From the NCBI RefSeq assembly GCF_014191775.1, contig NZ_JACHXA010000004.1:186001-250000 (forward strand): DNA of 64,000 nucleotides, written 5' to 3'. Every line of letters begins with the position of its first letter. Within the stretch, counting starts at the first letter, position 1. The notes under the pieces were generated by a model. The model did no database searches, was not told where the DNA came from, and saw only the letters and a list, made by a program, of their open reading frames with translations. Positions 1 through 64,000 of this stretch are shown here, piece after piece. The DNA is from Limibacillus halophilus (GTDB lineage: Bacteria; Pseudomonadota; Alphaproteobacteria; Kiloniellales; CECT-8803). A program made the translations under genes and the position numbers.

Positions 1-546
1 GTGCAGATGGTGTTTCAAGATCCTTATGGGTCTTTGCACCCACGCCACACAGTTGATCGAACCTTGATGGAGCCCGTTGCTATTCATGGTCTGGACAACG
101 CCGACGAGCGCATAGAGAAGGTTCTTAACGAGGTGGGGCTGGGTCCAAGCTTTCGCTATCGTTATCCGCACCAACTTTCGGGCGGGCAGCGGCAGCGTGT
201 GGCGATTGCCAGGGCGCTGATCCTGGAGCCGAAATTACTGTTGTTGGACGAGCCGACTTCGGCACTTGATGTCTCGGTGCAAGCCGAGGTTTTGAACCTG
301 CTGCAACGCTTGCGGCGGGAACTGGGCCTGACTTATCTGCTCGTCAGTCATAATCTGGCGGTTATTGCGCAAATGTGCGGTCACCTCGCGGTCATGAACC
401 ATGGTCGCGTCGTTGAGGAAATGACGGCGGAGCAATTGCGTGGTGGCTTGCCGGAGCATCCCTATACACGCCAACTTTTAGTGGCCAGTCGCGGTTATGA
501 CCGTGCTGCGATCGATCAGTTCGAAGAATATGCGGATATGGGCTGA
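1..546 (+). CDS. Peptide-type ABC transporter ATP-binding protein, C-terminal part (5' end outside window)
   Basis: This is the C-terminal part of an ABC ATPase of the oligopeptide/dipeptide (DppF/OppF) type, which would energise import from the cytoplasmic face of the membrane. Visible in order are the Q-loop (VFQDP, residues 4-8 of the visible part), the ABC signature LSGGQRQR (59-66), Walker B LLLLDEPTSALD (79-90) and the switch histidine in LLVSHN (about 117). Walker A is missing because the gene begins upstream of the window, so the GTG at base 1 is not a proven start. The HPYTRQLL stretch near the end is typical of peptide-type ATPases. It faces the Nudix gene tail to tail. It is separate from the complete importer at 2780-8730, so this locus probably holds two peptide-type systems. 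The substrate is unknown. Confidence 0.9.
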   Translation: MQMVFQDPYGSLHPRHTVDRTLMEPVAIHGLDNADERIEKVLNEVGLGPSFRYRYPHQLSGGQRQRVAIARALILEPKLLLLDEPTSALDVSVQAEVLNLLQRLRRELGLTYLLVSHNLAVIAQMCGHLAVMNHGRVVEEMTAEQLRGGLPEHPYTRQLLVASRGYDRAAIDQFEEYADMG

Positions 547-557
547 CCGCGGCCCGC

Positions 558-1160
558 CTAGGTGTTCCAGCGTTTTGTTACGTCTTGGCGGTTAAGCTTC
601 AGCCACTGGAGGGCGATGATGGCCGGAGAATTCTGGATTCGGCCTTCTTCCAACATGGCCCAGGCCTCGTCGAATGGCAGGACGCGCGCCAGAATATCTT
701 CGTCCTCATCTTCCAGGCCGTGTACTCCGCCCAGCCCGGCATCATCCATATGGGCCAGAAAGATCGTGGTGGCTTCGGTACAGGCACCCTGGCTTGGCAT
801 GTAAGTCATGATCTTTTCAAGCGCCAGGGGTTTGAATCCCGCTTCCTCCTGGCACTCACGGACGGCTACGTCTTCCAGGTTCTCGCCTTCTTCGACGATC
901 CCGGCAATAATCTCCTGCTGCCAGGCGTCCTGGCCGATTAAATGCGCGGGGAGGCGAAACTGCTCGAGCAATAGAATCGTATTGCGCACCGGGTCGTAAG
1001 GCAGAACGGCAACGACCGGTTCACGCAGGAACACTTCCCGCTCGATCTCCCGGGTCCAACCTCCGTCGTGGCGGCGGTGGCGTAGTCGAAAGATGGCTAG
1101 GGCAAAAAAGCCTTTAAAACCGGTTTTCCTGGAATGAATTTCTATCCGAGGGTCATCCAT
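558..1160 (-). CDS. Nudix hydrolase, ADP-ribose pyrophosphatase-like
   Basis: A 200-residue Nudix hydrolase, likely cleaving ADP-ribose or a similar nucleoside diphosphate derivative in the cytoplasm. The Nudix box GX5EX7REX2EEXG is complete at residues 87-108, from GIVEEGE through RECQEEAG, with the metal-binding glutamates present. The region before it (VAVLPYDP..LLEQFR) resembles the NudF/ADP-ribose pyrophosphatase subgroup. An upstream in-frame ATG would add 69 residues of unlikely, Cys-rich sequence, so I chose the ATG at 1160, which matches the family N-terminus. It is divergent from the hydrolase-OsmC gene with about 96 bases between starts. The substrate is inferred from subgroup resemblance only. 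Confidence 0.85.
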   Translation of the reverse strand: MDDPRIEIHSRKTGFKGFFALAIFRLRHRRHDGGWTREIEREVFLREPVVAVLPYDPVRNTILLLEQFRLPAHLIGQDAWQQEIIAGIVEEGENLEDVAVRECQEEAGFKPLALEKIMTYMPSQGACTEATTIFLAHMDDAGLGGVHGLEDEDEDILARVLPFDEAWAMLEEGRIQNSPAIIALQWLKLNRQDVTKRWNT

Positions 1161-1256
1161 CACGTTTGTGCTATCCCGTCTTACGCTATGCTGGCTCCGA
1201 GCATAGGTAGCAAAGGGCCAAGAGCAACAGCAATTCGATCCTGGAAGGAAGTAGAA

Positions 1257-2492
1257 ATGGCAGCCAAAAGTGAAAAGGTGGTCTTCACCGGCGCTGAGGG
1301 ACAGAACCTCGCAGCGCGGCTTGATAGCCCGCAGGGCGAACCATTGGGCTATGCCTTGTTTGCGCACTGCTTTACCTGCAGTAAGGACATATTTGCGGCA
1401 TCGCGGATCGCGCGGGGCTTGGCGGAACAGGGTATCGCAGTACTTCGGTTTGATTTCACGGGGTTGGGTGCCAGCGACGGTGAGTTTGCCAACACCAACT
1501 TTTCCAGCAATATCCAGGACCTGTTGTCGGCCGTTGCTTTTCTGCGTCGTGACTATCAGGCGCCAGCACTACTGGTCGGGCACAGTTTGGGCGGTGCCGC
1601 AGTGCTGGCCGCGGCCGGGGATGTTCCTGAATGCCGCGCCGTGGCCACCATCGGCGCACCTGCCGATCCGGCACACGTGGCCCATAACTTCGGCGCCTCT
1701 CAGGAGGAGATCGAACGGGTTGGTGAGGCGGAGGTTACCCTTGCTGGCCGCAAATTCACGATCAAAAAGCAGTTTTTGGACGATATCGCCAGCCAGCGGC
1801 TGGAAAATCGTATATCGGAGCTAAAGAGGGCGCTCTTGATTTTCCATGCACCGCTCGACAACACCGTGGGAATTGATAACGCGAGCCGTATATTCATCGC
1901 GGCGAAGCACCCAAAGTCATTTGTTTCGCTTGACCAAGCCGATCATCTCCTCAGTCGCCATGAAGATGCCGCTTATGTTGCGCAAGTTCTGAGTGCCTGG
2001 GCAGGGCGCTACATCGCAGCAAGCACGACCGAAGCGAGGACCAGAGTCGAATCGACTGAAGGTACTGTGGTTGTACGCAGTTCAGGGGCAGGGCGATTCA
2101 CCCAAGACATTGAAATCGGAAAACACCGTCTGATCGCGGATGAACCGACGAGCGTCAGTGGTGGTCTGGACCGGGGACCGAGTCCCTACGACCTGTTGCT
2201 TGCCGGGTTGGGGGCCTGTACCTCCATGACGCTGCGTCTCTATGCCGAACATAAAAAACTGTCCCTCGATAAAGTCGCAGTACGTTTGCAACATAGCAAA
2301 GTTCATGCTGCCGATTGCGCCGACTGTGAAACAAAAGATGGAAAAATCGACTTAGTTGCCCGTGAGATAACAATTACTGGAGATCTCACCGATGCCGAGA
2401 GGCAGCGCTTGCTTGAAATTGCGGATCGTTGCCCGGTACATAGAACACTGGAAAGTGAAATCAAAATAAAAACAGCTTTAACAGCCGAATAG
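1257..2492 (+). CDS. Bifunctional alpha/beta hydrolase / OsmC family protein
   Basis: A 411-residue fusion. The N-terminal part (about 1-265) is an alpha/beta hydrolase with nucleophile elbow GHSLGG (108-113, Ser110), an Asp in HAPLDN and a His in ADHLL as the likely rest of the triad. The C-terminal part (about 275-411) is OsmC/Ohr-like, with the first cysteine in GACTSMT and the second in DRCPVHR, the pair that reduces peroxides in this family. The ATG at 1257 follows a strong GGAAGGAAG ribosome site; the longer upstream reading frame has no similar support. A role in organic hydroperoxide defence, perhaps hydrolysing an ester and reducing the product, is inference; the family is usually annotated only as bifunctional hydrolase/OsmC. 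Confidence 0.88.
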   Translation: MAAKSEKVVFTGAEGQNLAARLDSPQGEPLGYALFAHCFTCSKDIFAASRIARGLAEQGIAVLRFDFTGLGASDGEFANTNFSSNIQDLLSAVAFLRRDYQAPALLVGHSLGGAAVLAAAGDVPECRAVATIGAPADPAHVAHNFGASQEEIERVGEAEVTLAGRKFTIKKQFLDDIASQRLENRISELKRALLIFHAPLDNTVGIDNASRIFIAAKHPKSFVSLDQADHLLSRHEDAAYVAQVLSAWAGRYIAASTTEARTRVESTEGTVVVRSSGAGRFTQDIEIGKHRLIADEPTSVSGGLDRGPSPYDLLLAGLGACTSMTLRLYAEHKKLSLDKVAVRLQHSKVHAADCADCETKDGKIDLVAREITITGDLTDAERQRLLEIADRCPVHRTLESEIKIKTALTAE

Positions 2493-2779
2493 TATTCAAG
2501 ATTAAGGCAGAATTTTTCTATTCTGTTCATTAAGTCAGTAGTGTTGACCGAGTTGTAATCAGTTTGGATTTGTACTTTTGGGAAGGCATAGAAAGCCAAG
2601 CGTAATTTTGTATGAAAGTGGGAGCTAGTATCGCTCTGGGGTTTTGACTTTACGCCGTAGGTCGTCCTCATGTTAGGATCGTTCGCATTCGCGATATTGT
2701 GACTCTGTTACCCCGTCTTCAATGAAGCTTCGGGGAGTAAACAGGCCCCGACTATCTAACTCCAGGGAGGCTATAAGAA
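2493..2779 (+). promoter_or_regulatory. Leader region of the dipeptide-type ABC operon with a long inverted repeat
   Basis: This 287-base non-coding gap is visibly more AT-rich than its flanks in its first half. It ends with a good ribosome site (GGGAGG) before the start at 2780. Bases 2707-2742 form an imperfect inverted repeat: an outer GTTA-CCCCG / CGGGG-GTAAAC arm with an inner CTTC/GAAG. No oligo-T run follows, so it looks like a leader hairpin and not a terminator. A TTGACT at 2644 could be a -35 element, but I see no convincing -10 at the right distance. Function is unproven. Confidence 0.4.
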
Positions 2780-4423
2780 ATGTCTAACAACGAAACTTTG
2801 ACCGGGGCCCGCCTACACCCGGCTATTGAGCCGATGGCGGAAACGGTTAAGTCCGGGAAAATGGACCGCCGAGAATTCCTCGCGCTCTCCACGGCTTTTG
2901 GCGCAACGGCTGCGACCGCATACGGTCTGCTCGGTTTGACGCTTCCGAAGCCGGCTGCGGCTGAAGGTAAGAAGGGCGGCGTCATGAAGGTCTCCATGAA
3001 CATCAAGGGGATCGAAGACCCGCGTATTTATGACTGGTCGGAAAGAGCGAACGTAGCGCGCCAGTTTTGCGAGGCCTTGGTTCGCTGGAACTCAGAGTTC
3101 GTTTTCGAACCTTGGCTCCTTGAAGGCTGGGAAGCCAACGATGATGTAACGCAGTACACTTTGTTCGTCCGGAAGGGCGTCAAGTGGAGCAACGGTGATG
3201 ACTTCAACGCCGATGACGTTGTTTTCAACCTGAACCGTTGGTGTGAAGCCGAGATAGAAGGCAATTCTATGGCCTCTCGCCTTTCCAATCTTGTTGACCC
3301 CGACACCAAAAAGGCGCGTAGCGGTGCAATCGTCAAAGTTGATGATTTCACGGTTCAACTGAATCTTGCCGCACCGGATATTTCCATCATTCCCGGCGTG
3401 GCCGACTATCCGGCTTTGATCGTTCATCGTAATTTCGAAAAGGATGGCGGCGATCTCAGCAAAAACCCGATTGGAACCGGTCCGTTCAAACTTGATTCCT
3501 TCGAAGTAGGCGTGGGTGCGACCCTGAGCCGGTCCGATAACTGGTGGGGTGGCGAAGCCTTGCTTGATGGGATTGAGTTCATCGATTACGGGACCGATCC
3601 TGCTGCAGAAATTGCGGCGTTCGAAGCGGGCGAGATTCACACCAACTATCAGACGACCGGCGACTTCGTTGAGATAATGGAAGGCCTTGGCCTCGAAACC
3701 TCCAACGTGATCACCGCGGCGACGGTCGTTGCGCGTATGAACGTCACGCAGAAGCCTTACGACGACGTGCGCGTGCGCCGTGCGATCCAACTGGCGGTCG
3801 ACAACGAGACGGTACTCGCTTTGGGTTACAACAACGCCGGATCGCCGGCCGAGAACCACCACGTTGGGCCCATGCATGAAGAATATTTCAAGCTTCCGCC
3901 AATCAAGCGCGACCCGGCAGCGGCCATGGCTTTGCTGAATGAGGCGGGTATGGCAGATACGGAGTTTGAACTAATCTCGATCGACGACGACTGGCGCCGC
4001 AATACCAGTGACGCCATTGCCGCTCAGATGCGTGACGCCGGAATCAAAGTGAAAAGAACTGTCATTCCCGGTTCATCATTCTGGAACAACTGGACGCAGT
4101 ATCCTTTCTCGACCACCAACTGGAATGCGCGCCCGCTGGGTGTGCAGGTGCTTGCCTTGGCCTATCGGACCGGGGAAGCCTGGAACGAGACTGCCTACAG
4201 CAATCCGGAATTTGATGAGAAGATCAACGCGGCTCTTGCGGTTCTCGACGCAGACAAGCGTCGTGTGCTGATGGAGGATATCGAGAAAATTCTCCAGGAC
4301 TCGGGCATTATGATTCAGCCTTATTGGCGTGGTCTATTCTGCAGCAACGTGCCTGAATTGAAGGGACGAAATATGCACCAGACCTTCGAGATGCATTTCG
4401 AAAAGGTTTACCTGGAAAGCTAA
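2780..4423 (+). CDS. Dipeptide/oligopeptide-type ABC transporter substrate-binding protein (Tat-exported)
   Basis: A 547-residue family 5 extracellular solute-binding protein, the periplasmic receptor of the importer encoded by the next three genes. The N-terminus carries a twin-arginine signal: DRREFLAL at residues 29-36, then a hydrophobic stretch and an AAA-type cleavage region near 60. The mature part shows family features such as the [19 protein letters not shown] segment and [13 protein letters not shown]. The preceding GGGAGG supports the start. The unusually long stretch before the twin arginines is common in Tat substrates of this family. A strong hairpin sits just after the stop, fitting higher expression of the receptor than the permeases. 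The substrate (peptide, opine or other) cannot be read from the sequence. Confidence 0.93.
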
Positions 4424-4440
4424 GGTCAGCGTGAAGGCGG

Positions 4441-4462
4441 GAAGGGGACAGATGTCCCCTTC
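4441..4462 (+). terminator. Intercistronic hairpin after the binding-protein gene
   Basis: A 10-base perfect arm GAAGGGGACA is followed after two bases by its complement TGTCCCCTTC, then TTGCTTTT. It lies 17 bases after the binding-protein stop and before the permease gene on the same strand. It may be a partial terminator or an mRNA-stabilising stem, as is often seen between a binding-protein gene and its permeases. The T tract is interrupted, so full termination is unlikely. Confidence 0.55.
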
Positions 4463-4495
4463 TTGCTTTTCTGTCTCTTTGCGAAAGGGCCTGTG

Positions 4496-5431
4496 ATGCT
4501 CACCTTCATCAGTCGTCGGGTTGGCGTGCTTGCGCTGACGATGATCGTGCTTACCCTTGTGGTATTTGCATTGGTCAACCTTGAGCCAAATCTGAAAAAA
4601 TTGGCGCTCGAACAGAACAACAACCGCATGACGCAAGAAGCGGTTGATAGCTGGCTTGAAAAGAATGGATACAACCGGCCTCTGCTCGTGCGTTATGGCG
4701 AGTGGCTGTTCAATGCATCGCGCGGGGACCTCGGGGAATCGACCCGCTTCAAGTCGCCTGTGAACGACGTGCTTCCCAAGCGGCTTGGATATACCGGAAC
4801 TTTGGCCTTCTGGGTTATGATCATCATGGTGCCCTCGGCGCTGATCGTGGGAATTCTCGCCGGTATGCGGGAAGGCAGTTTTCTTGACAGAGTCCTTTCT
4901 ATTTTCTCGATCGGCACGACCGCAACGCCTGAATATGTGAGCGGTATCCTCTTTACCGTGGTTTTCGCCTCTTGGCTGGGGCTTCTAAAAGGGGTCTCCA
5001 ATGTCGATAGCGTAACCGTTGAGAACTTTACGCTTCCAGTCATGACGATGGCGCTCTACGGAATGGGCTATATCGCGCGCATGACGCGAGCGTCCATGGC
5101 TGAAGTGATGACCTCCCAATACATTCGTACCGCGCGGCTAAAAGGACTCTCGTTTCGGGCCGTCGTCTTCAAGCATGCACTGAGGAATGCGCTGATAGCA
5201 CCCTTTACCGTTATCATGCTGCAGTTCCCCTGGTTGCTGACAGGCGTCGTGATCGTAGAAAATCTATTCAACTACAAAGGATTTGGTTGGACCTTGGTGG
5301 AAGCCGCGGACAACAACGACATTAACCTGCTGCTTGCCTGCTCGCTGGTATCGGTTGCCGTTGTGATAACGACGCAGTTGATATCCGATATCGGCTACGC
5401 CTTCCTCAATCCACGTATTCGCGTCAGCTAG
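4496..5431 (+). CDS. ABC transporter permease (DppB-type)
   Basis: A 311-residue inner-membrane permease, one half of the translocation channel of the peptide-type importer. An N-terminal membrane segment (FISRRVGVLALTMIVLTLVVFALV) is followed by a periplasmic loop and further hydrophobic segments. The EAA-type cytoplasmic loop that contacts the ATPase is visible as YIRTARLKGLSFRAVVFKHALRNALI. The ATG at 4496 has a GAAAGGG ribosome site; an upstream in-frame start would lie inside the preceding hairpin. It is followed after 11 bases by the second permease. Function by family is secure; substrate is not. Confidence 0.93.
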   Translation: MLTFISRRVGVLALTMIVLTLVVFALVNLEPNLKKLALEQNNNRMTQEAVDSWLEKNGYNRPLLVRYGEWLFNASRGDLGESTRFKSPVNDVLPKRLGYTGTLAFWVMIIMVPSALIVGILAGMREGSFLDRVLSIFSIGTTATPEYVSGILFTVVFASWLGLLKGVSNVDSVTVENFTLPVMTMALYGMGYIARMTRASMAEVMTSQYIRTARLKGLSFRAVVFKHALRNALIAPFTVIMLQFPWLLTGVVIVENLFNYKGFGWTLVEAADNNDINLLLACSLVSVAVVITTQLISDIGYAFLNPRIRVS

Positions 5432-5442
5432 GGGGACGTTCA

Positions 5443-6594
5443 ATGGAAAGCATAGGCTTCCTTGAGATCTGGGGCGTCGTCATAGCGCGGCTATGGCCGG
5501 TGTGGCTTGGCTTGGCAGTCTTGATGGGCGCGAGTGCATTTTACCGCGACCGGTTGGGGCTTTATGGACGGCTGTATCATAGCAATGTGGGTATGGTGGG
5601 TCTTGGGATCGTCTTTTTTTGGATCCTTACGGCATTATTTGCCGATATTGTTGCTCCCTTCGACCCGATTGAGCAGTTCGTGCTGCTGAAACGGGCGGCG
5701 CCCGGATCCATCGAAGCAGAGACCGGCAGAGCATTCCTGTTCGGTGCGGACAACCTGGGGCGCGATCTGTTCAGCCGCATGGTTTACGGCAGCCGTTTTG
5801 TGCTTCTGATTGCACCTGCAGCGACCTTGGTGGCCTTTTTGGTTGGAATCTCCTTGGGATTGCCGGCGGGGTACTTTGGCGGCAAAAGCGATGCGATTCT
5901 TTCCTTCATCGCCAATCTCGTGCTGGCCTTCCCTGTGATCTTGTTGTTCTACCTGCTGGTAACGCCCGGTGTTCGAGAGACCGCCATTCCGAATTTCATG
6001 GCGGGGGTGTTCTTTATCTTCCCGGTTTTGATTTTTGCGATGCTGTTCTACACCCGCTATGCGCAACGTGCCGGATTACTCGCAATTCTGCTCGCGGTTA
6101 CCTTCGGGTTGGGTGGCTGGATGTACATCGGCGTGGTCTTTGACCTCGACCCGCTTGGCATCATCCATCTGGAACCGAACGAGCTGAACATCTTTGCCGC
6201 GGTGGTGTTTGCGTCATCGCCCGGTGTCTTCCGTATCGTTCGCGGTCTGACGATGGATATCAAGACACGCGATTACGTGGCTGCCGCGCAAACGCGAGGC
6301 GAGGGGTCCTGGTACATCATGTTGTGGGAAATGCTTCCCAACGCCCGCGGTCCGCTGATCGTCGATGCCTGCCTTCGCATCGGCTATACGACGATCCTCC
6401 TTGGAACGCTCGGTTTCTTCGGTCTGGGTTTGGCGCCGGAGTCTCCGGACTGGGGCTCCATGATCAATCAGACCCGTGGATTCATCCGCATTGTTCCAAC
6501 GATTGTGCTGCCACAGACGATTGCTTTGGCATCGCTGGTTCTTGGCCTCAACCTGCTGGCCGACGGCTTGCGGGAAGAATCATTGCGAGACTGA
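5443..6594 (+). CDS. ABC transporter permease (DppC-type)
   Basis: A 383-residue permease, the partner of the DppB-type protein. It is longer than the usual roughly 300 residues: it has an extra N-terminal membrane segment (residues about 10-35) before the canonical one (NVGMVGLGIVFFWILTALFADIVAPFDP), and additional hydrophobic sequence in the middle (GVFFIFPVLIFAMLFYT and the segment after it). The EAA loop RDYVAAAQTRGEGSWYIMLWEMLPNARGPLIV is present near residue 275. GGGGGACG precedes the start. The enlarged membrane topology suggests a subfamily of peptide-type importers often paired with a fused double ATPase, as here. Confidence 0.92.
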   Translation: MESIGFLEIWGVVIARLWPVWLGLAVLMGASAFYRDRLGLYGRLYHSNVGMVGLGIVFFWILTALFADIVAPFDPIEQFVLLKRAAPGSIEAETGRAFLFGADNLGRDLFSRMVYGSRFVLLIAPAATLVAFLVGISLGLPAGYFGGKSDAILSFIANLVLAFPVILLFYLLVTPGVRETAIPNFMAGVFFIFPVLIFAMLFYTRYAQRAGLLAILLAVTFGLGGWMYIGVVFDLDPLGIIHLEPNELNIFAAVVFASSPGVFRIVRGLTMDIKTRDYVAAAQTRGEGSWYIMLWEMLPNARGPLIVDACLRIGYTTILLGTLGFFGLGLAPESPDWGSMINQTRGFIRIVPTIVLPQTIALASLVLGLNLLADGLREESLRD

Positions 6595-6615
6595 TCGAGG
6601 AAGGAGAATACAGCG

Positions 6616-8730
6616 ATGAGTGATCCGATCCTGGAAATTGATAACCTCTCGATCTCCTTTTTTACCCGAATTGGAGAAATCCCGGCGGTCATGGATTTCT
6701 CCTGTAGCGTCCAACCGGGCGAAGCGATGGGCCTTGTCGGTGAATCCGGCTGCGGCAAATCAACTGTTGCGCTCGCTATTATGCGCTACCTCGGGTCGAA
6801 CGGCCGGATTGTGGATGGCTCGATCAAGTTCAAGGGCCGCGACATGAGCACACTCTCCGAAGAGGAGCTGTCGCAGTTGCGTGGATCAAAGATCGCCATG
6901 ATCTATCAGGAGCCCATGGCTAGCCTGAACCCGGCGATGCGCGTCGGCGCTCAATTGACCGAAGTCCCCATCCTTCATGAAGGGGTTTCGATGGCAGAGG
7001 CCGAGAAACGCTCCATCGAGATGCTCGAGGCCGTACGCCTACCTGATCCGGAGCGGATCATGCGTGCCTACCCGCACCAGCTTTCCGGCGGTCAGCAGCA
7101 ACGCATTGTGATTGCTATGGCGTTGTTATCCAAGCCGGAGTTGCTCCTGCTCGATGAACCAACGACCGCCTTGGACGTTACTGTCGAAGCTGGGATCATT
7201 GAACTGGTGAAGAACCTAGGGAAGCAGTTCGGCACCTCGATGATCTTCATCTCTCACAACCTGGGTCTGATTTTAGAGACCTGTGATCGCATTACGGTCA
7301 TGTATTCGGGTGAGGCCGTGGAGACAGGCACGGTCGACGAGGTCTTCAACAAAATGCGCCATCCCTATACGCAAGGGCTGTTCCGTTCCATACCCTTGCC
7401 GGGCACCGACAAGAACGCGCGCCCAATCGAACCAATTCCGGGACAGTTTCCCTTGCCGCATGAGCGCCCGCCTGGCTGCAATTTTGGCCCACGTTGCGCG
7501 CATTTCAAAGCCGGACTTTGTGACGTTGGTAATCTAGCCATGCACACAATTGCAGGCGAGGAAGGCCATGCCTCCCGTTGCGAGCGCATTAGTGACATCG
7601 ACTGGGCAGCGCCGATTGTCGCGTCGAAGGAGTTTGCCGAAGTAGAGCCCGGCGACGTCGTTTTGAAGGTGGATAAGCTAAAGAAATACTACACCGTCAG
7701 CGCTAACGAGATTTTTGGTGGCAAGCAACGCACGGTTAAAGCCAATGAGCGCATTACGATGGATGCGCGCGAAGCTGAAACCGTTGCCATTGTCGGTGAG
7801 TCCGGCTGCGGGAAATCGACCCTGGCGAAGGTCCTGTTGGGCCTGGAAACAGGCACCGATGGCGTGATCGAACTCAACGGGGAGGATATTACCTATAAAC
7901 CTGTCGAAAAACGCTCAACAGGTACCGTGAGTTCGCTTCAGATGGTGTTCCAAAATCCATTTGATACCCTTAATCCAAGCCATTCCATAGGCTCGCAAAT
8001 CATTCGCGTGCTGGAGCTTTTTAAGATTGGGAAGGACCAACAGGAACGCGAAGCACGTATGTTCGAACTGCTCGATATGGTCAAGCTTCCACGCGCATTC
8101 GCCGACCGCAAGCCACGCCAGCTATCAGGCGGCCAGAAGCAACGTATCGGCATTGCGCGCGCGTTTGCGGGCCATCCAAAAGTCGTCGTTGCGGACGAGC
8201 CCGTTTCCGCCTTGGATGTCTCGGTCCAGGCTGCGGTGACCCAACTGCTAATGGAGATCCAGCGCGAGTCACGCACGACCATGCTATTCATCAGTCATGA
8301 TTTGTCCGTCGTGCGGTATCTGGCGGATCGCGTTGTCGTAATGTACTTGGGGCACGTTGCTGAAAAAGGGACGACCGACGAGGTTTTCTCGCCGCCCTAT
8401 CATCCCTATACGGAGGCGCTGCTTTCCGCCGTCCCCATAGCCGACACATCGGTTCGCAAGAAGCGGATCATTCTGGAAGGCAATCTGCCATCGGTGATGA
8501 ACCCGCCAAAGGGCTGCCCTTTCTGCACGCGCTGTCATCGGCGCATTGGCAAGGTTTGCGATACGGAAGTTCCGCCAGTTCATAACATCTCGGATACCCA
8601 CAGCATCGCCTGCCACATTCCGCTGGAAGAGCTTATGAAGGTTGAGCCGGTTATCGTGCTGGCGGGGAGCGGTGACGGCGATGCGGAAGGTGATGGTCCG
8701 ACTACGCCGGAAACATCGACGCTTAGTTAG
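6616..8730 (+). CDS. Fused double ATP-binding protein of the peptide-type ABC importer (DppD-DppF-like)
   Basis: A 704-residue protein containing two complete ABC ATPase domains, so one polypeptide replaces the usual DppD and DppF. Domain 1 has Walker A GESGCGKST (42-50), signature LSGGQQQR and Walker B LLLLDEPTTALD. Domain 2 repeats these as GESGCGKST, LSGGQKQR and VVVADEPVSALD. Each is followed by an oligopeptide-type C-terminal segment with clustered cysteines (PPGCNFGPRCAHF and PKGCPFCTRCHRR). GGAAGGAG precedes the ATG. It is the last gene of the 2780-8730 operon, and its end overlaps the convergent cyclase gene by 8 bases. Confidence 0.93.
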   Translation: MSDPILEIDNLSISFFTRIGEIPAVMDFSCSVQPGEAMGLVGESGCGKSTVALAIMRYLGSNGRIVDGSIKFKGRDMSTLSEEELSQLRGSKIAMIYQEPMASLNPAMRVGAQLTEVPILHEGVSMAEAEKRSIEMLEAVRLPDPERIMRAYPHQLSGGQQQRIVIAMALLSKPELLLLDEPTTALDVTVEAGIIELVKNLGKQFGTSMIFISHNLGLILETCDRITVMYSGEAVETGTVDEVFNKMRHPYTQGLFRSIPLPGTDKNARPIEPIPGQFPLPHERPPGCNFGPRCAHFKAGLCDVGNLAMHTIAGEEGHASRCERISDIDWAAPIVASKEFAEVEPGDVVLKVDKLKKYYTVSANEIFGGKQRTVKANERITMDAREAETVAIVGESGCGKSTLAKVLLGLETGTDGVIELNGEDITYKPVEKRSTGTVSSLQMVFQNPFDTLNPSHSIGSQIIRVLELFKIGKDQQEREARMFELLDMVKLPRAFADRKPRQLSGGQKQRIGIARAFAGHPKVVVADEPVSALDVSVQAAVTQLLMEIQRESRTTMLFISHDLSVVRYLADRVVVMYLGHVAEKGTTDEVFSPPYHPYTEALLSAVPIADTSVRKKRIILEGNLPSVMNPPKGCPFCTRCHRRIGKVCDTEVPPVHNISDTHSIACHIPLEELMKVEPVIVLAGSGDGDAEGDGPTTPETSTLS

Positions 8731-10582
8731 AATTGGTAGGCTCGTCGGGGAAATCTAGCCCAGCTTTACGTAGTCCAACTGCGAGAGCGGCAATCAGCTC
8801 TGGGTCCATGTTTCTGACTAGAAACGGGGTTAGGGGGGTCACCGCGGAATCCGGACGAAGCTGTAAGACATGTTCAAGTGTTTGCCTCGCCTTTTCCGGC
8901 TCTTCGTTCATTGCGTAAGCGGCCACCAAGCTTGTCTGCACCATGTAATTGTCCGGTAGGTTCACCTTCAGGGCGATGTCCCGTGCGGATTTATAATCAC
9001 CCTGCAAATAGGCGTGCAGATGCCAAATATAGTCCCACCAACTTTGATGTTTCGGGTTCAATGTTTTAGCGCGCTGAACCCAGGTTTTCCCTTTCTCCCA
9101 TTCGCCTGAGTAGGCCATCCAAGTGCCAAGGTCGGCGAGCACGAAAGCATCGTTTGGATTTAACTTGATGGCACGATCAGCGAATTGCTGGAAGATAGTC
9201 CGGTCTTCCATTTGCATTTGGCTGAGAATTGCCAAGGCGTAATATGCATCAGCATTCTCAGGATTGAGCTTTAGTGCGCGATTGGCTGATTCTCGCGCCA
9301 GTTCCGCCCAATCATCAGGCGTGTCGATGGCGTACTTCTTAGCCTCAATGTAGCTGAACGCCAGACGTGACCAGCCAAGAGAGTAGTCCGGATCGTTCTG
9401 TAATGTTTGCTTGAGGCAGTCTCGTGCTCTGCGGTGACGATCCGGTTCAAAGGTCTCGTAGAACCAATAGGACAACAAAACGCAATTATAGGATTTGAGC
9501 GTTTGGGGCGCATCCCGCCGCAATCGATTGGCAATCTGGGTATCGAACAGCGGTGCATCGGCTGAACCGACTTGCGCGACCACTTTCTGAGCGATCTCAA
9601 GCTGTATGTCGAAGATGTTAGCTATGCTGAGGTCGCGTCTGAAAGGACCGGGGGAATCAAGCTCCTGGCAAGTCCGCGCATCCGTAAATCTCGTCGTCAC
9701 CGCTAGTAAATCACCAGAGCGTTGGACACTTCCGGATAGAATATAATCAGTGCTCAATTCACGACGCACTTGGGTGCATTGAGGCCGTGTGCCCAACTGG
9801 CGTGTGGAATTCAGATCAATCACAAAGAGATTCGAGAACTTCGAGAGATAAGTCACAATCTCTCTACTTAGACCTTCGCTGAAGTACTGGTTGTCCGCAT
9901 TCTGCTCCAAAGTATCGAATGGAAGGACGGCGATGCGCGGGCCGTTTGGCAAATCGACCTCGCTTGTCGCGGTAAACCAGCCCAGAAAGGCTCCCAGAAG
10001 CAAAATCATAGCAAGTGCAACGATAGGAACGCGCCAGGGCTTCGTTCCTCTGCGGCGCAGTTGGACCGCTTTTTCGGCCGGCCAGCACCAAACTTCGATT
10101 GGCTTTGCTATGTTTTTGACGCGTTGTCGCCCCCCCAAAGCGAAGATGCAATCAACTTTTCCCTTCACTTGTTCGTGGACAGCGCCGGAAAGGCAGATTC
10201 CACCAGACGGTGCCAAGCTTTCCAGTCTAGCGGCAAGATTAACGCTTTCACCGAACAGATTATCGTCTTCTTGGATCATCTCGCCGAAATGAATTCCTAT
10301 TCGAAATTCCATTTTGGCATCGGCGCTTTGGTCTCTGTTGATATCTTGCAGCGCGCTCTGGATTCGATGTGCACAGCGTACGGCGGTAACGGAGCTTGGA
10401 AATTCCGCAATCACGCTGTCTCCAGCCGTGCCAAAGACCCGTCCGCCAAGCTCGTTCACGATTGATTCGATAATAGTCCGACGTTCGGTAAGCAGCCGGT
10501 AGGCCGCTCCCTCATCAGCCTCCATGAGGCGACTGTAGCCAACTGCATCCGCCGCAAGGACGGCGGCCAAGCGATGGTCCAT
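8723..10582 (-). CDS. Class III adenylate/guanylate cyclase with TPR repeats
   Basis: A 619-residue membrane-anchored cyclase. The class III nucleotidyl cyclase domain occupies residues about 1-170. Asp12 (LAADAVGYS) and Asp55 (GTAGDSVIAEF) match the two metal-binding aspartates. A membrane segment follows (about 195-220), then a TolB-like region beginning GPRIAVLPFDTL, and C-terminal tetratricopeptide repeats (GWSRLAFSYIEAKKYA, NADAYYALAILSQ and others). The ATG at 10582 has an AAGGAG site; the in-frame ATG 23 codons upstream does not. This arrangement is abundant in alphaproteobacteria and rhizobia, where the sensed signal is usually unknown. Its 3' end overlaps the convergent ABC ATPase gene. 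Confidence 0.88.
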   Translation of the reverse strand: MDHRLAAVLAADAVGYSRLMEADEGAAYRLLTERRTIIESIVNELGGRVFGTAGDSVIAEFPSSVTAVRCAHRIQSALQDINRDQSADAKMEFRIGIHFGEMIQEDDNLFGESVNLAARLESLAPSGGICLSGAVHEQVKGKVDCIFALGGRQRVKNIAKPIEVWCWPAEKAVQLRRRGTKPWRVPIVALAMILLLGAFLGWFTATSEVDLPNGPRIAVLPFDTLEQNADNQYFSEGLSREIVTYLSKFSNLFVIDLNSTRQLGTRPQCTQVRRELSTDYILSGSVQRSGDLLAVTTRFTDARTCQELDSPGPFRRDLSIANIFDIQLEIAQKVVAQVGSADAPLFDTQIANRLRRDAPQTLKSYNCVLLSYWFYETFEPDRHRRARDCLKQTLQNDPDYSLGWSRLAFSYIEAKKYAIDTPDDWAELARESANRALKLNPENADAYYALAILSQMQMEDRTIFQQFADRAIKLNPNDAFVLADLGTWMAYSGEWEKGKTWVQRAKTLNPKHQSWWDYIWHLHAYLQGDYKSARDIALKVNLPDNYMVQTSLVAAYAMNEEPEKARQTLEHVLQLRPDSAVTPLTPFLVRNMDPELIAALAVGLRKAGLDFPDEPTNSN

Positions 10583-10677
10583 GAGCCTCTCCTTAACGCA
10601 TAAGGATACTGCGAGAGAGTAGGATGGTCCATTATAGTTAAGGGTGTGCAATACCGCCCGACGGCGCCGGGCAATGT

Positions 10678-10710
10678 AAAAGGGGCCTCCAAATCTGAAG
10701 GCCCCTTTTT
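10678..10710 (-). terminator. Rho-independent terminator after tRNA-Asn
   Basis: Read on the minus strand, a GGGGCC arm pairs with GGCCCC across a short loop and is followed by TTTT. It begins seven bases after the tRNA-Asn 3' end. The plus strand also ends in a T run, so it could work in both directions. Confidence 0.85.
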
Positions 10711-10716
10711 AAAAAT

Positions 10717-10792
10717 TGGCTCCGCGGGCAGGACTCGAACCTGCGACAGGGTGGTTAACAGCCACCTGCTCTACCAACTGAGCTACCGCGGA
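10717..10792 (-). tRNA. tRNA-Asn(GUU)
   Basis: A complete 76-base cloverleaf on the minus strand. The acceptor stem is TCCGCGG / CCGCGGA with discriminator G and encoded CCA. The D arm is AGCTCAGTTGGTAGAGC. The anticodon arm is GGTGG-CTGTTAA-CCACC, giving anticodon GTT. The T arm contains GGTTCGAGTCC. Position 10717 is the final A of CCA. Confidence 0.97.
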
Positions 10793-10895
10793 TCAGCGAC
10801 GTTCGGCAATACCGTCAACGTCCGTATGATGGCGCGGCTTATAGCAAAAGAATTCATGCTTGCAAACCCATTCCGCACGACTTTCGGTGGTCGGT

Positions 10896-11321
10896 CTAAC
10901 TGGTGGTATCATCTGCCTTTCTCAGGTGGACGCCGTTAATCTTCCAACTACCGTCTTCCTGACGTTGCATGATATAGGCGGCGATGACCGCGGTGCCGTC
11001 GGGTCCGACCAGATGCACCTGTTGGATAGGATGCCCTTCGACGACACTTAGTTCTGTAAATGTGACGTCTTGTGCACGATAGACGTGCTGATAATTGCGG
11101 CGCACGATGTTGATAAACCGGCCCGGGTTTTGGAATTTTTCTTGGATGTAAGGAGACGCATAGCTGAAGGCTGTGCCGGCGTCATCTAGTCGGAAGGCCT
11201 GAATCTGGGCGAGAATCGTGCTCTGGATAGCTTGCCGATCTGAGTCGCCAACCGGCTGGGCGCTCAGTCCAGCGGGCGATAAGAGCGCGGCAATTAGCAG
11301 CAGAAAACGCAGAGGTCTCAT
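10896..11321 (-). CDS. DUF4864 domain-containing exported protein
   Basis: A 141-residue protein with a clear Sec signal peptide (MRPLRFLLLIAALLSPAGLSA, cleavage near AQP). The mature part resembles the DUF4864 family: IQSTILAQIQAFRLDDAGTAFSYASP, then a region ending with QEDGSWKINGVHL, a fold like small periplasmic NTF2-type domains. The start at 11321 is set by a strong AAGGAGG ribosome site and the signal peptide; the longer open frame upstream runs through the tRNA-Cys gene and is not coding. It stands alone between two tRNA genes. Its function is unknown. Confidence 0.82.
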   Translation of the reverse strand: MRPLRFLLLIAALLSPAGLSAQPVGDSDRQAIQSTILAQIQAFRLDDAGTAFSYASPYIQEKFQNPGRFINIVRRNYQHVYRAQDVTFTELSVVEGHPIQQVHLVGPDGTAVIAAYIMQRQEDGSWKINGVHLRKADDTTS

Positions 11322-11456
11322 TTCCTGGTTCCTCCTTGGGTCTATATCATGACATAGCGCGGAGCCGTCGGTAATCCAGGCGTGATGAAATATTGTAAGT
11401 CTCGGCTTGAACTTCCGACCGGGAGAGGTTAATCCCTGTTCACCGCTCGCTGAGGC

Positions 11457-11530
11457 GGCCCGGTGGCAGAGTGGTGATGCAGAGGACTGCAAATCCTTGT
11501 ACGTCGGTTCGATTCCGGCCCGGGCCTCCA
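11457..11530 (+). tRNA. tRNA-Cys(GCA)
   Basis: A complete 74-base cloverleaf. The acceptor stem is GGCCCGG / CCGGGCC, with discriminator T, a usual feature of tRNA-Cys, and encoded CCA at 11528-11530. The anticodon loop CTGCAAA gives anticodon GCA. The T arm contains GGTTCGATTCC. The 217 bases downstream are AT-rich with no recognisable gene. Confidence 0.97.
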
Positions 11531-11747
11531 TTTCTTCTTCAGGACACCATGAGCGTCGCCGGCCTGAAGAGGCGGGCACCGCGTTGAGCACAGCAAATAT
11601 TCTTTGCTTTGTTAGTATTTCAATTAAGAAAATCTCAACTTTTATCTTTTAGCTTCATCGCTGCTACCAAGAGGCGAGGCTGACACGACTGGCGCGACTT
11701 CTAGATGGTGGCAGCTTTATTGAAGTCTTCGGGATGGAGCAGTAAGA

Positions 11748-13133
11748 ATGACCAGCGAATTTGGCGCTCAAAAACTAGCGCAACCTCAGGGTGATTTTGA
11801 GCAGCTTCAAAGCGATATTTCGGATACCACCCCCCAAGAAACTCCGGACGTTGTATTGGAAGCCCCGAAAGAGCCAAAAAACATTTCGGAGACCGGCGTC
11901 AGCAAAACAGTGATTGAGGCCCTGATCCTCAAGACCATGATCTCGCTGAAGGTCGAGACGATAGCAAAGTTATGCAAGTCCCTCTTTCTGCCTTACTCGA
12001 TTGTCGAGCAGATCATGGAGGAGATGCGGACGAGCGGGATGGTTGAGATCCTCGGCTCGACGGGAGAGGGGGCGGGCGATCAGTTCCGTTTCACTTTGAC
12101 TACGAGCGGTCGGAAGATTGCGCTTGAGGCGCTTGATCGAAACAAGTATGTCGGTCCGGCGCCAGTCGGGCTAAAGGCTTTTGCCGAGCGTGTGCTCAAG
12201 CAATCCATCATAAACGAGATGATACCGCGAGAGCGAATTGATGAATGCTTTGGCGATCTCGTGGTCCCTGAAGAACTGGTTGAGGAATTGGGCCCGGCGG
12301 TCAACTCCGGACGCGCCGTTCTCCTTTACGGCACTCCAGGTAACGGTAAGAGTTCGCTCGCCGAGCGAATGGGACGGATGTTCCTGAGTGAGATATATAT
12401 TCCGCATTGCGTCGAGGTCGGCGGAGATATCATCAAACTCTATGACCCTGCCTTGCATCGTGCGGTTGGACCCGAGGAGCCTGTCGACTCTATTTTCAAG
12501 ACCGTATCGATCGAGCGCGAAGATATCGACAAGCGTTGGGTCAAAATCAAACGCCCCCTGGTGATCGCTGGCGGCGAGCTGACGTTGGAGATGTTGGACC
12601 TACAGTTCAATGCCTTGAGCGGATTCTACGAAGCGCCGCTGCACATGAAAGCGCTTAACGGCATTATGATGATTGACGACTTCGGTCGTCAGCTGGTGTC
12701 GCCGGAAAGCCTTTTGAATCGCTGGATTGTTCCCCTGGAGAAGCGGATTGATTTCCTGAAGCTCCATACGGGAAAATCGTTCGAAATTCCCTTCGACGCT
12801 CTGGTCGTTTTCTCAACCAATCTCAGTCCGAAGGACCTGATGGATCCGGCATTCCTCCGCCGTATTCCCTACAAGGTACGTATCGAGGGACCCACGTTCG
12901 AAGATTTCGCTATGATCTTTCAGCGTGTTGCGTCGGAAGCAGGGCTGGTGATCGACGATGAAACCATTCGCGAGGTGGCCGGGTTCCTGGAACAAAAACA
13001 GCTTCAGCTCGCGAATTATCAGCCAAAATTCATTATCGATCAGGTGGTGGCAGCATGTAAGTATGCGCGGACGGAACGCCGCTGTGATCAAAAGCTGATC
13101 AATCGAGCGATGCGTAATCTTCAAGTCGATTGA
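11748..13133 (+). CDS. AAA family ATPase with N-terminal winged-helix-like region
   Basis: A 461-residue cytoplasmic ATPase. Residues 1-50 are Pro/Glu-rich and probably disordered. Residues about 50-130 look like a winged-helix domain (VIEALILKTMISLKVETIAKL.., ending FTLTTSGRKIALEAL). The AAA domain follows, with Walker A GTPGNGKSS (195-203), Walker B IMMIDDFG (306-313), a sensor-1 region VVFSTNLSP and an arginine pair in AFLRRIPYK. The C-terminal part (EVAGFLEQKQLQLANYQPKFIID..) is helical, as in AAA lid domains. I recognise the fold class but no named function. It has its own 5' region and ends before a hairpin, so it appears monocistronic. Confidence 0.8.
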   Translation: MTSEFGAQKLAQPQGDFEQLQSDISDTTPQETPDVVLEAPKEPKNISETGVSKTVIEALILKTMISLKVETIAKLCKSLFLPYSIVEQIMEEMRTSGMVEILGSTGEGAGDQFRFTLTTSGRKIALEALDRNKYVGPAPVGLKAFAERVLKQSIINEMIPRERIDECFGDLVVPEELVEELGPAVNSGRAVLLYGTPGNGKSSLAERMGRMFLSEIYIPHCVEVGGDIIKLYDPALHRAVGPEEPVDSIFKTVSIEREDIDKRWVKIKRPLVIAGGELTLEMLDLQFNALSGFYEAPLHMKALNGIMMIDDFGRQLVSPESLLNRWIVPLEKRIDFLKLHTGKSFEIPFDALVVFSTNLSPKDLMDPAFLRRIPYKVRIEGPTFEDFAMIFQRVASEAGLVIDDETIREVAGFLEQKQLQLANYQPKFIIDQVVAACKYARTERRCDQKLINRAMRNLQVD

Positions 13134-13157
13134 ACGCTGCCAGTTCGTAAGTGATAG

Positions 13158-13180
13158 CGGCGGGGAATTGCTTCCCGCCG
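13158..13180 (+). terminator. Possible terminator hairpin after the AAA ATPase gene
   Basis: The 7-base arm CGGCGGG and its complement CCCGCCG flank a 9-base loop, followed by TTGTCATT. It lies about 25 bases after the stop codon. The stem is strong but the T tract is weak. Confidence 0.45.
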
Positions 13181-13259
13181 TTGTCATTGGCACAGGGTCA
13201 GCCTATAACGGCTCTACCATTTTTTTGCCTTGGGAGCGCCGACAGGCTGTTACGCTGCA

Positions 13260-13919
13260 ATGATCGATTTTGAAGCTGCTCGTCACAACATGGTCGAAAG
13301 CCAAATTCGGACCAACAAGGTTCGTGATTTGAGAATCGTGGATGCTATGGACTCGCTTCCACGTGAGCTGTTTGCGCCTGAAAATCGCCGTGGTGTCGCA
13401 TATATCGATGAAGATTTACCTATCGGGAATGGTCGCTATATGATCGAGCCGATGGTGCTTGCCCGTTTGGTTCAAGCAGCGGAAATAAAGCCTGGCGACC
13501 TTGTTCTCGACCTCGCCTGTGCAAGCGGTTACTGCGCGGCTTTGCTGACGATACTGGGTGCAACCGTTGTCGCTGTCGAACCAGACGCTGATTTGATTGC
13601 CATGGGGACGGAGGCCTTGAACGAGGCTGGCATCGAGAATGTGGTCATGCTTAAAGGCGATCCAAAGGTCGGTTACGAAAAGCAAGCGCCCTACAACGTG
13701 ATCTTGTTGCCTGGCGCCGTTGCGGAAGTGCCGGCGGCTTTGTTTGATCAGCTCGCAGACGGCGGGCGGTTGGTAACCGTTGTTCGGACTGATCAAAACT
13801 CTGTTGGCGCAGCCACCCTGTATCGACGGAGTGGTAAGGCGATTTCCAGCCGTGTTTTATTTGATGCGTCGACGCCGCTATTGCCCGGTTTTGAGAGGCA
13901 ACCTGGTTTCGTGTTCTGA
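13260..13919 (+). CDS. Divergent protein-L-isoaspartate methyltransferase-like protein
   Basis: A 219-residue member of the isoaspartyl methyltransferase (Pcm) fold family, starting MIDFEAARHNMVESQIRTNKV. The N-terminal helices and the FAPENRRGVAYIDEDLPIGNGR region align by eye with Pcm. However, the SAM-binding motif I reads VLDLACASGYCAALL, where true Pcm has a glycine-rich EVGTGSGY-type loop, and the active-site loop reads GRYMIEPMV instead of the family's Thr-(I/L)-Ser-Gln-Pro. A canonical pcm lies at 40302-40958. It forms an operon with the rhodanese gene (13 bases) and tolC, an order seen in other alphaproteobacteria. Catalytic repair activity is doubtful; some other methyl transfer or a non-enzymatic role is possible. 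Confidence 0.78.
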   Translation: MIDFEAARHNMVESQIRTNKVRDLRIVDAMDSLPRELFAPENRRGVAYIDEDLPIGNGRYMIEPMVLARLVQAAEIKPGDLVLDLACASGYCAALLTILGATVVAVEPDADLIAMGTEALNEAGIENVVMLKGDPKVGYEKQAPYNVILLPGAVAEVPAALFDQLADGGRLVTVVRTDQNSVGAATLYRRSGKAISSRVLFDASTPLLPGFERQPGFVF

Positions 13920-13932
13920 AAATAGGAACCTG

Positions 13933-14268
13933 ATGTCCGTGATAGATAGTCCGTTGGAAATGGAAGTCGAAGAATTACGGCGACGGCTTGCCAGCGATGA
14001 TTCACTGGTGGTTCTGGATGTTCGGGAGCCTTGGGAGTTGGAGATTGTCCGGCTCTCGGGAACACTTGATATACCGATGAATCACTTGATTGAACGGATA
14101 AAGGAAGTGCCGCAAGATCGGCCGGTCGCCGTGTTGTGCCGCAGCGGTGGGCGCAGTATGAAAGTTACGCAGTACCTGCGTCAGCAAGGATTCTCGAACG
14201 TGATCAATGTCGCCGGGGGGATTCTTGCCTGGGCCGACCGCATCGATAACACTTTGGCCAAATATTGA
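13933..14268 (+). CDS. Rhodanese-like domain protein (single domain)
   Basis: A 111-residue single-domain rhodanese, a sulfurtransferase-type protein. The domain covers residues about 8-108. It has the VLDVREPWELEI motif and an active-site loop VLCRSGGRSMKV with Cys in the expected position, followed by GFSNVINVAGGILAW, typical of GlpE-type proteins. The ATG at 13933 follows an AGGAACC site. It lies between the Pcm-like gene and tolC and is probably co-transcribed with both. The natural sulfur acceptor is unknown. Confidence 0.88.
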   Translation: MSVIDSPLEMEVEELRRRLASDDSLVVLDVREPWELEIVRLSGTLDIPMNHLIERIKEVPQDRPVAVLCRSGGRSMKVTQYLRQQGFSNVINVAGGILAWADRIDNTLAKY

Positions 14269-14298
14269 CTGTGATAATTGGGAGAGGATCTTCGTCCC

Positions 14299-15696
14299 GT
14301 GAGTAAGAAGAACCGATTGAGTCAATTTACAATGTTGACGGCATTATCGCTGGCTACTTTTACGATGGCGGGCGCTTTTACTCTTCCTGCAGCAAAGGCG
14401 GAAAGCTTGGAGCAAGCTCTGATTGCCGCCTATGAGAGCAATCCTACCTTGCGGGCCGCCAGGGCCAATCTGCGGGCCGGGGACGAAGCGGTCCCGCAAG
14501 CCCTGTCAGGATGGCGGCCTTTGGTTACGGTGAACGCTAATACCGGCGGTCAATACACTGATTCGGACAGTGGAAGCAGCAAGAACAGCGATGGGACTTT
14601 GCCGATTGGGGCAAGCCTGGACATCGTCCAACCTCTTTATACCGGTGGTCGTACGGACGCCAATGTCAACGCTGCCGAGAACGACATTCAGGCGCAGCGT
14701 TCATCTTTGAAATCGACTGAGCAGCAGGTGCTGCTGGATGCTGTTGCAGCCTACATCAATGTCTGGCGAGCCAATTCTGTTCTTGAATTGAATCTGAATA
14801 ACGAACGTGTGTTGCAACGGCAGTTGGAAGCGACCCGGGATCGTTTTTCGGTAGGTGAGTTGACAAGAACAGACGTGGCACAGGCTGAATCCAGGCTGGC
14901 ACGGGCGGTTTCCGATCGGATCGAAGCCGAGGGCGCATTGGCCGAGGCGGCTGCGGTCTATGAAGAAGTGATAGGCCGTTCGCCCAGCGATACCGTGCAG
15001 CCCCCCCTCCCGATGAGTTTGCCTGCCAGTCTGCAAAGCGCGGTGGATGTTGCTCTCGCTAGCAATCCGGACGTGGTCGCAGCCGAGTTCCAACAACGCG
15101 CAGCGGGGCATCGCGTCGAAGCGGCGGAAGCGGAGTTTGAACCAGAGGTTAATCTGGTCGGGCGTGTGAGCCACGACCGGAACCGGACGGTCGATGATAG
15201 CAACACGACCCAAGCGTCTGTGCTAGCTGAACTGACTGTGCCGATTTACCAGCAGGGTTTTGTGTCCAGCCAGGTACGGCAGCAAAAGCAGATCTCCAAC
15301 CAGCGTCGTATAGAAATTGAACAGGCGCGCAGGCGTGCTCAGCAGGAGGCCGTTGCCTCTTGGGAGGCTTTGGTAACCGCAAGGGCGCAAACAACGTCAT
15401 TTGAATCCGAGGTGGAAGCCAATCGTATAGCGCTCGACGGAGTCCAGCAGGAAAACTTAGTGGGTGCACGAACTGTCCTGGATGTTTTAGATGCGGAGCA
15501 GGAGCTGCTAAACTCTCAGGTTAATCTAGTGACGGCGCAGCGGGACTTGGTGCTGGCGGCGTACCGTACAATCGCTGCAACGGGATCTATGACGGCCCAG
15601 GGCCTTGCATTGGACGTTACGCTCTACGACCCGCAAGCGAATTATAACGCCGTTCGGCACCGCGCTTACGGAACGGATGTCCTGCCCATTCAGTAA
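14299..15696 (+). CDS. tolC: TolC family outer membrane protein
   Basis: A 465-residue outer-membrane efflux channel component of type I secretion or RND-type export. It has a signal peptide (hydrophobic TMLTALSLATFTMAGAFTL, cleavage after AKA near residue 34), then two repeated TolC halves with long heptad-like helices: LEQALIAAYESNPTLRAARANLRAG in the first, LQSAVDVALASNPDVVAAEFQQRAA in the second. Also typical are VQPLYTGGRTDANV and LDVLDAEQELLNSQVNLVTAQRD. The GTG at 14299 has a GGAGAGG site; a TTG at 14278 in the same frame is less likely. The inner-membrane partners are not in the window. Confidence 0.9.
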   Translation: MSKKNRLSQFTMLTALSLATFTMAGAFTLPAAKAESLEQALIAAYESNPTLRAARANLRAGDEAVPQALSGWRPLVTVNANTGGQYTDSDSGSSKNSDGTLPIGASLDIVQPLYTGGRTDANVNAAENDIQAQRSSLKSTEQQVLLDAVAAYINVWRANSVLELNLNNERVLQRQLEATRDRFSVGELTRTDVAQAESRLARAVSDRIEAEGALAEAAAVYEEVIGRSPSDTVQPPLPMSLPASLQSAVDVALASNPDVVAAEFQQRAAGHRVEAAEAEFEPEVNLVGRVSHDRNRTVDDSNTTQASVLAELTVPIYQQGFVSSQVRQQKQISNQRRIEIEQARRRAQQEAVASWEALVTARAQTTSFESEVEANRIALDGVQQENLVGARTVLDVLDAEQELLNSQVNLVTAQRDLVLAAYRTIAATGSMTAQGLALDVTLYDPQANYNAVRHRAYGTDVLPIQ

Positions 15697-15813
15697 ACGG
15701 CGGTCTGCCCAACGAGGCTGTTTTTGCAATCATGAGGGGCGACTGGCAGAATAATGGGTAGAGACTCGGCTGAAGCGGTTTGATCCGAACGGGCGCGCCC
15801 ATAGGGAGTATCC

Positions 15814-16347
15814 ATGAGTCAAGCGACACCCGAAGGCGAAGCGACGATGGAAGATATCCTCGATTCCATCCGTAAGGCGGTGGAAGCCGAAGATTGGCAA
15901 GTCGTCGAGCCCGAGCCTGTTATCGAATTGACGCGGGTGGTGAAAGAGGACGGCAGTGTTGTCGATTTGACTATGCCTACATCAGAGTCTGGAACCGAGG
16001 GCAATGGGGAGCAAGTGAGCGAGGAACAGTCTGTGAGTGACGGAAAGAACGGTGATTTCGAACGGCCCCATGAGGGAAATTCGTTCGGCGACAAACCAAC
16101 GCCCGGACCGAATGATCGGCTGTCCGCCGCTGCCGGATCCGCTGCGCTTTCGAGTTTCATCTCAAAATCCGAAGAGAAACATGTCGATATTGGCCCGCAA
16201 CTGGGATCGGGCCGCACCCTTGAAGGTGTTGTACGGGAAGCTCTGGTACCCCACGTGCGTGATTGGCTGGAAGAAAACCTCGTTCCGCTCGTGCAGAATA
16301 TAGTGCGCGAAGAAATTGAGCGTATGGTTCGTCGCAAAGACGACTAA
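15814..16347 (+). CDS. PopZ-like polar organizing protein (DUF2497)
   Basis: A 177-residue protein with the layout of PopZ. There is a short N-terminal helix EATMEDILDSIRKAV (residues 9-23), a long acidic, proline-rich, low-complexity middle (about 30-135), and a conserved C-terminal helical region beginning LEGVVREALVPHVRDWLEENL and ending EEIERMVRRKDD. PopZ forms a polar network that tethers chromosome centromeres and cell-cycle proteins in Caulobacter. Its position directly before valS matches other alphaproteobacteria. AGGGAG precedes the ATG. Assignment rests on the two terminal motifs and neighbourhood; the middle is not conserved. Confidence 0.8.
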   Translation: MSQATPEGEATMEDILDSIRKAVEAEDWQVVEPEPVIELTRVVKEDGSVVDLTMPTSESGTEGNGEQVSEEQSVSDGKNGDFERPHEGNSFGDKPTPGPNDRLSAAAGSAALSSFISKSEEKHVDIGPQLGSGRTLEGVVREALVPHVRDWLEENLVPLVQNIVREEIERMVRRKDD

Positions 16348-16464
16348 GGTCCTCTCTAACCGGCCAAATCAGAAAAAATCTGTAAGAAAGGTTTGACGAG
16401 TGGCGGCCCAGCGCCGCATTAACTCTGTTGATCTCTGGTTTCGTATAAAAAGGAAACAGCAGCA

Positions 16465-19113
16465 GTGCTGGAAAAGACGTACCGACCCAAAGAGGTCGAG
16501 ACAAAGAATTATGCGCGTTGGGAAGAGGCGGGATGCTTCGAGGCGCATGAGGACTCGGCTCAGCCCCCCTACACGATCATGATGCCACCGGCGAACGTGA
16601 CCGGTAGTCTACATATCGGCCATGCCCTGACTTTCTCGATTCAAGACATCCTAATCCGCTGGAAGCGTATGCGCGGGCATGACGCGCTCTGGCAACCGGG
16701 CACAGACCATGCCGGTATTGCCACCCAGATGGTCGTGGAGCGGAACCTCGCGGCGGAAGGAATCCATCGCCGCGATTTGGGGCGCGATAAGTTTCTGGAA
16801 AAGGTGTGGAACTGGAAAGAGGAATCCGGCGGCACGATCATCCGGCAGCTTCGTCATCTTGGTGCGTCCGCGGACTGGAAACGCGAGCGCTTCACAATGG
16901 ATGAGGGGCTTTCTAAGGCCGTCGTTAAGGTGTTTGTCGAGCTCTATAAACAGGGCCTAATTTACCGCGACAAACGCTTGGTGAACTGGGATCCCAAACT
17001 GCATACCGCAATCTCCGACCTGGAAGTTCAGCAAAAGGAAACGAAGGGCCATCTCTGGCATTTCCGTTATCCGATCGAGGGGGAAGATGGGCGTTACATC
17101 GTCGTTGCCACCACACGGCCGGAAACGATGTTGGGTGACAGCGGCGTGGCAGTTCATCCCGAAGACGAACGTTATGCTGATTTGATCGGCAAGTTTGTCG
17201 TGCTGCCTCTAGTGGGGCGACGGATACCGATTGTCGCCGATGAATGGGCCGATCCAGAAACCGGTTCCGGCGCCGTCAAGATTACGCCGGCCCATGATTT
17301 TAACGACTTTGAGGTCGGCCGTCGCCATGAGCTGGAGATGATCAATATTTTTGATCAGGATGCACACCTCAACGATTCCGTTCCGGAACCTTACCGCAGG
17401 CTGGATCGTTTCGAAGCGCGAGCGCGAGTTGTGGCGGATCTCGAAGCATTGGGGCTTGTCGACAAGATTGAGGACCACGTTCACGTGGTGCCGCATGGTG
17501 ACCGAGGCGGCGTTCCGATCGAACCCTACCTGACGGATCAGTGGTACGTTGATGCCGCAACCCTTGCCAAGCCTTGTATCGAGGCGGTTGAATCCGGAAA
17601 AACCCGCTTTGTACCGCAACAATACGAAAACATTTATTTCGATTGGATGCGGAACATTCAGCCGTGGTGCGTCTCGCGGCAAATTTGGTGGGGACACCAG
17701 ATACCTGCGTGGTATGGGCCAGACGGCACGGTATTTGTCGAGATGACGGAGGAGGCCGCTTCCGCGTCCGCTAAAAGCCATTATGGAAAGACCGTGGACC
17801 TTCGCCGCGACGAAGACGTGCTCGATACCTGGTTCTCCTCTGCGCTTTGGCCATTCTCGACTCTCGGATGGCCGGAGGACACCGCAGCGGTAGAACGTTA
17901 TTACCCTGGGGATGTTCTGGTAACAGGCTTTGATATCATTTTCTTCTGGGTCGCACGCATGATGATGATGGGCATCCATTTTATGGGCGAGGTTCCCTTC
18001 AAGGATGTCTATATCCATGGCCTCGTTCGGGATGCCGAAGGGCAGAAGATGTCGAAGTCCAAGGGGAACACGATGGACCCCCTTGATGTGGTGGAGAAGT
18101 ATGGATGTGACGCCCTACGTTTCACCTTGGCCGCTCTTTGCACCAACGGACGTGATATCAAGCTCGCCGAACCCCGCATCGAAGGTTATCGCAATTTTGC
18201 GACCAAACTTTGGAATGCCAGCCGTTTTGCCTTGATGAATGGCGTAGAGTTGCAGGCGGGGTATGATCCATCCACCAACAGTTTGACGATCAACCGTTGG
18301 ATCGTCAGCAAGCTGACGAGCGCTGCGTCTTCTCTCGACCAGGCGCTTTCGAGCTATCGCTTCAATGATGCCGCTTCAATTCTGTATCACTTCGCGTGGG
18401 GTGAGTTTTGCGATTGGTACATTGAGTTGTCAAAACCAATATTGAACGGTGAAGACCTGGTAGCCAAGGCCGAGACCCAAGCAACGACAGCATGGGTTCT
18501 AACGCAGATCGTCAAGCTTATGCATCCGCTTATGCCTTACATAACAGAGGAACTTTGGGGAACGTTGTCTGGCGGTGGTGAGGGCCTCCTGATTTCGGCC
18601 GCCTGGCCGGCGTTGCCCGAAACGCTGACTGACGTAGAGGCGGAGGCCGAGATTGACTGGCTCATCAAGTTGATCACGGAGGTCCGGGGTACGCGGAATC
18701 AAATGAATGTCCCCGCTGCAGCGCAAGTGCCACTGCTGATTAAGGGCGCGAGCGATATTACACGAGCCCGCTTGACCGCTAATGAGGCCTTGATTGGGCG
18801 TCTGGCCCGCGTTTCAAAGCTCACGCACAGTGAAACCTCTGCGGGCGAAGGCGATGTTCAGATGGTGGTGGGTGAGGCGACCTTCGTCATGCCATTGGGC
18901 GATGTCATCGACTTGGCGGCCGAGCGCGCCCGTTTGCAACGCGATCTGTCAAAGCTTGAAGGCGAAATTGCGAAAATCGAAAAAAAGCTCGCAAACGAGC
19001 AGTTCATCGCAAAAGCGCCCGAAGAAGTCGTTGAGGAACAGCGCGAACGGTTGGTAGAAGCGTCACAGACACGCCAGAAGCTGTCGGATGCAGTTGCCCG
19101 CTTGGGTGCATGA
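16465..19113 (+). CDS. valS: Valyl-tRNA synthetase
   Basis: An 882-residue class I synthetase charging tRNA-Val. The catalytic HIGH motif is in PPANVTGSLHIGHAL (residues about 38-52) and the KMSKS motif in GQKMSKSKGNTMDP. Between them lies the CP1 editing domain with TTRPETMLGD, which clears mis-charged threonine. The C-terminal coiled coil, ALGDVIDLAAERARLQRDLSKLEGEI and onward, is the usual ValRS tail. The start is GTG at 16465 with AAGGAAAC just upstream. Length is normal for the bacterial type without a second coiled-coil extension. Confidence 0.97.
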   Translation: MLEKTYRPKEVETKNYARWEEAGCFEAHEDSAQPPYTIMMPPANVTGSLHIGHALTFSIQDILIRWKRMRGHDALWQPGTDHAGIATQMVVERNLAAEGIHRRDLGRDKFLEKVWNWKEESGGTIIRQLRHLGASADWKRERFTMDEGLSKAVVKVFVELYKQGLIYRDKRLVNWDPKLHTAISDLEVQQKETKGHLWHFRYPIEGEDGRYIVVATTRPETMLGDSGVAVHPEDERYADLIGKFVVLPLVGRRIPIVADEWADPETGSGAVKITPAHDFNDFEVGRRHELEMINIFDQDAHLNDSVPEPYRRLDRFEARARVVADLEALGLVDKIEDHVHVVPHGDRGGVPIEPYLTDQWYVDAATLAKPCIEAVESGKTRFVPQQYENIYFDWMRNIQPWCVSRQIWWGHQIPAWYGPDGTVFVEMTEEAASASAKSHYGKTVDLRRDEDVLDTWFSSALWPFSTLGWPEDTAAVERYYPGDVLVTGFDIIFFWVARMMMMGIHFMGEVPFKDVYIHGLVRDAEGQKMSKSKGNTMDPLDVVEKYGCDALRFTLAALCTNGRDIKLAEPRIEGYRNFATKLWNASRFALMNGVELQAGYDPSTNSLTINRWIVSKLTSAASSLDQALSSYRFNDAASILYHFAWGEFCDWYIELSKPILNGEDLVAKAETQATTAWVLTQIVKLMHPLMPYITEELWGTLSGGGEGLLISAAWPALPETLTDVEAEAEIDWLIKLITEVRGTRNQMNVPAAAQVPLLIKGASDITRARLTANEALIGRLARVSKLTHSETSAGEGDVQMVVGEATFVMPLGDVIDLAAERARLQRDLSKLEGEIAKIEKKLANEQFIAKAPEEVVEEQRERLVEASQTRQKLSDAVARLGA

Positions 19114-19280
19114 CGAAACGACCGGAAAGTTAGAGGTTTAGGCTACGACAATTTTGTTGGAACCTGCTTGCATGCTTTCCATGCGGAAAAAGCGGTAGAG
19201 GTGTCAGGCAGGCAGCGATAGTCTCCAGCCTTGCAATGTAATGCTTAGATATCCTGGCAGGAAACGAGGGAGGGCCCGCT

Positions 19281-21017
19281 ATGCCACTCGATCACGGAAA
19301 AAAGAAATGGGACAAGTCGAAGCTGGTGAGTCGCCACGTCTCGATTGGGCCGGATAAAGCGCCACATCGGTCCTACTATTTTGCGATGGGCTTGACCGAA
19401 GAGGACGTGGCAAAACCTTTTGTAGGCGTCGCTACCTGCTGGAATGAGGCCGCGCCTTGCAATATAGCGCTCTCTCGCCAAGCCCAGGTGGTTAAGAAGG
19501 GCGTAAACGAGGCGGGCGGCATGCCGCGCGAGTTCACCACCATTACCGTGACCGATGGCATTGCCATGGGACATGCGGGCATGAAGTCATCGCTGGTGTC
19601 TAGAGAGGTCATCGCCGATTCGGTTGAGCTGACGATGCGCGGCCACTGCTATGACGCCCTGGTCGGGCTGGCCGGGTGCGATAAGTCGTTGCCCGGCATG
19701 ATGATGGCCATGGTGCGCCTTAATGTTCCTGCGGTTTTCATGTATGGCGGATCGATCCTGCCCGGTCGTTTCAAGGGGCGGGATGTAACGGTTCAAGATG
19801 TGTTCGAGGCGGTCGGTGCCCACGCAGCCGGGAAGATCGATGCCGAAGAGTTGCACGCTCTGGAATGCGTCGCTTGCCCATCGGCCGGTTCATGCGGCGG
19901 TCAGTTCACTGCTAATACGATGGCTTGTGTTTCGGAAGCGATGGGTATTGCACTACCGGGGTCAGCGGGCGCGCCTGCTCCGTATGAAACCCGCGACGCC
20001 TATGCCGAAGCATCGGGCAAGGCTGCCATGGACCTGATTGAGATGAATCTGCGCCCACGCGATATCGTGACCCGCAAGGCGCTTGAAAATGCCGCCGTCG
20101 TGGTCGCCGCCTCAGGAGGTTCGACCAATGCGGCGCTTCATCTTCCAGCCATCGCCAACGAGGCAGGCATTGATTTTGATATTCACGAGGTTGCCGCGAT
20201 CTTCCGGCGCACGCCCTATATCGCCGATCTCAAGCCCGGCGGTCGCTTCGTCGCCAAGGATCTTTTCGAGATTGGCGGCGTTCCGGTCCTGATGAAAGCG
20301 CTTTTGGACGGCGGATACCTGCATGGCGATTGCATTACGGTGACCGGCAAAACCATTGCGGAGAATTTGGCCGATGTGGTGTTCCCGACGGATCAGGAAG
20401 TGATTCGCCCGACATCAAACCCCCTCACTTCCTGGGGCGGTGTTGTTGGGTTGAAAGGGAACCTCTCGCCGCAGGGTGCGATCGTTAAGGTTGCCGGTAT
20501 GAAGAAGTTGAAGTTCACCGGTCCGGCGCGCTGCTTTGATTGTGAGGAGGATGCCTTTAAAGCCGTCCAAGCCCGCGATTACAAGGAAGGTGAGATCCTT
20601 GTTATCCGCTACGAAGGGCCCCGTGGTGGGCCGGGCATGCGTGAAATGCTGGCGACCACCGCCGCCATTTATGGTCAAGGCATGGGTGACAAGGTCGCAT
20701 TGATCACTGATGGCCGTTTCTCTGGTGCAACGCGTGGTTTCTGTATCGGCCATGTCGGTCCGGAAGCTGCGGTTGGCGGCCCGATTGGTTTATTGAAAGA
20801 CGGCGATATCATTGCCATCGACGCCGATGAAGGTACCTTGTCGGTTGAACTCAGCGATGCTGAGCTTGCTGAGCGCCGGAAGGCATGGAAGCCGCGTGGT
20901 ACCGACTACAACTCCGGCGCAATCTGGAAGTACGCACAAACGGTCGGAGATGCGGAGAAGGGCGCGGTGACGCAGCCGGGCGCCAGGGCGGAGACACATG
21001 TCTACGCCGATCTCTGA
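19281..21017 (+). CDS. ilvD: Dihydroxy-acid dehydratase
   Basis: A 578-residue IlvD enzyme that dehydrates 2,3-dihydroxy-isovalerate and -methylvalerate in valine and isoleucine synthesis. The cluster-binding cysteines appear in the conserved contexts [22 protein letters not shown] and [17 protein letters not shown]. The catalytic region near the end includes [39 protein letters not shown] precedes the ATG. The EamA transporter start overlaps its last 20 bases, so the two are probably translated from one message. No other branched-chain biosynthesis gene is nearby. Confidence 0.97.
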
Positions 21018-21927
21018 TCCTGGCCAATCTGGGGGCGCCTCTGATTCTGAGGGGCGCGATCCACTTTATCTGAGGGGGCTGGCATTCGTATTGGGTGCCA
21101 GCCTTTTCAATTCCTCCATCGGTTTCTTGATCCGCGTGGTCGAGGAAGCGGATGGCTGGACACTGCTCTTCTATCGCTCAATCGCTTTCGTCATCTTCAT
21201 GCTGGGGTTTCTCGCCTTTCGCCACGGCCCAACTAACTTGCCGGCCCGCTTCAGGGCTATCGGTTATCCGGGTGTCCTGGCGGGCGTCATGCTGGGTATT
21301 TCCTTTACCGGGTTCATATTCGCACTGCTAAACACGACCGTTGCGAACGTCGTGTTCATCGGCGCATCTTCGCCATTCCTGGCCGCATTCTTTGCCTATG
21401 TCGCGCTTAGAGAGCGATTGAGCTTGAAGACCTGGATGGCAATGGGTTTAGCACTTGTCGGCGTGGCCGTAATGGTTGGTGATGGCCTGACAGGCGGCGG
21501 AATTCTCGGAATTGGTCTGGCTTTGCTCACCATCACCACCTTTGCCATTGCGTTGGTCGCGCTGCGGTCCGGTCGGCGTAACGATATGCGGCCGGCCACC
21601 TGTTTGGCTGGGGTTTTCGCCTTGTGCGCAGCGACGGTTATGGCCGATACGCTCGTGATCTCTGCGCATGATCTTGCCGTAGCCTGCACAATGGGTGTCG
21701 TGCAGTTGGGGCTGCAGTACGCCTTCTTGACCGCCGGCACTCGCTATGTACCTGCGGGGGAGGTCGCACTGGTCGGCCGACTTCAGTTGGTCCTCGCACC
21801 GCTTTGGGCATGGTTGGCGGTGGGTGAGGTTCCCAGCGATATGACCTTCATTGGTGGGATTGTTATTGTGACGGCGCTCGTGTTTCACGGATTCAACGCC
21901 TTGCGAGGAACTTCCTTGAGAGTCTAA
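20998..21927 (+). CDS. DMT superfamily transporter (EamA family)
   Basis: A 309-residue inner-membrane protein with about ten hydrophobic segments in two EamA repeats. The first repeat begins [22 protein letters not shown] and the second [22 protein letters not shown]. The typical repeat end [29 protein letters not shown] and its counterpart near [28 protein letters not shown] are clear. Such proteins export or import small metabolites, often amino acids. Its ATG lies within the last codons of ilvD, which suggests coupling and perhaps a branched-chain-related substrate; this is inference only. It ends four bases into the convergent amine oxidase pseudogene. Confidence 0.9.
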
Positions 21928-23171
21928 GCAAGACTTGCCGCGGCCCGATCGGCGGCCAGCAATCCGGTTTCCCAAGCGCCGTGCACAGTACTGAAAGCGT
22001 TGATGGAACAATGCTCTCCAGCCAGGAAGAGTTGATCGTCGAAGCACTCGGCCAGTAAGAGCCTTCTGTCAGCCAAGCCTGGCAAGGCGGCGGAGTATGC
22101 GCCGAGCGATAGTGGATCCTGGTTCCACGTCGTTGAGCAGCGAAAGGTCAACGATTTACCAGCCTCGCCACCAAAAACCGCCTTCAATTCTTCCCGCGCG
22201 ATTGCTTCAATGGTCTGGGGTCCTGACTGTTCGAGCGCACGTGCATTCTCGCCACCGTAAAAGCCGTTAATCAACGGATAGCCCTGTGGGCGAACAAGAT
22301 ACGCGCCCGTTCTTTGGTCGCTGTCCTTTCCGACGGCCGAACTGGTCTGACCAAAGGGGCTATTGAGCCCTTCGATGGTGAATACCGCTTTCAACGCACA
22401 CCCCATGGGCACGGCTTCCAAGGCCTCGCGTATTCCTTCGGGAAACCCCGGCTCCATTCGAAGGAGACCATTGCGCAGTACATTGACCGGCAAAGCGATA
22501 ATCAAACGTTGCGCATTCAGAATTCCGTTTGGGGTCTCTACCCGGAACCTAGTGGGATCGCGCTCGATAGATGTCACCGGATTGCAAAGTGCCGCGTTCA
22601 ATCCGTGTGAAAAGTGGGTAATGAGGGATCCATAGCCTTCCAAAATCGACCAATCCTCGTGGGTGTCGAGATAGCGGCTTGAATCCAAGGTGGAGACGCT
22701 ATCGGCCTCCCGACTGCTGTGCCAGGTGATAATGGCGCGGAATAAACCTTCCCAGGCGCCAGCGCTGCCCAGATGGTTTGAAATGGCGTCATCGAGGCCT
22801 TTTTTGCCGGCTTAATCCACCGCAATGAATGCGCTCTCGATGGCCGCCTGGCGCTTTTTGATGCCGGTTTCATCAAGGGGCGTAGGCGCAAGTCGACGAG
22901 ACCAGTCGGGTGTGATACCAGGGACGGTGAAGCCTTGTTCGCGAGCGAGTGGCACCAGGGGGTTCTGGCTACCGGAATGAAGGAACTGAGCGCCCAGATC
23001 CTGAAACACGCCGGGTGTGATTTCGATGGTATGCGCGCGGCCGCCGACTCGGTCCCGCGCTTCCAGCAATGAATAGTCGACGCCTAACTGCCGCAAACGT
23101 CGCGCGGCAGCGATTCCTGCCGCGCCAGCACCGATGATGGCAACGTCTGTGTCGGATTTCCGGGCAGGCAA
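21924..23171 (-). pseudogene. Flavin monoamine oxidase gene interrupted by one in-frame stop
   Basis: The minus-strand frame encodes a flavin-containing amine oxidase of about 415 residues. The N-terminal FAD-binding motif DVAIIGAGAAGIAAARRLRQLG and then EARDRVGGRAHTIE are intact. The C-terminal part ends with LFLAGEHCSINAFSTVHGAWETGLLAA, typical for the family. At 22812-22814 the frame reads TAA directly after ..SAFIAVD; translating on in the same frame gives AGKKGLDDAISNHLGSAG.. without another stop, joining smoothly to the second half. So it is one nonsense change, not a frameshift. A TTG at 23171 with AAGGAA upstream is the likely start. It may be a recent pseudogene or a sequencing error. 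Confidence 0.8.
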
Positions 23172-23260
23172 TGAATAGCGTTCCTTTTCGGCACTTGTAT
23201 TAGGGGCAAGCAGACTTCTAATCTGACGCTCTTTTCGGATCAGGACAAGGATACCTATCC

Positions 23261-24757
23261 ATGCGCATCGCCGTTGGCGGTTTCCAACACGAGACCAACA
23301 CCTTTGCCCCTTCAAAGGCCACGTTCGAGGATTTCGAGCGTGCTGATGCCTGGCCGCCGTTGACCCGGGGACAAGGTATGGCGCAGGTGGTATCGGGGAT
23401 AAATCTGCCGGTCGCAGGTGCGTTAGAATACATACGGGATCAGGGGCATGAGATCCTGCCGCTTGTGTGGGCGTCCGCGCCTCCGTCGGCTCATGTTACC
23501 GAGGATGCTTTCGAACGTATTGTTGCAATGCTTTTAGAGGATCTGAAAAAAGCCGGGCCGCTCGACGGGGTCTATCTCGATCTGCATGGCGCCATGGTGA
23601 CAGAGCATCTGGAAGATGGCGAGGGAGCGATCCTCAAGCGCGTGCGCGACCTGCTGGGGCCGAATGTGCCCTTGGCGGTGAGTTTGGATCTGCATGCCAA
23701 TGTGACGCCGGAAATGGTGGATTTGGCCGATATCCTAGAAATCTATCGGACCTATCCACACGTTGACATGGCCGCGACCGGGGCGCGTGCAGCTGAGCGG
23801 TTGGAGGCGTTGTTGAATACAGAGGAACGTTGGCACAAAGCGTTTCTGCAATTGCCTTTCCTTATTCCTTTGACCGGGGGCTGTACTTTTATCGACCCCT
23901 CGAAAAGCCTTTATGAGAAAATTCCTCATCTAATAGATGAAAATCAAATTGTATCACTTTCATTTGCCTGTGGATTTTCGCCTGCAGATATTTACCACGT
24001 GGGAGCCAGCGTGGTGGCGTACGGCAAGGATTCCGCGCGTGTTTGGAAAGTTGCCGAAGAATTCCGTGACGCGGTAATTGCCCGAGAGGCCGAGTTTGCG
24101 GGCGACCTGTTTGCAGCACCGGATGCCGTCCGCAAGGCCCGTGAGATTAGTGCCGTCGCCTCGCGCCCTGTGGTATTGGCCGATACCCAAGACAATCCCG
24201 GGGCCGGCGGCAACGGCGACACGACGGGGTTACTCAAAGAACTGGTCGCGCAGCATGCGGAGAAGGCCGTCGTCGGTGTGCTTTGTGATCCAGCATCGGC
24301 CGCCGGGGCGCACGATGCCGGTGTCGGGGCAGATATTCGACTGAGCCTGGGCGGGAAGTCGGGATGGCCTGGCGTTACGCCATTGGAGGGCACCTTCAAG
24401 GTTTTGGCGCTGTCTGACGGCAAGACGGTCGGAACGGGACCTTTTTACAAAGGTGCAAACATCGATCTTGGGAAAACCGCCTTGCTTGAGATATCAGGCG
24501 TCAAGGTCATCGTTGGTTCGCGAAAGATTCAAGCTGCGGATCAATCCATGTTCAGGACTGTTGGGATCGAACCGTCGTCCATGGGAATATTGGCCTTGAA
24601 ATCCTCGGTTCATTTTCGGGCCGACTTCCAACCGATTGCCGAAAAGGTGCTGGTCGCGGCATCACCAGGGCCCAATCCAGTGGACTACGAATCTCTTGCG
24701 TATCGGCGTGTGCGCCCGGGAATTCGCTTGATGCCGGGATCATCCAGGACAAGCTAA
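23261..24757 (+). CDS. M81 family metallopeptidase (MlrC-like)
   Basis: A 498-residue protein of the MlrC / DUF1485 family. It starts MRIAVGGFQHETNTFAPS, with the conserved metal-binding-like GGFxHETN motif. The first half contains LDGVYLDLHGAMVTEHLEDGEG and LAVSLDLHANVTPEMV, rich in Asp/His ligand candidates. The C-terminal half includes LADTQDNPGAGGNGDTTGLLKELV, the other signature. Family members include microcystinase C, but most act on unknown peptides or amides. It is divergent from the broken amine oxidase with about 89 bases between. GGACAAGG precedes the start. Confidence 0.9.
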   Translation: MRIAVGGFQHETNTFAPSKATFEDFERADAWPPLTRGQGMAQVVSGINLPVAGALEYIRDQGHEILPLVWASAPPSAHVTEDAFERIVAMLLEDLKKAGPLDGVYLDLHGAMVTEHLEDGEGAILKRVRDLLGPNVPLAVSLDLHANVTPEMVDLADILEIYRTYPHVDMAATGARAAERLEALLNTEERWHKAFLQLPFLIPLTGGCTFIDPSKSLYEKIPHLIDENQIVSLSFACGFSPADIYHVGASVVAYGKDSARVWKVAEEFRDAVIAREAEFAGDLFAAPDAVRKAREISAVASRPVVLADTQDNPGAGGNGDTTGLLKELVAQHAEKAVVGVLCDPASAAGAHDAGVGADIRLSLGGKSGWPGVTPLEGTFKVLALSDGKTVGTGPFYKGANIDLGKTALLEISGVKVIVGSRKIQAADQSMFRTVGIEPSSMGILALKSSVHFRADFQPIAEKVLVAASPGPNPVDYESLAYRRVRPGIRLMPGSSRTS

Positions 24758-24782
24758 ACGCGAGGGTATCTTTGGCAATCCG

Positions 24783-24811
24783 TTGCGGTCGACGGCAGCT
24801 TGTCCTATAGC
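24783..24811 (+). promoter_or_regulatory. Possible sigma-70-type promoter of metG
   Basis: TTGCGG at 24783-24788 and TATAGC at 24806-24811 are separated by exactly 17 bases, in the gap before metG. Each hexamer matches four of six consensus positions. No other evidence supports it. Confidence 0.3.
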
Positions 24812-24873
24812 TTGGCGCGTTTTCACTGACTATGGCATAGCGACAGCCTTGCCGCTGACGAACAAGGATTGAA

Positions 24874-26562
24874 ATGGCTCGCATACTCATCACATCGGCG
24901 CTTCCCTACATTAATGGTGTAAAACATTTGGGAAATCTGGTCGGCTCCATGTTGCCCGGTGATGTTTATGCGCGCTTCATGCGGATGCGTGGCCATGACG
25001 TGCTCTACATCTGCGCAACCGACGAACACGGTACGCCGGCTGAACTGGCAGCCCTGGAAGCGGGGCAGTCGGTTGAAGAGTATTGCCGTGAGCAGCATAC
25101 CATCCAGGCAGCGATCGGTGCGCGGTTTCAACTTTCATTCGATCACTTCGGGCGTAGCTCCAGCCCGCAGAATGCGGAGCTGACGCAGCATTTCTGTAAG
25201 AAACTCGACGAGCATGGTCATATCGAGGAGCGAACCATCAGTCAGGTCTATTCCGTGGATGATGCGCGCTACCTGCCTGATCGCTACATCGTGGGAACCT
25301 GCCCACATTGCAGTTACGAACGAGCGCGCGGCGATCAGTGTGAAAATTGCACGCGACTGCTGGAACCTACCGACCTTATCGATGCTCGGTCCGCGGTTTC
25401 GGGATCGAAGAATCTGGAGGTTCGGGAAACTAAGCACCTGTTCCTGCTGCAAAGCAGCTTCGTCGATCAACTGAGGTCCTGGATCAACAGCAAGGACGAT
25501 TGGCCAAATCTGGTACGTTCGATTGCCCTGAAATGGCTGGACGAGGGGTTGCATGACCGCTGCATCACGCGCGACTTGTCCTGGGGTGTACCTGTTGATC
25601 GGCCGGGTTTTGAGGGCAAGGTTTTTTATGTTTGGTTCGATGCGCCTATCGAATACATCGGCGCGACCAAAGAATGGGCCGACCTGGACCCGGAGAATCG
25701 AGACTGGCGTAGCTGGTGGGATGGCAAGGCGAAGGATCTGCGATACCTGCAGTTCATGGCTAAGGACAACGTGCCGTTTCACACGGTCAGCTTTCCTTGC
25801 ACGCTCTTCGGTTCAGGGGAGGATTGGAAGGCTGTTGATTTCATCAAAGGTTTTAATTGGCTGACCTATTATGGCGGCAAGTTCTCGACCAGCCAGAAGC
25901 GTGGAATTTTCATGGACATGGCGCTGGAGGAGTTCCCGTCGGATTACTATCGCTATTGGTTAATGGCCAACGCGCCGGAGGGTAGTGACAGCTCCTTCAC
26001 TTGGCAGAGTTTCGTCGATGGCGTCAACAAGGACCTTGCTGACGTTCTGGGCAACTTCGTCAACCGGACGCTCAAGTTCACAACGGCGCGGTTTGGCGAC
26101 ACGGTGCCAGACGGCGGCACATGGGGGGCGGCGGAAGACAAGCTCGCGAGCGGCCTGGAACGACTGATCTCCAGCTATGCGGAGAACATGGAAGCCGTAC
26201 AGGTTCGAAAGGCGCTTTCCGACCTTCGAGCTATTTGGGTTCTAGGGAACGAATACCTGACCGATGCTGCACCCTGGACAACGATCAAGACGGATCGTGA
26301 TCAAGCGGCGGTATCCGTTCGCACGGCCATCAACTTGATTCGGCTCTTTGCGACCCTTGCACATCCGGTAATCCCTGAGAATGCGGGAAAGCTCCTTGAA
26401 AGCTTGGGGCTGGAAGATAATCCGGAATGGCCAGGGCGCGCGATTCGTGAAGAATTGACTGCCATCAAAGCGGGTCAGCACTTCCAGGTGCCGCCTATTC
26501 TTTTCGAGAAGGTGCCAGCCGAACGCGTGGCGGAACTGATGGCCCGTTACGGCGGCGAGTAA
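24874..26562 (+). CDS. metG: Methionyl-tRNA synthetase
   Basis: A 562-residue class I synthetase charging tRNA-Met. The HIGH equivalent is HLGN in [17 protein letters not shown], and the KMSKS equivalent is KFSTSQKRG near residue 333. A CP1 knuckle with CPHC and CENC (about residues 146-162) should bind zinc. The segment [17 protein letters not shown] is characteristic. There is no C-terminal tRNA-binding (EMAP-like) domain, matching the shorter monomeric form. An AAGGATTG site precedes the ATG. Its stop is three bases from the convergent rhomboid gene end. Confidence 0.97.
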
Positions 26563-26565
26563 GCC

Positions 26566-27342
26566 CTACCCCCATGGCCCGGGACTCTCGGGTTCATCGT
26601 TTCCGGGATTTTGCGTTTCCTGGGGTTTGCGCCTGCGCAGCCGCACCCCCTGTTTCAAGCCGTAGATACCGCCATAAGGAGCAGTCGCACGTTTGAATAG
26701 GGGCGTGAGGGCCATGCCAAGCAGGAAGCCGCCGACGTGCGCCCACCAGGCGACACCACTGGTGGCGCCGCCGCTACCCAAAGCCGAAAAGAGCTGAAAC
26801 AGTGCCCAAATTCCGAGCATCAAATACGCGGGAACGGGAATGACCAGCCAGCCGACGAGCGCCATGATCGTGGCGCGAGGATGGAGTAGTAGATAGGCTC
26901 CCAGAACACCGGAGATAGCGCCGCTCGCGCCGACCATTGGCTGCAGGGAACCGGGCTGAGCAACGGCGTGTGCCAAAGTCGCACCAACACCACACAGCAA
27001 ATAGAAGATAAGAAATCGACCATGTCCCATGGCGTCTTCGGTGTTATCACCGAATACGCGCAGAAACAGCATGTTACCAATGAGGTGCCACCAGCTACCG
27101 TGCAGAAACATGGACGTCAGGACGGTTAGCCAAGGCGTCAACATCCACGCGGCCGGTTGCCTGTCGCCAAATAGTACCGCCGGTATTGTGCCATAGGTGA
27201 ATACCGCCCGCTGAAACTCACGGGTGTTGCCGGATATCTCGTAGAGAAATACCAGGACGCAAAGCGCAATCAGTCCATAGGTAATCCAGGGGCGCTCAAT
27301 ACGGATCCGGGGATTGTGGTCGAAGAGCGGGAGAAATGCCAT
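26566..27342 (-). CDS. Rhomboid family intramembrane serine protease
   Basis: A 258-residue membrane protein with about six transmembrane segments. The catalytic serine lies in GASGAISGVLGAYL, and the catalytic histidine in WWAHVGGFLLGMAL. The conserved loop region HGSWWHLIGNMLFLRVFGDNTEDAMGH is also clear. Such enzymes cleave transmembrane substrates within the membrane. The C-terminus is a basic, proline-rich cytoplasmic tail. Its ATG overlaps the xthA stop as TAATG, implying translational coupling, so I chose 27342 over an ATG seven codons upstream. Confidence 0.93.
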   Translation of the reverse strand: MAFLPLFDHNPRIRIERPWITYGLIALCVLVFLYEISGNTREFQRAVFTYGTIPAVLFGDRQPAAWMLTPWLTVLTSMFLHGSWWHLIGNMLFLRVFGDNTEDAMGHGRFLIFYLLCGVGATLAHAVAQPGSLQPMVGASGAISGVLGAYLLLHPRATIMALVGWLVIPVPAYLMLGIWALFQLFSALGSGGATSGVAWWAHVGGFLLGMALTPLFKRATAPYGGIYGLKQGVRLRRRKPQETQNPGNDEPESPGPWG

Positions 27343-28115
27343 TAGGCGGCCAAGGTGCACCAAACGGGTGTATGGTCTGACGCCTTTGGCTGGCCGCGTG
27401 GTTCACGGTCGATATCGCAGTCCTCCAGAAGATCGACCGCTTGCGGCGACAACAACAGATGATCAATGCGAATGCCATGGTCGGCATCCCATGCGCGGGC
27501 CTGATAGTCCCAGAAACTATAAGCAACCCGCTGGGGATGGATTTCCCGGAAGGCCTCGTAATATCCAAGCGCCACGATTTCCCTCAGTGCTTCGCGCGTC
27601 TGCGGTTTGAATAACGCATCACCGGCCCATGCCTTTGGGTCGTAGCAATCCCGTGGTTCGGGAATGCAGTTGTAATCGCCACCGAGAATGATGGCTTCTT
27701 CCGTTTTCAGGAGCGTGGCGGCATGAACCTTGAGGCGGTCCATCCAATCCAGCTTGTACTGGAACTTCGGCGTGTCCACGGGATTGCCGTTTGGCAGGTA
27801 GATACTGGCGACGCGAATACCGGCGGTTCTGGCTTCCAGATATCGCGCCTGCTGATCATCCGGGTCACCGGGCAGGCCTTCTTGTGTAATCTCAAGAGGA
27901 TCGCGCGAAAGGATCGCAACACCGTTGTAACTCTTTTGCCCATGTATGGCGCAGTGATAGCCCAACGCTTGAATCTCCAGCAGCGGGAACTTGTCGGCCT
28001 CGCATTTGATTTCCTGCAACAACAGGACATCGGGTTTTGCTTGCTGGATCCAGGCCGTCGCATTGGGCAGCCGTGCGTTTATCGAATTGACGTTCCAGGT
28101 GGCGACTTTAACCAT
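27342..28115 (-). CDS. xthA: Exodeoxyribonuclease III
   Basis: A 257-residue Mg-dependent apurinic/apyrimidinic endonuclease and 3' exonuclease for base excision repair. It starts MVKVATWNVNSINARLPN, the family N-terminus with metal-binding Asn. It contains LLLQEIKCEADKFP (catalytic Glu), GGDYNCIPEPRDCYDP (Asp/Asn pair) and, at the end, GIRIDHLLLSPQA and SDHTPVWCTL (catalytic Asp-His). It lies upstream of the rhomboid gene and overlaps its start by one base. Confidence 0.96.
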   Translation of the reverse strand: MVKVATWNVNSINARLPNATAWIQQAKPDVLLLQEIKCEADKFPLLEIQALGYHCAIHGQKSYNGVAILSRDPLEITQEGLPGDPDDQQARYLEARTAGIRVASIYLPNGNPVDTPKFQYKLDWMDRLKVHAATLLKTEEAIILGGDYNCIPEPRDCYDPKAWAGDALFKPQTREALREIVALGYYEAFREIHPQRVAYSFWDYQARAWDADHGIRIDHLLLSPQAVDLLEDCDIDREPRGQPKASDHTPVWCTLAA

Positions 28116-28245
28116 TTGCGTGGAATCCCGAGATTACAGAAATCAATAGACTAGGTGCCGTGCGGCCCCACGGGGTCGCCGATCACATCCTACCAATTGC
28201 TCATTGCTCTGTCAGAAGGAAAGCTACTGAACGGCAGCGGTCGAT

Positions 28246-28605
28246 CTAAATTGCGAAAGACGTTCCACACCCGCACGATGCCGTTGCATTCGGGTTCTCG
28301 ATCTTGAAGTAAGCCCCCATCAGATCCTCGACGAAATCGACCTGGGACCCGCTCAACAACTCCAGCGACATCTGGTCGATCACGACCCTGGCACCATCGC
28401 GCTCAAAGGTCACGTCGTCCGGATTGGTGTTATCATCGAAGGAAAAGCCGTATTGAAAACCGGAGCAACCACCCCCTGATACGGCAATGCGCAGCATCAG
28501 GTTTGATTGCTCTTCCTGTTGCATCAGCCAAGCAATACGCTTAGCGGCGTTCTCGGTCAGGCTAAGACTCTGCGTTGCTCGTTGGATCGTCGTCATTTCG
28601 CTCAT
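28246..28605 (-). CDS. erpA: Iron-sulfur cluster insertion protein ErpA
   Basis: A 119-residue A-type Fe-S carrier that delivers clusters to target proteins. The three cluster cysteines are present: one in VSGGGCSGFQYGF and two in SCGCGTSF at the C-terminus. The wording of the conserved stretches, VVIDQMSLELLSGSQVDFVEDLMGA and NPNATASCGCG, fits ErpA better than IscA. It lies alone, divergent from dgt with about 110 bases between. The start at 28605 has a GGAG site ten bases away; an internal ATG three codons later is possible. Confidence 0.93.
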   Translation of the reverse strand: MSEMTTIQRATQSLSLTENAAKRIAWLMQQEEQSNLMLRIAVSGGGCSGFQYGFSFDDNTNPDDVTFERDGARVVIDQMSLELLSGSQVDFVEDLMGAYFKIENPNATASCGCGTSFAI

Positions 28606-28723
28606 TCGGGGGCTGCTCCGCTACAATACTGCCCTTAATGTAAGCCTTAGATAGCAACTGTCCAAGGGGCATCATAGAAATGCCGGTTTACCCGGAGACT
28701 GCGGAGAGAGTAGCTTGCCTGCC

Positions 28724-29905
28724 ATGACGGAAAAATCATTAGCGGTACTGGCCTGCCGCCCTGAACAGAGTAGGGGACGACGCTACCCCGCAGAGACCAG
28801 TCAAACACGCTCGGATTTCCAGCGTGACCGTGATCGGATTCTGCATGCTGGTGCCTTTCGCAAGCTCCAGTACAAGACACAGGTTTTTGTGATTCATGAG
28901 GGGGACTACTATAGGACACGCCTCACACATTCCTTGGAAGTCGCGCAAATCGCCCGCTCGATCGCTCGCGCTTTGGAACTCAACGAGGATTTAGCAGAAG
29001 CCTGTGCGCTCGCCCATGATTTGGGACATCCGCCGTTTTCGCATGCTGGCGAGGATGCTCTCCATGCGGCGATGGAGCCTTATGGCGGTTTTGATCACAA
29101 CGAGCAGACGTTCCGTATCGTGACGGAACTGGAACGGCTTTACGCTGCTTATGACGGTTTGAATCTGACCTGGGAGACACTGGAGGGGATCGTCAAGCAC
29201 AATGGCCCACTTGGAGGTGCTGGCCAGCGACCGGTCCGTGCGTCAATCGCAGCCTTCGATGCCGAATGGTCGCTGGAACTCGGCGGCTTTCCAAGCGCGG
29301 AAGCACAGGTCGCGGCGCTGGCCGATGATATCGCTTACAACAGCCATGACGTAGATGACGGACTAAGAGCAGGCCTGTTCTCGGTGTCGGACTTAGAATG
29401 CGTTCCAGGCGTCGGAGACATCTTTGCTCAGTTGCGCAGGCAGTTCCCTGATTTGGCGCCCAGACGGCTGCGCTATGAAGGCGTGCGGCGCATGATTACG
29501 CTTCTGGTTGATGATCTTATTGCGGAAACCCGGCGGCGGGCGATTGAAGCTGGCCTTGATAGCCCCGATGCCGTGCGCACGATTGGTAGACCAGTCGTCG
29601 GGTTCTCCGAGCCGCTGCGTGAACAGGAGAAGCTCTTGCGCGCCTTCCTGTTCGAGCGTATGTACCGCCACTTCCGCGTCAACCGGACACGGCGCAAGGC
29701 GAGACAAGTGGTGCGGGATTTGTTCGAATGCTATTTGGCGGAGCCGGAATGTCTGCCTGATGAATGGCGTGATCGCGCAGAAAACTCTGTCGATAAGATC
29801 GCAGCAGCGCGGCTCGTTGGGGACTACATCGCCGGGATGACAGATTCCTATGCCCTTAAGGAGCACAAGAAGCTCTTCGACCTCTATTCCATAGTAGATA
29901 CATGA
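28724..29905 (+). CDS. dgt: Deoxyguanosinetriphosphate triphosphohydrolase-like protein
   Basis: A 393-residue HD-domain dNTPase that removes triphosphate from dGTP or related dNTPs. HD motifs are visible: [17 protein letters not shown] supplies His, and [18 protein letters not shown] supplies the HD pair. The N-terminal [24 protein letters not shown] is a family hallmark. I chose ATG 28724, but a TTG at 28715 sits nearer the GGAGAGAG site and could be the true start. Its stop overlaps the argS start by four bases (ATGA), which makes a coupled pair, an order common in alphaproteobacteria. Confidence 0.93.
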
Positions 29906-31653
29906 ACATTTTCAATTATTTCTCTCAAAAAATTAATGTTGTGATCGGCGAAATGCAGGCGGCGGGCGAGGTCCCGCCAAACCTGGATCTACAGCGTGTC
30001 TCCGCAGAAGCGCCGCGCGATACGAACCATGGGGATGTGGCGACCAATGCGGCCTTGGTCTTGTCCAAGGCAGCGGGCATGAACCCGCGCGCTTTTGCCG
30101 AGATGCTTTCAGCGCGCCTCGCATTGTTGCCGGACGTTTCGGCCAGCGAGGTGGCAGGCCCGGGCTTCATCAATCTACGCCTTTCCAATCTCTTTTGGCA
30201 GGAGCGGCTGCGTGAAATTATCCAGGCTGGCACCGACTACGGTAGTTGCGAACTCGGTGGTGGGCGAAAAGTGAACGTTGAGTACGTATCTGCAAACCCC
30301 ACAGGTCCCTTGACGGTTGGACACGCCCGCGGCGCGGTCGTCGGCGATGCCTTGGCCGCAATCCTGGAAAAAGCCGGCTATGACGTCTGCAGAGAGTACT
30401 ACATCAACGACGCAGGCACCCAAGTGGATACGCTTGCCCAGTCGGCCTATCTGCGCTACCGCGAAGCGCTCGGCGAGGATATCGGAGAGATTCCGCCAGG
30501 GTTCTACCCCGGTGATTATCTGAAGGATGTTGGTCAGGCCTTGGCAGAAGCCGAAGGTGATTCCCTGGTGACATTGCCGGAAGCGGAATGGTTTCCACGT
30601 GTCCGGAGCTTTGCTATTGACGCACTCATGACTGAGGTCCGGAACAACTTGGCGGCACTTGGCATTCATCAGGATGAATTCAGTTCGGAGCGCGCATTGG
30701 TTGCAGCGGGCGGTGTCGAAGAGGTGGCCAGCTTCCTTAAAGCACGCGGGCTGATCTACGAAGGGGTGCTGGAGCCGCCGAAAGGTATGAAGCCGGATGA
30801 TTGGGAGCCTCGCCCGCAGACGCTCTTTCGGTCGACGGATTTTGGCGATGATGTGGATCGTCCGCTCAAGAAATCTGATGGAACCTGGACCTACTTTGCC
30901 GGGGATATGGCCTATCACTTGGACAAATTCCGACGCGGCTACAAGTTGCAGATCGATGTTTGGGGCGCCGACCACGGCGGATACATCAAGCGCATGCAAT
31001 CCGCGGTCAAGGCTTTGACCGAGGGACAGGGGACACTGCACATAGTTCTGTGCCAGCTCGTAAAGCTGCTGCGTGGCGGCGATCCCGTGAAGATGTCGAA
31101 ACGGGCCGGTACATTCATCACGTTGCAAGATGTCATCGACGAGGTCGGAAAGGACGCGCTCCGCTTCATCATGTTGACGCGCAAAAGCGATCAGCACCTT
31201 GAGTTCGACCTGGAAAAGGTTATGGAGCAGAGTCGCGAGAATCCGGTGTTTTACGTTCAGTATGCACACGCTCGTTGTCGTTCGGTGCTCAGACATGCCG
31301 CATCCGAAATGCCTGAAATTCCACAAGATACTGTGGGTATGCTCGCCGCGCCCTACAATCTCTTGACCGATCCCGAAGAGCTTGCTTTGATCAAGGTCAT
31401 GGCAGGCTGGCCCAAAGTAGTGGAAGGGGCGGCTGAGGCTTACGAGCCGCATCGTGTGGCGTTTTACCTCTACGATCTAGCGGCGGCCTTCCACCAGCTT
31501 TGGAACAAAGGGCGGGACGATGCGCAGCTTCGCTTCCTGCTTGACGACCAGCCGGAATTGACGAGGGCTCGCCTTGCATTGGTTCAGGCATTGGCAACGG
31601 TAATCGCCTCCGGGCTAGCAGTGATGGGCGTGGAGCCGGTCGAGGAGATGTAG
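29902..31653 (+). CDS. argS: Arginyl-tRNA synthetase
   Basis: A 583-residue class I synthetase charging tRNA-Arg. The HIGH-type motif is [21 protein letters not shown] (about residues 118-138). The N-terminal Add1-type domain and the C-terminal anticodon-binding region ([10 protein letters not shown] ... [27 protein letters not shown]) are typical. The KMSKS loop is [16 protein letters not shown]. It starts inside the dgt stop and is followed two bases later by the SPOR-protein gene, so dgt-argS-spor-nagZ-scpAB appear to form one long operon. Confidence 0.97.
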
Positions 31654-31655
31654 AA

Positions 31656-32540
31656 ATGGCTTCCAATCCTTATGAGCGCGGCTGGCAATCAGTGGATGAC
31701 CTCGATCGCCCGGTCATAAGCGAGGAGGATATCTCGCGGCAGCAGGCGGCCCGCCGATCCCGCAGTCTCTTGCGATCTGGCATCCGGATCGGCAGCTTGC
31801 TTTTGGTGCTCGGCGGTTTTGGTGCGCTTGTAGTATATGCGTACAATTGGGGTACGGGGGAGATTGCGGAAAGTCAGGTGCCTGTCGTCGCCGCTGATCA
31901 GACACCAGAAAAAGAAGCGCCGAGCGAGCGTGGTGGCCTGACGGTTCCCTATCAGGACGCGTTGGTTTTGAATGAGACCTCCAAGGGTCAGCAGGTCGAA
32001 CGCATCATACCGCCGCCGGAGGAACCTATGATCGTCCAACCCGCCGAAGATCCCGCGCCGATGGTGGAGTCAGCGCCGGCGACAGCTAAAGCCGTTTCGG
32101 ATGCAGAGGAGGCCGCTGCAAGCGAGAGCAGCGATCCCATCGCATCTTTGATCCAGATGGCTGAACTTGATGCGGCCAACACCGATGCCAAGGGCACTGC
32201 CGACGCCCCTGAGGAGGTTACGGCGTCAGAACCGCCAATTGCACCGGCCGCTGATCCGCAGACACAGCAGCTGGCGCAGGTTGGCCAAGTTAGCGGTTTC
32301 AAAGTCCAGCTTGCATCCCTTAAGACAGAAGATGCCGCCCGGTCGGAGTGGGCAAGGGTACAACAAGCTAACAAGGATTTGCTTGGTGGCTTGAAGCTGG
32401 ATATCCAGCGGGTCGATCTTCAAGACAAGGGCATATTCTATCGAATTCAGGGAGGCCCATTGCCAAGCCGTGAAACGGCCAGTGATATCTGCGCGCAATT
32501 GAAGGGTCGCGGCCAACCTTGCATCGTGGTGGCCCCCTGA
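31656..32540 (+). CDS. SPOR domain-containing membrane protein
   Basis: A 294-residue single-pass inner-membrane protein. A short cytoplasmic N-terminus (about 1-38) precedes one transmembrane segment (IGSLLLVLGGFGALVVYAY, about 45-63). Then comes a long Pro/Ala/Glu-rich periplasmic linker, and a C-terminal SPOR domain from about residue 215 (GFKVQLASLKTEDAARSEWARVQ ... IFYRIQGGPLPSRETASDICAQLK). SPOR domains bind glycan strands lacking stem peptides and direct proteins to division sites. Its place before nagZ fits a role in peptidoglycan turnover or division. Confidence 0.88.
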   Translation: MASNPYERGWQSVDDLDRPVISEEDISRQQAARRSRSLLRSGIRIGSLLLVLGGFGALVVYAYNWGTGEIAESQVPVVAADQTPEKEAPSERGGLTVPYQDALVLNETSKGQQVERIIPPPEEPMIVQPAEDPAPMVESAPATAKAVSDAEEAAASESSDPIASLIQMAELDAANTDAKGTADAPEEVTASEPPIAPAADPQTQQLAQVGQVSGFKVQLASLKTEDAARSEWARVQQANKDLLGGLKLDIQRVDLQDKGIFYRIQGGPLPSRETASDICAQLKGRGQPCIVVAP

Positions 32541-32565
32541 GGGGCGGCGACACGGGACGGGTATA

Positions 32566-33573
32566 ATGCTCTCAGCAGTCTTCGGCTGTTCCGGCACAAG
32601 CGTGACCGCGGACGAACGGGCATTCTTCCGGGAGGTGCGTCCGACGGGATTTATCCTATTCGCAAGGAACGTTGAAAATCCCGACCAGTTGAAGAAGCTT
32701 ATCGACGCTTTGCGAAGCAGTATCGATGATCCCCATGCGCCTGTTTTGATCGATCAGGAAGGGGGGCGCGTGCAGCGGTTGCGACCGCCTTACTGGCGTG
32801 ATGCGCCGCCTGCGGCACGTTTTGCCGACCTATATCGCGCAAATGCAGAGGTCGGCTGCCAAGCCGCTAGAACCAATGCCAGATTGCAAGCGGCAGAGCT
32901 ATTGGCACTGGGCATTACAGTGAGTTGTGCTCCGGTCTTGGATCTGCGTATCGAAGGGGCTCACGACATCATTGGCGATCGCGCTTATGGCACAACGCCC
33001 GCATCGGTCGGTGATCTCGGGAGTGCCGTGTGCGACGGATTGTTGGATGGCGGTGTCTTGCCGGTTATCAAACATATTCCAGGGCACGGCCGGGCGAGCG
33101 AGGACAGCCATATGGCATTGCCGCGCGTTGCCGCAGATCTCGCGACCCTTCGCGAGCAGGATTTTAAACCCTTTGCCGCCCTCAATCAGGCCCCTTGGGC
33201 GATGACAGCGCACATCGTTTATGAAGCCTTGGATTCTGATAACCCAGCGACGCAATCGTCAACGGTTGTCAGTCTGATCCGGCATGAACTAGGCTTTGAT
33301 GGACTGTTGATCAGCGATGATCTATCCATGAAAGCGCTGCAGGGGGATTATCAGTTGAGGGCCGAACGCAGCTTGGCTGCCGGCTGCGATGTAGTTCTGC
33401 ACTGCAATGGCGACATTACGGAGATGCAAGATGTTGCCGCGGGGTGTGATGAACTGAAAAGCGCTGCATTTACCAGGCTCGCGCGGGGCGAAGCGCTGCG
33501 TCAGCAACGACAAACGACATTCGATGTCGAAGCGGAGCTGGCGCGGCTTGAAGGTTTGTTGGTAAGCGCCTGA
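32566..33573 (+). CDS. nagZ: Beta-N-acetylhexosaminidase
   Basis: A 335-residue glycoside hydrolase family 3 enzyme that removes N-acetylglucosamine from recycled muropeptides in the cytoplasm. The signature KHIPGHGRASEDSHMALP carries the Asp-His dyad typical of NagZ. The catalytic nucleophile aspartate lies in LLISDDLSMKAL. The N-terminal RPTGFILFARNVENPDQL and IDQEGGRVQRL are family hallmarks. It is the third to last gene before scpA in the operon, with 20 bases to scpA. Confidence 0.95.
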   Translation: MLSAVFGCSGTSVTADERAFFREVRPTGFILFARNVENPDQLKKLIDALRSSIDDPHAPVLIDQEGGRVQRLRPPYWRDAPPAARFADLYRANAEVGCQAARTNARLQAAELLALGITVSCAPVLDLRIEGAHDIIGDRAYGTTPASVGDLGSAVCDGLLDGGVLPVIKHIPGHGRASEDSHMALPRVAADLATLREQDFKPFAALNQAPWAMTAHIVYEALDSDNPATQSSTVVSLIRHELGFDGLLISDDLSMKALQGDYQLRAERSLAAGCDVVLHCNGDITEMQDVAAGCDELKSAAFTRLARGEALRQQRQTTFDVEAELARLEGLLVSA

Positions 33574-33593
33574 GATAGAGGTGATGCGTCCTT

Positions 33594-34400
33594 ATGGCGG
33601 GTGACGGCGAACAGAGCACAAACTCATTCAACGAGGACCCTGAGAAGGTTCGCGGTGCAACGCGAGACGAATTACGTTTGGATTTGGAAGGCTTCGAAGG
33701 GCCAATCCACGTTCTGCTTGAACTGGCGCGGGATCAGAAGGTTGATATCCTCCAGATTTCCATGCTCAAACTAGCGGATCAATATCTCGAATTCATTCGC
33801 CGCGCACAGGCGATCAACCTTGAGTTGGCTGCAGACTATCTGGTGATGGCAGCCTGGCTTGCTTACCTGAAGTCGCGCCTGCTTTTACCGGCGCTAAAGG
33901 ACGATGGGGAAGAGCCGAGCGCTACCGCCTTGGCTGCCTCCTTACGATTCCAACTGCAGCGGCTCGAAGCTATGCAAAACGCCGGCAAACAGTTGATGGA
34001 GCGTCCGCGGTTAGGACAGGATTTCTTTGCACGAGGCGCACCAGAACCCATCGATGTCGTGCAGGAATCCCAGTACGAAGTCACGCTTTTTGATTTGCTA
34101 CGGGCCTATAGTCGGCACCATGTCAGGGTCAAGGCGACCAGCCTCCACATTCAGGCTTTCGATCTCTACAGCGTCGAAGAAGCGATTCAACGATTGAATC
34201 GGTTCCTGGGGAACCTTCCGGATTGGCACAGCCTTACATCGTTCCTGCCTTCGGATATAAGGGATAATCTGGTACTGCGATCTGCGTTCGCCTCCACCTT
34301 CGCGGCGTCCTTAGAGCTAGCAAAAACCGGGAAGGTTGAGATCCGACAGGACAGTACCTTTGGCCCACTCTTCATCCGTAGCAGACCCACAAGCAAATGA
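33594..34400 (+). CDS. scpA: Segregation and condensation protein A
   Basis: A 268-residue kleisin that bridges SMC heads in chromosome condensation. The N-terminal FEGPIHVLLELARDQKVDILQISM.LADQYLEFI is the SMC-neck-binding region; YLVMAAWLAYLKSRLLLP follows. The C-terminal winged-helix region (about 215-268) ends in TFGPLFIRSRP. Its stop overlaps the scpB start by four bases, a coupling seen widely. Confidence 0.95.
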   Translation: MAGDGEQSTNSFNEDPEKVRGATRDELRLDLEGFEGPIHVLLELARDQKVDILQISMLKLADQYLEFIRRAQAINLELAADYLVMAAWLAYLKSRLLLPALKDDGEEPSATALAASLRFQLQRLEAMQNAGKQLMERPRLGQDFFARGAPEPIDVVQESQYEVTLFDLLRAYSRHHVRVKATSLHIQAFDLYSVEEAIQRLNRFLGNLPDWHSLTSFLPSDIRDNLVLRSAFASTFAASLELAKTGKVEIRQDSTFGPLFIRSRPTSK

Positions 34401-35191
34401 CTAAATCTTACGAACATCTAAGATTGCTTGAAGCGCTGTTGTTTGCAGCCAAGGATCCCATGACGGTCAAGCAGCTACAACGTCATTTTCCCGATGACTT
34501 TGACTTGAAAACGGCCCTTGTGGATCTCAAGGCACGTTACGCCAATCGGGGCGTCGTTCTGCAAAGGGTGGGCGAAGCTTGGGCATTTCGCACGGCGCAG
34601 GACTTGGCGCCGCACATGCGTATCGAACAGACCGTGATGCGCAAATTGTCGCGGGCAGCGGTCGAGACCCTGGCCATTATTGCTTATCACCAGCCGCTGA
34701 CGCGTACGGAGATCGAGGAAATCAGAGGCGTGGCGATGTCGAAAGGCACGCTCGATGTGCTCCTGGAAGCCGGTTGGATTCGACCTCGCGGGCGACGGCG
34801 CACACCAGGGCGGCCGGTGACTTGGGGCACGACACAGTCGTTTCTCGATACCTTCGGGCTTGAGGCCATCGACGAACTTCCCGGTATCGAGGAACTCAAG
34901 GCTGCAGGCCTGCTCGATAAACGGCCGGCCCTGACCGCACTTACATCTCGGGGGATGCTGACAGCCGTTATGGATGCCGACGATGCAGAGGATATGGGCG
35001 AAAGGTCTCGTAGCCGATTTGAAGACACGGATGATGAATTCGAGGAAGACGAACTGGATGAAAGCGAGATCGATATCGCGCTTGCCGAGGATTTTGGCGC
35101 GGATATCCAGACCCCTGACATCGGTGATGACGTCGACCAGGAGGACGACGCGTCAGACAACGAAGATGAAGAAAGGGAATCCTCGTATTGA
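34397..35191 (+). CDS. scpB: Segregation and condensation protein B
   Basis: A 264-residue partner of ScpA in the SMC-ScpAB complex. Two winged-helix domains are visible: LRLLEALLFAAKDPMTVKQLQRHFP and then LSRAAVETLAIIAYHQPLTRTEIEEIRG, the best known ScpB motif. FGLEAIDELPGIEELKAAGLLD closes the conserved part. The final 65 residues are strongly acidic (EDTDDEFEEDELDESEIDIALAEDF and beyond), a tail common in alphaproteobacterial ScpB. The following gene starts 82 bases later and is not tat but an ABC ATPase. Confidence 0.94.
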   Translation: MTKSYEHLRLLEALLFAAKDPMTVKQLQRHFPDDFDLKTALVDLKARYANRGVVLQRVGEAWAFRTAQDLAPHMRIEQTVMRKLSRAAVETLAIIAYHQPLTRTEIEEIRGVAMSKGTLDVLLEAGWIRPRGRRRTPGRPVTWGTTQSFLDTFGLEAIDELPGIEELKAAGLLDKRPALTALTSRGMLTAVMDADDAEDMGERSRSRFEDTDDEFEEDELDESEIDIALAEDFGADIQTPDIGDDVDQEDDASDNEDEERESSY

Positions 35192-35273
35192 AGTCACTTT
35201 CTTCCTATCTTTAGGCATACTTTCGGTAACATCGCATCGTGCTTGCACCACAATAGGATAAAGCAGTCCCTTC

Positions 35274-36341
35274 ATGCTATCTCTCGAGACCGTACATCAT
35301 TGGTATGGCAGTCTGCATGCCGTTGATGGCTTGACCTTGTCCGTCGAAGCTGGGGAGGTCGTTTGCCTGCTTGGTCCGTCCGGTTGCGGGAAAACGACAG
35401 CCCTGCGCGTAGCGGCGGGCCTTGAGCGCTTGCAGCAAGGCAAGGTAAGCCTGGATGGTTCAGTAGTTGCAGATGGCCGAAGGGACGATCCGCCCGAGGC
35501 CCGTAACGTCGGCTTGGTGTTTCAGGATTTCGCACTTTTTCCTCATTTGAGCGTCCTGGAGAATGTAGGATTTGGTCTGCAGAAATTGGGGGCTGAGGCC
35601 CGCCGCGCTCAATCTATGGAGAGCTTGCAGCTAGTCGGGATGGCCGACAGTGCCCAAGTTTACCCACATCAACTCTCAGGCGGTCAGCAACAGCGCGTCG
35701 CCCTGGCAAGAGCCCTTGCGCCAAGGCCGCGCGTAATGCTTTTGGATGAACCCTTTTCAGGGTTGGATACACGCCTGCGCGGGCAAGTCCGTGACGAGAC
35801 CTTGCATGTTCTCAAAGAAGTGGGCGCCGCTACGCTTCTCGTAACGCACGATCCCGAGGAAGCAATGTTCATGGCGGACCGGATCGCCGTCATGCAGGGC
35901 GGGAAATTGATGCAAATCGGCACACCTGCCGATCTTTATTTTCGACCGGCAAATGCTTTCGTGACGGCATTCCTGGGAGATACCAACCGATTTGAGGGAA
36001 CCGTCACACAGCGGCAGGTCGATACGCCGTTCGGGCGGTTAGACTGTGCGAAATTGGATGAGGGCAGCGCAGTGGAAGTCCTCATCCGTCCGGAAGCTTT
36101 GCAATTGATGGCCGGGCAAGGGGCTGGCTCGCCAGAAGGAAAAGGCAGTGCAACGGTGTTGGCAGCACGGCTGCTGGGGCGAACAAGCTTGATTCATCTA
36201 AGTGTTTGTAACGGCGATGGGCGTCATCTCCATCTCCACGCACGTGTGCCTGGGCGTTTCCTGCCACAGGAAGGTGAGCGTCTTGAAATCCAACTTGATC
36301 GCAGTCAGGCCTTTGTTTTCCCTCTTAGCACTGCTAGATAG
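35274..36341 (+). CDS. Orphan ABC transporter ATP-binding protein (iron/polyamine/sulfate type)
   Basis: A 355-residue ATPase of the CysA/PotA/FbpC class with a C-terminal TOBE domain. Visible are Walker A GPSGCGKTT (38-46), Q-loop VFQDFALFPHLSV, signature LSGGQQQR and Walker B VMLLDEPFSGLD, then VTHDPEEAMFMADRIAVM. The TOBE part begins around residue 235 (TNRFEGTVTQ). No permease or binding-protein gene lies beside it. It is inserted between scpB and tatA, which are usually adjacent in alphaproteobacteria. No ribosome site is obvious before its ATG. Substrate unknown; Fe3+ or thiamine-type import is possible. Confidence 0.9.
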   Translation: MLSLETVHHWYGSLHAVDGLTLSVEAGEVVCLLGPSGCGKTTALRVAAGLERLQQGKVSLDGSVVADGRRDDPPEARNVGLVFQDFALFPHLSVLENVGFGLQKLGAEARRAQSMESLQLVGMADSAQVYPHQLSGGQQQRVALARALAPRPRVMLLDEPFSGLDTRLRGQVRDETLHVLKEVGAATLLVTHDPEEAMFMADRIAVMQGGKLMQIGTPADLYFRPANAFVTAFLGDTNRFEGTVTQRQVDTPFGRLDCAKLDEGSAVEVLIRPEALQLMAGQGAGSPEGKGSATVLAARLLGRTSLIHLSVCNGDGRHLHLHARVPGRFLPQEGERLEIQLDRSQAFVFPLSTAR

Positions 36342-36429
36342 GGTATGAAGCGGGCCAGCGAGCTCGCATGGGATCATGGTATTGTTCCGTTCTGCAGGAA
36401 TGCAGCGGTAAGTTCAGGGAGAATCCCCG

Positions 36430-36696
36430 ATGGGAAGTTTTAGTGTTTGGCACTGGTTGATCGTTCTGGCGGTTGTTTTGTTGTTGTTTGGCGGCGGCGG
36501 AAAGATTCCGAAACTCATGAAAGACATGGGATCCGGAATCAATGCCTTCAAAAAAGGCTTAAAGGAAGAAGAGAAGAAGAAAGCCGAAGCCGAAAGCGAA
36601 ACCCCGAAGGCGATCAAGAGCGACGAGGCAACAACGGCCGACGCGTCTTCGAGCGAAAGCGAATCAGAGACCGAGAAGAAGGCGGCCAACGGCTGA
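36430..36696 (+). CDS. tatA: Twin-arginine translocase subunit TatA
   Basis: An 88-residue TatA, the oligomer that opens the Tat pore. One N-terminal transmembrane helix ([27 protein letters not shown]) with the hinge FGGG then an amphipathic helix [13 protein letters not shown] are the hallmarks. The rest is a charged cytoplasmic tail. CAGGGAGA precedes the start. It is followed by tatB and tatC. The Tat-exported binding protein and intradiol dioxygenase encoded in this window are possible clients. Confidence 0.95.
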
Positions 36697-36773
36697 TCTT
36701 GTTTCACGGCTTGTGCCCTGTAGGCAACGCTGCGTCGGCGTTAATGCCACGCATTCTGAGGACTTAGGCATCC

Positions 36774-37274
36774 ATGTTCGACATCGGCTGGACCGAGATG
36801 GCGATCATCGCGCTGATTGCTCTCGTGGTGATTGGCCCTAAGGATTTGCCGGGCGCGATGCGCACCGTCGGTCACTGGGTCCGAAAAATCCGGACGGTCG
36901 CGCGGGACTTTCAATCCGGTCTGGATGACATGATCAGGGAGTCCGAGCTTAGCGAGGCACGGAAGTCGATTGAAGGTGCCAGCAATCTCAATCCTAAGAA
37001 AATACTGGAAGACACCGTTGACCCTACCGGCGATGTCGCTAAAGAAGCGCGTAGCCTGCAACAAGATGCAGAGGCAATGCCCGGCGATGAGGCCAAAGAA
37101 TCGAAAGTCGAAAAGGCGCCTGTTTACAAGACAACCAGCGCCGCTGCATTGAAATCCTCTCCGAAACCCAACTCGCCGGAAGCGGAGGCGCCGAAACCGG
37201 CGGATAAAGCCGCGCCAACTAGCGCCCCCGAGCAAAAGTCCGAATCCAAACAGCCCGACAAGGGCGAATCCTGA
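36774..37274 (+). CDS. tatB: Twin-arginine translocase subunit TatB
   Basis: A 166-residue TatB that binds signal peptides with TatC. The N-terminus MFDIGWTEMAIIALIALVVIGPKDLPGAMRTVG is the conserved helix plus GP hinge. It continues with a long amphipathic and charged region (RTVARDFQSGLDDMIRESELSEARK). The C-terminal 80 residues are Pro/Ala/Lys/Glu-rich and poorly conserved. It lies between tatA and tatC, 11 bases before tatC. Confidence 0.95.
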   Translation: MFDIGWTEMAIIALIALVVIGPKDLPGAMRTVGHWVRKIRTVARDFQSGLDDMIRESELSEARKSIEGASNLNPKKILEDTVDPTGDVAKEARSLQQDAEAMPGDEAKESKVEKAPVYKTTSAAALKSSPKPNSPEAEAPKPADKAAPTSAPEQKSESKQPDKGES

Positions 37275-37285
37275 GGCAGCAATAG

Positions 37286-38110
37286 ATGAGCGACGATTCC
37301 GCCGACGCGAACAAAATGCCTCTGCTAGAGCATCTGATAGAGCTTCGTCAGCGGCTGCTCTACAGCGTGATCGCGCTTTTTGTTTTCTTTGTCATTTGCT
37401 TCTTTTTTGCACAGGAACTTTACAACTTCCTGGTTCAGCCACTAGCGGACATTCTGCTTGAACGGAGTACACCCGAACATCAGCGCAGGATGATCTTCAC
37501 GGATTTGACGGAAGTGTTCTTTACCCACGTCAAAGTCGCCTTCTTCTTCGGCGCCTTCATCGCCTGCCCAATTTTTCTCTCGCAGATTTGGTTGTTCGTT
37601 GCGCCAGGTCTGTACAAGCATGAAAAAAGCACGCTGGCGCCCTTCCTGATTGCCAGTCCAATTCTGTTTTTCATCGGCGGCGCGATGGTCTATTACGCGA
37701 TTATGCCGATGGCCTGGGAATTTTTCTTGAGTTTCGAGGTTCCGGCAAACGAGGGTGGCCTCGCCGTGCAGCTTGAAGCGAAGGTCAACGAATACCTTTC
37801 CCTGGTCATGAAGTTGATATTTGCATTTGGCCTGTGCTTTCAGTTGCCGGTCATCATGACCTTGTTGGCGCGTGTCGGCATGGCAAGTTCCGAGGGAATG
37901 AGGGCTAAACGGAAGTACGCAATTGTTGGTGTCTTTATTGTCGCTGCGATTTTTACACCTCCCGATCCCTTAAGCCAGATTAGCCTCGCGGTTCCGATTA
38001 TCATTCTCTATGAGGTGTCCATCTGGATGGCCAAACTCGTTGAGAAGAAAAGGGAAGAACGTGCGGAGGAAATGGAGCGGGAGTTGGATGACGAGACCGG
38101 CACCGATTGA
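37286..38110 (+). CDS. tatC: Twin-arginine translocase subunit TatC
   Basis: A 274-residue six-helix core of the Tat receptor. The N-terminal MPLLEHLIELRQRLLYSVIALFVFFV is the diagnostic TatC start. The remaining helices include YKHEKSTLAPFLIASPILFFIGGAMVYY and, near the end, KRKYAIVGVFIVAAIFTPPDPLSQI, another hallmark. A short charged cytoplasmic tail closes it. It is followed by 139 bases and then serS. Confidence 0.96.
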   Translation: MSDDSADANKMPLLEHLIELRQRLLYSVIALFVFFVICFFFAQELYNFLVQPLADILLERSTPEHQRRMIFTDLTEVFFTHVKVAFFFGAFIACPIFLSQIWLFVAPGLYKHEKSTLAPFLIASPILFFIGGAMVYYAIMPMAWEFFLSFEVPANEGGLAVQLEAKVNEYLSLVMKLIFAFGLCFQLPVIMTLLARVGMASSEGMRAKRKYAIVGVFIVAAIFTPPDPLSQISLAVPIIILYEVSIWMAKLVEKKREERAEEMERELDDETGTD

Positions 38111-38249
38111 TAAAAAGCCGTATGTTTTCGGCTTGCTGCGGTCAGATGCCTGAAAAGACGGTGCTTCTTCTCTAGACCTCAGCGCCTTCGGGGCTTTATA
38201 AGGCCTTCCAGTCACCATTTTAAACCCGATTCGCCAAAGCGAAGTATCT

Positions 38250-39527
38250 ATGCTCGACATCAAATGGATTCGCGAGAACCCACAGGACCTCGATAGCGCG
38301 TTGGGGAAGCGCGGCATTTCGCCTCTGTCCCGGGATTTGCTGCTTTTGGACAAGCGTCGCCGCGCAACGCAAACAGCATTACAAGAACTGCAAACCCGTC
38401 GAAATGAGATATCTCGATTAATCGGAGATAAAAAGCGCAAAGGCGAGGACGCGGAGACTGAAGTTCAAGAAGTCGCCCAGTTGAAGCTACGCATGAGCGA
38501 ATTGGAAGCCGAGGAGCGGGATACCGGGCACTCGCTCGATCAGTTGATGGCGGGAATTCCTAATATCCCTGCTGAAGATGTGCCGGTCGGCGATGATGAG
38601 AAGGCGAATGTTGAGATACGCCGGTGGGGTACCCCGCGGCAATTCGATTTTGCACCGCAGCAGCATTTTGAAATCGGCGAAGCGCTCGGTGGGTTGAACT
38701 TCGAGCAGGCTGGCCGTCTGGCGGGTGCCAGATTCACTGTTTTGCATGGTGCGATCGCGCGGCTTCATAGGGCGCTGGCCCAGTTCATGATCAATCTCCA
38801 CACTGAGCAGCACGGTTACCTTGAAGTGGCGCCGCCCTATCTGGTGCGTGACGAGGCTTTGTTTGGTACTGGTCAGCTCCCTAAGTTTGGCGAAGATCTG
38901 TTTAGAACGACCGATGACCGATGGCTTATCCCTACCGCAGAGGTGCCACTGACGAATTTGGTCGCTGGTCAAATGTTGGATGCGGGCGAGTTACCGCTTC
39001 GTGTTACGGCCTGGACGCCCTGTTTTCGGTCAGAGGCCGGGGCGGCCGGTCGGGATACCCGCGGGATGTTGCGCCAGCACCAGTTTGAGAAGGTAGAGTT
39101 GGTTTCCGCCACGTTGCCCGAGGATTCCGAAGCCGAACATGAAAGGATGACAGCGTGCGCAGAGGAAGTCCTGCGCCTGCTGGAGCTACCTTATCGTACC
39201 GTCGTGTTGTCTACCGGAGACATGGGCTTTGGGGCCCGCAAAACCTATGATATCGAGGTTTGGCTGCCTGGACAGGATACCTACCGCGAGATTTCAAGCT
39301 GTTCTAACTGTGGCGATTTCCAAGCGCGTCGCATGAAAGCCCGTTTCCGTAGCAAGGAAGACAAAGGCACCGGCTTCCTCCACAGCTTGAATGGTTCAGG
39401 AGTTGCGGTCGGGCGGGCCTTGATTGCGGTGATGGAAAATTACCAGGAAGCAGACGGCAGCATCACCATCCCTGAAGTTTTACGCCCACTGATGGGTGGG
39501 CTGGAAAGGATCACAAGGCGTGCTTGA
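38250..39527 (+). CDS. serS: Seryl-tRNA synthetase
   Basis: A 425-residue class II synthetase. The N-terminal coiled-coil arm (about 1-110, [22 protein letters not shown] then heptad-like helices) binds the long variable arm of tRNA-Ser. The class II motifs are clear: [27 protein letters not shown] (motif 2 region) and [20 protein letters not shown] (motif 3). Its end overlaps the surE start by 8 bases. Confidence 0.97.
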
Positions 39528-40305
39528 ACCGCTTCCAGACCTATCCAAGGCGCGTATTCTCGTCACAAATGACGATGGCGTACATGCCGAAGGAATCAAG
39601 GTCTTGAGGCGGGTCGCGGAGAGCTTGAGCGACGATGTCTGGGTTGTTGCCCCTGATGTCGAACAGAGCGCAACATCCCATTCTCTAACCATGCGGCGCC
39701 CCCTTCGGGTTCGTCAGTTGGAGGAAAGGCGATTTTCCGTCGATGGCACGCCGACCGATTGTGTTCTGGTCGCAACGCGATCGATCCTGAAAGACCAGAA
39801 ACAACCGGATTTGATCCTTTCAGGCGTAAACCTTGGCAGCAATCTTGGTGAAGACGTAACCTATTCGGGTACCGTGGCAGCGGCGATGGAGGGCGCTTTG
39901 CTGGGTTTCCGGTCCATGGCGTTTTCCATGGCAGGGGGAGGGGACAATCCCTATCGCTGGCAAACCGCCCTGGAACTAGGACCCGATATTATTTCAAGAC
40001 TTGCGGTGTGCTCTTGCCACCCTGAAGTTCTCTTGAACGTGAATTTTCCAGACAGGGAGCCCAAGGATGTATTGGGCTTGCGCATTTGTCGCCAAGGCAA
40101 GCGGCAGGACGCAACCAACGTTGTTGAAGGCATAGATCCCGGCGGGCGTCCTTATGTTTGGATTGGCAGCTACCTGAGTGATCGTACAACGGAGAACGAG
40201 AGCGACCTTGCAGCCGTCGCTGCGGGCTATATTTCGGTAACACCGCTTCACCTTGACCTGACTTTCTCGCCGATGCTCGATGAGCTTAGGGAAAGGATGC
40301 AATGA
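39520..40305 (+). CDS. surE: 5'/3'-nucleotidase SurE
   Basis: A 261-residue survival protein, a metal-dependent nucleoside monophosphatase. The N-terminal [17 protein letters not shown] contains the metal-binding Asp pair. Further hallmarks are [21 protein letters not shown] and [27 protein letters not shown] chose the GTG at 39520 with AAAGGA upstream; a GTG at 39496 would extend the overlap with serS. It overlaps pcm by four bases. Confidence 0.94.
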
Positions 40306-40958
40306 CTCTGGAAGCCCGCAAGATACGGCTGATCATGGAGCTGCGCAGAGGTGGTATCGTTGATACGGCAGTGTTGGCGGCCATTGAGCGTATTCCGCGT
40401 GAAACCTTCGTGCCGGCACCCTTTCAGGACCAATCCTACGAGAACCGGACGCTTCCAATTGGTTGCGGCCAAACGTTGAGCCAGCCGGGCGTTGTCGCCC
40501 TGATGACTCAGGCGTTACGGCCAAATCGCCTGATCAAGGTTCTGGAGGTAGGCACCGGATCCGGCTATCAAGCCTCGATCCTTTCTCGATTGTTCCGGCG
40601 CGTCTACACCATAGAGCGCTATCGAGAGCTGTTGAAGACTGCGGAAAGCCGGTTTGATCAACTACGGATCAGCAACATTACAACGCGGGTCGGCGACGGA
40701 AATTTGGGTTGGAGCGAGCAGGCGCCATTTCAACGCATTATCGTGACGGCGGCAGCGACGGACATTCCGGGGAAGTTGGTTGATCAGTTGGGGGAAGACG
40801 GCGTTATGGTTGTTCCCCTTGCTCGGCCGAACCGGGAACAAGAGGTGGTGCGTTTGATTCGAGGCCCAAGCGGATTACAGGAAGAGCACCTGACCACAGT
40901 GCGTTTTGTCCCCTTGGTTCGCGGTCTTCCGCGCGCATCGGCCATCAAATCCGCCTAA
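40302..40958 (+). CDS. pcm: Protein-L-isoaspartate O-methyltransferase
   Basis: A 218-residue SAM-dependent repair enzyme for isoaspartyl residues. It has the canonical elements missing from the paralogue at 13260: the active-site loop PIGCGQTLSQPGVVALMTQAL and SAM motif I VLEVGTGSGYQASIL. RRVYTIERYREL and APFQRIIVTAAATDIPGKLVDQL are further matches. It is coupled to surE (ATGA overlap), as in many proteobacteria, with an NlpD-like gene next. Confidence 0.95.
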   Translation: MTLEARKIRLIMELRRGGIVDTAVLAAIERIPRETFVPAPFQDQSYENRTLPIGCGQTLSQPGVVALMTQALRPNRLIKVLEVGTGSGYQASILSRLFRRVYTIERYRELLKTAESRFDQLRISNITTRVGDGNLGWSEQAPFQRIIVTAAATDIPGKLVDQLGEDGVMVVPLARPNREQEVVRLIRGPSGLQEEHLTTVRFVPLVRGLPRASAIKSA

Positions 40959-41056
40959 TAGGCGATACCCGAATACTGGACCCTTCCGAGTAAGTCTGGC
41001 ATCAAAAGAGATTGAAGCAGCGCCCGATTCGCGTTACCTGCCGGAGCGTGCCCGTT

Positions 41057-42082
41057 ATGCAGTTAAAGAGGCTGTTTAAACCGACCGTGCTTTTAGCTTG
41101 TCTGTTCCTGGCGTCCTGTAGCCGGAGCAACGGCCCGGCACCGGTTGTCTATGGCGGCAGTCAGCCGGTAAATGCTTCATCACAGCAACGCTTACCCATA
41201 CCAAACGAACATGTCGTGGTGGCAGGAGAGACGCTATTTGGGATTTCGCGTTACTATAATCTTCCAATCCGCGCGCTTATCGAGCGGAACGGATTGCAGC
41301 CACCCTATCTGCTGCGCACCGGGCAACGCCTCAGCCTACCTGCACCGGCCGTTCATATGGTCCGCCGTGGCGAGACAGTCTACGGCCTGTCTCGGCAATA
41401 TGGCATCACGACGTCGGATCTTAGCCGCGCGAACGGTCTGACTGCGCCTTACACGATCCAGGTAGGCCAACGGTTGGTGATCCCAAAGAGCGATGGTGCC
41501 CCGCAGAACCGTACGGTAGGCAGTACCGTGCCTCAATCCACGGTGCCTACGACCGGTGAAACCGCGCCCAACCTGACAGCTGTTCCGGTCGCTAAACCGA
41601 GCGTAAAACCGGCATCCAATACGCAAGCGTCGGTGGGGACGAGTGCCACGCGCCCAACCCCCGCACCTCTACCACAGCCTCCCAGCAGCACAGGGCGCTT
41701 CGTTTGGCCCGTCGCAGGAAAGTTACTTTCTACCTTCGGGCCGAAAGCCGGCGGCTTGCATAATGACGGTATCAACATTGCCGCCGCCGCGGGAACGCAG
41801 GTGGTAGCCGCCGAGAACGGGGTTGTCGCCTATGCATCGAATGAGATGAAAGGATTCGGCAATCTTCTGCTTATCAAGCATGACGGTGGATGGGTCACGG
41901 CTTATGCCCATAATGCCAAGTTGTTAGTTAGCCGCGGGCAAACGGTTGCGCGCGGTCAACGCATCGCCCTTGTGGGGGCTACCGGTGCGGTTGGAACGCC
42001 GCAGCTGCATTTCGAGCTTCGTAAGGGCAGTCAAGCAGTTGACCCTCTCGGCTACCTCCCAACTCAAACATCGCAACGCTGA
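41057..42082 (+). CDS. nlpD: LysM/M23 lipoprotein, NlpD-like amidase activator
   Basis: A 341-residue outer-envelope lipoprotein. The signal ends in lipobox LASC (Cys at about residue 21). Two LysM repeats follow: VVAGETLFGISRYYNLP.. and MVRRGETVYGLSRQYGIT... A Pro/Thr/Ser-rich linker leads to an M23 (LytM) domain starting GRFVWPVAGKLLSTFGP. Active M23 residues are altered: the first metal motif reads NDGIN where active enzymes have HxxxD, and the HxH is QLH in PQLHFEL. This pattern matches E. coli NlpD, a non-catalytic activator of amidases, and surE-pcm-nlpD order is also the same. Activator function is inferred. Confidence 0.85.
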   Translation: MQLKRLFKPTVLLACLFLASCSRSNGPAPVVYGGSQPVNASSQQRLPIPNEHVVVAGETLFGISRYYNLPIRALIERNGLQPPYLLRTGQRLSLPAPAVHMVRRGETVYGLSRQYGITTSDLSRANGLTAPYTIQVGQRLVIPKSDGAPQNRTVGSTVPQSTVPTTGETAPNLTAVPVAKPSVKPASNTQASVGTSATRPTPAPLPQPPSSTGRFVWPVAGKLLSTFGPKAGGLHNDGINIAAAAGTQVVAAENGVVAYASNEMKGFGNLLLIKHDGGWVTAYAHNAKLLVSRGQTVARGQRIALVGATGAVGTPQLHFELRKGSQAVDPLGYLPTQTSQR

Positions 42083-42097
42083 TTGCACTGAAACCCG

Positions 42098-42976
42098 CTA
42101 GTCGAGCTTCTTTCCGAGGCGCCCCGCTAGATCTTGAACAAACTGCCAAGCAACGCGCCCCGAGCGGCTACCGCGCGTCATTGACCATTCGACCGCTTGG
42201 CTGTGGAGGTCCTCCGTGGTGATTTCCAGGCCATACCTCTTGGCGTAACCTTCGATCATGGCAAAGTAGGTATCCTGATCGCAGTTATGAAAACCGAGCC
42301 ATAGCCCGAAACGGTCTGACAAGCTGACTTTCTCTTCCACCGCTTCTGAAGGATTGATGGCCGTGGAGCGCTCGTTCTCGATCATATCCCGCGGCATCAG
42401 GTGTCGCCGGTTAGAAGTGGCATAGAAAATCACATTGTCTGGGCGCCCTTCAATTCCGCCCTCTAGAACCGCCTTGAGCGATTTATAGCTAGCATCCTGT
42501 TGATCAAAGCTAAGGTCGTCACAAAAAAGGATGGCACGGCGCGGTTCGCTCCGAAGACGGGTGAGCAGCCTGGGTAGGCTCGGTATATCTTCGCGATGAA
42601 TTTCAACCAGGATAAGTGCAGTCGCGCTGTTTTCTTCTCTTATTTTATTAACTTCAGCATGTACAGCTTTGACAAGACTAGATTTACCCATGCCACGAGA
42701 GCCCCATAACAAGGCATTGTTGGCAGGAAGATTTCGCGCAAATCGCAACGTATTGTCGAGCAGTATCTGGCGTTGGCGGGCGATGCCTTGCAGCAACTCG
42801 ATCTCCACGCGGTTTACCTTTTCGACGGGCTCAAGCCAGTCTCCGTCCGCATGCCAAACGAACGCTTCGGCCGCCGGATCGACAGCGGCGCTCGGTGCTC
42901 TTGGCGCTAAACGGTCCAGCGCCTCCGCAATGCGTGTGAGCACGGCAACCAAGGTGCCATCTTGCGGGTCATTCAT
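42098..42976 (-). CDS. DUF815 family ATP-binding protein
   Basis: A 292-residue P-loop ATPase of the DUF815 family. Walker A LLWGSRGMGKSSLV lies about residues 92-105, and the Walker B-like FCDDLSF follows at about 150. VIFYATSNRRHLMPRDMIENE and LSDRFGLWLGFHNCDQDTYFAMI are strong family marks. The ATG at 42976 is followed by MNDPQDGTL; a GAGGAG site lies 12 bases upstream, close to an alternative ATG at 42988. It stands on the minus strand between nlpD and yajC. The biological role of the family is unknown to me. Confidence 0.88.
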   Translation of the reverse strand: MNDPQDGTLVAVLTRIAEALDRLAPRAPSAAVDPAAEAFVWHADGDWLEPVEKVNRVEIELLQGIARQRQILLDNTLRFARNLPANNALLWGSRGMGKSSLVKAVHAEVNKIREENSATALILVEIHREDIPSLPRLLTRLRSEPRRAILFCDDLSFDQQDASYKSLKAVLEGGIEGRPDNVIFYATSNRRHLMPRDMIENERSTAINPSEAVEEKVSLSDRFGLWLGFHNCDQDTYFAMIEGYAKRYGLEITTEDLHSQAVEWSMTRGSRSGRVAWQFVQDLAGRLGKKLD

Positions 42977-43151
42977 CGCTCGTCCCATCTCCTCAAGGCT
43001 ATCAAAACGGCGGGAGCCTAGACCTCTGCTAAAAGTGGGTCAATCGGCGGGAGGTCGCAGCATGGCCGCTTTGTTCAGCAAGCATTGCATTTCCTCTATG
43101 GGGGGTTATAGTCCGCCCGACTTGAAATGCCTGCGAACCTAGGAGTCGAAT

Positions 43152-43490
43152 ATGTTGATTTCTCCCGCCTACGCCCAAGCGGCTGCCCCAGCCGGGGGCG
43201 CTGGATTCGATATCGTCAGCTTTTTGCCGCTGATCCTCATTTTCGTTGTTTTTTACTTCTTCTTGATCCGCCCGCAGCAAAAGCGGATGAAGGAGCACAA
43301 AGCCATGGTTCAAGCATTACGCCGTGGCGACCGTGTTGTGACAGCCGGCGGCATCATCGGCACCGTTACCAAGGTTATTGACGATGCTGAAGTGCAGGTC
43401 GAAATTGCGGAGAACGTGAAGGTTCGGGTTATGCGCGCGACCATAACGGATGTGATTTCCAAGACACCGTCGGGAAAAGACGGCGAGTAA
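43152..43490 (+). CDS. yajC: Sec translocon accessory subunit YajC
   Basis: A 112-residue small membrane protein that associates with SecDF. One transmembrane helix (IVSFLPLILIFVVFYFFLIRPQQKRMKEH) is followed by the conserved LRRGDRVVTAGGIIGTVTKV and a short charged tail. It is the first gene of the yajC-secD-secF block; 71 bases separate it from secD. Confidence 0.95.
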   Translation: MLISPAYAQAAAPAGGAGFDIVSFLPLILIFVVFYFFLIRPQQKRMKEHKAMVQALRRGDRVVTAGGIIGTVTKVIDDAEVQVEIAENVKVRVMRATITDVISKTPSGKDGE

Positions 43491-43561
43491 GCATCTGCTT
43501 GGGGGGTAATAACACCGGTCACCAATGATGATCGGGTTCAGGTAAGCCGGATAGAGCAACC

Positions 43562-45124
43562 ATGATAAATATACCACGTTGGCAATCGATCCTGATTATT
43601 GCGGTCGTTTTGTTGGGATTGGGGTTCGCAGCGCCTAATCTCCTTCCCAAGGACGATGCGGAAGCTCTTCCGGATTGGTTGCCCAACCAGCAAATCAATT
43701 TGGGTCTCGACCTGCGTGGCGGATCATACCTGCTGCTTGAAGTGCAGATGGATGCCGTAATTCAGGAGCAACTCGAGAACCTGGTAGATGCGATCCGGCT
43801 GTCTCTGCGAGCAGATAAGATTGGTTACACGGACCTTGGCGCGCAAGGAGACCGGGTATCTTTCACGCTTCGCGAAAGTAGCGACGGCGACAGAGTGAGT
43901 GCGTTGCTCCGCAACTATAGTGAAGGGTTCCAGATTGGACGGGACGGCGCGGCGTTCTCCTTGACGCTGACCGAGGAGGCTATTCGTCAGCGGCAGGCGA
44001 CGGTGATGGATCAGTCCATTGAAATCGTGCGTCGCCGTATCGATGAAACGGGAACGCGGGAGCCCTCCATCCAACGTCAGGGCAGCGATCGAATCGTGGT
44101 ACAGCTTCCTGGGATCGACGATCCAGAGCGGATTAAGGATATCCTGGGGCAGACGGCCAAGATGACCTTCCGTTTTGTTGACAGTGAAATCGTTCCCGGC
44201 CGCGACGCCATTCCACCTGGATCGGAGGTGCTCCCGGGTGCCTCACAGAGAGATGGTTTGGATTCTCAGCTTTATGTCGTGCGCAAGCGCGTGATGGTGA
44301 GTGGCGATACCTTGACCGATGCTCAACCCACGTTCCAGGAAGGTCAGCCGGTTGTCAGTTTCACGTTCGATTCAGTAGGGGCAAAACGCTTTGCCGATGC
44401 CACACGGGAAAACGTAGGTCGTATTTTTGCGATCATACTCGACGACAAGGTTATCTCCGCGCCGGTTATCCGTGAGCCGATCCTCGGCGGAAGCGGTGTT
44501 ATTAGCGGACGCTTCACGGTCCAAGAAGCTCAGGATATGGCTCTGCTTCTGCGCGCCGGCGCTTTGCCTGCGCCCTTGACCATCCTGGAGGAGCGGACAG
44601 TAGGGCCCGGCCTTGGCGCCGATTCCATTCGCGCCGGTGAGATTGCCGCAGTTCTGGGTATGATTCTGGTCATCATATTCATGGGCGCTGCGTATGGACT
44701 GTTTGGGGTCTTTGCCAACATCGCGCTTCTCGCGAACCTGGTTTTGATCATGGCGGCATTGTCGGGATTACAGGCGACACTGACGTTGCCCGGAATCGCC
44801 GGTATCGTGTTGACCATTGGCATGGCGGTGGATGCGAACGTCCTTATCTTTGAACGCATTCGCGAGGAAGTACGGAATGGGCGTGGCCCGGTTTCCGCAG
44901 TTGAATCGGGATTTCGCAGCGCGCTTACGACCATCGTCGATTCGAATCTGACCACATTGATTGCCGCCGTTCTATTGTTCAACTTTGGCTCCGGTCCCAT
45001 CAAGGGATTCGCCGTTACTCTGGCCATTGGAATTGTGACCTCTATGTTCTCGGCCATCATGGTAACGCGTTTGATAATTGTGGCATGGCTGCGCCGGCGA
45101 CGGCCGCAGACCTTGGCTATCTGA
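43562..45124 (+). CDS. secD: Protein translocase subunit SecD
   Basis: A 520-residue membrane protein using the proton gradient to complete Sec export. The N-terminal transmembrane helix precedes the QINLGLDLRGGSYLLLEV motif. A large periplasmic domain (about 55-345) follows, then five C-terminal transmembrane helices starting GEIAAVLGMILVIIFMGAAYG, with the conserved TIGMAVDANVLIFERIREE. It pairs with secF directly downstream. Confidence 0.96.
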   Translation: MINIPRWQSILIIAVVLLGLGFAAPNLLPKDDAEALPDWLPNQQINLGLDLRGGSYLLLEVQMDAVIQEQLENLVDAIRLSLRADKIGYTDLGAQGDRVSFTLRESSDGDRVSALLRNYSEGFQIGRDGAAFSLTLTEEAIRQRQATVMDQSIEIVRRRIDETGTREPSIQRQGSDRIVVQLPGIDDPERIKDILGQTAKMTFRFVDSEIVPGRDAIPPGSEVLPGASQRDGLDSQLYVVRKRVMVSGDTLTDAQPTFQEGQPVVSFTFDSVGAKRFADATRENVGRIFAIILDDKVISAPVIREPILGGSGVISGRFTVQEAQDMALLLRAGALPAPLTILEERTVGPGLGADSIRAGEIAAVLGMILVIIFMGAAYGLFGVFANIALLANLVLIMAALSGLQATLTLPGIAGIVLTIGMAVDANVLIFERIREEVRNGRGPVSAVESGFRSALTTIVDSNLTTLIAAVLLFNFGSGPIKGFAVTLAIGIVTSMFSAIMVTRLIIVAWLRRRRPQTLAI

Positions 45125-45143
45125 AGGGCGGAGGATTAAAAAA

Positions 45144-46073
45144 ATGGCTCTTATCCGACGTCTTTCCACCAACATGCACCTCCACATGATTGAGCGCCGG
45201 TGGTTTGTTTTCGGTTTTGCGGCGCTTATCGTCTTGGCATCGCTGGGCAGTTTCATGGCAAAGGGCTTAAACCTGGGCGTTGATTTCCGAGGCGGCATTC
45301 TGATCGAAGTGCGGACGGAAGGTGCGGCCAACCTATCCGATCTGCGGTCGCGCGTCGGCGGGCTGGGCCTGGGCGAGGTGACACTTCAGGAGTTTGGTGA
45401 ACCAACCGATGTTCTCATCAACATCGAGAGGCAGCCGGGCGAGGAAGAAGCACAGCAAGCGGCCATCGAGAAGGTGAAATCGGCGATTGGCGATGTGGTT
45501 GTCGATTATCGCCGTGTCGAATTGGTAGGGCCCAAAGTTGGTCAGGAGCTTCGCGAGGCGGGCATTCTGGCAACCGTGTTGGCGCTTCTTGGGATAGCCA
45601 TCTATGTGTGGTTCCGTTTTGAGTGGCAGTTCGCCGTGGTCGCTCTGATTGCCCTGATGCATGATGTTATTGGCACGATTGGGTTCTTTGCCTTGACCGG
45701 ATTGGAATTCAATTTGGCCAGCGTTGCCGCCGTCTTGACGGTGGCTGGCTACTCCATCAACGATACGGTGGTTATAGCCGACCGAGTCAGAGAGAATCTC
45801 AGGCGATTCAAGAAAATGCCCTTGGCCGAGGTTCTGAATCGATCGATCGACGAGACGCTTTCACGTACCACGATCACCGGGTTAACGACATTGCTGGCGC
45901 TTGTTGCACTCTCGGTTTTCGGTGGCGAGGTGATCCGCGGATTCTCCCTGGCCTTGGTGTGGGGCGTGATTATCGGTACTTACTCGTCGATTGGCTTGGC
46001 CGTGCCATTGCTTGTCTATGTAGGCGTGCGCCGTTCCGCGGTTTCCGAGGAAGCGGCCGAAGCATCGTCCTAG
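45144..46073 (+). CDS. secF: Protein translocase subunit SecF
   Basis: A 309-residue partner of SecD. The GLNLGVDFRGGILIEV motif lies after the first transmembrane helix, and SINDTVVIADRVRENLR is the signature in the membrane part. The ATG at 45144 follows GGCGGAGGATT; the longer frame from 45078 overlaps secD and lacks support. It is followed 25 bases later by the Mth938-like gene. Confidence 0.96.
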   Translation: MALIRRLSTNMHLHMIERRWFVFGFAALIVLASLGSFMAKGLNLGVDFRGGILIEVRTEGAANLSDLRSRVGGLGLGEVTLQEFGEPTDVLINIERQPGEEEAQQAAIEKVKSAIGDVVVDYRRVELVGPKVGQELREAGILATVLALLGIAIYVWFRFEWQFAVVALIALMHDVIGTIGFFALTGLEFNLASVAAVLTVAGYSINDTVVIADRVRENLRRFKKMPLAEVLNRSIDETLSRTTITGLTTLLALVALSVFGGEVIRGFSLALVWGVIIGTYSSIGLAVPLLVYVGVRRSAVSEEAAEASS

Positions 46074-46098
46074 ATAATTTTCCGGGGAGGCACATGTC

Positions 46099-46488
46099 AT
46101 GGACATCAGTCCGATGGTGCCGAAAGACAGGAAGCTGATCGAAGGCTACGGAGCCGAGGGGTTTCGTATCGCCGGCACGCTCTATGCCGGCTCTGTGCTC
46201 CTGATGCGGGACCGCGTCTTGGAATGGGACGTCACAGCGATGGACGAGCTTACCATCGATAGGCTGGAGCCTCTTTTCGGCGATGCATCCGACCTGGAAA
46301 TACTTCTACTCGGTTGCGGCCTTCAAGGTGTTTTGCCCCCAAAAGAACTGAGGTTGGCGGTTCGCGAGCGGGGACCAGTACTCGACAGCATGGATAGCGG
46401 CGCTGCCTGCCGGACCTACAACGTCCTTCTGGCGGAGGAGCGGCGGGTAGCGGCCGCGTTGATCCTGCCGCGACCTGAAACCCGCTAA
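46099..46488 (+). CDS. Mth938-like domain-containing protein (DUF498)
   Basis: A 129-residue single-domain protein of the Mth938/NDUFAF3-like family. The core reads IEGYGAEGFRIAGTLYAGSVLLMRDRVLEWDV, then DLEILLLGCGLQGVLPPKELRLAVRERG. Human NDUFAF3 is a complex I assembly factor. In alphaproteobacteria this gene often follows secF and precedes an NDUFAF6-like gene, as in this window except for two inserted genes. GGGGAGGCAC precedes the ATG. The function in bacteria is inferred. Confidence 0.85.
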   Translation: MDISPMVPKDRKLIEGYGAEGFRIAGTLYAGSVLLMRDRVLEWDVTAMDELTIDRLEPLFGDASDLEILLLGCGLQGVLPPKELRLAVRERGPVLDSMDSGAACRTYNVLLAEERRVAAALILPRPETR

Positions 46489-46509
46489 ATCGAGCCCTTT
46501 GGCTGAACG

Positions 46510-47136
46510 CTATCCGATCACGATGGTGAATTGAGCTGCAAGAGCATTCCCACCTAGTTCGGGAGCTTGCGCAATCTCCAACGTTACCGCTTTTCGCTCA
46601 GCTTCCGTTGCGATCGCGCGATAGATACCGTCACGCTCATTCGCGGGGTCTCCTGCGACATAGAACTGCGTGGTGAGCGTTTCCGTACCGTCTGGGGTGA
46701 ATACCTTGAGGTGAATGTGGGGTGCCCGCCAGCTATAGGGCACGGGTTTGATTGTGCGGAATCTACATGCGCCTTCAACATTGCTGCGAGTTTCGCCGAA
46801 GCCTTGGAAGTTCGGATCGCGTCCGGCCGCGCGGTCGAGTGGGTGATGATAGATCCCTTTGGCATCGCACTGCCAAATTTGAACGATGGCCCCGTCGATT
46901 GCGGCGCCATCGGTGTTCAGGATACGGCCAAACAAGTGCAACGGTGTCCCCATGACCCTGCCGGATTTGCCGGCTATTTTTAGGAGGTCGTTGTCGTGAT
47001 CAAGAGGGAGCTCTCGCGGATAGAAGGGCCCCTCGGTCTGTTGCGGGGTCGGGGTCAAGGCGGCGAGAGCCACGCGCGGCATTGTTGCGAGGCCGCCGAC
47101 AAGTAACCCGGACTTCACGAACCAGCGTCGATTCAT
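46510..47136 (-). CDS. Intradiol ring-cleavage dioxygenase-like protein, Tat-exported
   Basis: A 208-residue protein of the catechol/protocatechuate 3,4-dioxygenase fold. The N-terminus MNRRWFVKSGLLVGGLATMPRVALA matches the twin-arginine consensus and a hydrophobic core, so it is probably exported to the periplasm. The domain starts TPQQTEGPFYP. The iron ligands likely include Tyr in GIYHHPLDR, a Tyr near SWRAPHIH, and the two His of HIH. Such extracellular intradiol dioxygenase homologues are known, but their aromatic substrate often is not. Its genomic setting next to sodB and secF is atypical. It lies on the minus strand alone. Confidence 0.85.
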   Translation of the reverse strand: MNRRWFVKSGLLVGGLATMPRVALAALTPTPQQTEGPFYPRELPLDHDNDLLKIAGKSGRVMGTPLHLFGRILNTDGAAIDGAIVQIWQCDAKGIYHHPLDRAAGRDPNFQGFGETRSNVEGACRFRTIKPVPYSWRAPHIHLKVFTPDGTETLTTQFYVAGDPANERDGIYRAIATEAERKAVTLEIAQAPELGGNALAAQFTIVIG

Positions 47137-47242
47137 CTCATTCTCCTGAGTAACTTCTGCTGGGTCTCACTAATAACCAATACAAGAAGCAAATGGGCCT
47201 GTAATGGCCAGACACATCTGCGTGTGGTGGTTATTCCTTAGA

Positions 47243-47276
47243 CCAAAAGAAAAAGGGCGCCCCGTTGGACGCCCTT
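47243..47276 (-). terminator. Rho-independent terminator after sodB
   Basis: On the minus strand, AGGGCGTCC and GGGCGCCCT arms flank a short loop and are followed by TTTTCTTTT. It begins about 26 bases after the sodB stop. Confidence 0.85.
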
Positions 47277-47301
47277 CCCATAACTCTGCAACCCCTTTGG
47301 A

Positions 47302-47901
47302 CTATGCTTGCGCCAGATTGGCGTTTGCAAAATCCCAGTTCACTAAGTGGTCCAGGAAAGCTGCAAGAAAATCCGGGCGGCGGTTCTGGTAATCCAGGTA
47401 ATAGGCGTGCTCCCATACATCGCAAGTCAGGAGCGGCGTCTGACCGGGCGTCACTAACGGCGTATCAGCATTCAAGGATGCAACGATCTTAACGCTATCG
47501 CCTTCAGCAACCAGCCAAACCCAACCACTACCGAAACGCCCGGCACCGGCGGCCTTGAATTGCTTGGCAAACTCCTCGTAGGAGCCAAAGGAGGCGTTGA
47601 TTTTCTCGGCGATCGCACCACTTGGCGCGCCACCACCGCCTGGCTTCATGGAATTCCAGAAGAACGTGTGGTTCCAAATCTGGGCCGATTGATTGAACAA
47701 GCCGTTATCGCCTGAATCCTTGGCGGATTGGATCACGGCCTCCAGGCTTTTGCCTTCCAAAGCGGTGCCTGCAAGCAGCTCATTGGTTTTAACCACGTAA
47801 GCATTGTGGTGTTTGCCATGGTGGAAATCAAAAGTTTGCGCGGAGATATGCGGCTCCAGTGCGTTCTTAGCGTAGGGCAACTGCGGAAGCTCGAAGGCCA
47901 T
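47302..47901 (-). CDS. sodB: Superoxide dismutase [Fe]
   Basis: A 199-residue Fe/Mn-family superoxide dismutase. It starts MAFELPQLPYAKNALEPHIS. The metal ligands are His27 in DFHHGKHH, a His in IWNHTFFW near residue 74, and the Asp and His in LTCDVWEHAYYLDYQNRR. FGSGWVWLV and the Gly-rich GGGGAP segment fit the Fe type. AAGGGGAAG precedes the ATG at 47901, and the longer open frame upstream is not needed. A good terminator follows. Confidence 0.95.
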   Translation of the reverse strand: MAFELPQLPYAKNALEPHISAQTFDFHHGKHHNAYVVKTNELLAGTALEGKSLEAVIQSAKDSGDNGLFNQSAQIWNHTFFWNSMKPGGGGAPSGAIAEKINASFGSYEEFAKQFKAAGAGRFGSGWVWLVAEGDSVKIVASLNADTPLVTPGQTPLLTCDVWEHAYYLDYQNRRPDFLAAFLDHLVNWDFANANLAQA

Positions 47902-48082
47902 CTCTTCCCCCTTAAAGGTTAAACAAATTTGGAAGCCGACCCGTTTCCGGATCGGTTCAGGAATTACACACATCAGATAAGCTTTTTTCCCTCAGATGTT
48001 AACCCGTCACGACATGAAAAATACATTATGCGCCGCCTTTTATCCTCTTGGCTGCCCGACCGTGTCCTTCTAGCTTGTGGCC

Positions 48083-48946
48083 ATGACCCTGACGGACGAC
48101 CTTTCCTATTGCAGTGACCAGCTACGCCGGCTGGATCATGATCGCTATCTGATCACTCTTCTGGCACCGGAGCGGACGCGATTTTCTTTGCTGGCGCTCT
48201 ACGCTTTCAATCTTGAGATCGCGCGAACGGCTGAAAGTGTGTCCGAGCCGATGCTAGGGCAGATACGTCTGCAATGGTGGCGTGAGGCGATTGAGGGTAT
48301 CTACAGCGGCACGCCGCGGCGTCATGCTGTGATCCAACCTTTGAACGAGGCGATACGATCCATGGAACTGCCCCGCGCGCATTTCGATGCCTTGATCGAC
48401 GCACGCGAATCAGATCTGGAGTCCGAACCCTTCGCCGATCGGGAAGAGTTCCTTCGATATACCGAGATCACGGGCGGCCTGATAGAAGAACTCGCGGTCC
48501 GAACGGTAGCGCCTGATGAGGCCGAAGCTTGGTCGGCTGCCCGTCAGGTCGGACAGGCCTGGGCAATCATCGGCATAATGCGTGCCGTTCCTTTCATGGC
48601 GGCGCAAGGGCGCGCAATGCTACCGATGACGGACCTGCGAGCGGCCGGCATGACGCGTGACGACCTGACCTTGTCAGGCAAGGACTCAAAAAACGGCAGT
48701 CGGGGGCTGGCCGGAATCGTCGAGGCCTATGTTCAGGTCGCCCAAGAAAACCTGACAAGGGCGCGGCGCGAGGCTAAGCATCTTCCCCGACAAGTGATAC
48801 AGCAGTTGTCTCTCGCGCGGATCGCGGACTTGCATATCAAGCGTTTTGCACGATACGGCTACGATCCCTTTAATGGCAAACTTCAGATCAATCCACCTAG
48901 TCGAGCTTGGCGACTTCTGGTGGCCAAACTGTTGAACCGCTTCTGA
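48083..48946 (+). CDS. Squalene/phytoene synthase-fold protein, NDUFAF6-like
   Basis: A 287-residue protein of the squalene/phytoene synthase fold. The segment AFNLEIARTAESVSEPMLGQIRLQWWREAIEGIY closely resembles human NDUFAF6, a complex I assembly factor. Where true prenyl synthases carry an aspartate-rich DxxxD, it has FNLEIARTAE, so both catalytic aspartates are missing. VGQAWAIIGIMRAVPFMAAQGRAMLP fits as well. A non-enzymatic complex I assembly role is likely. Its stop lies one base from the convergent trmFO stop. The ATG at 48083 is preferred over a GTG two codons upstream. Confidence 0.83.
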   Translation: MTLTDDLSYCSDQLRRLDHDRYLITLLAPERTRFSLLALYAFNLEIARTAESVSEPMLGQIRLQWWREAIEGIYSGTPRRHAVIQPLNEAIRSMELPRAHFDALIDARESDLESEPFADREEFLRYTEITGGLIEELAVRTVAPDEAEAWSAARQVGQAWAIIGIMRAVPFMAAQGRAMLPMTDLRAAGMTRDDLTLSGKDSKNGSRGLAGIVEAYVQVAQENLTRARREAKHLPRQVIQQLSLARIADLHIKRFARYGYDPFNGKLQINPPSRAWRLLVAKLLNRF

Positions 48947-48947
48947 A

Positions 48948-50318
48948 TTACTCAGCGGCCCTGCGATCGCCTGACAGCCATGTACCGAGGTCTGCCAGGG
49001 CACGTTGGCTGTAGGCGCGTTTACGTTCCCGCTTTCCCAGGCGCTTGGCCGTTTGTGGATCAAGCGGTGGGAACAGGCCAAAATTTACATTCATTGGCTG
49101 AAAGCCTTCGGCTTCCGCGCCGCCGGTTATATGCTCAAGCAAGGCGCCCAAGGCAGTTGTTGCCGGAGGCTGGGATAGGTCTTGCCCCAGTCTTTCCGAT
49201 GCTGCGAATCGACCTGTAAGAAGTCCGATCGCGGCACTCTCTATGTAGCCTTCGACGCCGGTAACCTGGCCGGCAAAACGCAAGCGGGGATCCACCTTCA
49301 ATCGGCAGGTGCCATCAAGCAGCCTTGGTGAGTTGATGAACGTATTGCGATGGATGCCGCCGAGACGCGCAAACTCAGCGTTTTCCAGGCCTGGAATCAT
49401 CTGAAAAATGCGCACTTGTTCGGCGTACTTCAGCTTGGTTTGGAAGCCCACAAGATTATAGAGGGTTCCCAAGCGGTTATCCTGGCGCAATTGCACGACC
49501 GCATAGGGGCGGCGGTCGCTATGGGGATCGGTCAATCCAACCGGCTTCATGGGACCGAAACGCAAGGTCTCTTTGCCACGCTCGGCCATTACTTCGATCG
49601 GCAGGCAGCCCTCGAAATAGGGTGTCGATTCCTCCCAATCCTTAAACGCAGTCTTCTCTCCGTCCAGCAATGCCTGGATAAAAGCCTCGTACTGCTCTTT
49701 GTCCATGGGGCAGTTGATGTAGTCCTTACCTGTCCCGCCCGGTCCTTCCTTGTCGTAGCGTGACTGGTACCAGGCGCGGGAAAGATCGATACTGTCCTTG
49801 TGCACAATTGGCGCAATGGCATCGAAGAAAGAGAGGTAACCCTCGCCGGTGGCATCGCGAATGGCTTCGGCCAGCGCGGGCGAGGTGAGGGGTCCGGTTG
49901 CAAGGATTACAGAGTCCCACTCCTGCGGCGGCAGCCCGGCAACCTCTTCGCGTTGGATCGATACGAGAGGCTCCGCCTCCAAGGCCGCGGTCACGGCCTG
50001 TGAGAAAACATCCCGATCAACCGCGAGGGCGCCGCCCGCCGGAACCTTCGCGGTTTCAGCAGCGCGCATGATGAGCGAATTGCAACGGCGCATCTCTTCG
50101 TGCAACAGGCCCACGGCATTGTACTCGACATCATCCGAACGAAAGGAGTTGGAGCAAACCAGCTCCGCAAGCCCGTCTGTATGATGGGCATCGGTTTTAC
50201 GGACCGGACGCATTTCATGCAGGATGACGGGGACACCGGCACGGGTCAGCTGCCAGGCAGCTTCGCTGCCAGCAAGTCCGCCGCCTACGACATGAACCGC
50301 CTTGGGTGCTTCTTTCAT
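48948..50318 (-). CDS. trmFO: Methylenetetrahydrofolate--tRNA-(uracil-5-)-methyltransferase
   Basis: A 456-residue folate/FAD-dependent enzyme making ribothymidine-54 in tRNA. The FAD-binding motif [31 protein letters not shown] opens the protein. [26 protein letters not shown] and [19 protein letters not shown] are hallmarks, as is [19 protein letters not shown]. An AGGAG site six bases before the ATG at 50318 decides the start, although an adjacent ATG at 50321 is possible. It faces the NDUFAF6-like gene and is divergent from the amidohydrolase gene. Confidence 0.96.
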
Positions 50319-50425
50319 CATGGTCTCCTGTAGCTGCATCCTGTCTCGTGAAGTCCGCATGGAAAGAGGATTTCCCGATCAGGGGGCACTTGTTAGCATT
50401 GCCCAGCAAAGACTGAAAGGGAGCG

Positions 50426-51682
50426 ATGATGAGCGAGGAAGCTTTGCCCAACAAGAACCTGCGCATAGATGGTACACGACTCTGGCGCAGCCTGATGGAA
50501 ATGGCGGAAATCGGCGCAACGCCAAAAGGCGGTGTTTGTCGTTTGGCCCTTAGCGACCTGGACAAGCAAGGCCGAGACCTTTTTAGAGAATGGTGCGAAG
50601 CAGCAGGATGCAGCGTCACAGTAGACGCCATGGGAAACATGTTCGCGCGGCGTCCAGGATTGGATCCCAAGCGAGCGCCCATTCAAACCGGTAGCCATCT
50701 CGATAGTCAGCCGACCGGTGGCAAATTTGACGGCGCCTACGGCGTTCTCGCCGGACTAGAAGTCATCCGTACATTGAATGACAATGGGATTGAAACCGAG
50801 GCCCCGTTTGAAGTTGTCGTCTGGACCAATGAGGAAGGAAGTCGGTTTGCACCGGCGATGATTGGATCAGGCGTTTTTTCAGGGACCTTCTCTTTGGAGG
50901 AGGGGCACGGAAAGCAAGACAAGGATGGTAAGACCATTGGGGGTGAACTGACCCGCATTGGTTATTTGGGCACGGCGCCGCTTGGTCATCCGGTCGGCGC
51001 CTATTTCGAGGCGCACATTGAGCAGGGACCAATTCTGGAAGCCGACAGCAAGCAGATAGGTATTGTTTCCGGAGTGCAGGGGCAGATTTGGTACGAGATC
51101 ACACTGACCGGTCAGGAATCTCACTCTGGCACAACGCCGATGCCCGTCCGACGAGACGCCCTTGTAGGCGCTGCTGGATTGATCGAAGCGGTCAACCGAA
51201 TTGGGCAGGCACATGAACCCGGTGGCTGCGGGACAGTGGGTATGCTTCAGCTGCACCCGAACAGCAGGAACGTTATCCCCGGCAAGGTTTTCCTCACGGT
51301 TGATTTCCGTCATCCTTCAGATCAGGCCTTGGCGCTCATGGATCAGGAAATACGAGCAGAATCGCGGGCTATTGCCGACAAGCACTCTTTAGACCTGGAT
51401 CTGCAAAAAATTTGGTCATTTCCGGCGCTGGAATTCGATCACGACTGTGTCGCAGCCGTGACGCGGGCCACGACACAATGCGGCTACAGCAATAGAGCGA
51501 TTGTCAGTGGTGCAGGACACGATGCCGTCTATCTGTCAAAGGTCGCACCCACCGGTATGATCTTCATCCCCTGTGCCGATGGCATCAGCCACAATGAGAT
51601 TGAAAGTGCAACGCCGGAAGATGCGGAAGCCGGGTGCAATGTGCTGCTGCATGCCATGTTGGCCATGGCGGACCGTGACTAA
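50426..51682 (+). CDS. M20-family amidase (N-carbamoyl-amino-acid hydrolase / allantoate amidohydrolase type)
   Basis: A 418-residue binuclear metallo-amidohydrolase of the hydantoinase/carbamoylase family. Metal ligands are seen in GSHLDSQPTGGKFDGAYG (His, Asp), NEEGSRF (Glu), YFEAHIEQGP (His) and SGAGHDAVYLS (His). These enzymes hydrolyse N-carbamoyl groups of amino acids, beta-ureidopropionate or allantoate. The exact substrate is open. GAAAGGGAGCG precedes the start (ATG at 50426 or 50429). The Rieske oxygenase gene follows after 96 bases, perhaps a catabolic pair. Confidence 0.9.
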   Translation: MMSEEALPNKNLRIDGTRLWRSLMEMAEIGATPKGGVCRLALSDLDKQGRDLFREWCEAAGCSVTVDAMGNMFARRPGLDPKRAPIQTGSHLDSQPTGGKFDGAYGVLAGLEVIRTLNDNGIETEAPFEVVVWTNEEGSRFAPAMIGSGVFSGTFSLEEGHGKQDKDGKTIGGELTRIGYLGTAPLGHPVGAYFEAHIEQGPILEADSKQIGIVSGVQGQIWYEITLTGQESHSGTTPMPVRRDALVGAAGLIEAVNRIGQAHEPGGCGTVGMLQLHPNSRNVIPGKVFLTVDFRHPSDQALALMDQEIRAESRAIADKHSLDLDLQKIWSFPALEFDHDCVAAVTRATTQCGYSNRAIVSGAGHDAVYLSKVAPTGMIFIPCADGISHNEIESATPEDAEAGCNVLLHAMLAMADRD

Positions 51683-51778
51683 GGTTCTTTTCGCGACGCG
51701 AGTAAGTCGCCCACAAGCAGGACAAGGGGCTGTTCCTAGCCAAGTCTGCAGGAAGATCCTGCGTGACCGGAGGTCGGA

Positions 51779-52951
51779 ATGCCAGATGATGCCTTGCTCT
51801 CCAATGATACGGTGGAAGCCTTATTCAGGGCTCCCGAGCTCGCACGCGGATTGCCGAACGCCTGCTACCATGATCGCGAGTACTTCGCTCGAGAGGCTGA
51901 TAAAATATTTACGCGGCAGTGGGTCTGCGTGGCTGTCGCTTCCGAGGTGCCCGAACCCGGCGACGTGAAGCCGGTCTCCGTCGCCGGAAAACCGCTTGTC
52001 GTACTTCGGGACCGCACCGGCGTGGTCCGGGTGTTCCATAACGTATGCAGCCATCGTGGCGTTAAACTCGTCGATGCGCCTTGCAAAGGCGTACCTGCAC
52101 TTCGTTGTCCCTATCATTCCTGGGCGTATGCCTTGGATGGGCAGCTCAAAGCGACCCCGCATGTGGGGGGCGTTGGGCAAAACCGTGCGGCCGGCTTCAG
52201 CCGCGACGATAAGGGCCTCAAGCCAGTTCGCGCCGTTGTCTGGTGGGATATGGTTTTCGTGAACATTTCCGGCGATGCGCCGGATTTCTCGTCTTTAGCC
52301 GCACCGCTGTCGGAACGCTGGAAGCGTTGGGACATGAGGCATTTGCGGTATGGCGGAAGCGAGGATTCATCACTCTCATTGCCAGTCAACACCAACTGGA
52401 AACTAGCAGTCGAAAACTATTGTGAGAGCTATCACCTGCCTTGGGTGCATCCTGGATTGAACAGCTATTCCCGCCTTGAAGATCACTATCATATATTCGG
52501 TGAGAACTTTTCCGGTCAAGGCAGCACCAAATACGACCCACGCCTGCCGAACGCCTGGAGCCTGCCGAAGTTTCCGGATTTGACGGAGGAGGAGGAGGCA
52601 CTGGCTGAGTATGTCGTGTTCTTTCCCAACGTCTTACTCGGCATTCAAGCTGACCATTTTTATGTCATGATCCTTGATGTGGAGGATTCTCAAAAGACCG
52701 TGGAGCGTCTACACATTTATTACTTGCAAGAAGCGTGGGAACAGCCTGACCTCCCCGCGATCAGGGCCTTGACGCGCGATCGCTGGCGAGAGGTCTTTGT
52801 CGAAGACATCGATATGGTCGAGCGTTTACAGCAAGGGCGGGTATCACCAGCCTTTGACGGGGGGTGTTTTTCTCCTGTGATGGATACGCCAACGCTCCAC
52901 TTTCAGCGGTTGATAGCAAAGGCGGCGGGGCAGGCTCCGGAAAATTTTTAA
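51779..52951 (+). CDS. Rieske-type ring-hydroxylating oxygenase, alpha subunit
   Basis: A 390-residue oxygenase alpha subunit. The Rieske [2Fe-2S] ligands are Cys90, His92, Cys110 and His113 (NVCSHRG .. LRCPYHSW). The catalytic mononuclear iron region is ENYCESYHLPWVHPG, with His219 and His224. Such proteins need a reductase, which is not next to it. Members of this subgroup act on quaternary amines or aromatics, so the substrate is open. CGGAGGTCGG precedes the ATG. Its last four bases overlap the convergent cyclase gene. Confidence 0.9.
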   Translation: MPDDALLSNDTVEALFRAPELARGLPNACYHDREYFAREADKIFTRQWVCVAVASEVPEPGDVKPVSVAGKPLVVLRDRTGVVRVFHNVCSHRGVKLVDAPCKGVPALRCPYHSWAYALDGQLKATPHVGGVGQNRAAGFSRDDKGLKPVRAVVWWDMVFVNISGDAPDFSSLAAPLSERWKRWDMRHLRYGGSEDSSLSLPVNTNWKLAVENYCESYHLPWVHPGLNSYSRLEDHYHIFGENFSGQGSTKYDPRLPNAWSLPKFPDLTEEEEALAEYVVFFPNVLLGIQADHFYVMILDVEDSQKTVERLHIYYLQEAWEQPDLPAIRALTRDRWREVFVEDIDMVERLQQGRVSPAFDGGCFSPVMDTPTLHFQRLIAKAAGQAPENF

Positions 52952-54171
52952 TCAGCAGCGCTAGCGGATTTAGTGGTTAGAATTTCCTTCCAATCACCGA
53001 TTCCCTTGAGCGGGAACTTGCCTAAACTGCGGTAGTTCACATCGGATTCGCGTTCCGCAAATTCTGCCGACACGACGATGCCGTCCTCGGTTTTCTTGCT
53101 GAATGGCTCAATACGGGTGACCATGTTTACCGCTGGGCCTATGACCGTGAAATCCAAACGATCCGTGGTGCCGACATTACCAAAGCGCACATCCCCGACA
53201 TGAAGCGCTATCCCGCAAGTCAGATCGAAGTCATCTTCCTCTTTCCGGCGCTTTGCCATGGCCGCTTGAGCCGCCTGAGCAGCCCCCAAGGCCTGTTTGC
53301 AAGCGGTGCAGTGATAGGTATGCCCTTCGGGGCAGGGGAAGATAGCCAGAATGCCATCGCCGATAAATTTGAGAATTTCACCGCCTGCGTCCGTCAAACA
53401 CTTACCGACCGTCTCAAAATAGCGGTCCAATAATTCTATGACGTGCGGCAGGGGTTCGGATTCGGAAAGCGGTGTGAAGTTGCGAAGGTCGCAGTAAAAG
53501 AGGACGGCATGCACAGCTTCGCTATCACCTCGAAGAATCGAACCTCGGAGAATCCTTTCGCCGGCATCGTGACCGACATAGGTGTCTAGAAGGGTTCGCG
53601 CCAGACTCCTTGTTTCCTGCAACTCGAGCGCCGTGCCAAAGGCTTTCAAACTCGATTCCAGAATGTCGAGGTGGCGTTGGCTGAAACCATCCGTGTGACG
53701 GGTTGCTATTGAAAGCGCCGCGGGCCCTAGAATCCATAAGGGCACAGGTAACATCAGGTAATGGACATAGCCCTGCTGCTTCAACTCCGACAGTATCGGA
53801 TAATCCTTGGGGTCTTTGTGGCGATCGAGCCGCCGCTCAATCACCTTGTTCGTATCACCGCCCTCGAAGATATCGCGCACGGGTGAGTGAATGTAATCTT
53901 CATGCTTTTCGACGCCGTGACCGCGCTTGACTTCAATGGCACCGCCTGAGTCGCGGCTCCAATGGAAACTTCGAGCCCGCAGCCCCGGGTTCAGCTGTCG
54001 CATGTGCAAAGTCATGCGGTCGGTGGGAACCCCGCGCAGTATCAATTGCCGGGCGAAGGCATCGAAAAAGAGGGTCCCGCGGCCAAAGCTGTCATGTTGA
54101 CTTAGAAGCCAATCACGCAGGTCCTCAGGGTCATCGCTGTGATGCATGATTTTGTCATTCATGGTTGGCAT
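52948..54171 (-). CDS. Adenylate/guanylate cyclase domain protein
   Basis: A 407-residue cytoplasmic protein. The C-terminal class III cyclase domain (about 210-395) has both metal-binding aspartates: VLFYCDLRNFTPLSES and GGEILKFIGDGILAIFPCPEG. The N-terminal 200 residues may be a sensory region; it shows SLARTLLDTYVGHDAGERILRG just before the cyclase. There is a Cys/His cluster in GHTYHCTACKQALGAA within the domain. No membrane segment is evident. It lies downstream of uvrA on the same strand, 31 bases after its stop. The start ATG (54171) has no clear ribosome site. Confidence 0.88.
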   Translation of the reverse strand: MPTMNDKIMHHSDDPEDLRDWLLSQHDSFGRGTLFFDAFARQLILRGVPTDRMTLHMRQLNPGLRARSFHWSRDSGGAIEVKRGHGVEKHEDYIHSPVRDIFEGGDTNKVIERRLDRHKDPKDYPILSELKQQGYVHYLMLPVPLWILGPAALSIATRHTDGFSQRHLDILESSLKAFGTALELQETRSLARTLLDTYVGHDAGERILRGSILRGDSEAVHAVLFYCDLRNFTPLSESEPLPHVIELLDRYFETVGKCLTDAGGEILKFIGDGILAIFPCPEGHTYHCTACKQALGAAQAAQAAMAKRRKEEDDFDLTCGIALHVGDVRFGNVGTTDRLDFTVIGPAVNMVTRIEPFSKKTEDGIVVSAEFAERESDVNYRSLGKFPLKGIGDWKEILTTKSASAAD

Positions 54172-54202
54172 AAAGTAAGGAACGACAAACGGAATACAAG
54201 CA

Positions 54203-57088
54203 TCACGCTCGCTTCCTCATGGCACCAGTTCGCGCCTTTTTCGTACCCAGATAGGGAGAGAGATAAGCGCCGGTGTGGCTTTCAGCGGATTTCGCGATTT
54301 CCTCAGGCGTGCCACTCGCGATGATGTGACCACCCTTACTGCCGCCATCAGGTCCAAGATCAACGATCCAATCAGCCGTCTTGATAACCTCCAGATTATG
54401 CTCGATCACGACGACGGTATTGCCCTGATTGACAAGTGCTTGAAGGACTTCGAGGAGTTTCCGTATATCCTCAAAATGGAGACCGGTGGTCGGCTCATCC
54501 AGAATGTAGAGAGTGCGACCGGTCGCGCGTTTGGAAAGCTCACGGGAAAGCTTGATACGTTGAGCTTCGCCCCCCGACAGTGTTGTGGCTGGCTGACCAA
54601 CCTTGATGTAACCCAAGCCCACGCGCTCCAAGGTTTCCAACTTAGTCCGAATGCTCGGAACTGCCTTGAAAAACCCTACGCCTTCCTCAACTGTCATATC
54701 AAGAACATCTGCTATTGATTTGTTTTTGAATTTAATTTCCAATGTTTCTCGATCATATCTATGTCCCTTACAAACGTCGCACTGAACGTAGATATCCGGG
54801 AGGAAGTGCATCTCGATCTTGATAACGCCGTCGCCCTGACATGCTTCACATCGACCACCCTTTACATTGAACGAAAAGCGACCTGGCTTATACCCCCGGG
54901 CCTTGGCTTCAGGCATGCCGGCGAACCATTCCCGTATGGGCGTGAAACAGCCGGTGTAAGTTGCGGGATTGGAGCGAGGGGTGCGCCCGATCGGTGATTG
55001 ATCGATGTCGATTACCTTGTCGAGAAACTCTAACCCTTCGATAGCATCATGGACGCCGGGTATCTCCCGTGCACCGTTCAAGCGTCTGGCCAACGCCTTA
55101 TAGAGTGTTTGGATCACCAGTGTTGACTTGCCGGAACCGGAGACACCTGTGACGCAGGTGAAGGTGCCGAGCGGAATCTCTGCGGTTACGGAATGCAGAT
55201 TATGTTCACGCGCACCCCGTATGAGTATTTTCTGACCTCGATGCCCTTTGCGGCGTTTTTCTGGCAAGGGAATTTCCTTGATCCCGGTGAGATACTGCGC
55301 CGTGAGGCTCCGTTCGGTGCTGTTCATGACCTCTTCCGGCAATCCCTGAGCCACGACTTCGCCGCCGTGAACGCCTGCTCCGGGCCCCATGTCCACCAAA
55401 TAATCGGCGGACCTGATAGCATCCTCGTCGTGCTCAACGACGATCACGGTGTTTCCCAGATCCCGAAGCCGTTTGAGGGTTTCCAATAACCGAGCATTGT
55501 CGCGCTGATGGAGTCCGATGGAGGGCTCATCCAACACATAAAGCACCCCTGTCAGCCCCGAACCAATCTGTGAAGCAAGACGGATACGTTGGCTTTCACC
55601 GCCCGAAAGTGTTGCCGAAGCCCGGCTTAGGGTTAGGTAATCCAGACCGACGGCTTCAAGGAAAGACAAACGCTCATTGATCTCCTTGAGAATTCGCTCT
55701 GCGATTTCCTTTTGTTTAGGCGTCAGGCGGTCGTTTAATCCGCGAAACCAATTGACCGCCTCCGCAACGGCCAGTTCGGCACATTCACCGATGTGGCGAT
55801 CGCCGATCTTCACGGAAAGAGCTTCTGGTTTCAGTCGGTAACCGCTGCATGTTTCGCAGGCACGATTGGATTGATACTTCGCCAGGTCCTCGCGCACCCA
55901 GTCGCTATCGGTCTCTCGCCACCGGCGCTCCATATTGGGAATAATTCCCTCAAATGGCTTGTTTGTCTCATAGGTGCGCAGCCCATCGTCGTAACGTAGC
56001 GTGACCGGATTTCCGCCGGATCCGTAGAGGAGGGCGTGCTGTACCGCTTCCGGAAGGTCCTCCCAATTTGTGGTGACTGAAACCTTGTAGTGCTTGGCGA
56101 GGCTATCGAGCGTTTGTTTGTAATAGGGAGAGGTTGAGTTCGCCCAGGGTGCGATGGCTCCCTGTCGCAACGAACGATTTCCTTCGGGCACCACCATGGA
56201 GGGATCGAAGTAGAGTGTGGACCCCAAACCGTCACATGCGGGACAAGCGCCGAAGGGATTGTTAAAGGAAAAGAGGCGAGGCTCAATCTCGTCGATCGTG
56301 AAGCCGGAAACCGGGCAGGCAAATTTTGCGGAGTAGGTCACCCTTTCGCCTGAATCCGCATCCTCGGTGAAAGCCAAACCGTCGGCCAGAGTAAGAGCGG
56401 TCTCAAAGGAATCCGCCAGTCTGCTTTCTAAACCGTCGCGAACCACCAAGCGATCCACGACGACCTCGATATCGTGCTTGCGCTTCTTATCCAGTTCCGG
56501 CGCGTTTTCGATATCGTGGATTTCGCCGTCGATCTTCACACGTTGAAATCCGCGCTTGCGGAGATCCAGAAGTTCTTTGCGATACTCCCCTTTCCGGCCT
56601 CGCACGATGGGTGCAAGTAGGTACAAACGGGTTCCTTCCTTCAAGGCCATCACACGGTCAACCATCTGGCTGACAGTTTGGCTTTCAATTGGCAAGCCAG
56701 TTGCCGGTGAATAAGGAATGCCAACCCGTGCGTAGAGTAAGCGCAGATAGTCATAAATTTCCGTCACGGTACCCACTGTAGAGCGCGGGTTTTTCGACGT
56801 TGTTTTCTGCTCGATCGATATCGCGGGAGAAAGGCCCTCGATAGAATCGACGTCCGGCTTTTGCATAAGCTCCAAAAACTGCCGAGCGTAGGCTGATAAG
56901 GATTCTACATAGCGTCTTTGGCCCTCGGCGTAGATCGTATCAAAAGCCAGGGACGATTTGCCTGATCCCGACAGACCGGTGATGACCACGAGTTTTTCGC
57001 GCGGTAAATCAACATTGACGGATTTAAGATTATGTTCGCGGGCCCCTCGCACGGCGATGACGGGGGCAGACGTTGGCTTTTCGCTCAA
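54203..57088 (-). CDS. uvrA: Excinuclease ABC subunit A
   Basis: A 961-residue DNA damage sensor of nucleotide excision repair. The first Walker [10 protein letters not shown] is at residues 38-46; the second is GVSGSGKST. Signatures [12 protein letters not shown] and [12 protein letters not shown] are present. Zinc-binding Cys pairs appear in the first half (FACPVSGF and ACPACDGLG) and second half ([10 protein letters not shown] and [11 protein letters not shown]). The start is TTG at 57088, after a weak AGGTG. It is divergent from ssb, with a possible LexA box in the shared region. Confidence 0.97.
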
Positions 57089-57173
57089 GGCACCTGGTTC
57101 CGATTGCTATAAGGTATGGGTTCGTTGTTAGAGGCAATATGGCGCAAGCAGCGAGGCATTGCCACTCCTGGAT

Positions 57174-57188
57174 GTTCACTTTATTTTC
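57174..57188. promoter_or_regulatory. Possible LexA (SOS) box between uvrA and ssb
   Basis: The sequence GTTC-ACTTTAT-TTTC lies in the divergent uvrA/ssb region and differs by one base from the alphaproteobacterial LexA consensus GTTC-N7-GTTC. Both flanking genes are classic SOS targets, which raises the prior. One mismatch in eight fixed positions is weak evidence alone. Confidence 0.35.
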
Positions 57189-57304
57189 TCATTGCGCCTT
57201 CACGGGTGACAGGGCCCACTTCTCCGGTCTAGAGTGCGCTCTCGGCGAGCCTTTATAGGGCTCGTATTTCTAAGCAATGTGTTTCAAGGGGAGTGCCGTA
57301 CGTC

Positions 57305-57781
57305 ATGGCCGGAAGCGTCAACAAAGTAATTTTAATCGGGAATCTCGGCCGAGACCCGGAGATCCGTACCACGAACGACGGCACCAAGGTTGCAAACTTC
57401 ACTCTCGCAACCAACGAGACCTGGCGTGACCGGCAGAGCGGAGAGCGCCGAGAACGCACAGAATGGCATCGCATTGTGGTCTTCAATGACCGATTGGTGG
57501 ATGTCATTGAGAAGTACCTCAAGAAGGGCGCGAAGGTTTACCTGGAAGGTCAGTTGCAAACACGCAAATGGACCGGCCAGGATGGTAAGGAAAATTATAC
57601 GACGGAGATCGTGCTCCAACGCTATCGCGGTGAACTGACGATGCTCGACGGACGCGGCGAGGGCGGCGGTGGCGGAAGCTATAGCGGTGATGATTATGGC
57701 AGCGGCTCGTCGGGTGGGGGGTCGTCCTCTGCGTCCGGCGGTTCGTCCGGCGGCGACCTTGATGACGAGATTCCATTCTAA
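57305..57781 (+). CDS. ssb: Single-stranded DNA-binding protein
   Basis: A 158-residue SSB protecting single-stranded DNA. The OB-fold covers about residues 1-110, with the start MAGSVNKVILIGNLGRDPEIR and TNETWRDRQSGERRERTEWHRIV. A Gly/Ser-rich disordered tail follows, ending DLDDEIPF, the acidic tip that recruits repair partners. The ATG at 57305 is preferred over a GTG at 57293 that lies against the AGGGGAG site. It begins the ssb-GNAT-gyrA-coaD run. Confidence 0.97.
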   Translation: MAGSVNKVILIGNLGRDPEIRTTNDGTKVANFTLATNETWRDRQSGERRERTEWHRIVVFNDRLVDVIEKYLKKGAKVYLEGQLQTRKWTGQDGKENYTTEIVLQRYRGELTMLDGRGEGGGGGSYSGDDYGSGSSGGGSSSASGGSSGGDLDDEIPF

Positions 57782-57796
57782 AGAATTGCTCGGACC

Positions 57797-58246
57797 ATGT
57801 GCTCGCTGCTCTGGCGTAAATTTGCCGAGCTTGAAAAGGAAGAACTCTACGCACTTTTAAAGCTGCGTGCCGATGTATTCATTCTAGAACAGCGTTCCTT
57901 TTTTCAGGATATGGATGACCAGGATCAGGCTGGGCTTCATCTGCTGTGGTTGGATCGGGAAGAGCGCATTATCGGTACGCTGCGCTTGTTGCCCGGCGCG
58001 CAAGGGCGGTCGGTCACAATCGGCCGGGTCGTTTTAGCCCCGAGCGCACGTGGTCGAGGGTACGGTCGGCGGATGCTGGTCGCGGCCCTTGAAGAGACAG
58101 CGCGCCGGTGGGGACGTCCTTCCGTGCACTTGTCCGCGCAGTCGGCGCAGGAAAAATTCTATGCGGGTTTTGGGTTTTCCAGGGTCTCCGATCCCTATGA
58201 CGATGCCGGAATCGAGCACATCGATATGCGGCTGGATCGCAGTTAG
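57797..58246 (+). CDS. GNAT family N-acetyltransferase (ElaA-like)
   Basis: A 149-residue acetyltransferase. The start WRKFAELEKEELYALLKLRADVFILEQRSFFQDMDDQD resembles ElaA. The acetyl-CoA binding loop is VVLAPSARGRGYGRRMLVAALEE, about residues 76-98, then a final AQEKFYAGFGFSRVSDPYDDAGIEHIDM. The substrate is unknown. It lies between ssb and gyrA, a small insertion in an otherwise common order, with 15 bases after ssb. Confidence 0.87.
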   Translation: MCSLLWRKFAELEKEELYALLKLRADVFILEQRSFFQDMDDQDQAGLHLLWLDREERIIGTLRLLPGAQGRSVTIGRVVLAPSARGRGYGRRMLVAALEETARRWGRPSVHLSAQSAQEKFYAGFGFSRVSDPYDDAGIEHIDMRLDRS

Positions 58247-58433
58247 ACACGCTTGAAGCGCGCGGGAAAAAACACCTTGCTCCAGATCGCCTTCTGGCGT
58301 TGTTGCAGTGCAATGACTCTGCTATATTTTCAGGCGATTTTAAGGAGCGTCTCCAGGGGCCGATTCGGATGCCGTTCCTACCTCCCCGTGGGCCCGCGAT
58401 TGAGCCTCTAGAACCAGACCGGAAACCAGACCT

Positions 58434-61244
58434 TTGAGCGACCAGATACCGCAGCGTCCTGCATTCGACATCACGCCCGTCACTATCGAAGACGAGATGA
58501 AGCGCTCCTATCTCGATTACGCGATGAGCGTGATTGTAGCGCGCGCCTTGCCCGATGTTCGAGACGGCCTGAAACCTGTTCACCGCCGCATTCTCTATGT
58601 GATGAAGGAAGGTGGTTTCGACTGGAACCGTCCCTATCGTAAGTCGGCCCGCATCGTCGGTGATGTGATGGGTAAGTATCACCCGCATGGCGATTCTGCG
58701 ATTTACGACGCAATGGTGCGTATGGCCCAGCCATGGTCAATGCGACAGCTCCTGGTTGACGGACAGGGTAACTTTGGCTCCGTGGACGGCGATCGCCCGG
58801 CGGCGATGCGTTACACCGAGGCTAAGCTACAGCGCGTTGCCTCGGAGGCGCTGCTGGAGGACATGGACAAGGAAACGGTGGACTTTGCGCCGAACTACGA
58901 TGAGTCCACGAGCGAGCCGACGGTTCTACCGGCACGGTTTCCCAATCTTTTGGTCAACGGCGCCGGTGGCATTGCAGTCGGCATGGCGACAAATATTCCT
59001 CCCCATAATCTTGGGGAGGTAATTGACGGCTGTTTTGCTTACATAGACGATCCGGATATCTCCGTGGATCGGCTCATGGAATTCATTCCGGGCCCGGATT
59101 TTCCGACAGGCGGTATCATTCTTGGGCGCGCGGGCATACGCGATGCGTTCCATACCGGACGCGGTTCCGTCGTAACCCGTGGTAAGGCAGAGATCGAGCT
59201 GCGCGACCGTGATCGTGAGTCCATCGTTATCACTGAAATTCCCTATCAGGTGAACAAGGCTCGCATGATTGAGCAGATAGCACAGGCGGTGCGTGCAGGA
59301 ACGATTGAAGGCGTTGCCGAGTTGCGGGACGAGAGCGATCGCCATGGGATGCGGGTCGTGGTGGACCTCAAGCGCGACGCTATGGGCGATGTGGTCTTGA
59401 ACCAGCTCTATCGCTTTACGCAGCTCCAGACGTCTTTCGGCGTGAACATGTTGGCCCTCAATGGTGGGCGGCCTGAGTTGATGGGGCTGAAGGACATCGT
59501 TGCCGCGTTTGTGGCCTTCCGTGAAGAGGTTATTACGCGCCGCACGATGTATGAGTTGCGCAAGGCTCGCGAACGCGCGCACATCCAACTTGGACTAGCG
59601 GTTGCCGTTGCCAACATCGACCCGGTCATCGCCTTGATCCGTGCGGCTGCCGACCCGGAAACCGCCCGTCAGGAATTAATGGCAAGGGACTGGCCGGCCG
59701 CTCAGGTCGGCCCGTTGATAGCGCTTGTTGATGAGCCGGGGAGGGCGGTGAGCGATGAAGGCACCTACCGTTTATCGGAGATTCAGGCAAAAGCCATCCT
59801 GGAATTGCGCCTGCAGAAACTGACCGGCCTGGAACGGGAAAAGATCGCCGAGGAATTGCAGGGGCTGATCGAGCAGATCAAGGAGTACCTGGCCATCCTC
59901 GAATCGCGCGAGAAGCTCTTGGAGGTCCTGCGCGCCGAACTTCAGGATATCAAGGATCGCTACGCCGATCCCCGGCGCACCGAGATCGACGAGCACGCCT
60001 TTGATCAAGATGATGAATCCTTGATCCAACGTGCCGAGATGGTCGTAACAATTACCCATGGGGGTTACATCAAGCGCGTGCCGCTTTCGACCTACCGTGC
60101 GCAAAGACGCGGCGGCAAAGGCCGGTCGGGAATGGCGACACGCGACGATGATTTCGTGGCTCAGGTACAGGTCTGTTCCACACATTCACCGCTCTTGTTT
60201 TTTACCTCGCGGGGAATGGCATACAAGATGAAGGTCTGGCGGCTGCCGGTTGGCACGCCGCAGGCGCGAGGAAAGGCGCTCGTCAATCTGTTGCCCTTGG
60301 AGAAGGGTGAAGCTGTCACGACTTGCTTGGCCTTGCCGGAGGACGAGACGCTCTGGGACGAAATGTCCGTTCTTTTCGCGACCTCCACGGGAACCATTCG
60401 ACGGAACAAGCTCTCCGATTTTTCCAATATCAGGTCGAACGGCAAAATTGCCATGAAGCTTGATGAAGAGGGTGGCGGATACCTGGTTTCCGTAAAGCTC
60501 TGTGAGGATAACGAGGATGTGCTTTTGGCCACGGCCAAAGGAAAGGCTATACGCTTCCATGTTACCGATCTGCGTGTTTTCACGGGCCGCAGTTCGACAG
60601 GCGTTCGCGGAATCAAGCTAGGCAAGGATGATGAAGTTATCTCCATGTCAATCCTTGCGAGCAATGCGATCGAAATGGAGGAGCGGACGGCCTATTTGCG
60701 TTATGCAGCGGCAAAACGCCGGGCAGATGGCATTGAAGACGACAGCGATACGCCTAGTGTTGATGAGGTGAGCGTTGAATTGGATGCCGACCGAATGGCG
60801 GAGCTGGAACAGGCCGAACAATTTGTACTTTCTGTTGCGGCAGATGGATTTGGAAAGCGCACGTCCGCTTATGAATACAGGGTGACAAAGCGCGGCGGGC
60901 AAGGGATTGGCAACCTTGACCTTTCCCGAGGGAAAAAACAAACCACAGTTGTTGCTGCTTTCCCGGTCGAACCAGACGACCAGCTAATGCTGGTAACGGA
61001 CGGTGGCAAGCTAATCCGCATGCCAGTGGAGGGAATAAGGATTGCCGGTCGTACGACACGGGGAGTCACGTTGTTCCGGATTGGTGAAGATGAACGGGTC
61101 GTGTCGGTTGCCCGCTTGGGTGAGAGTGGTGAGGAAGAGGATGAAGACGAAACCGAGGATGGTCCCTCACTCGAAGAGAGATCCAGTGAATCTGAAGAAT
61201 TAGCCCCGGAAATCGACGTCGATGAACCTGAGCAGGGGGATTAA
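58434..61244 (+). CDS. gyrA: DNA gyrase subunit A
   Basis: A 936-residue topoisomerase subunit that cuts and reseals DNA. The catalytic tyrosine is Tyr127 in [10 protein letters not shown]. The quinolone-determining region [21 protein letters not shown] has Ser88 and Asp92, equal to E. coli Ser83 and Asp87, the sensitive state. The C-terminal wheel contains repeated GYIKR/GKAIR/GKLIR-type blades. A long acidic tail ([13 protein letters not shown] and on) ends it. The start codon is TTG at 58434 after GGAAA. coaD follows three bases after its stop. Confidence 0.97.
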
Positions 61245-61247
61245 GCG

Positions 61248-61763
61248 ATGCAGCGGGAGGAGTTGATAGGTATCTACCCGGGAACGTTCGACCCTATCAC
61301 GCTCGGGCATCTTGATATTATCAAACGTGGAGCCCGGATGGTTGACCGTTTAATCGTCGGTGTCGCCGGTAACGAGGGAAAAGGGCCCTTGTTTGGGACC
61401 GATGATCGCTTGGAAATGGTGCGCCAAGAGCTCGAACAGATTGGCAATGGCAATGCAGTCCTTGAAGTTCGACGCTTCGATAATCTGCTGATGCATTTTT
61501 GTCAAAGTGTCGGAGCCAAGCTGATAATCCGCGGGCTGCGTGCCGTATCCGATTTCGAGTACGAGTTCCAGATGGCGGCGATGAACACACGCCTAGACCC
61601 GGGAATTGAAACCGTATTCTTAATGGCGTCGGAGCGGCAGCAGTTTATTTCATCCCGCTTCGTTAAGGAAATCGGCAGGCTGGGTGGCGATATCAGAAGT
61701 TTTGTCAGCCCGCTTGTTGCAGCACGCCTGGAAGAACGTTTTCGTGGCGATTCTGGGGATTAA
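61248..61763 (+). CDS. coaD: Phosphopantetheine adenylyltransferase
   Basis: A 171-residue enzyme for the penultimate step of coenzyme A synthesis. The nucleotidyltransferase motif IYPGTFDPITLGHLDIIKRGA opens it. GLRAVSDFEYEFQMAAMN and ERQQFISSRFVKEIGRLGGDI are further hallmarks. It lies three bases after gyrA, an order common in alphaproteobacteria, and ends 123 bases before the split tRNA-Lys. Confidence 0.96.
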   Translation: MQREELIGIYPGTFDPITLGHLDIIKRGARMVDRLIVGVAGNEGKGPLFGTDDRLEMVRQELEQIGNGNAVLEVRRFDNLLMHFCQSVGAKLIIRGLRAVSDFEYEFQMAAMNTRLDPGIETVFLMASERQQFISSRFVKEIGRLGGDIRSFVSPLVAARLEERFRGDSGD

Positions 61764-61886
61764 GAAACAAGACAGATCCCCGTGTCGATGATTCGTGAGC
61801 CAACAAAACGCCTGAATTTCACAATTTTTCCCGTTCAAGCCGTTGATTCAAACCCTCGACTGGTTTACAGACGGCAGGCCTTTTTA

Positions 61887-62170
61887 GGGCGCGTAGCTCA
61901 GTGGTAGAGCAGCTGACTTTTAGTATTGGGAGCCCGTCTTCGGAAACGTAGCGGTGAACAGGCGTCAAATTCGGGGAACCCGTCCGCATTCCAGCAACGG
62001 CAATCCCGAGCCAAGCCTCGCAAGAGGAAGGTGTAGAGACTAGACGGCGCCCACCTAAAGCTTCGGCCAAGGTGAAGGGATAGTCCAGACCACGAACCCG
62101 AGAGGGGCGGCGAAAGTCGAAGTGGTATGTAATCAGCGGGTCGAAGGTTCGAACCCTTCCGCGCTCACCA
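61887..62170 (+). tRNA. tRNA-Lys(UUU) interrupted by a group I intron (exons 61887-61920 and 62130-62170)
   Basis: Joining the two exons gives a standard 75-base tRNA. The acceptor stem is GGGCGCG / CGCGCTC (one G·T pair), with discriminator A and encoded CCA. The D arm is GCTC-AGTGGTA-GAGC. The anticodon arm is GCTGA-CTTTTAA-TCAGC, giving anticodon TTT, so lysine. The T arm is GAAGG-TTCGAAC-CCTTC. The first exon stops after CTTT in the anticodon loop, and the second resumes with TAATCAGC. The insert is a 209-base group I intron. Placing the junction between U35 and U36 keeps a U before the 5' cut and a G as the last intron base, as splicing needs. A one-base shift (junction after T61921) is the only alternative. 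Confidence 0.93.
61921..62129 (+). ncRNA. Group I self-splicing intron, subgroup IC3-like, within tRNA-Lys
   Basis: This 209-base insert carries the conserved core of an Azoarcus-type group I intron. P1 can form between the exon CTTT (61917-61920) and GGAG (61929-61932), with a U·G pair at the cut. P3 is GGCGTC (61961-61966) with GGCGCC (62046-62051). P4 is CGGGG (61972-61976) with TCCCG (62004-62008). P7 is GACTA (62038-62042) with TAGTC (62081-62085). P8 is CACCT (62052-62056) with AGGTG (62070-62074). P9 is ACCAC (62089-62093) with GTGGT (62122-62126). The last base, 62129, is the required terminal G. It has no open reading frame for a homing endonuclease, so it must splice by RNA alone or with host help. 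Confidence 0.92.
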
Positions 62171-62174
62171 TATT

Positions 62175-62208
62175 AAACCCCCGGCATCTTAAGGTGCCGG
62201 GGGTTTTT
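62175..62208 (+). terminator. Rho-independent terminator after tRNA-Lys
   Basis: A 12-base arm AAACCCCCGGCA and its complement TGCCGGGGGTTT flank an 8-base loop, followed by TTCT. It begins five bases after the tRNA CCA end. Confidence 0.93.
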
Positions 62209-62319
62209 CTTACATGCGAGTGCCAGCTTTCATCCTTGGTTTTTGCTTGAGTGATTTGTGCGGATGATTGTTAAAATATGTAAGATTGTGCTAGAAAAGA
62301 GCTACCTGTTGATGACTGC

Positions 62320-62369
62320 GTTTCGCGAGGCGATTTTGGTTATCGCCTCAGGGAACATTTCCGCGAAAC
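62320..62369. repeat. Nested inverted repeat in the Tad leader
   Basis: An outer perfect 8-base pair of arms (GTTTCGCG / CGCGAAAC) surrounds an inner 6-7 base pair (AGGCGA / TCGCCT), with an asymmetric inner loop and no T run. It could be an RNA stem-loop or a protein-binding site. Confidence 0.6.
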
Positions 62370-62379
62370 AAAATAAGAC

Positions 62380-62461
62380 CCATCAGGTAATAAAAGTAAT
62401 TTCTTGAATTCTTTTCGGAGTCGCTGCAATAATCATAGGAATATTGCGTAAAACCTGATGG
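62380..62461. repeat. Spaced 9-base inverted repeat in the Tad leader
   Basis: CCATCAGGT at 62380-62388 and its exact complement ACCTGATGG at 62453-62461 are 64 bases apart. The spacing is near six helical turns, which would suit a looped pair of operator half-sites, but this is speculation. Confidence 0.5.
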
Positions 62462-62507
62462 TTATAGATAAAATTTTATATTTTAGATTATAAGAAAATG
62501 GTTAGAA

Positions 62508-62524
62508 GGTGGTGAGAAACCACC
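62508..62524 (+). promoter_or_regulatory. Hairpin next to the first TadE start
   Basis: GGTGGT and ACCACC arms with loop GAGAA lie seven bases before the ATG at 62532. The hairpin overlaps the only purine-rich candidate ribosome site for that start (AAGGTGGTGAG), so it could limit translation. Confidence 0.4.
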
Positions 62525-62531
62525 CTAAATC

Positions 62532-63053
62532 ATGAAGATTGAGAAGAGTGACTGTGTGATGCGACTTGGATTAGTCGACCGGTTTCGGAGGCGTGAATCA
62601 GGCGCGGTTCTTATCGAACTGTCGCTCGTCGCTCCTATGCTAATCATTACATTTATTGCGATAGCGCAATTTTCTTTCGCTTTTTATGTCGATGCAACTC
62701 TGCAGAGCGCCACACGAGCAGCCGTACGATTTGCATCGATGGGGGGCGGCATCACGACTGCTGATACCTATACCACTTGCACGTCGGTAGCCCCAAATTC
62801 AGTCGAGAGCAACGCTTGCGACTATATCGCGAACACGAACCTTTTTGGCTTGCTTGGAGATTTTGAAGTAAAAGCCGGGACTTATGCAGGCAATGACGGC
62901 GGTACCGGATCGGATACGACGGATGATACGGCCGAAACGGTTCGTGTTTATGCCCGCGTTCTGTTGAGTGACGTGGTTTTCATTGACTTCCGTGGTTTAC
63001 TGGGGGGCGGTCGCTACATTGAGAGCTTCTCTGCCATGGTGGTGCAGCCATGA
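62532..63053 (+). CDS. TadE-like pilus assembly protein
   Basis: A 173-residue minor pseudopilin-like protein of the Tad/Flp pilus system. After a charged N-terminus, the TadE motif GAVLIELSLVAPMLIITFIAIAQFSFAFYVDATLQSATRAAVRFA (residues about 25-70) contains the processing-type glycine-Glu region and one transmembrane segment. The rest is a Gly/Thr/Asp-rich periplasmic part. The start at 62532 is uncertain; an in-frame ATG at 62559 sits behind GAGAAGAG. It overlaps the next TadE gene by four bases. Confidence 0.85.
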   Translation: MKIEKSDCVMRLGLVDRFRRRESGAVLIELSLVAPMLIITFIAIAQFSFAFYVDATLQSATRAAVRFASMGGGITTADTYTTCTSVAPNSVESNACDYIANTNLFGLLGDFEVKAGTYAGNDGGTGSDTTDDTAETVRVYARVLLSDVVFIDFRGLLGGGRYIESFSAMVVQP

Positions 63054-63499
63054 TGATACGTAAGCTCAAGAGATTCCGTGCCACCTGTCAGGGTGGTGTC
63101 ATGATAGAGGCGGCCATTGCCGTTCCGCTTTTCATCATCCTGGTATCCAGCATTATCCAGTTAGGCTTCATCGCCAATTCCTATGTGCAAATGCAGGACG
63201 CTGTTCGATTTGCCGCACGCGAGATGTCTGTTGGCCGTGTCACGAGTGGCGGTGGCGTTTATACCAACACCTGTGCGTCGGCCAGCGGTCAGGCGGCAAC
63301 GACTGCGCAGCGAGTTGTTTGTGATCAAGTCAGTGCACTACCTGGAAATTTCAGTGTGGTGGCCGATCAGAATGCATCGGGTGCATCCCTTGTTCGTTTA
63401 ACGATCCCGCTAAATGATCTGTTGTTCTTCAACATCAGTTTTCTCGGCGGCGGCGGCACCCTTACAGCGGAGGCAAGCTATGGTAACGAAGAATCCTAA
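63050..63499 (+). CDS. TadE-like pilus assembly protein (second copy)
   Basis: A 149-residue TadE-type protein. The motif GGVMIEAAIAVPLFIILVSSIIQLGFIANSYVQMQDAVRFAAREMSVGRV covers residues about 14-63, with one membrane segment. The mature part has a cysteine pair (NTCAS and RVVCDQVS) and ends in a Gly-rich LGGGGTLTAEASYG. It is coupled to the first TadE gene by an ATGA overlap and itself overlaps the TadG gene by 20 bases. The two copies differ enough to be separate subunits. Confidence 0.88.
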   Translation: MMIRKLKRFRATCQGGVMIEAAIAVPLFIILVSSIIQLGFIANSYVQMQDAVRFAAREMSVGRVTSGGGVYTNTCASASGQAATTAQRVVCDQVSALPGNFSVVADQNASGASLVRLTIPLNDLLFFNISFLGGGGTLTAEASYGNEES

Positions 63500-64000
63500 C
63501 GAGCCGCGGACCTATCCGCGAAGCTTGGCTCGTCGTTTCCTGCGAGGCGATGGCGGGATGGTCCTTATCTGGGTCACGGTGCTATTGCCGGTTCTGCTGG
63601 GGATTGCCGCGTTGGCGATCGATGCATCCTATATTTTCTCCAACCGCAGCCGCGCACAAGCTGCCGCGGACGCAGCAGCACTCGCCGGCAGCTATCTGGT
63701 TGACGGCGGCACGCAAAAAGAAGTTGAGGATGCCGGCTTCGCGGCCGCGCGCGCCAACCTGGCTATTGGCGGCGGATCGGGTATCAACATCGACAGCATC
63801 GTGATTGAACGCGGTGTGTGGGATTGCTCGGGTATTGTTTATCCGGCGACCTGCTTCACCGTTACAGGCACGGACCCGACGGCAGTGCGCGCCAGCGTTT
63901 CGCTTGGTGACGGTGGCGCCAGCACGGTCCAGCTTTTCTTCGCCAAAGCCATCGGGTTCGGCGATCAGGAGATCAATGTCGACGCCGTGGCCAACGTGAT
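63480..64000 (+). CDS. TadG-like pilus assembly protein, N-terminal part (3' end outside window)
   Basis: An open frame from ATG 63480 stays open to the window end (173 codons). The start overlaps the preceding TadE gene by 20 bases. After RRFLRGDGG comes the TadG-type motif MVLIWVTVLLPVLLGIAALAIDASYIFSNRSRAQAAADAAALAGS (about 27-71), with one transmembrane helix and the conserved D-A-A-A-L-A-G run. The periplasmic part continues with GTDPTAVRASVSLGDGGAS. TadG proteins anchor the Tad pilus machine across the envelope, often with a von Willebrand domain further on, here beyond the window. Confidence 0.87.
   Translation, partial: MVTKNPNEPRTYPRSLARRFLRGDGGMVLIWVTVLLPVLLGIAALAIDASYIFSNRSRAQAAADAAALAGSYLVDGGTQKEVEDAGFAAARANLAIGGGSGINIDSIVIERGVWDCSGIVYPATCFTVTGTDPTAVRASVSLGDGGASTVQLFFAKAIGFGDQEINVDAVANV

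Follow-up and report, generated by a model that had tools for sequence, protein, structure and literature searches.

Introduction

The closest described relatives of the locus reported here are the subgroup IC3 group I introns of bacterial tRNA-Leu(UAA), tRNA-Arg(CCU) and tRNA-Ile(CAU) genes (the Anabaena, Agrobacterium and Azoarcus types). To these the tRNAscan-SE 2.0 paper adds Ile2 introns in Acidovorax and Burkholderia (PMC8450103), and a genome paper on Asaia describes a split tRNA-Arg in acetic acid bacteria (PMC4596401). As of 2014, every known phage intron lay in a protein-coding gene, according to PMC3984707. 'Group I introns' of 22-49 nt have been reported in cyanobacterial tRNA-Arg, -Gly and -Lys genes, the one in tRNA-Lys being 49 nt long (PMC5733544). 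Apart from that insert, no bacterial tRNA-Lys group I intron was found in the open-access literature searched, subscription papers lying outside the search. It is worth adding that a 2025 preprint, as cited in PMC12641178, reports that Patescibacteria tRNA genes have 'a novel insertion site'.

Here we describe a tRNA-Lys(UUU) gene of Limibacillus halophilus that is interrupted within its anticodon, and compare it with these systems. The window is the whole 64,000-nt stretch of DNA that was analysed, and all coordinates without a locus name refer to it.

Results

A split tRNA-Lys(UUU) gene

The sequence and the Rfam model RF00028 together identify a tRNA-Lys(UUU) gene at 61887-62170 that is interrupted by a 209-nt group I intron. 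When joined, the exons give a complete 75-nt cloverleaf with the anticodon UUU and an encoded CCA, in which all seven acceptor pairs and all five anticodon-stem pairs form. RF00028 matches the insert end to end (model positions 1-253) with 57.3 bits, against a cut-off of 50, and an E value of 4e-13, and this is the one match to the model in the 3.48-Mb host genome. The initial annotation had read the gene as a tRNA-Lys(UUU) interrupted by a group I intron of subgroup IC3, with an RF00028 search as a check; the full-length match above cut-off and the cloverleaf confirm the interrupted tRNA-Lys(UUU), and the architecture described below supports the subgroup.

Plain ARAGORN does not call a tRNA at 61887-62170. 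The hairpin following the gene is probably an intrinsic terminator of the tRNA transcript, although a consensus terminator scan gave no match there; a promoter scan detected none. Three weak Rfam matches below cut-off (His_leader, NsiR1 and Atu_C7), located on the terminator hairpin and the T arm, were rejected.

Table 1. Features of the split tRNA-Lys(UUU) locus, in window coordinates
Feature	Position	Strand	Basis
coaD (phosphopantetheine adenylyltransferase), upstream neighbour of tRNA-Lys, conserved in order-mates	61248..61763	+	Pfam PF01467; tblastn synteny
tRNA-Lys(UUU) 5' exon, running from the acceptor strand to U35 of the anticodon (GGGCGCG...GACTTT)	61887..61920	+	full pairing with 3' exon; uninterrupted orthologues in order-mates
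Group I intron, 209 nt, start UAGUAUUGGGAG, end GGUAUG (omega-G at 62129)	61921..62129	+	RF00028, covariation
Internal guide sequence	61925..61932	+	sequence reading
P10 strand AUUG (with 3' exon UAAU)	61925-61928	+	sequence reading
P1 strand GGAG (with 5' exon CUUU, U35.G)	61929-61932	+	sequence reading
P2 hairpin, GAAA tetraloop	61934..61954	+	compensatory change in 7/7 pairs
P3 5' strand, partner 62046-62051	61961..61966	+	compensatory change in 5/6 pairs
P4 (61972-61975 with 62005-62008) and P5 (61980-61983 with 61997-62000)	61972..62008	+	alignment
P6 (62010-62012 with 62030-62032), P6a (62016-62019 with 62024-62027), GCAA tetraloop	62010..62032	+	alignment
P7 5' strand GACUA, partner 62081-62085 (UAGUC), guanosine-binding helix	62038..62042	+	100% of cells paired; AU->UA and UA->CG swaps
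P3 3' strand	62046..62051	+	alignment
P8, UUCG apical loop	62052..62074	+	compensatory change in 4/5 pairs
P7 3' strand	62081..62085	+	alignment
P9.0 (62089-62093 with 62122-62126) around P9 and second hairpin	62089..62126	+	alignment
P9 (GAGA loop)	62097-62106	+	inside P9.0
Second hairpin (GAAA loop)	62108-62119	+	inside P9.0
tRNA-Lys(UUU) 3' exon, running from U36 of the anticodon to CCA	62130..62170	+	uninterrupted orthologues in order-mates
Probable intrinsic terminator of tRNA transcript, G+C-rich hairpin then TTTTT	62178..62208	+	sequence reading

The junction lies between anticodon bases 35 and 36

Because bases are repeated at both ends of the insert, the exons alone leave the junction ambiguous. 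Group I introns have a U.G pair at the 5' splice site and a G as their last base, and these rules leave a single reading, which places the insert between anticodon bases 35 and 36: exon GACUUU (last base U35), intron UAGUAUUGGGAG...GGUAUG, exon UAAUC (first base U36). It is with this placement alone that a U.G at the 5' site, an omega-G at the 3' site and a contiguous P1-P10 occur together, and an exon finder with the U and G rules imposed gave 35/36 as its sole solution for the window. P1 is then formed by the guide GGAG and the CUUU of the 5' exon, and P10 adjoins it without a gap, the AUUG immediately upstream of GGAG pairing with the UAAU of the 3' exon.

Fold and covariation of the intron

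All of the catalytic helices form in the window's intron. The helices were assigned by hand, using the window's sequence and what is known of group I introns in general, and their pairs were then scored in 17 aligned Lys introns. Because the window served to build the structure, its own pairing is no evidence, and it is the compensatory changes in the other introns that count. Over the 17 introns, 92.7% of cells are paired and compensatory changes occur in 29 of the 58 pairs, these totals counting related rows repeatedly (for example an eight-genome acetic acid clade). None of 500 shuffles matched any covariation measure, and sliding the partners by one base lowers the pairing to 41-46%. P3 is paired in 99% of cells and P7 in 100%; P1 is kept in all 17 introns (100% of cells), as is its U.G. 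The other Lys introns have a weak P10, kept only in part, and most of them lack one pair of P5 and the final pair of P8. The terminal G was demanded both by the genome-scan pattern and by the exon finder; in the window it is read directly. The folding energy of the pre-tRNA is about that of shuffles (z -0.5), a measure that says little for such RNAs.

The intron shows the features of subgroup IC3: its core is small and lacks P5abc and P2.1, P2 (GAAA) and the P9 region (GAGA and GAAA) have GNRA loops, and its host is a tRNA anticodon loop. Rfam covers group I introns of all subgroups with a single general model. There is no homing endonuclease gene in the intron, the 209 nt being nearly all core and hairpins and too short for an endonuclease beside the core.

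An old tRNA-Lys gene downstream of coaD

A genome of the same family, and many other order-mates, have coaD followed by an uninterrupted tRNA-Lys(UUU). These orthologues are identical at up to 69 of 75 tRNA positions. Judging by this gene order, the interrupted gene is the ancestral, old tRNA-Lys downstream of coaD. coaD also lies upstream of two other split genes, one in Rhodospirillales with an intron at 35/36 (L135) and one in the same class with an intron at 34/35 (L187), and the orthologous tRNA-Lys gene would therefore have been hit more than once, at two neighbouring sites. The survey of related genomes called for by the initial annotation gives uninterrupted genes at coaD in many order-mates, and the same insertion in more distant bacteria. 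Further combinations of host and site were seen, namely the tRNA-Lys(UUU) of L187 and a tRNA-Arg(UCU) (L222), both split at 34/35.

The sole tRNA-Lys(UUU) of the genome

The host genome has 46 Rfam tRNA matches, 45 of them over the cut-off, which were typed. They include one Lys(CUU) gene and no second tRNA-Lys(UUU). A pattern for uninterrupted Lys(UUU) had no match in the host genome, although across the order it matched 41 of 61 genomes. The codon AAA is in use, accounting for 35 of the 104 lysine codons that four window genes (gyrA, uvrA, coaD and ssb) contain. A CUU anticodon cannot read AAA, and since the genome has no other Lys(UUU), AAA decoding, and hence growth, should depend on splicing. 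The initial annotation had made this dependence conditional on a sole Lys(UUU); the sole copy is borne out, and the dependence is presumed. The assembly is in 18 contigs, and its gaps could hide a further tRNA-Lys(UUU), but at an estimated completeness of 100% this is unlikely.

Distribution of the 35/36 insertion

A pattern composed of the terminal intron G and the 3' exon was scanned against about 85,000 species genomes, giving 102 stretches, of which 80 were examined as loci. With a cognate 5' exon upstream, 35/36 insertions were found in at least 14 tRNA-Lys(UUU), at least 15 tRNA-Lys(CUU) and at least 26 tRNA-Asn(GUU) genes, so that at least 55 genes of named genomes share the junction. 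The counts are lower bounds, as the pattern was built for the 35/36 junction and misses introns with other ends (such as L183), and they rest on the pattern plus the cognate 5' exon, the fit to the core having been seen for the inserts in the 17-intron alignment. The host genome is the sole match among 61 genomes of its order, and 4 of 385 genomes spread over the class have the pattern. The hosts include Acetobacter, Gluconobacter, Gluconacetobacter, Brytella, Sphingomonas and Neomegalonema, and further Acidobacteriota, Clostridia, Methylovulum and many Patescibacteria, in which the insertion was found in tRNA-Asn(GUU).

In Sphingomonas cremea (L057), a second tRNA-Lys 3' half with an uninterrupted anticodon loop (GACTTTTAATC...) lies on the reverse strand near 1135, in the same 8-kb locus as the intron-bearing gene. 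It might resemble the attachment-site copy of an integrated element.

Viral and plasmid carriers

Insertions at 35/36 are also found on viral contigs, in tRNA-Lys and tRNA-Asn genes. Six viral tRNA-Lys(UUU) genes have inserts of 184-657 nt, and twelve viral tRNA-Asn(GUU) genes have inserts of 197-206 nt. Large phages carry many tRNA genes, and two of the contigs with a split tRNA-Lys(UUU) have 19 (L243) and 18 (L257) other tRNA genes. In the wider tree described below, the rows nearest to the window's include the Lys(CUU) introns of two viral contigs, L244 and L266. L244 has an integrase gene beside the tRNA, together with phage-type helicase genes, and because the integrase adjoins it this tRNA may be a host attachment site. 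On two viral contigs (L252, L253), tRNA-Asn-like genes are interrupted at 35/36 by just 45-50 nt, and these short inserts include a second T-arm-like stretch; both were set aside, as was L226, the junction of which is not settled.

Several split genes at other sites were noted on mobile elements. The cultured Gordonia phage Daredevil (L278, NC_048021.1) has an unannotated tRNA-Lys(UUU)-like gene at about 1880-2200, with a core-like 238-nt insert at 34/35 that does not reach RF00028 at E 0.01. An unannotated tRNA-Leu(UAA) split at 34/35 by a 213-nt group I intron is present in pCTX-M3 (NC_004464.2, L275:2886-3170) and at L279:2501-2785; the intron scores 36.8 bits, below the Rfam cut-off, and the gene adjoins the aac(3)-IId module on resistance plasmids. 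At least 80% of this split gene is present in 624 of 5426 complete E. coli genomes, mostly on plasmids and nearly always at 99% identity or more. On a Tritonibacter mobilis megaplasmid (L276, NZ_CP015231.1), a tRNA-Thr(UGU), a host outside the usual list, apparently carries a group I intron of 252 nt (34.1 bits) between positions 36 and 37.

Kinship of the intron

The introns nearest to the window's are those of Acidobacteriota tRNA-Lys(CUU) (81% over 201 columns) and Neomegalonema tRNA-Lys(UUU). In a tree of 67 introns, 28 Lys introns (18 UUU, 10 CUU) are split from 39 Leu and Arg introns with a support of 100/100, a result for the rows kept once those on long branches (Asn, Ile, Arg and some Lys(CUU)) had been dropped; all the trees rest on about 210 columns and a rough bootstrap. 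When Asn, Ile and viral introns are added in wider trees, resolution of the backbone is poor and the single Lys clade is lost. The Lys(UUU) introns alone as one clade are rejected (AU p 0.007), and the intron would therefore have moved between isoacceptors or between hosts. A clade of the window with Leu and Arg gives p 0.55, which says little, since the window lies near the branch concerned.

The initial annotation took the intron to be of the Azoarcus type. This is not upheld as its closest kinship: the nearest introns are those of other tRNA-Lys genes, and two tRNA-Ile(CAU) introns are about 70-73% identical to it. The three 'Azoarcus' motifs are present in the insert, and they mark tRNA introns generally or other Lys introns. 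Of the 84 introns collected, 57 contain AGCCAAGC, mainly those of tRNA-Leu, and only one of the three runs was found in the tRNA-Ile(CAU) introns, in one of the two.

Discussion

The gene parts, the conserved catalytic fold, the guide pairings, the sole Lys(UUU) and the uninterrupted orthologue beside coaD are, as far as sequence can tell, best explained by a functional, self-splicing intron of IC3 type between U35 and U36 of the genome's only tRNA-Lys(UUU), and we consider this very probable. As the pre-tRNA folds, the intron guide GGAG would pair with exon CUUU to form P1, with its U35.G, and free guanosine bound in P7 would attack after U35. The omega-G would then take the place of the guanosine in P7, the 3' exon would be aligned by P10 (AUUG with UAAU), and the freed 3'OH of U35 would join U36, so remaking the UUU anticodon. 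The intron appears to belong to a lineage at the 35/36 site of tRNA-Lys genes across phyla and of some viral tRNA genes.

Two other readings concern the product of the gene. With introns allowed, ARAGORN places the break in the anticodon loop one base further upstream, gives the intron U as its last base and names the gene tRNA-Thr(UGU), a product that would require splicing after U34 and before the insert's terminal G; the repeats at the junction do give a good cloverleaf from both the Thr(UGU) and the Lys(UUU) readings. A tRNA-Thr product is nevertheless extremely unlikely, as an intron ending in U rather than omega-G is barred by the group I mechanism, the intronless orthologues read CTTTTAATC, and the genome already has tRNA-Thr(UGU), (GGU) and (CGU), whereas another Lys(UUU) is absent. 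The Thr(UGU) identity is best regarded as a boundary artefact of ARAGORN. It could also be proposed that the insert is a decayed, non-splicing remnant in a dead tRNA gene, AAA being read by a gene missing from the assembly, given the 18 contigs and the fact that splicing is a prediction from sequence. We consider this very improbable: all catalytic helices are intact, the exons pair faultlessly, completeness is estimated at 100%, and AAA is in use in the four window genes.

The remaining readings concern the source of the intron. The order has tRNA-Leu(UAA) and tRNA-Arg(CCU) introns of its own (L047-L056), about 82-85% identical pairwise with gapped positions left out, from which the tRNA-Lys intron could have arisen by transposition (reverse splicing). 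Such an origin is very improbable, since the tree joins the 28 Lys introns against Leu and Arg, and the AU test rejects a grouping of the window's intron with Leu introns from its own order (p 0.003). The intron most likely reached this old tRNA gene by horizontal transfer, and the sporadic distribution over the class suggests transfer across phyla. As an addition to the self-splicing intron set out above, the intron may move with phages, viral tRNA-Lys and tRNA-Asn genes being the vehicles from which the host gene is converted by recombination. The 35/36 introns of viral contigs, two of which have many other tRNA genes, and the nearness of L244 and L266 to the window's intron speak for such a route. 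Against it, the tRNA of L244 may be its host's attachment site, the neighbours of the window's tRNA (coaD and a TadE-like gene) are not phage genes, and the intron has no endonuclease; phage carriage is thus possible but on balance doubtful.

If the self-splicing intron is accepted, the known range of bacterial group I introns gains tRNA-Lys, and also tRNA-Asn, as hosts, and a splice site between the second and third anticodon base, here in a single-copy and probably essential gene. Standard tRNA annotation misses such genes, ARAGORN giving no call or, with introns allowed, a tRNA-Thr, and the genomes therefore look as if they had no tRNA-Lys(UUU). The same introns in viral tRNA arrays make the movement of tRNA introns between distant bacteria testable. 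Rather tentatively, we suggest a set of group I introns specialised on the U35/U36-A37-A38 site of tRNAs with NUU anticodons (Lys, Asn), spreading across phyla partly on phage-borne tRNA genes and making AAA decoding depend on guanosine-driven splicing. If true, this dependence could couple the translation of AAA codons to the GTP pool.

Comparison with known systems

The cyanobacterial inserts of PMC5733544 resemble the present case in the claimed tRNA-Lys anticodon-loop host, but they are far too short for a group I core and are a different thing. The 2025 preprint concerns Patescibacteria, where the tRNA-Asn(GUU) insertion at 35/36 was found here, and may describe the same site, although its title is not on Alphaproteobacteria. 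The IC3 introns of tRNA-Leu(UAA), tRNA-Arg(CCU) and tRNA-Ile(CAU) are like the window's in size (about 200-250 nt), RF00028 core, P1/P10 guide, GNRA loops of P2 and P9, core motifs and anticodon-loop host. In the collected loci they lie at 34/35 (Leu) or 36/37 (Arg CCU, Ile), whereas the window's intron lies at 35/36 and groups in sequence with Lys introns. The 35/36 introns in tRNA-Lys(UUU) of Acetobacter, Gluconobacter, Gluconacetobacter, Brytella, Sphingomonas and Neomegalonema, and in tRNA-Lys(CUU) of Acidobacteriota, share both the site and the guide core GGAG, the nearest having about 82-88% pairwise identity to the window's with gapped positions left out; they differ in host clade and, in Acidobacteriota, in isoacceptor. 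The initial annotation had suggested a new host site. This holds against the open-access papers searched, but the site is not unique to this genome, being filled in Lys(UUU), Lys(CUU) and Asn(GUU) genes and on viral contigs. Measured against that literature, the host tRNA and the insertion site together make a real new variant within the known IC3 tRNA introns.
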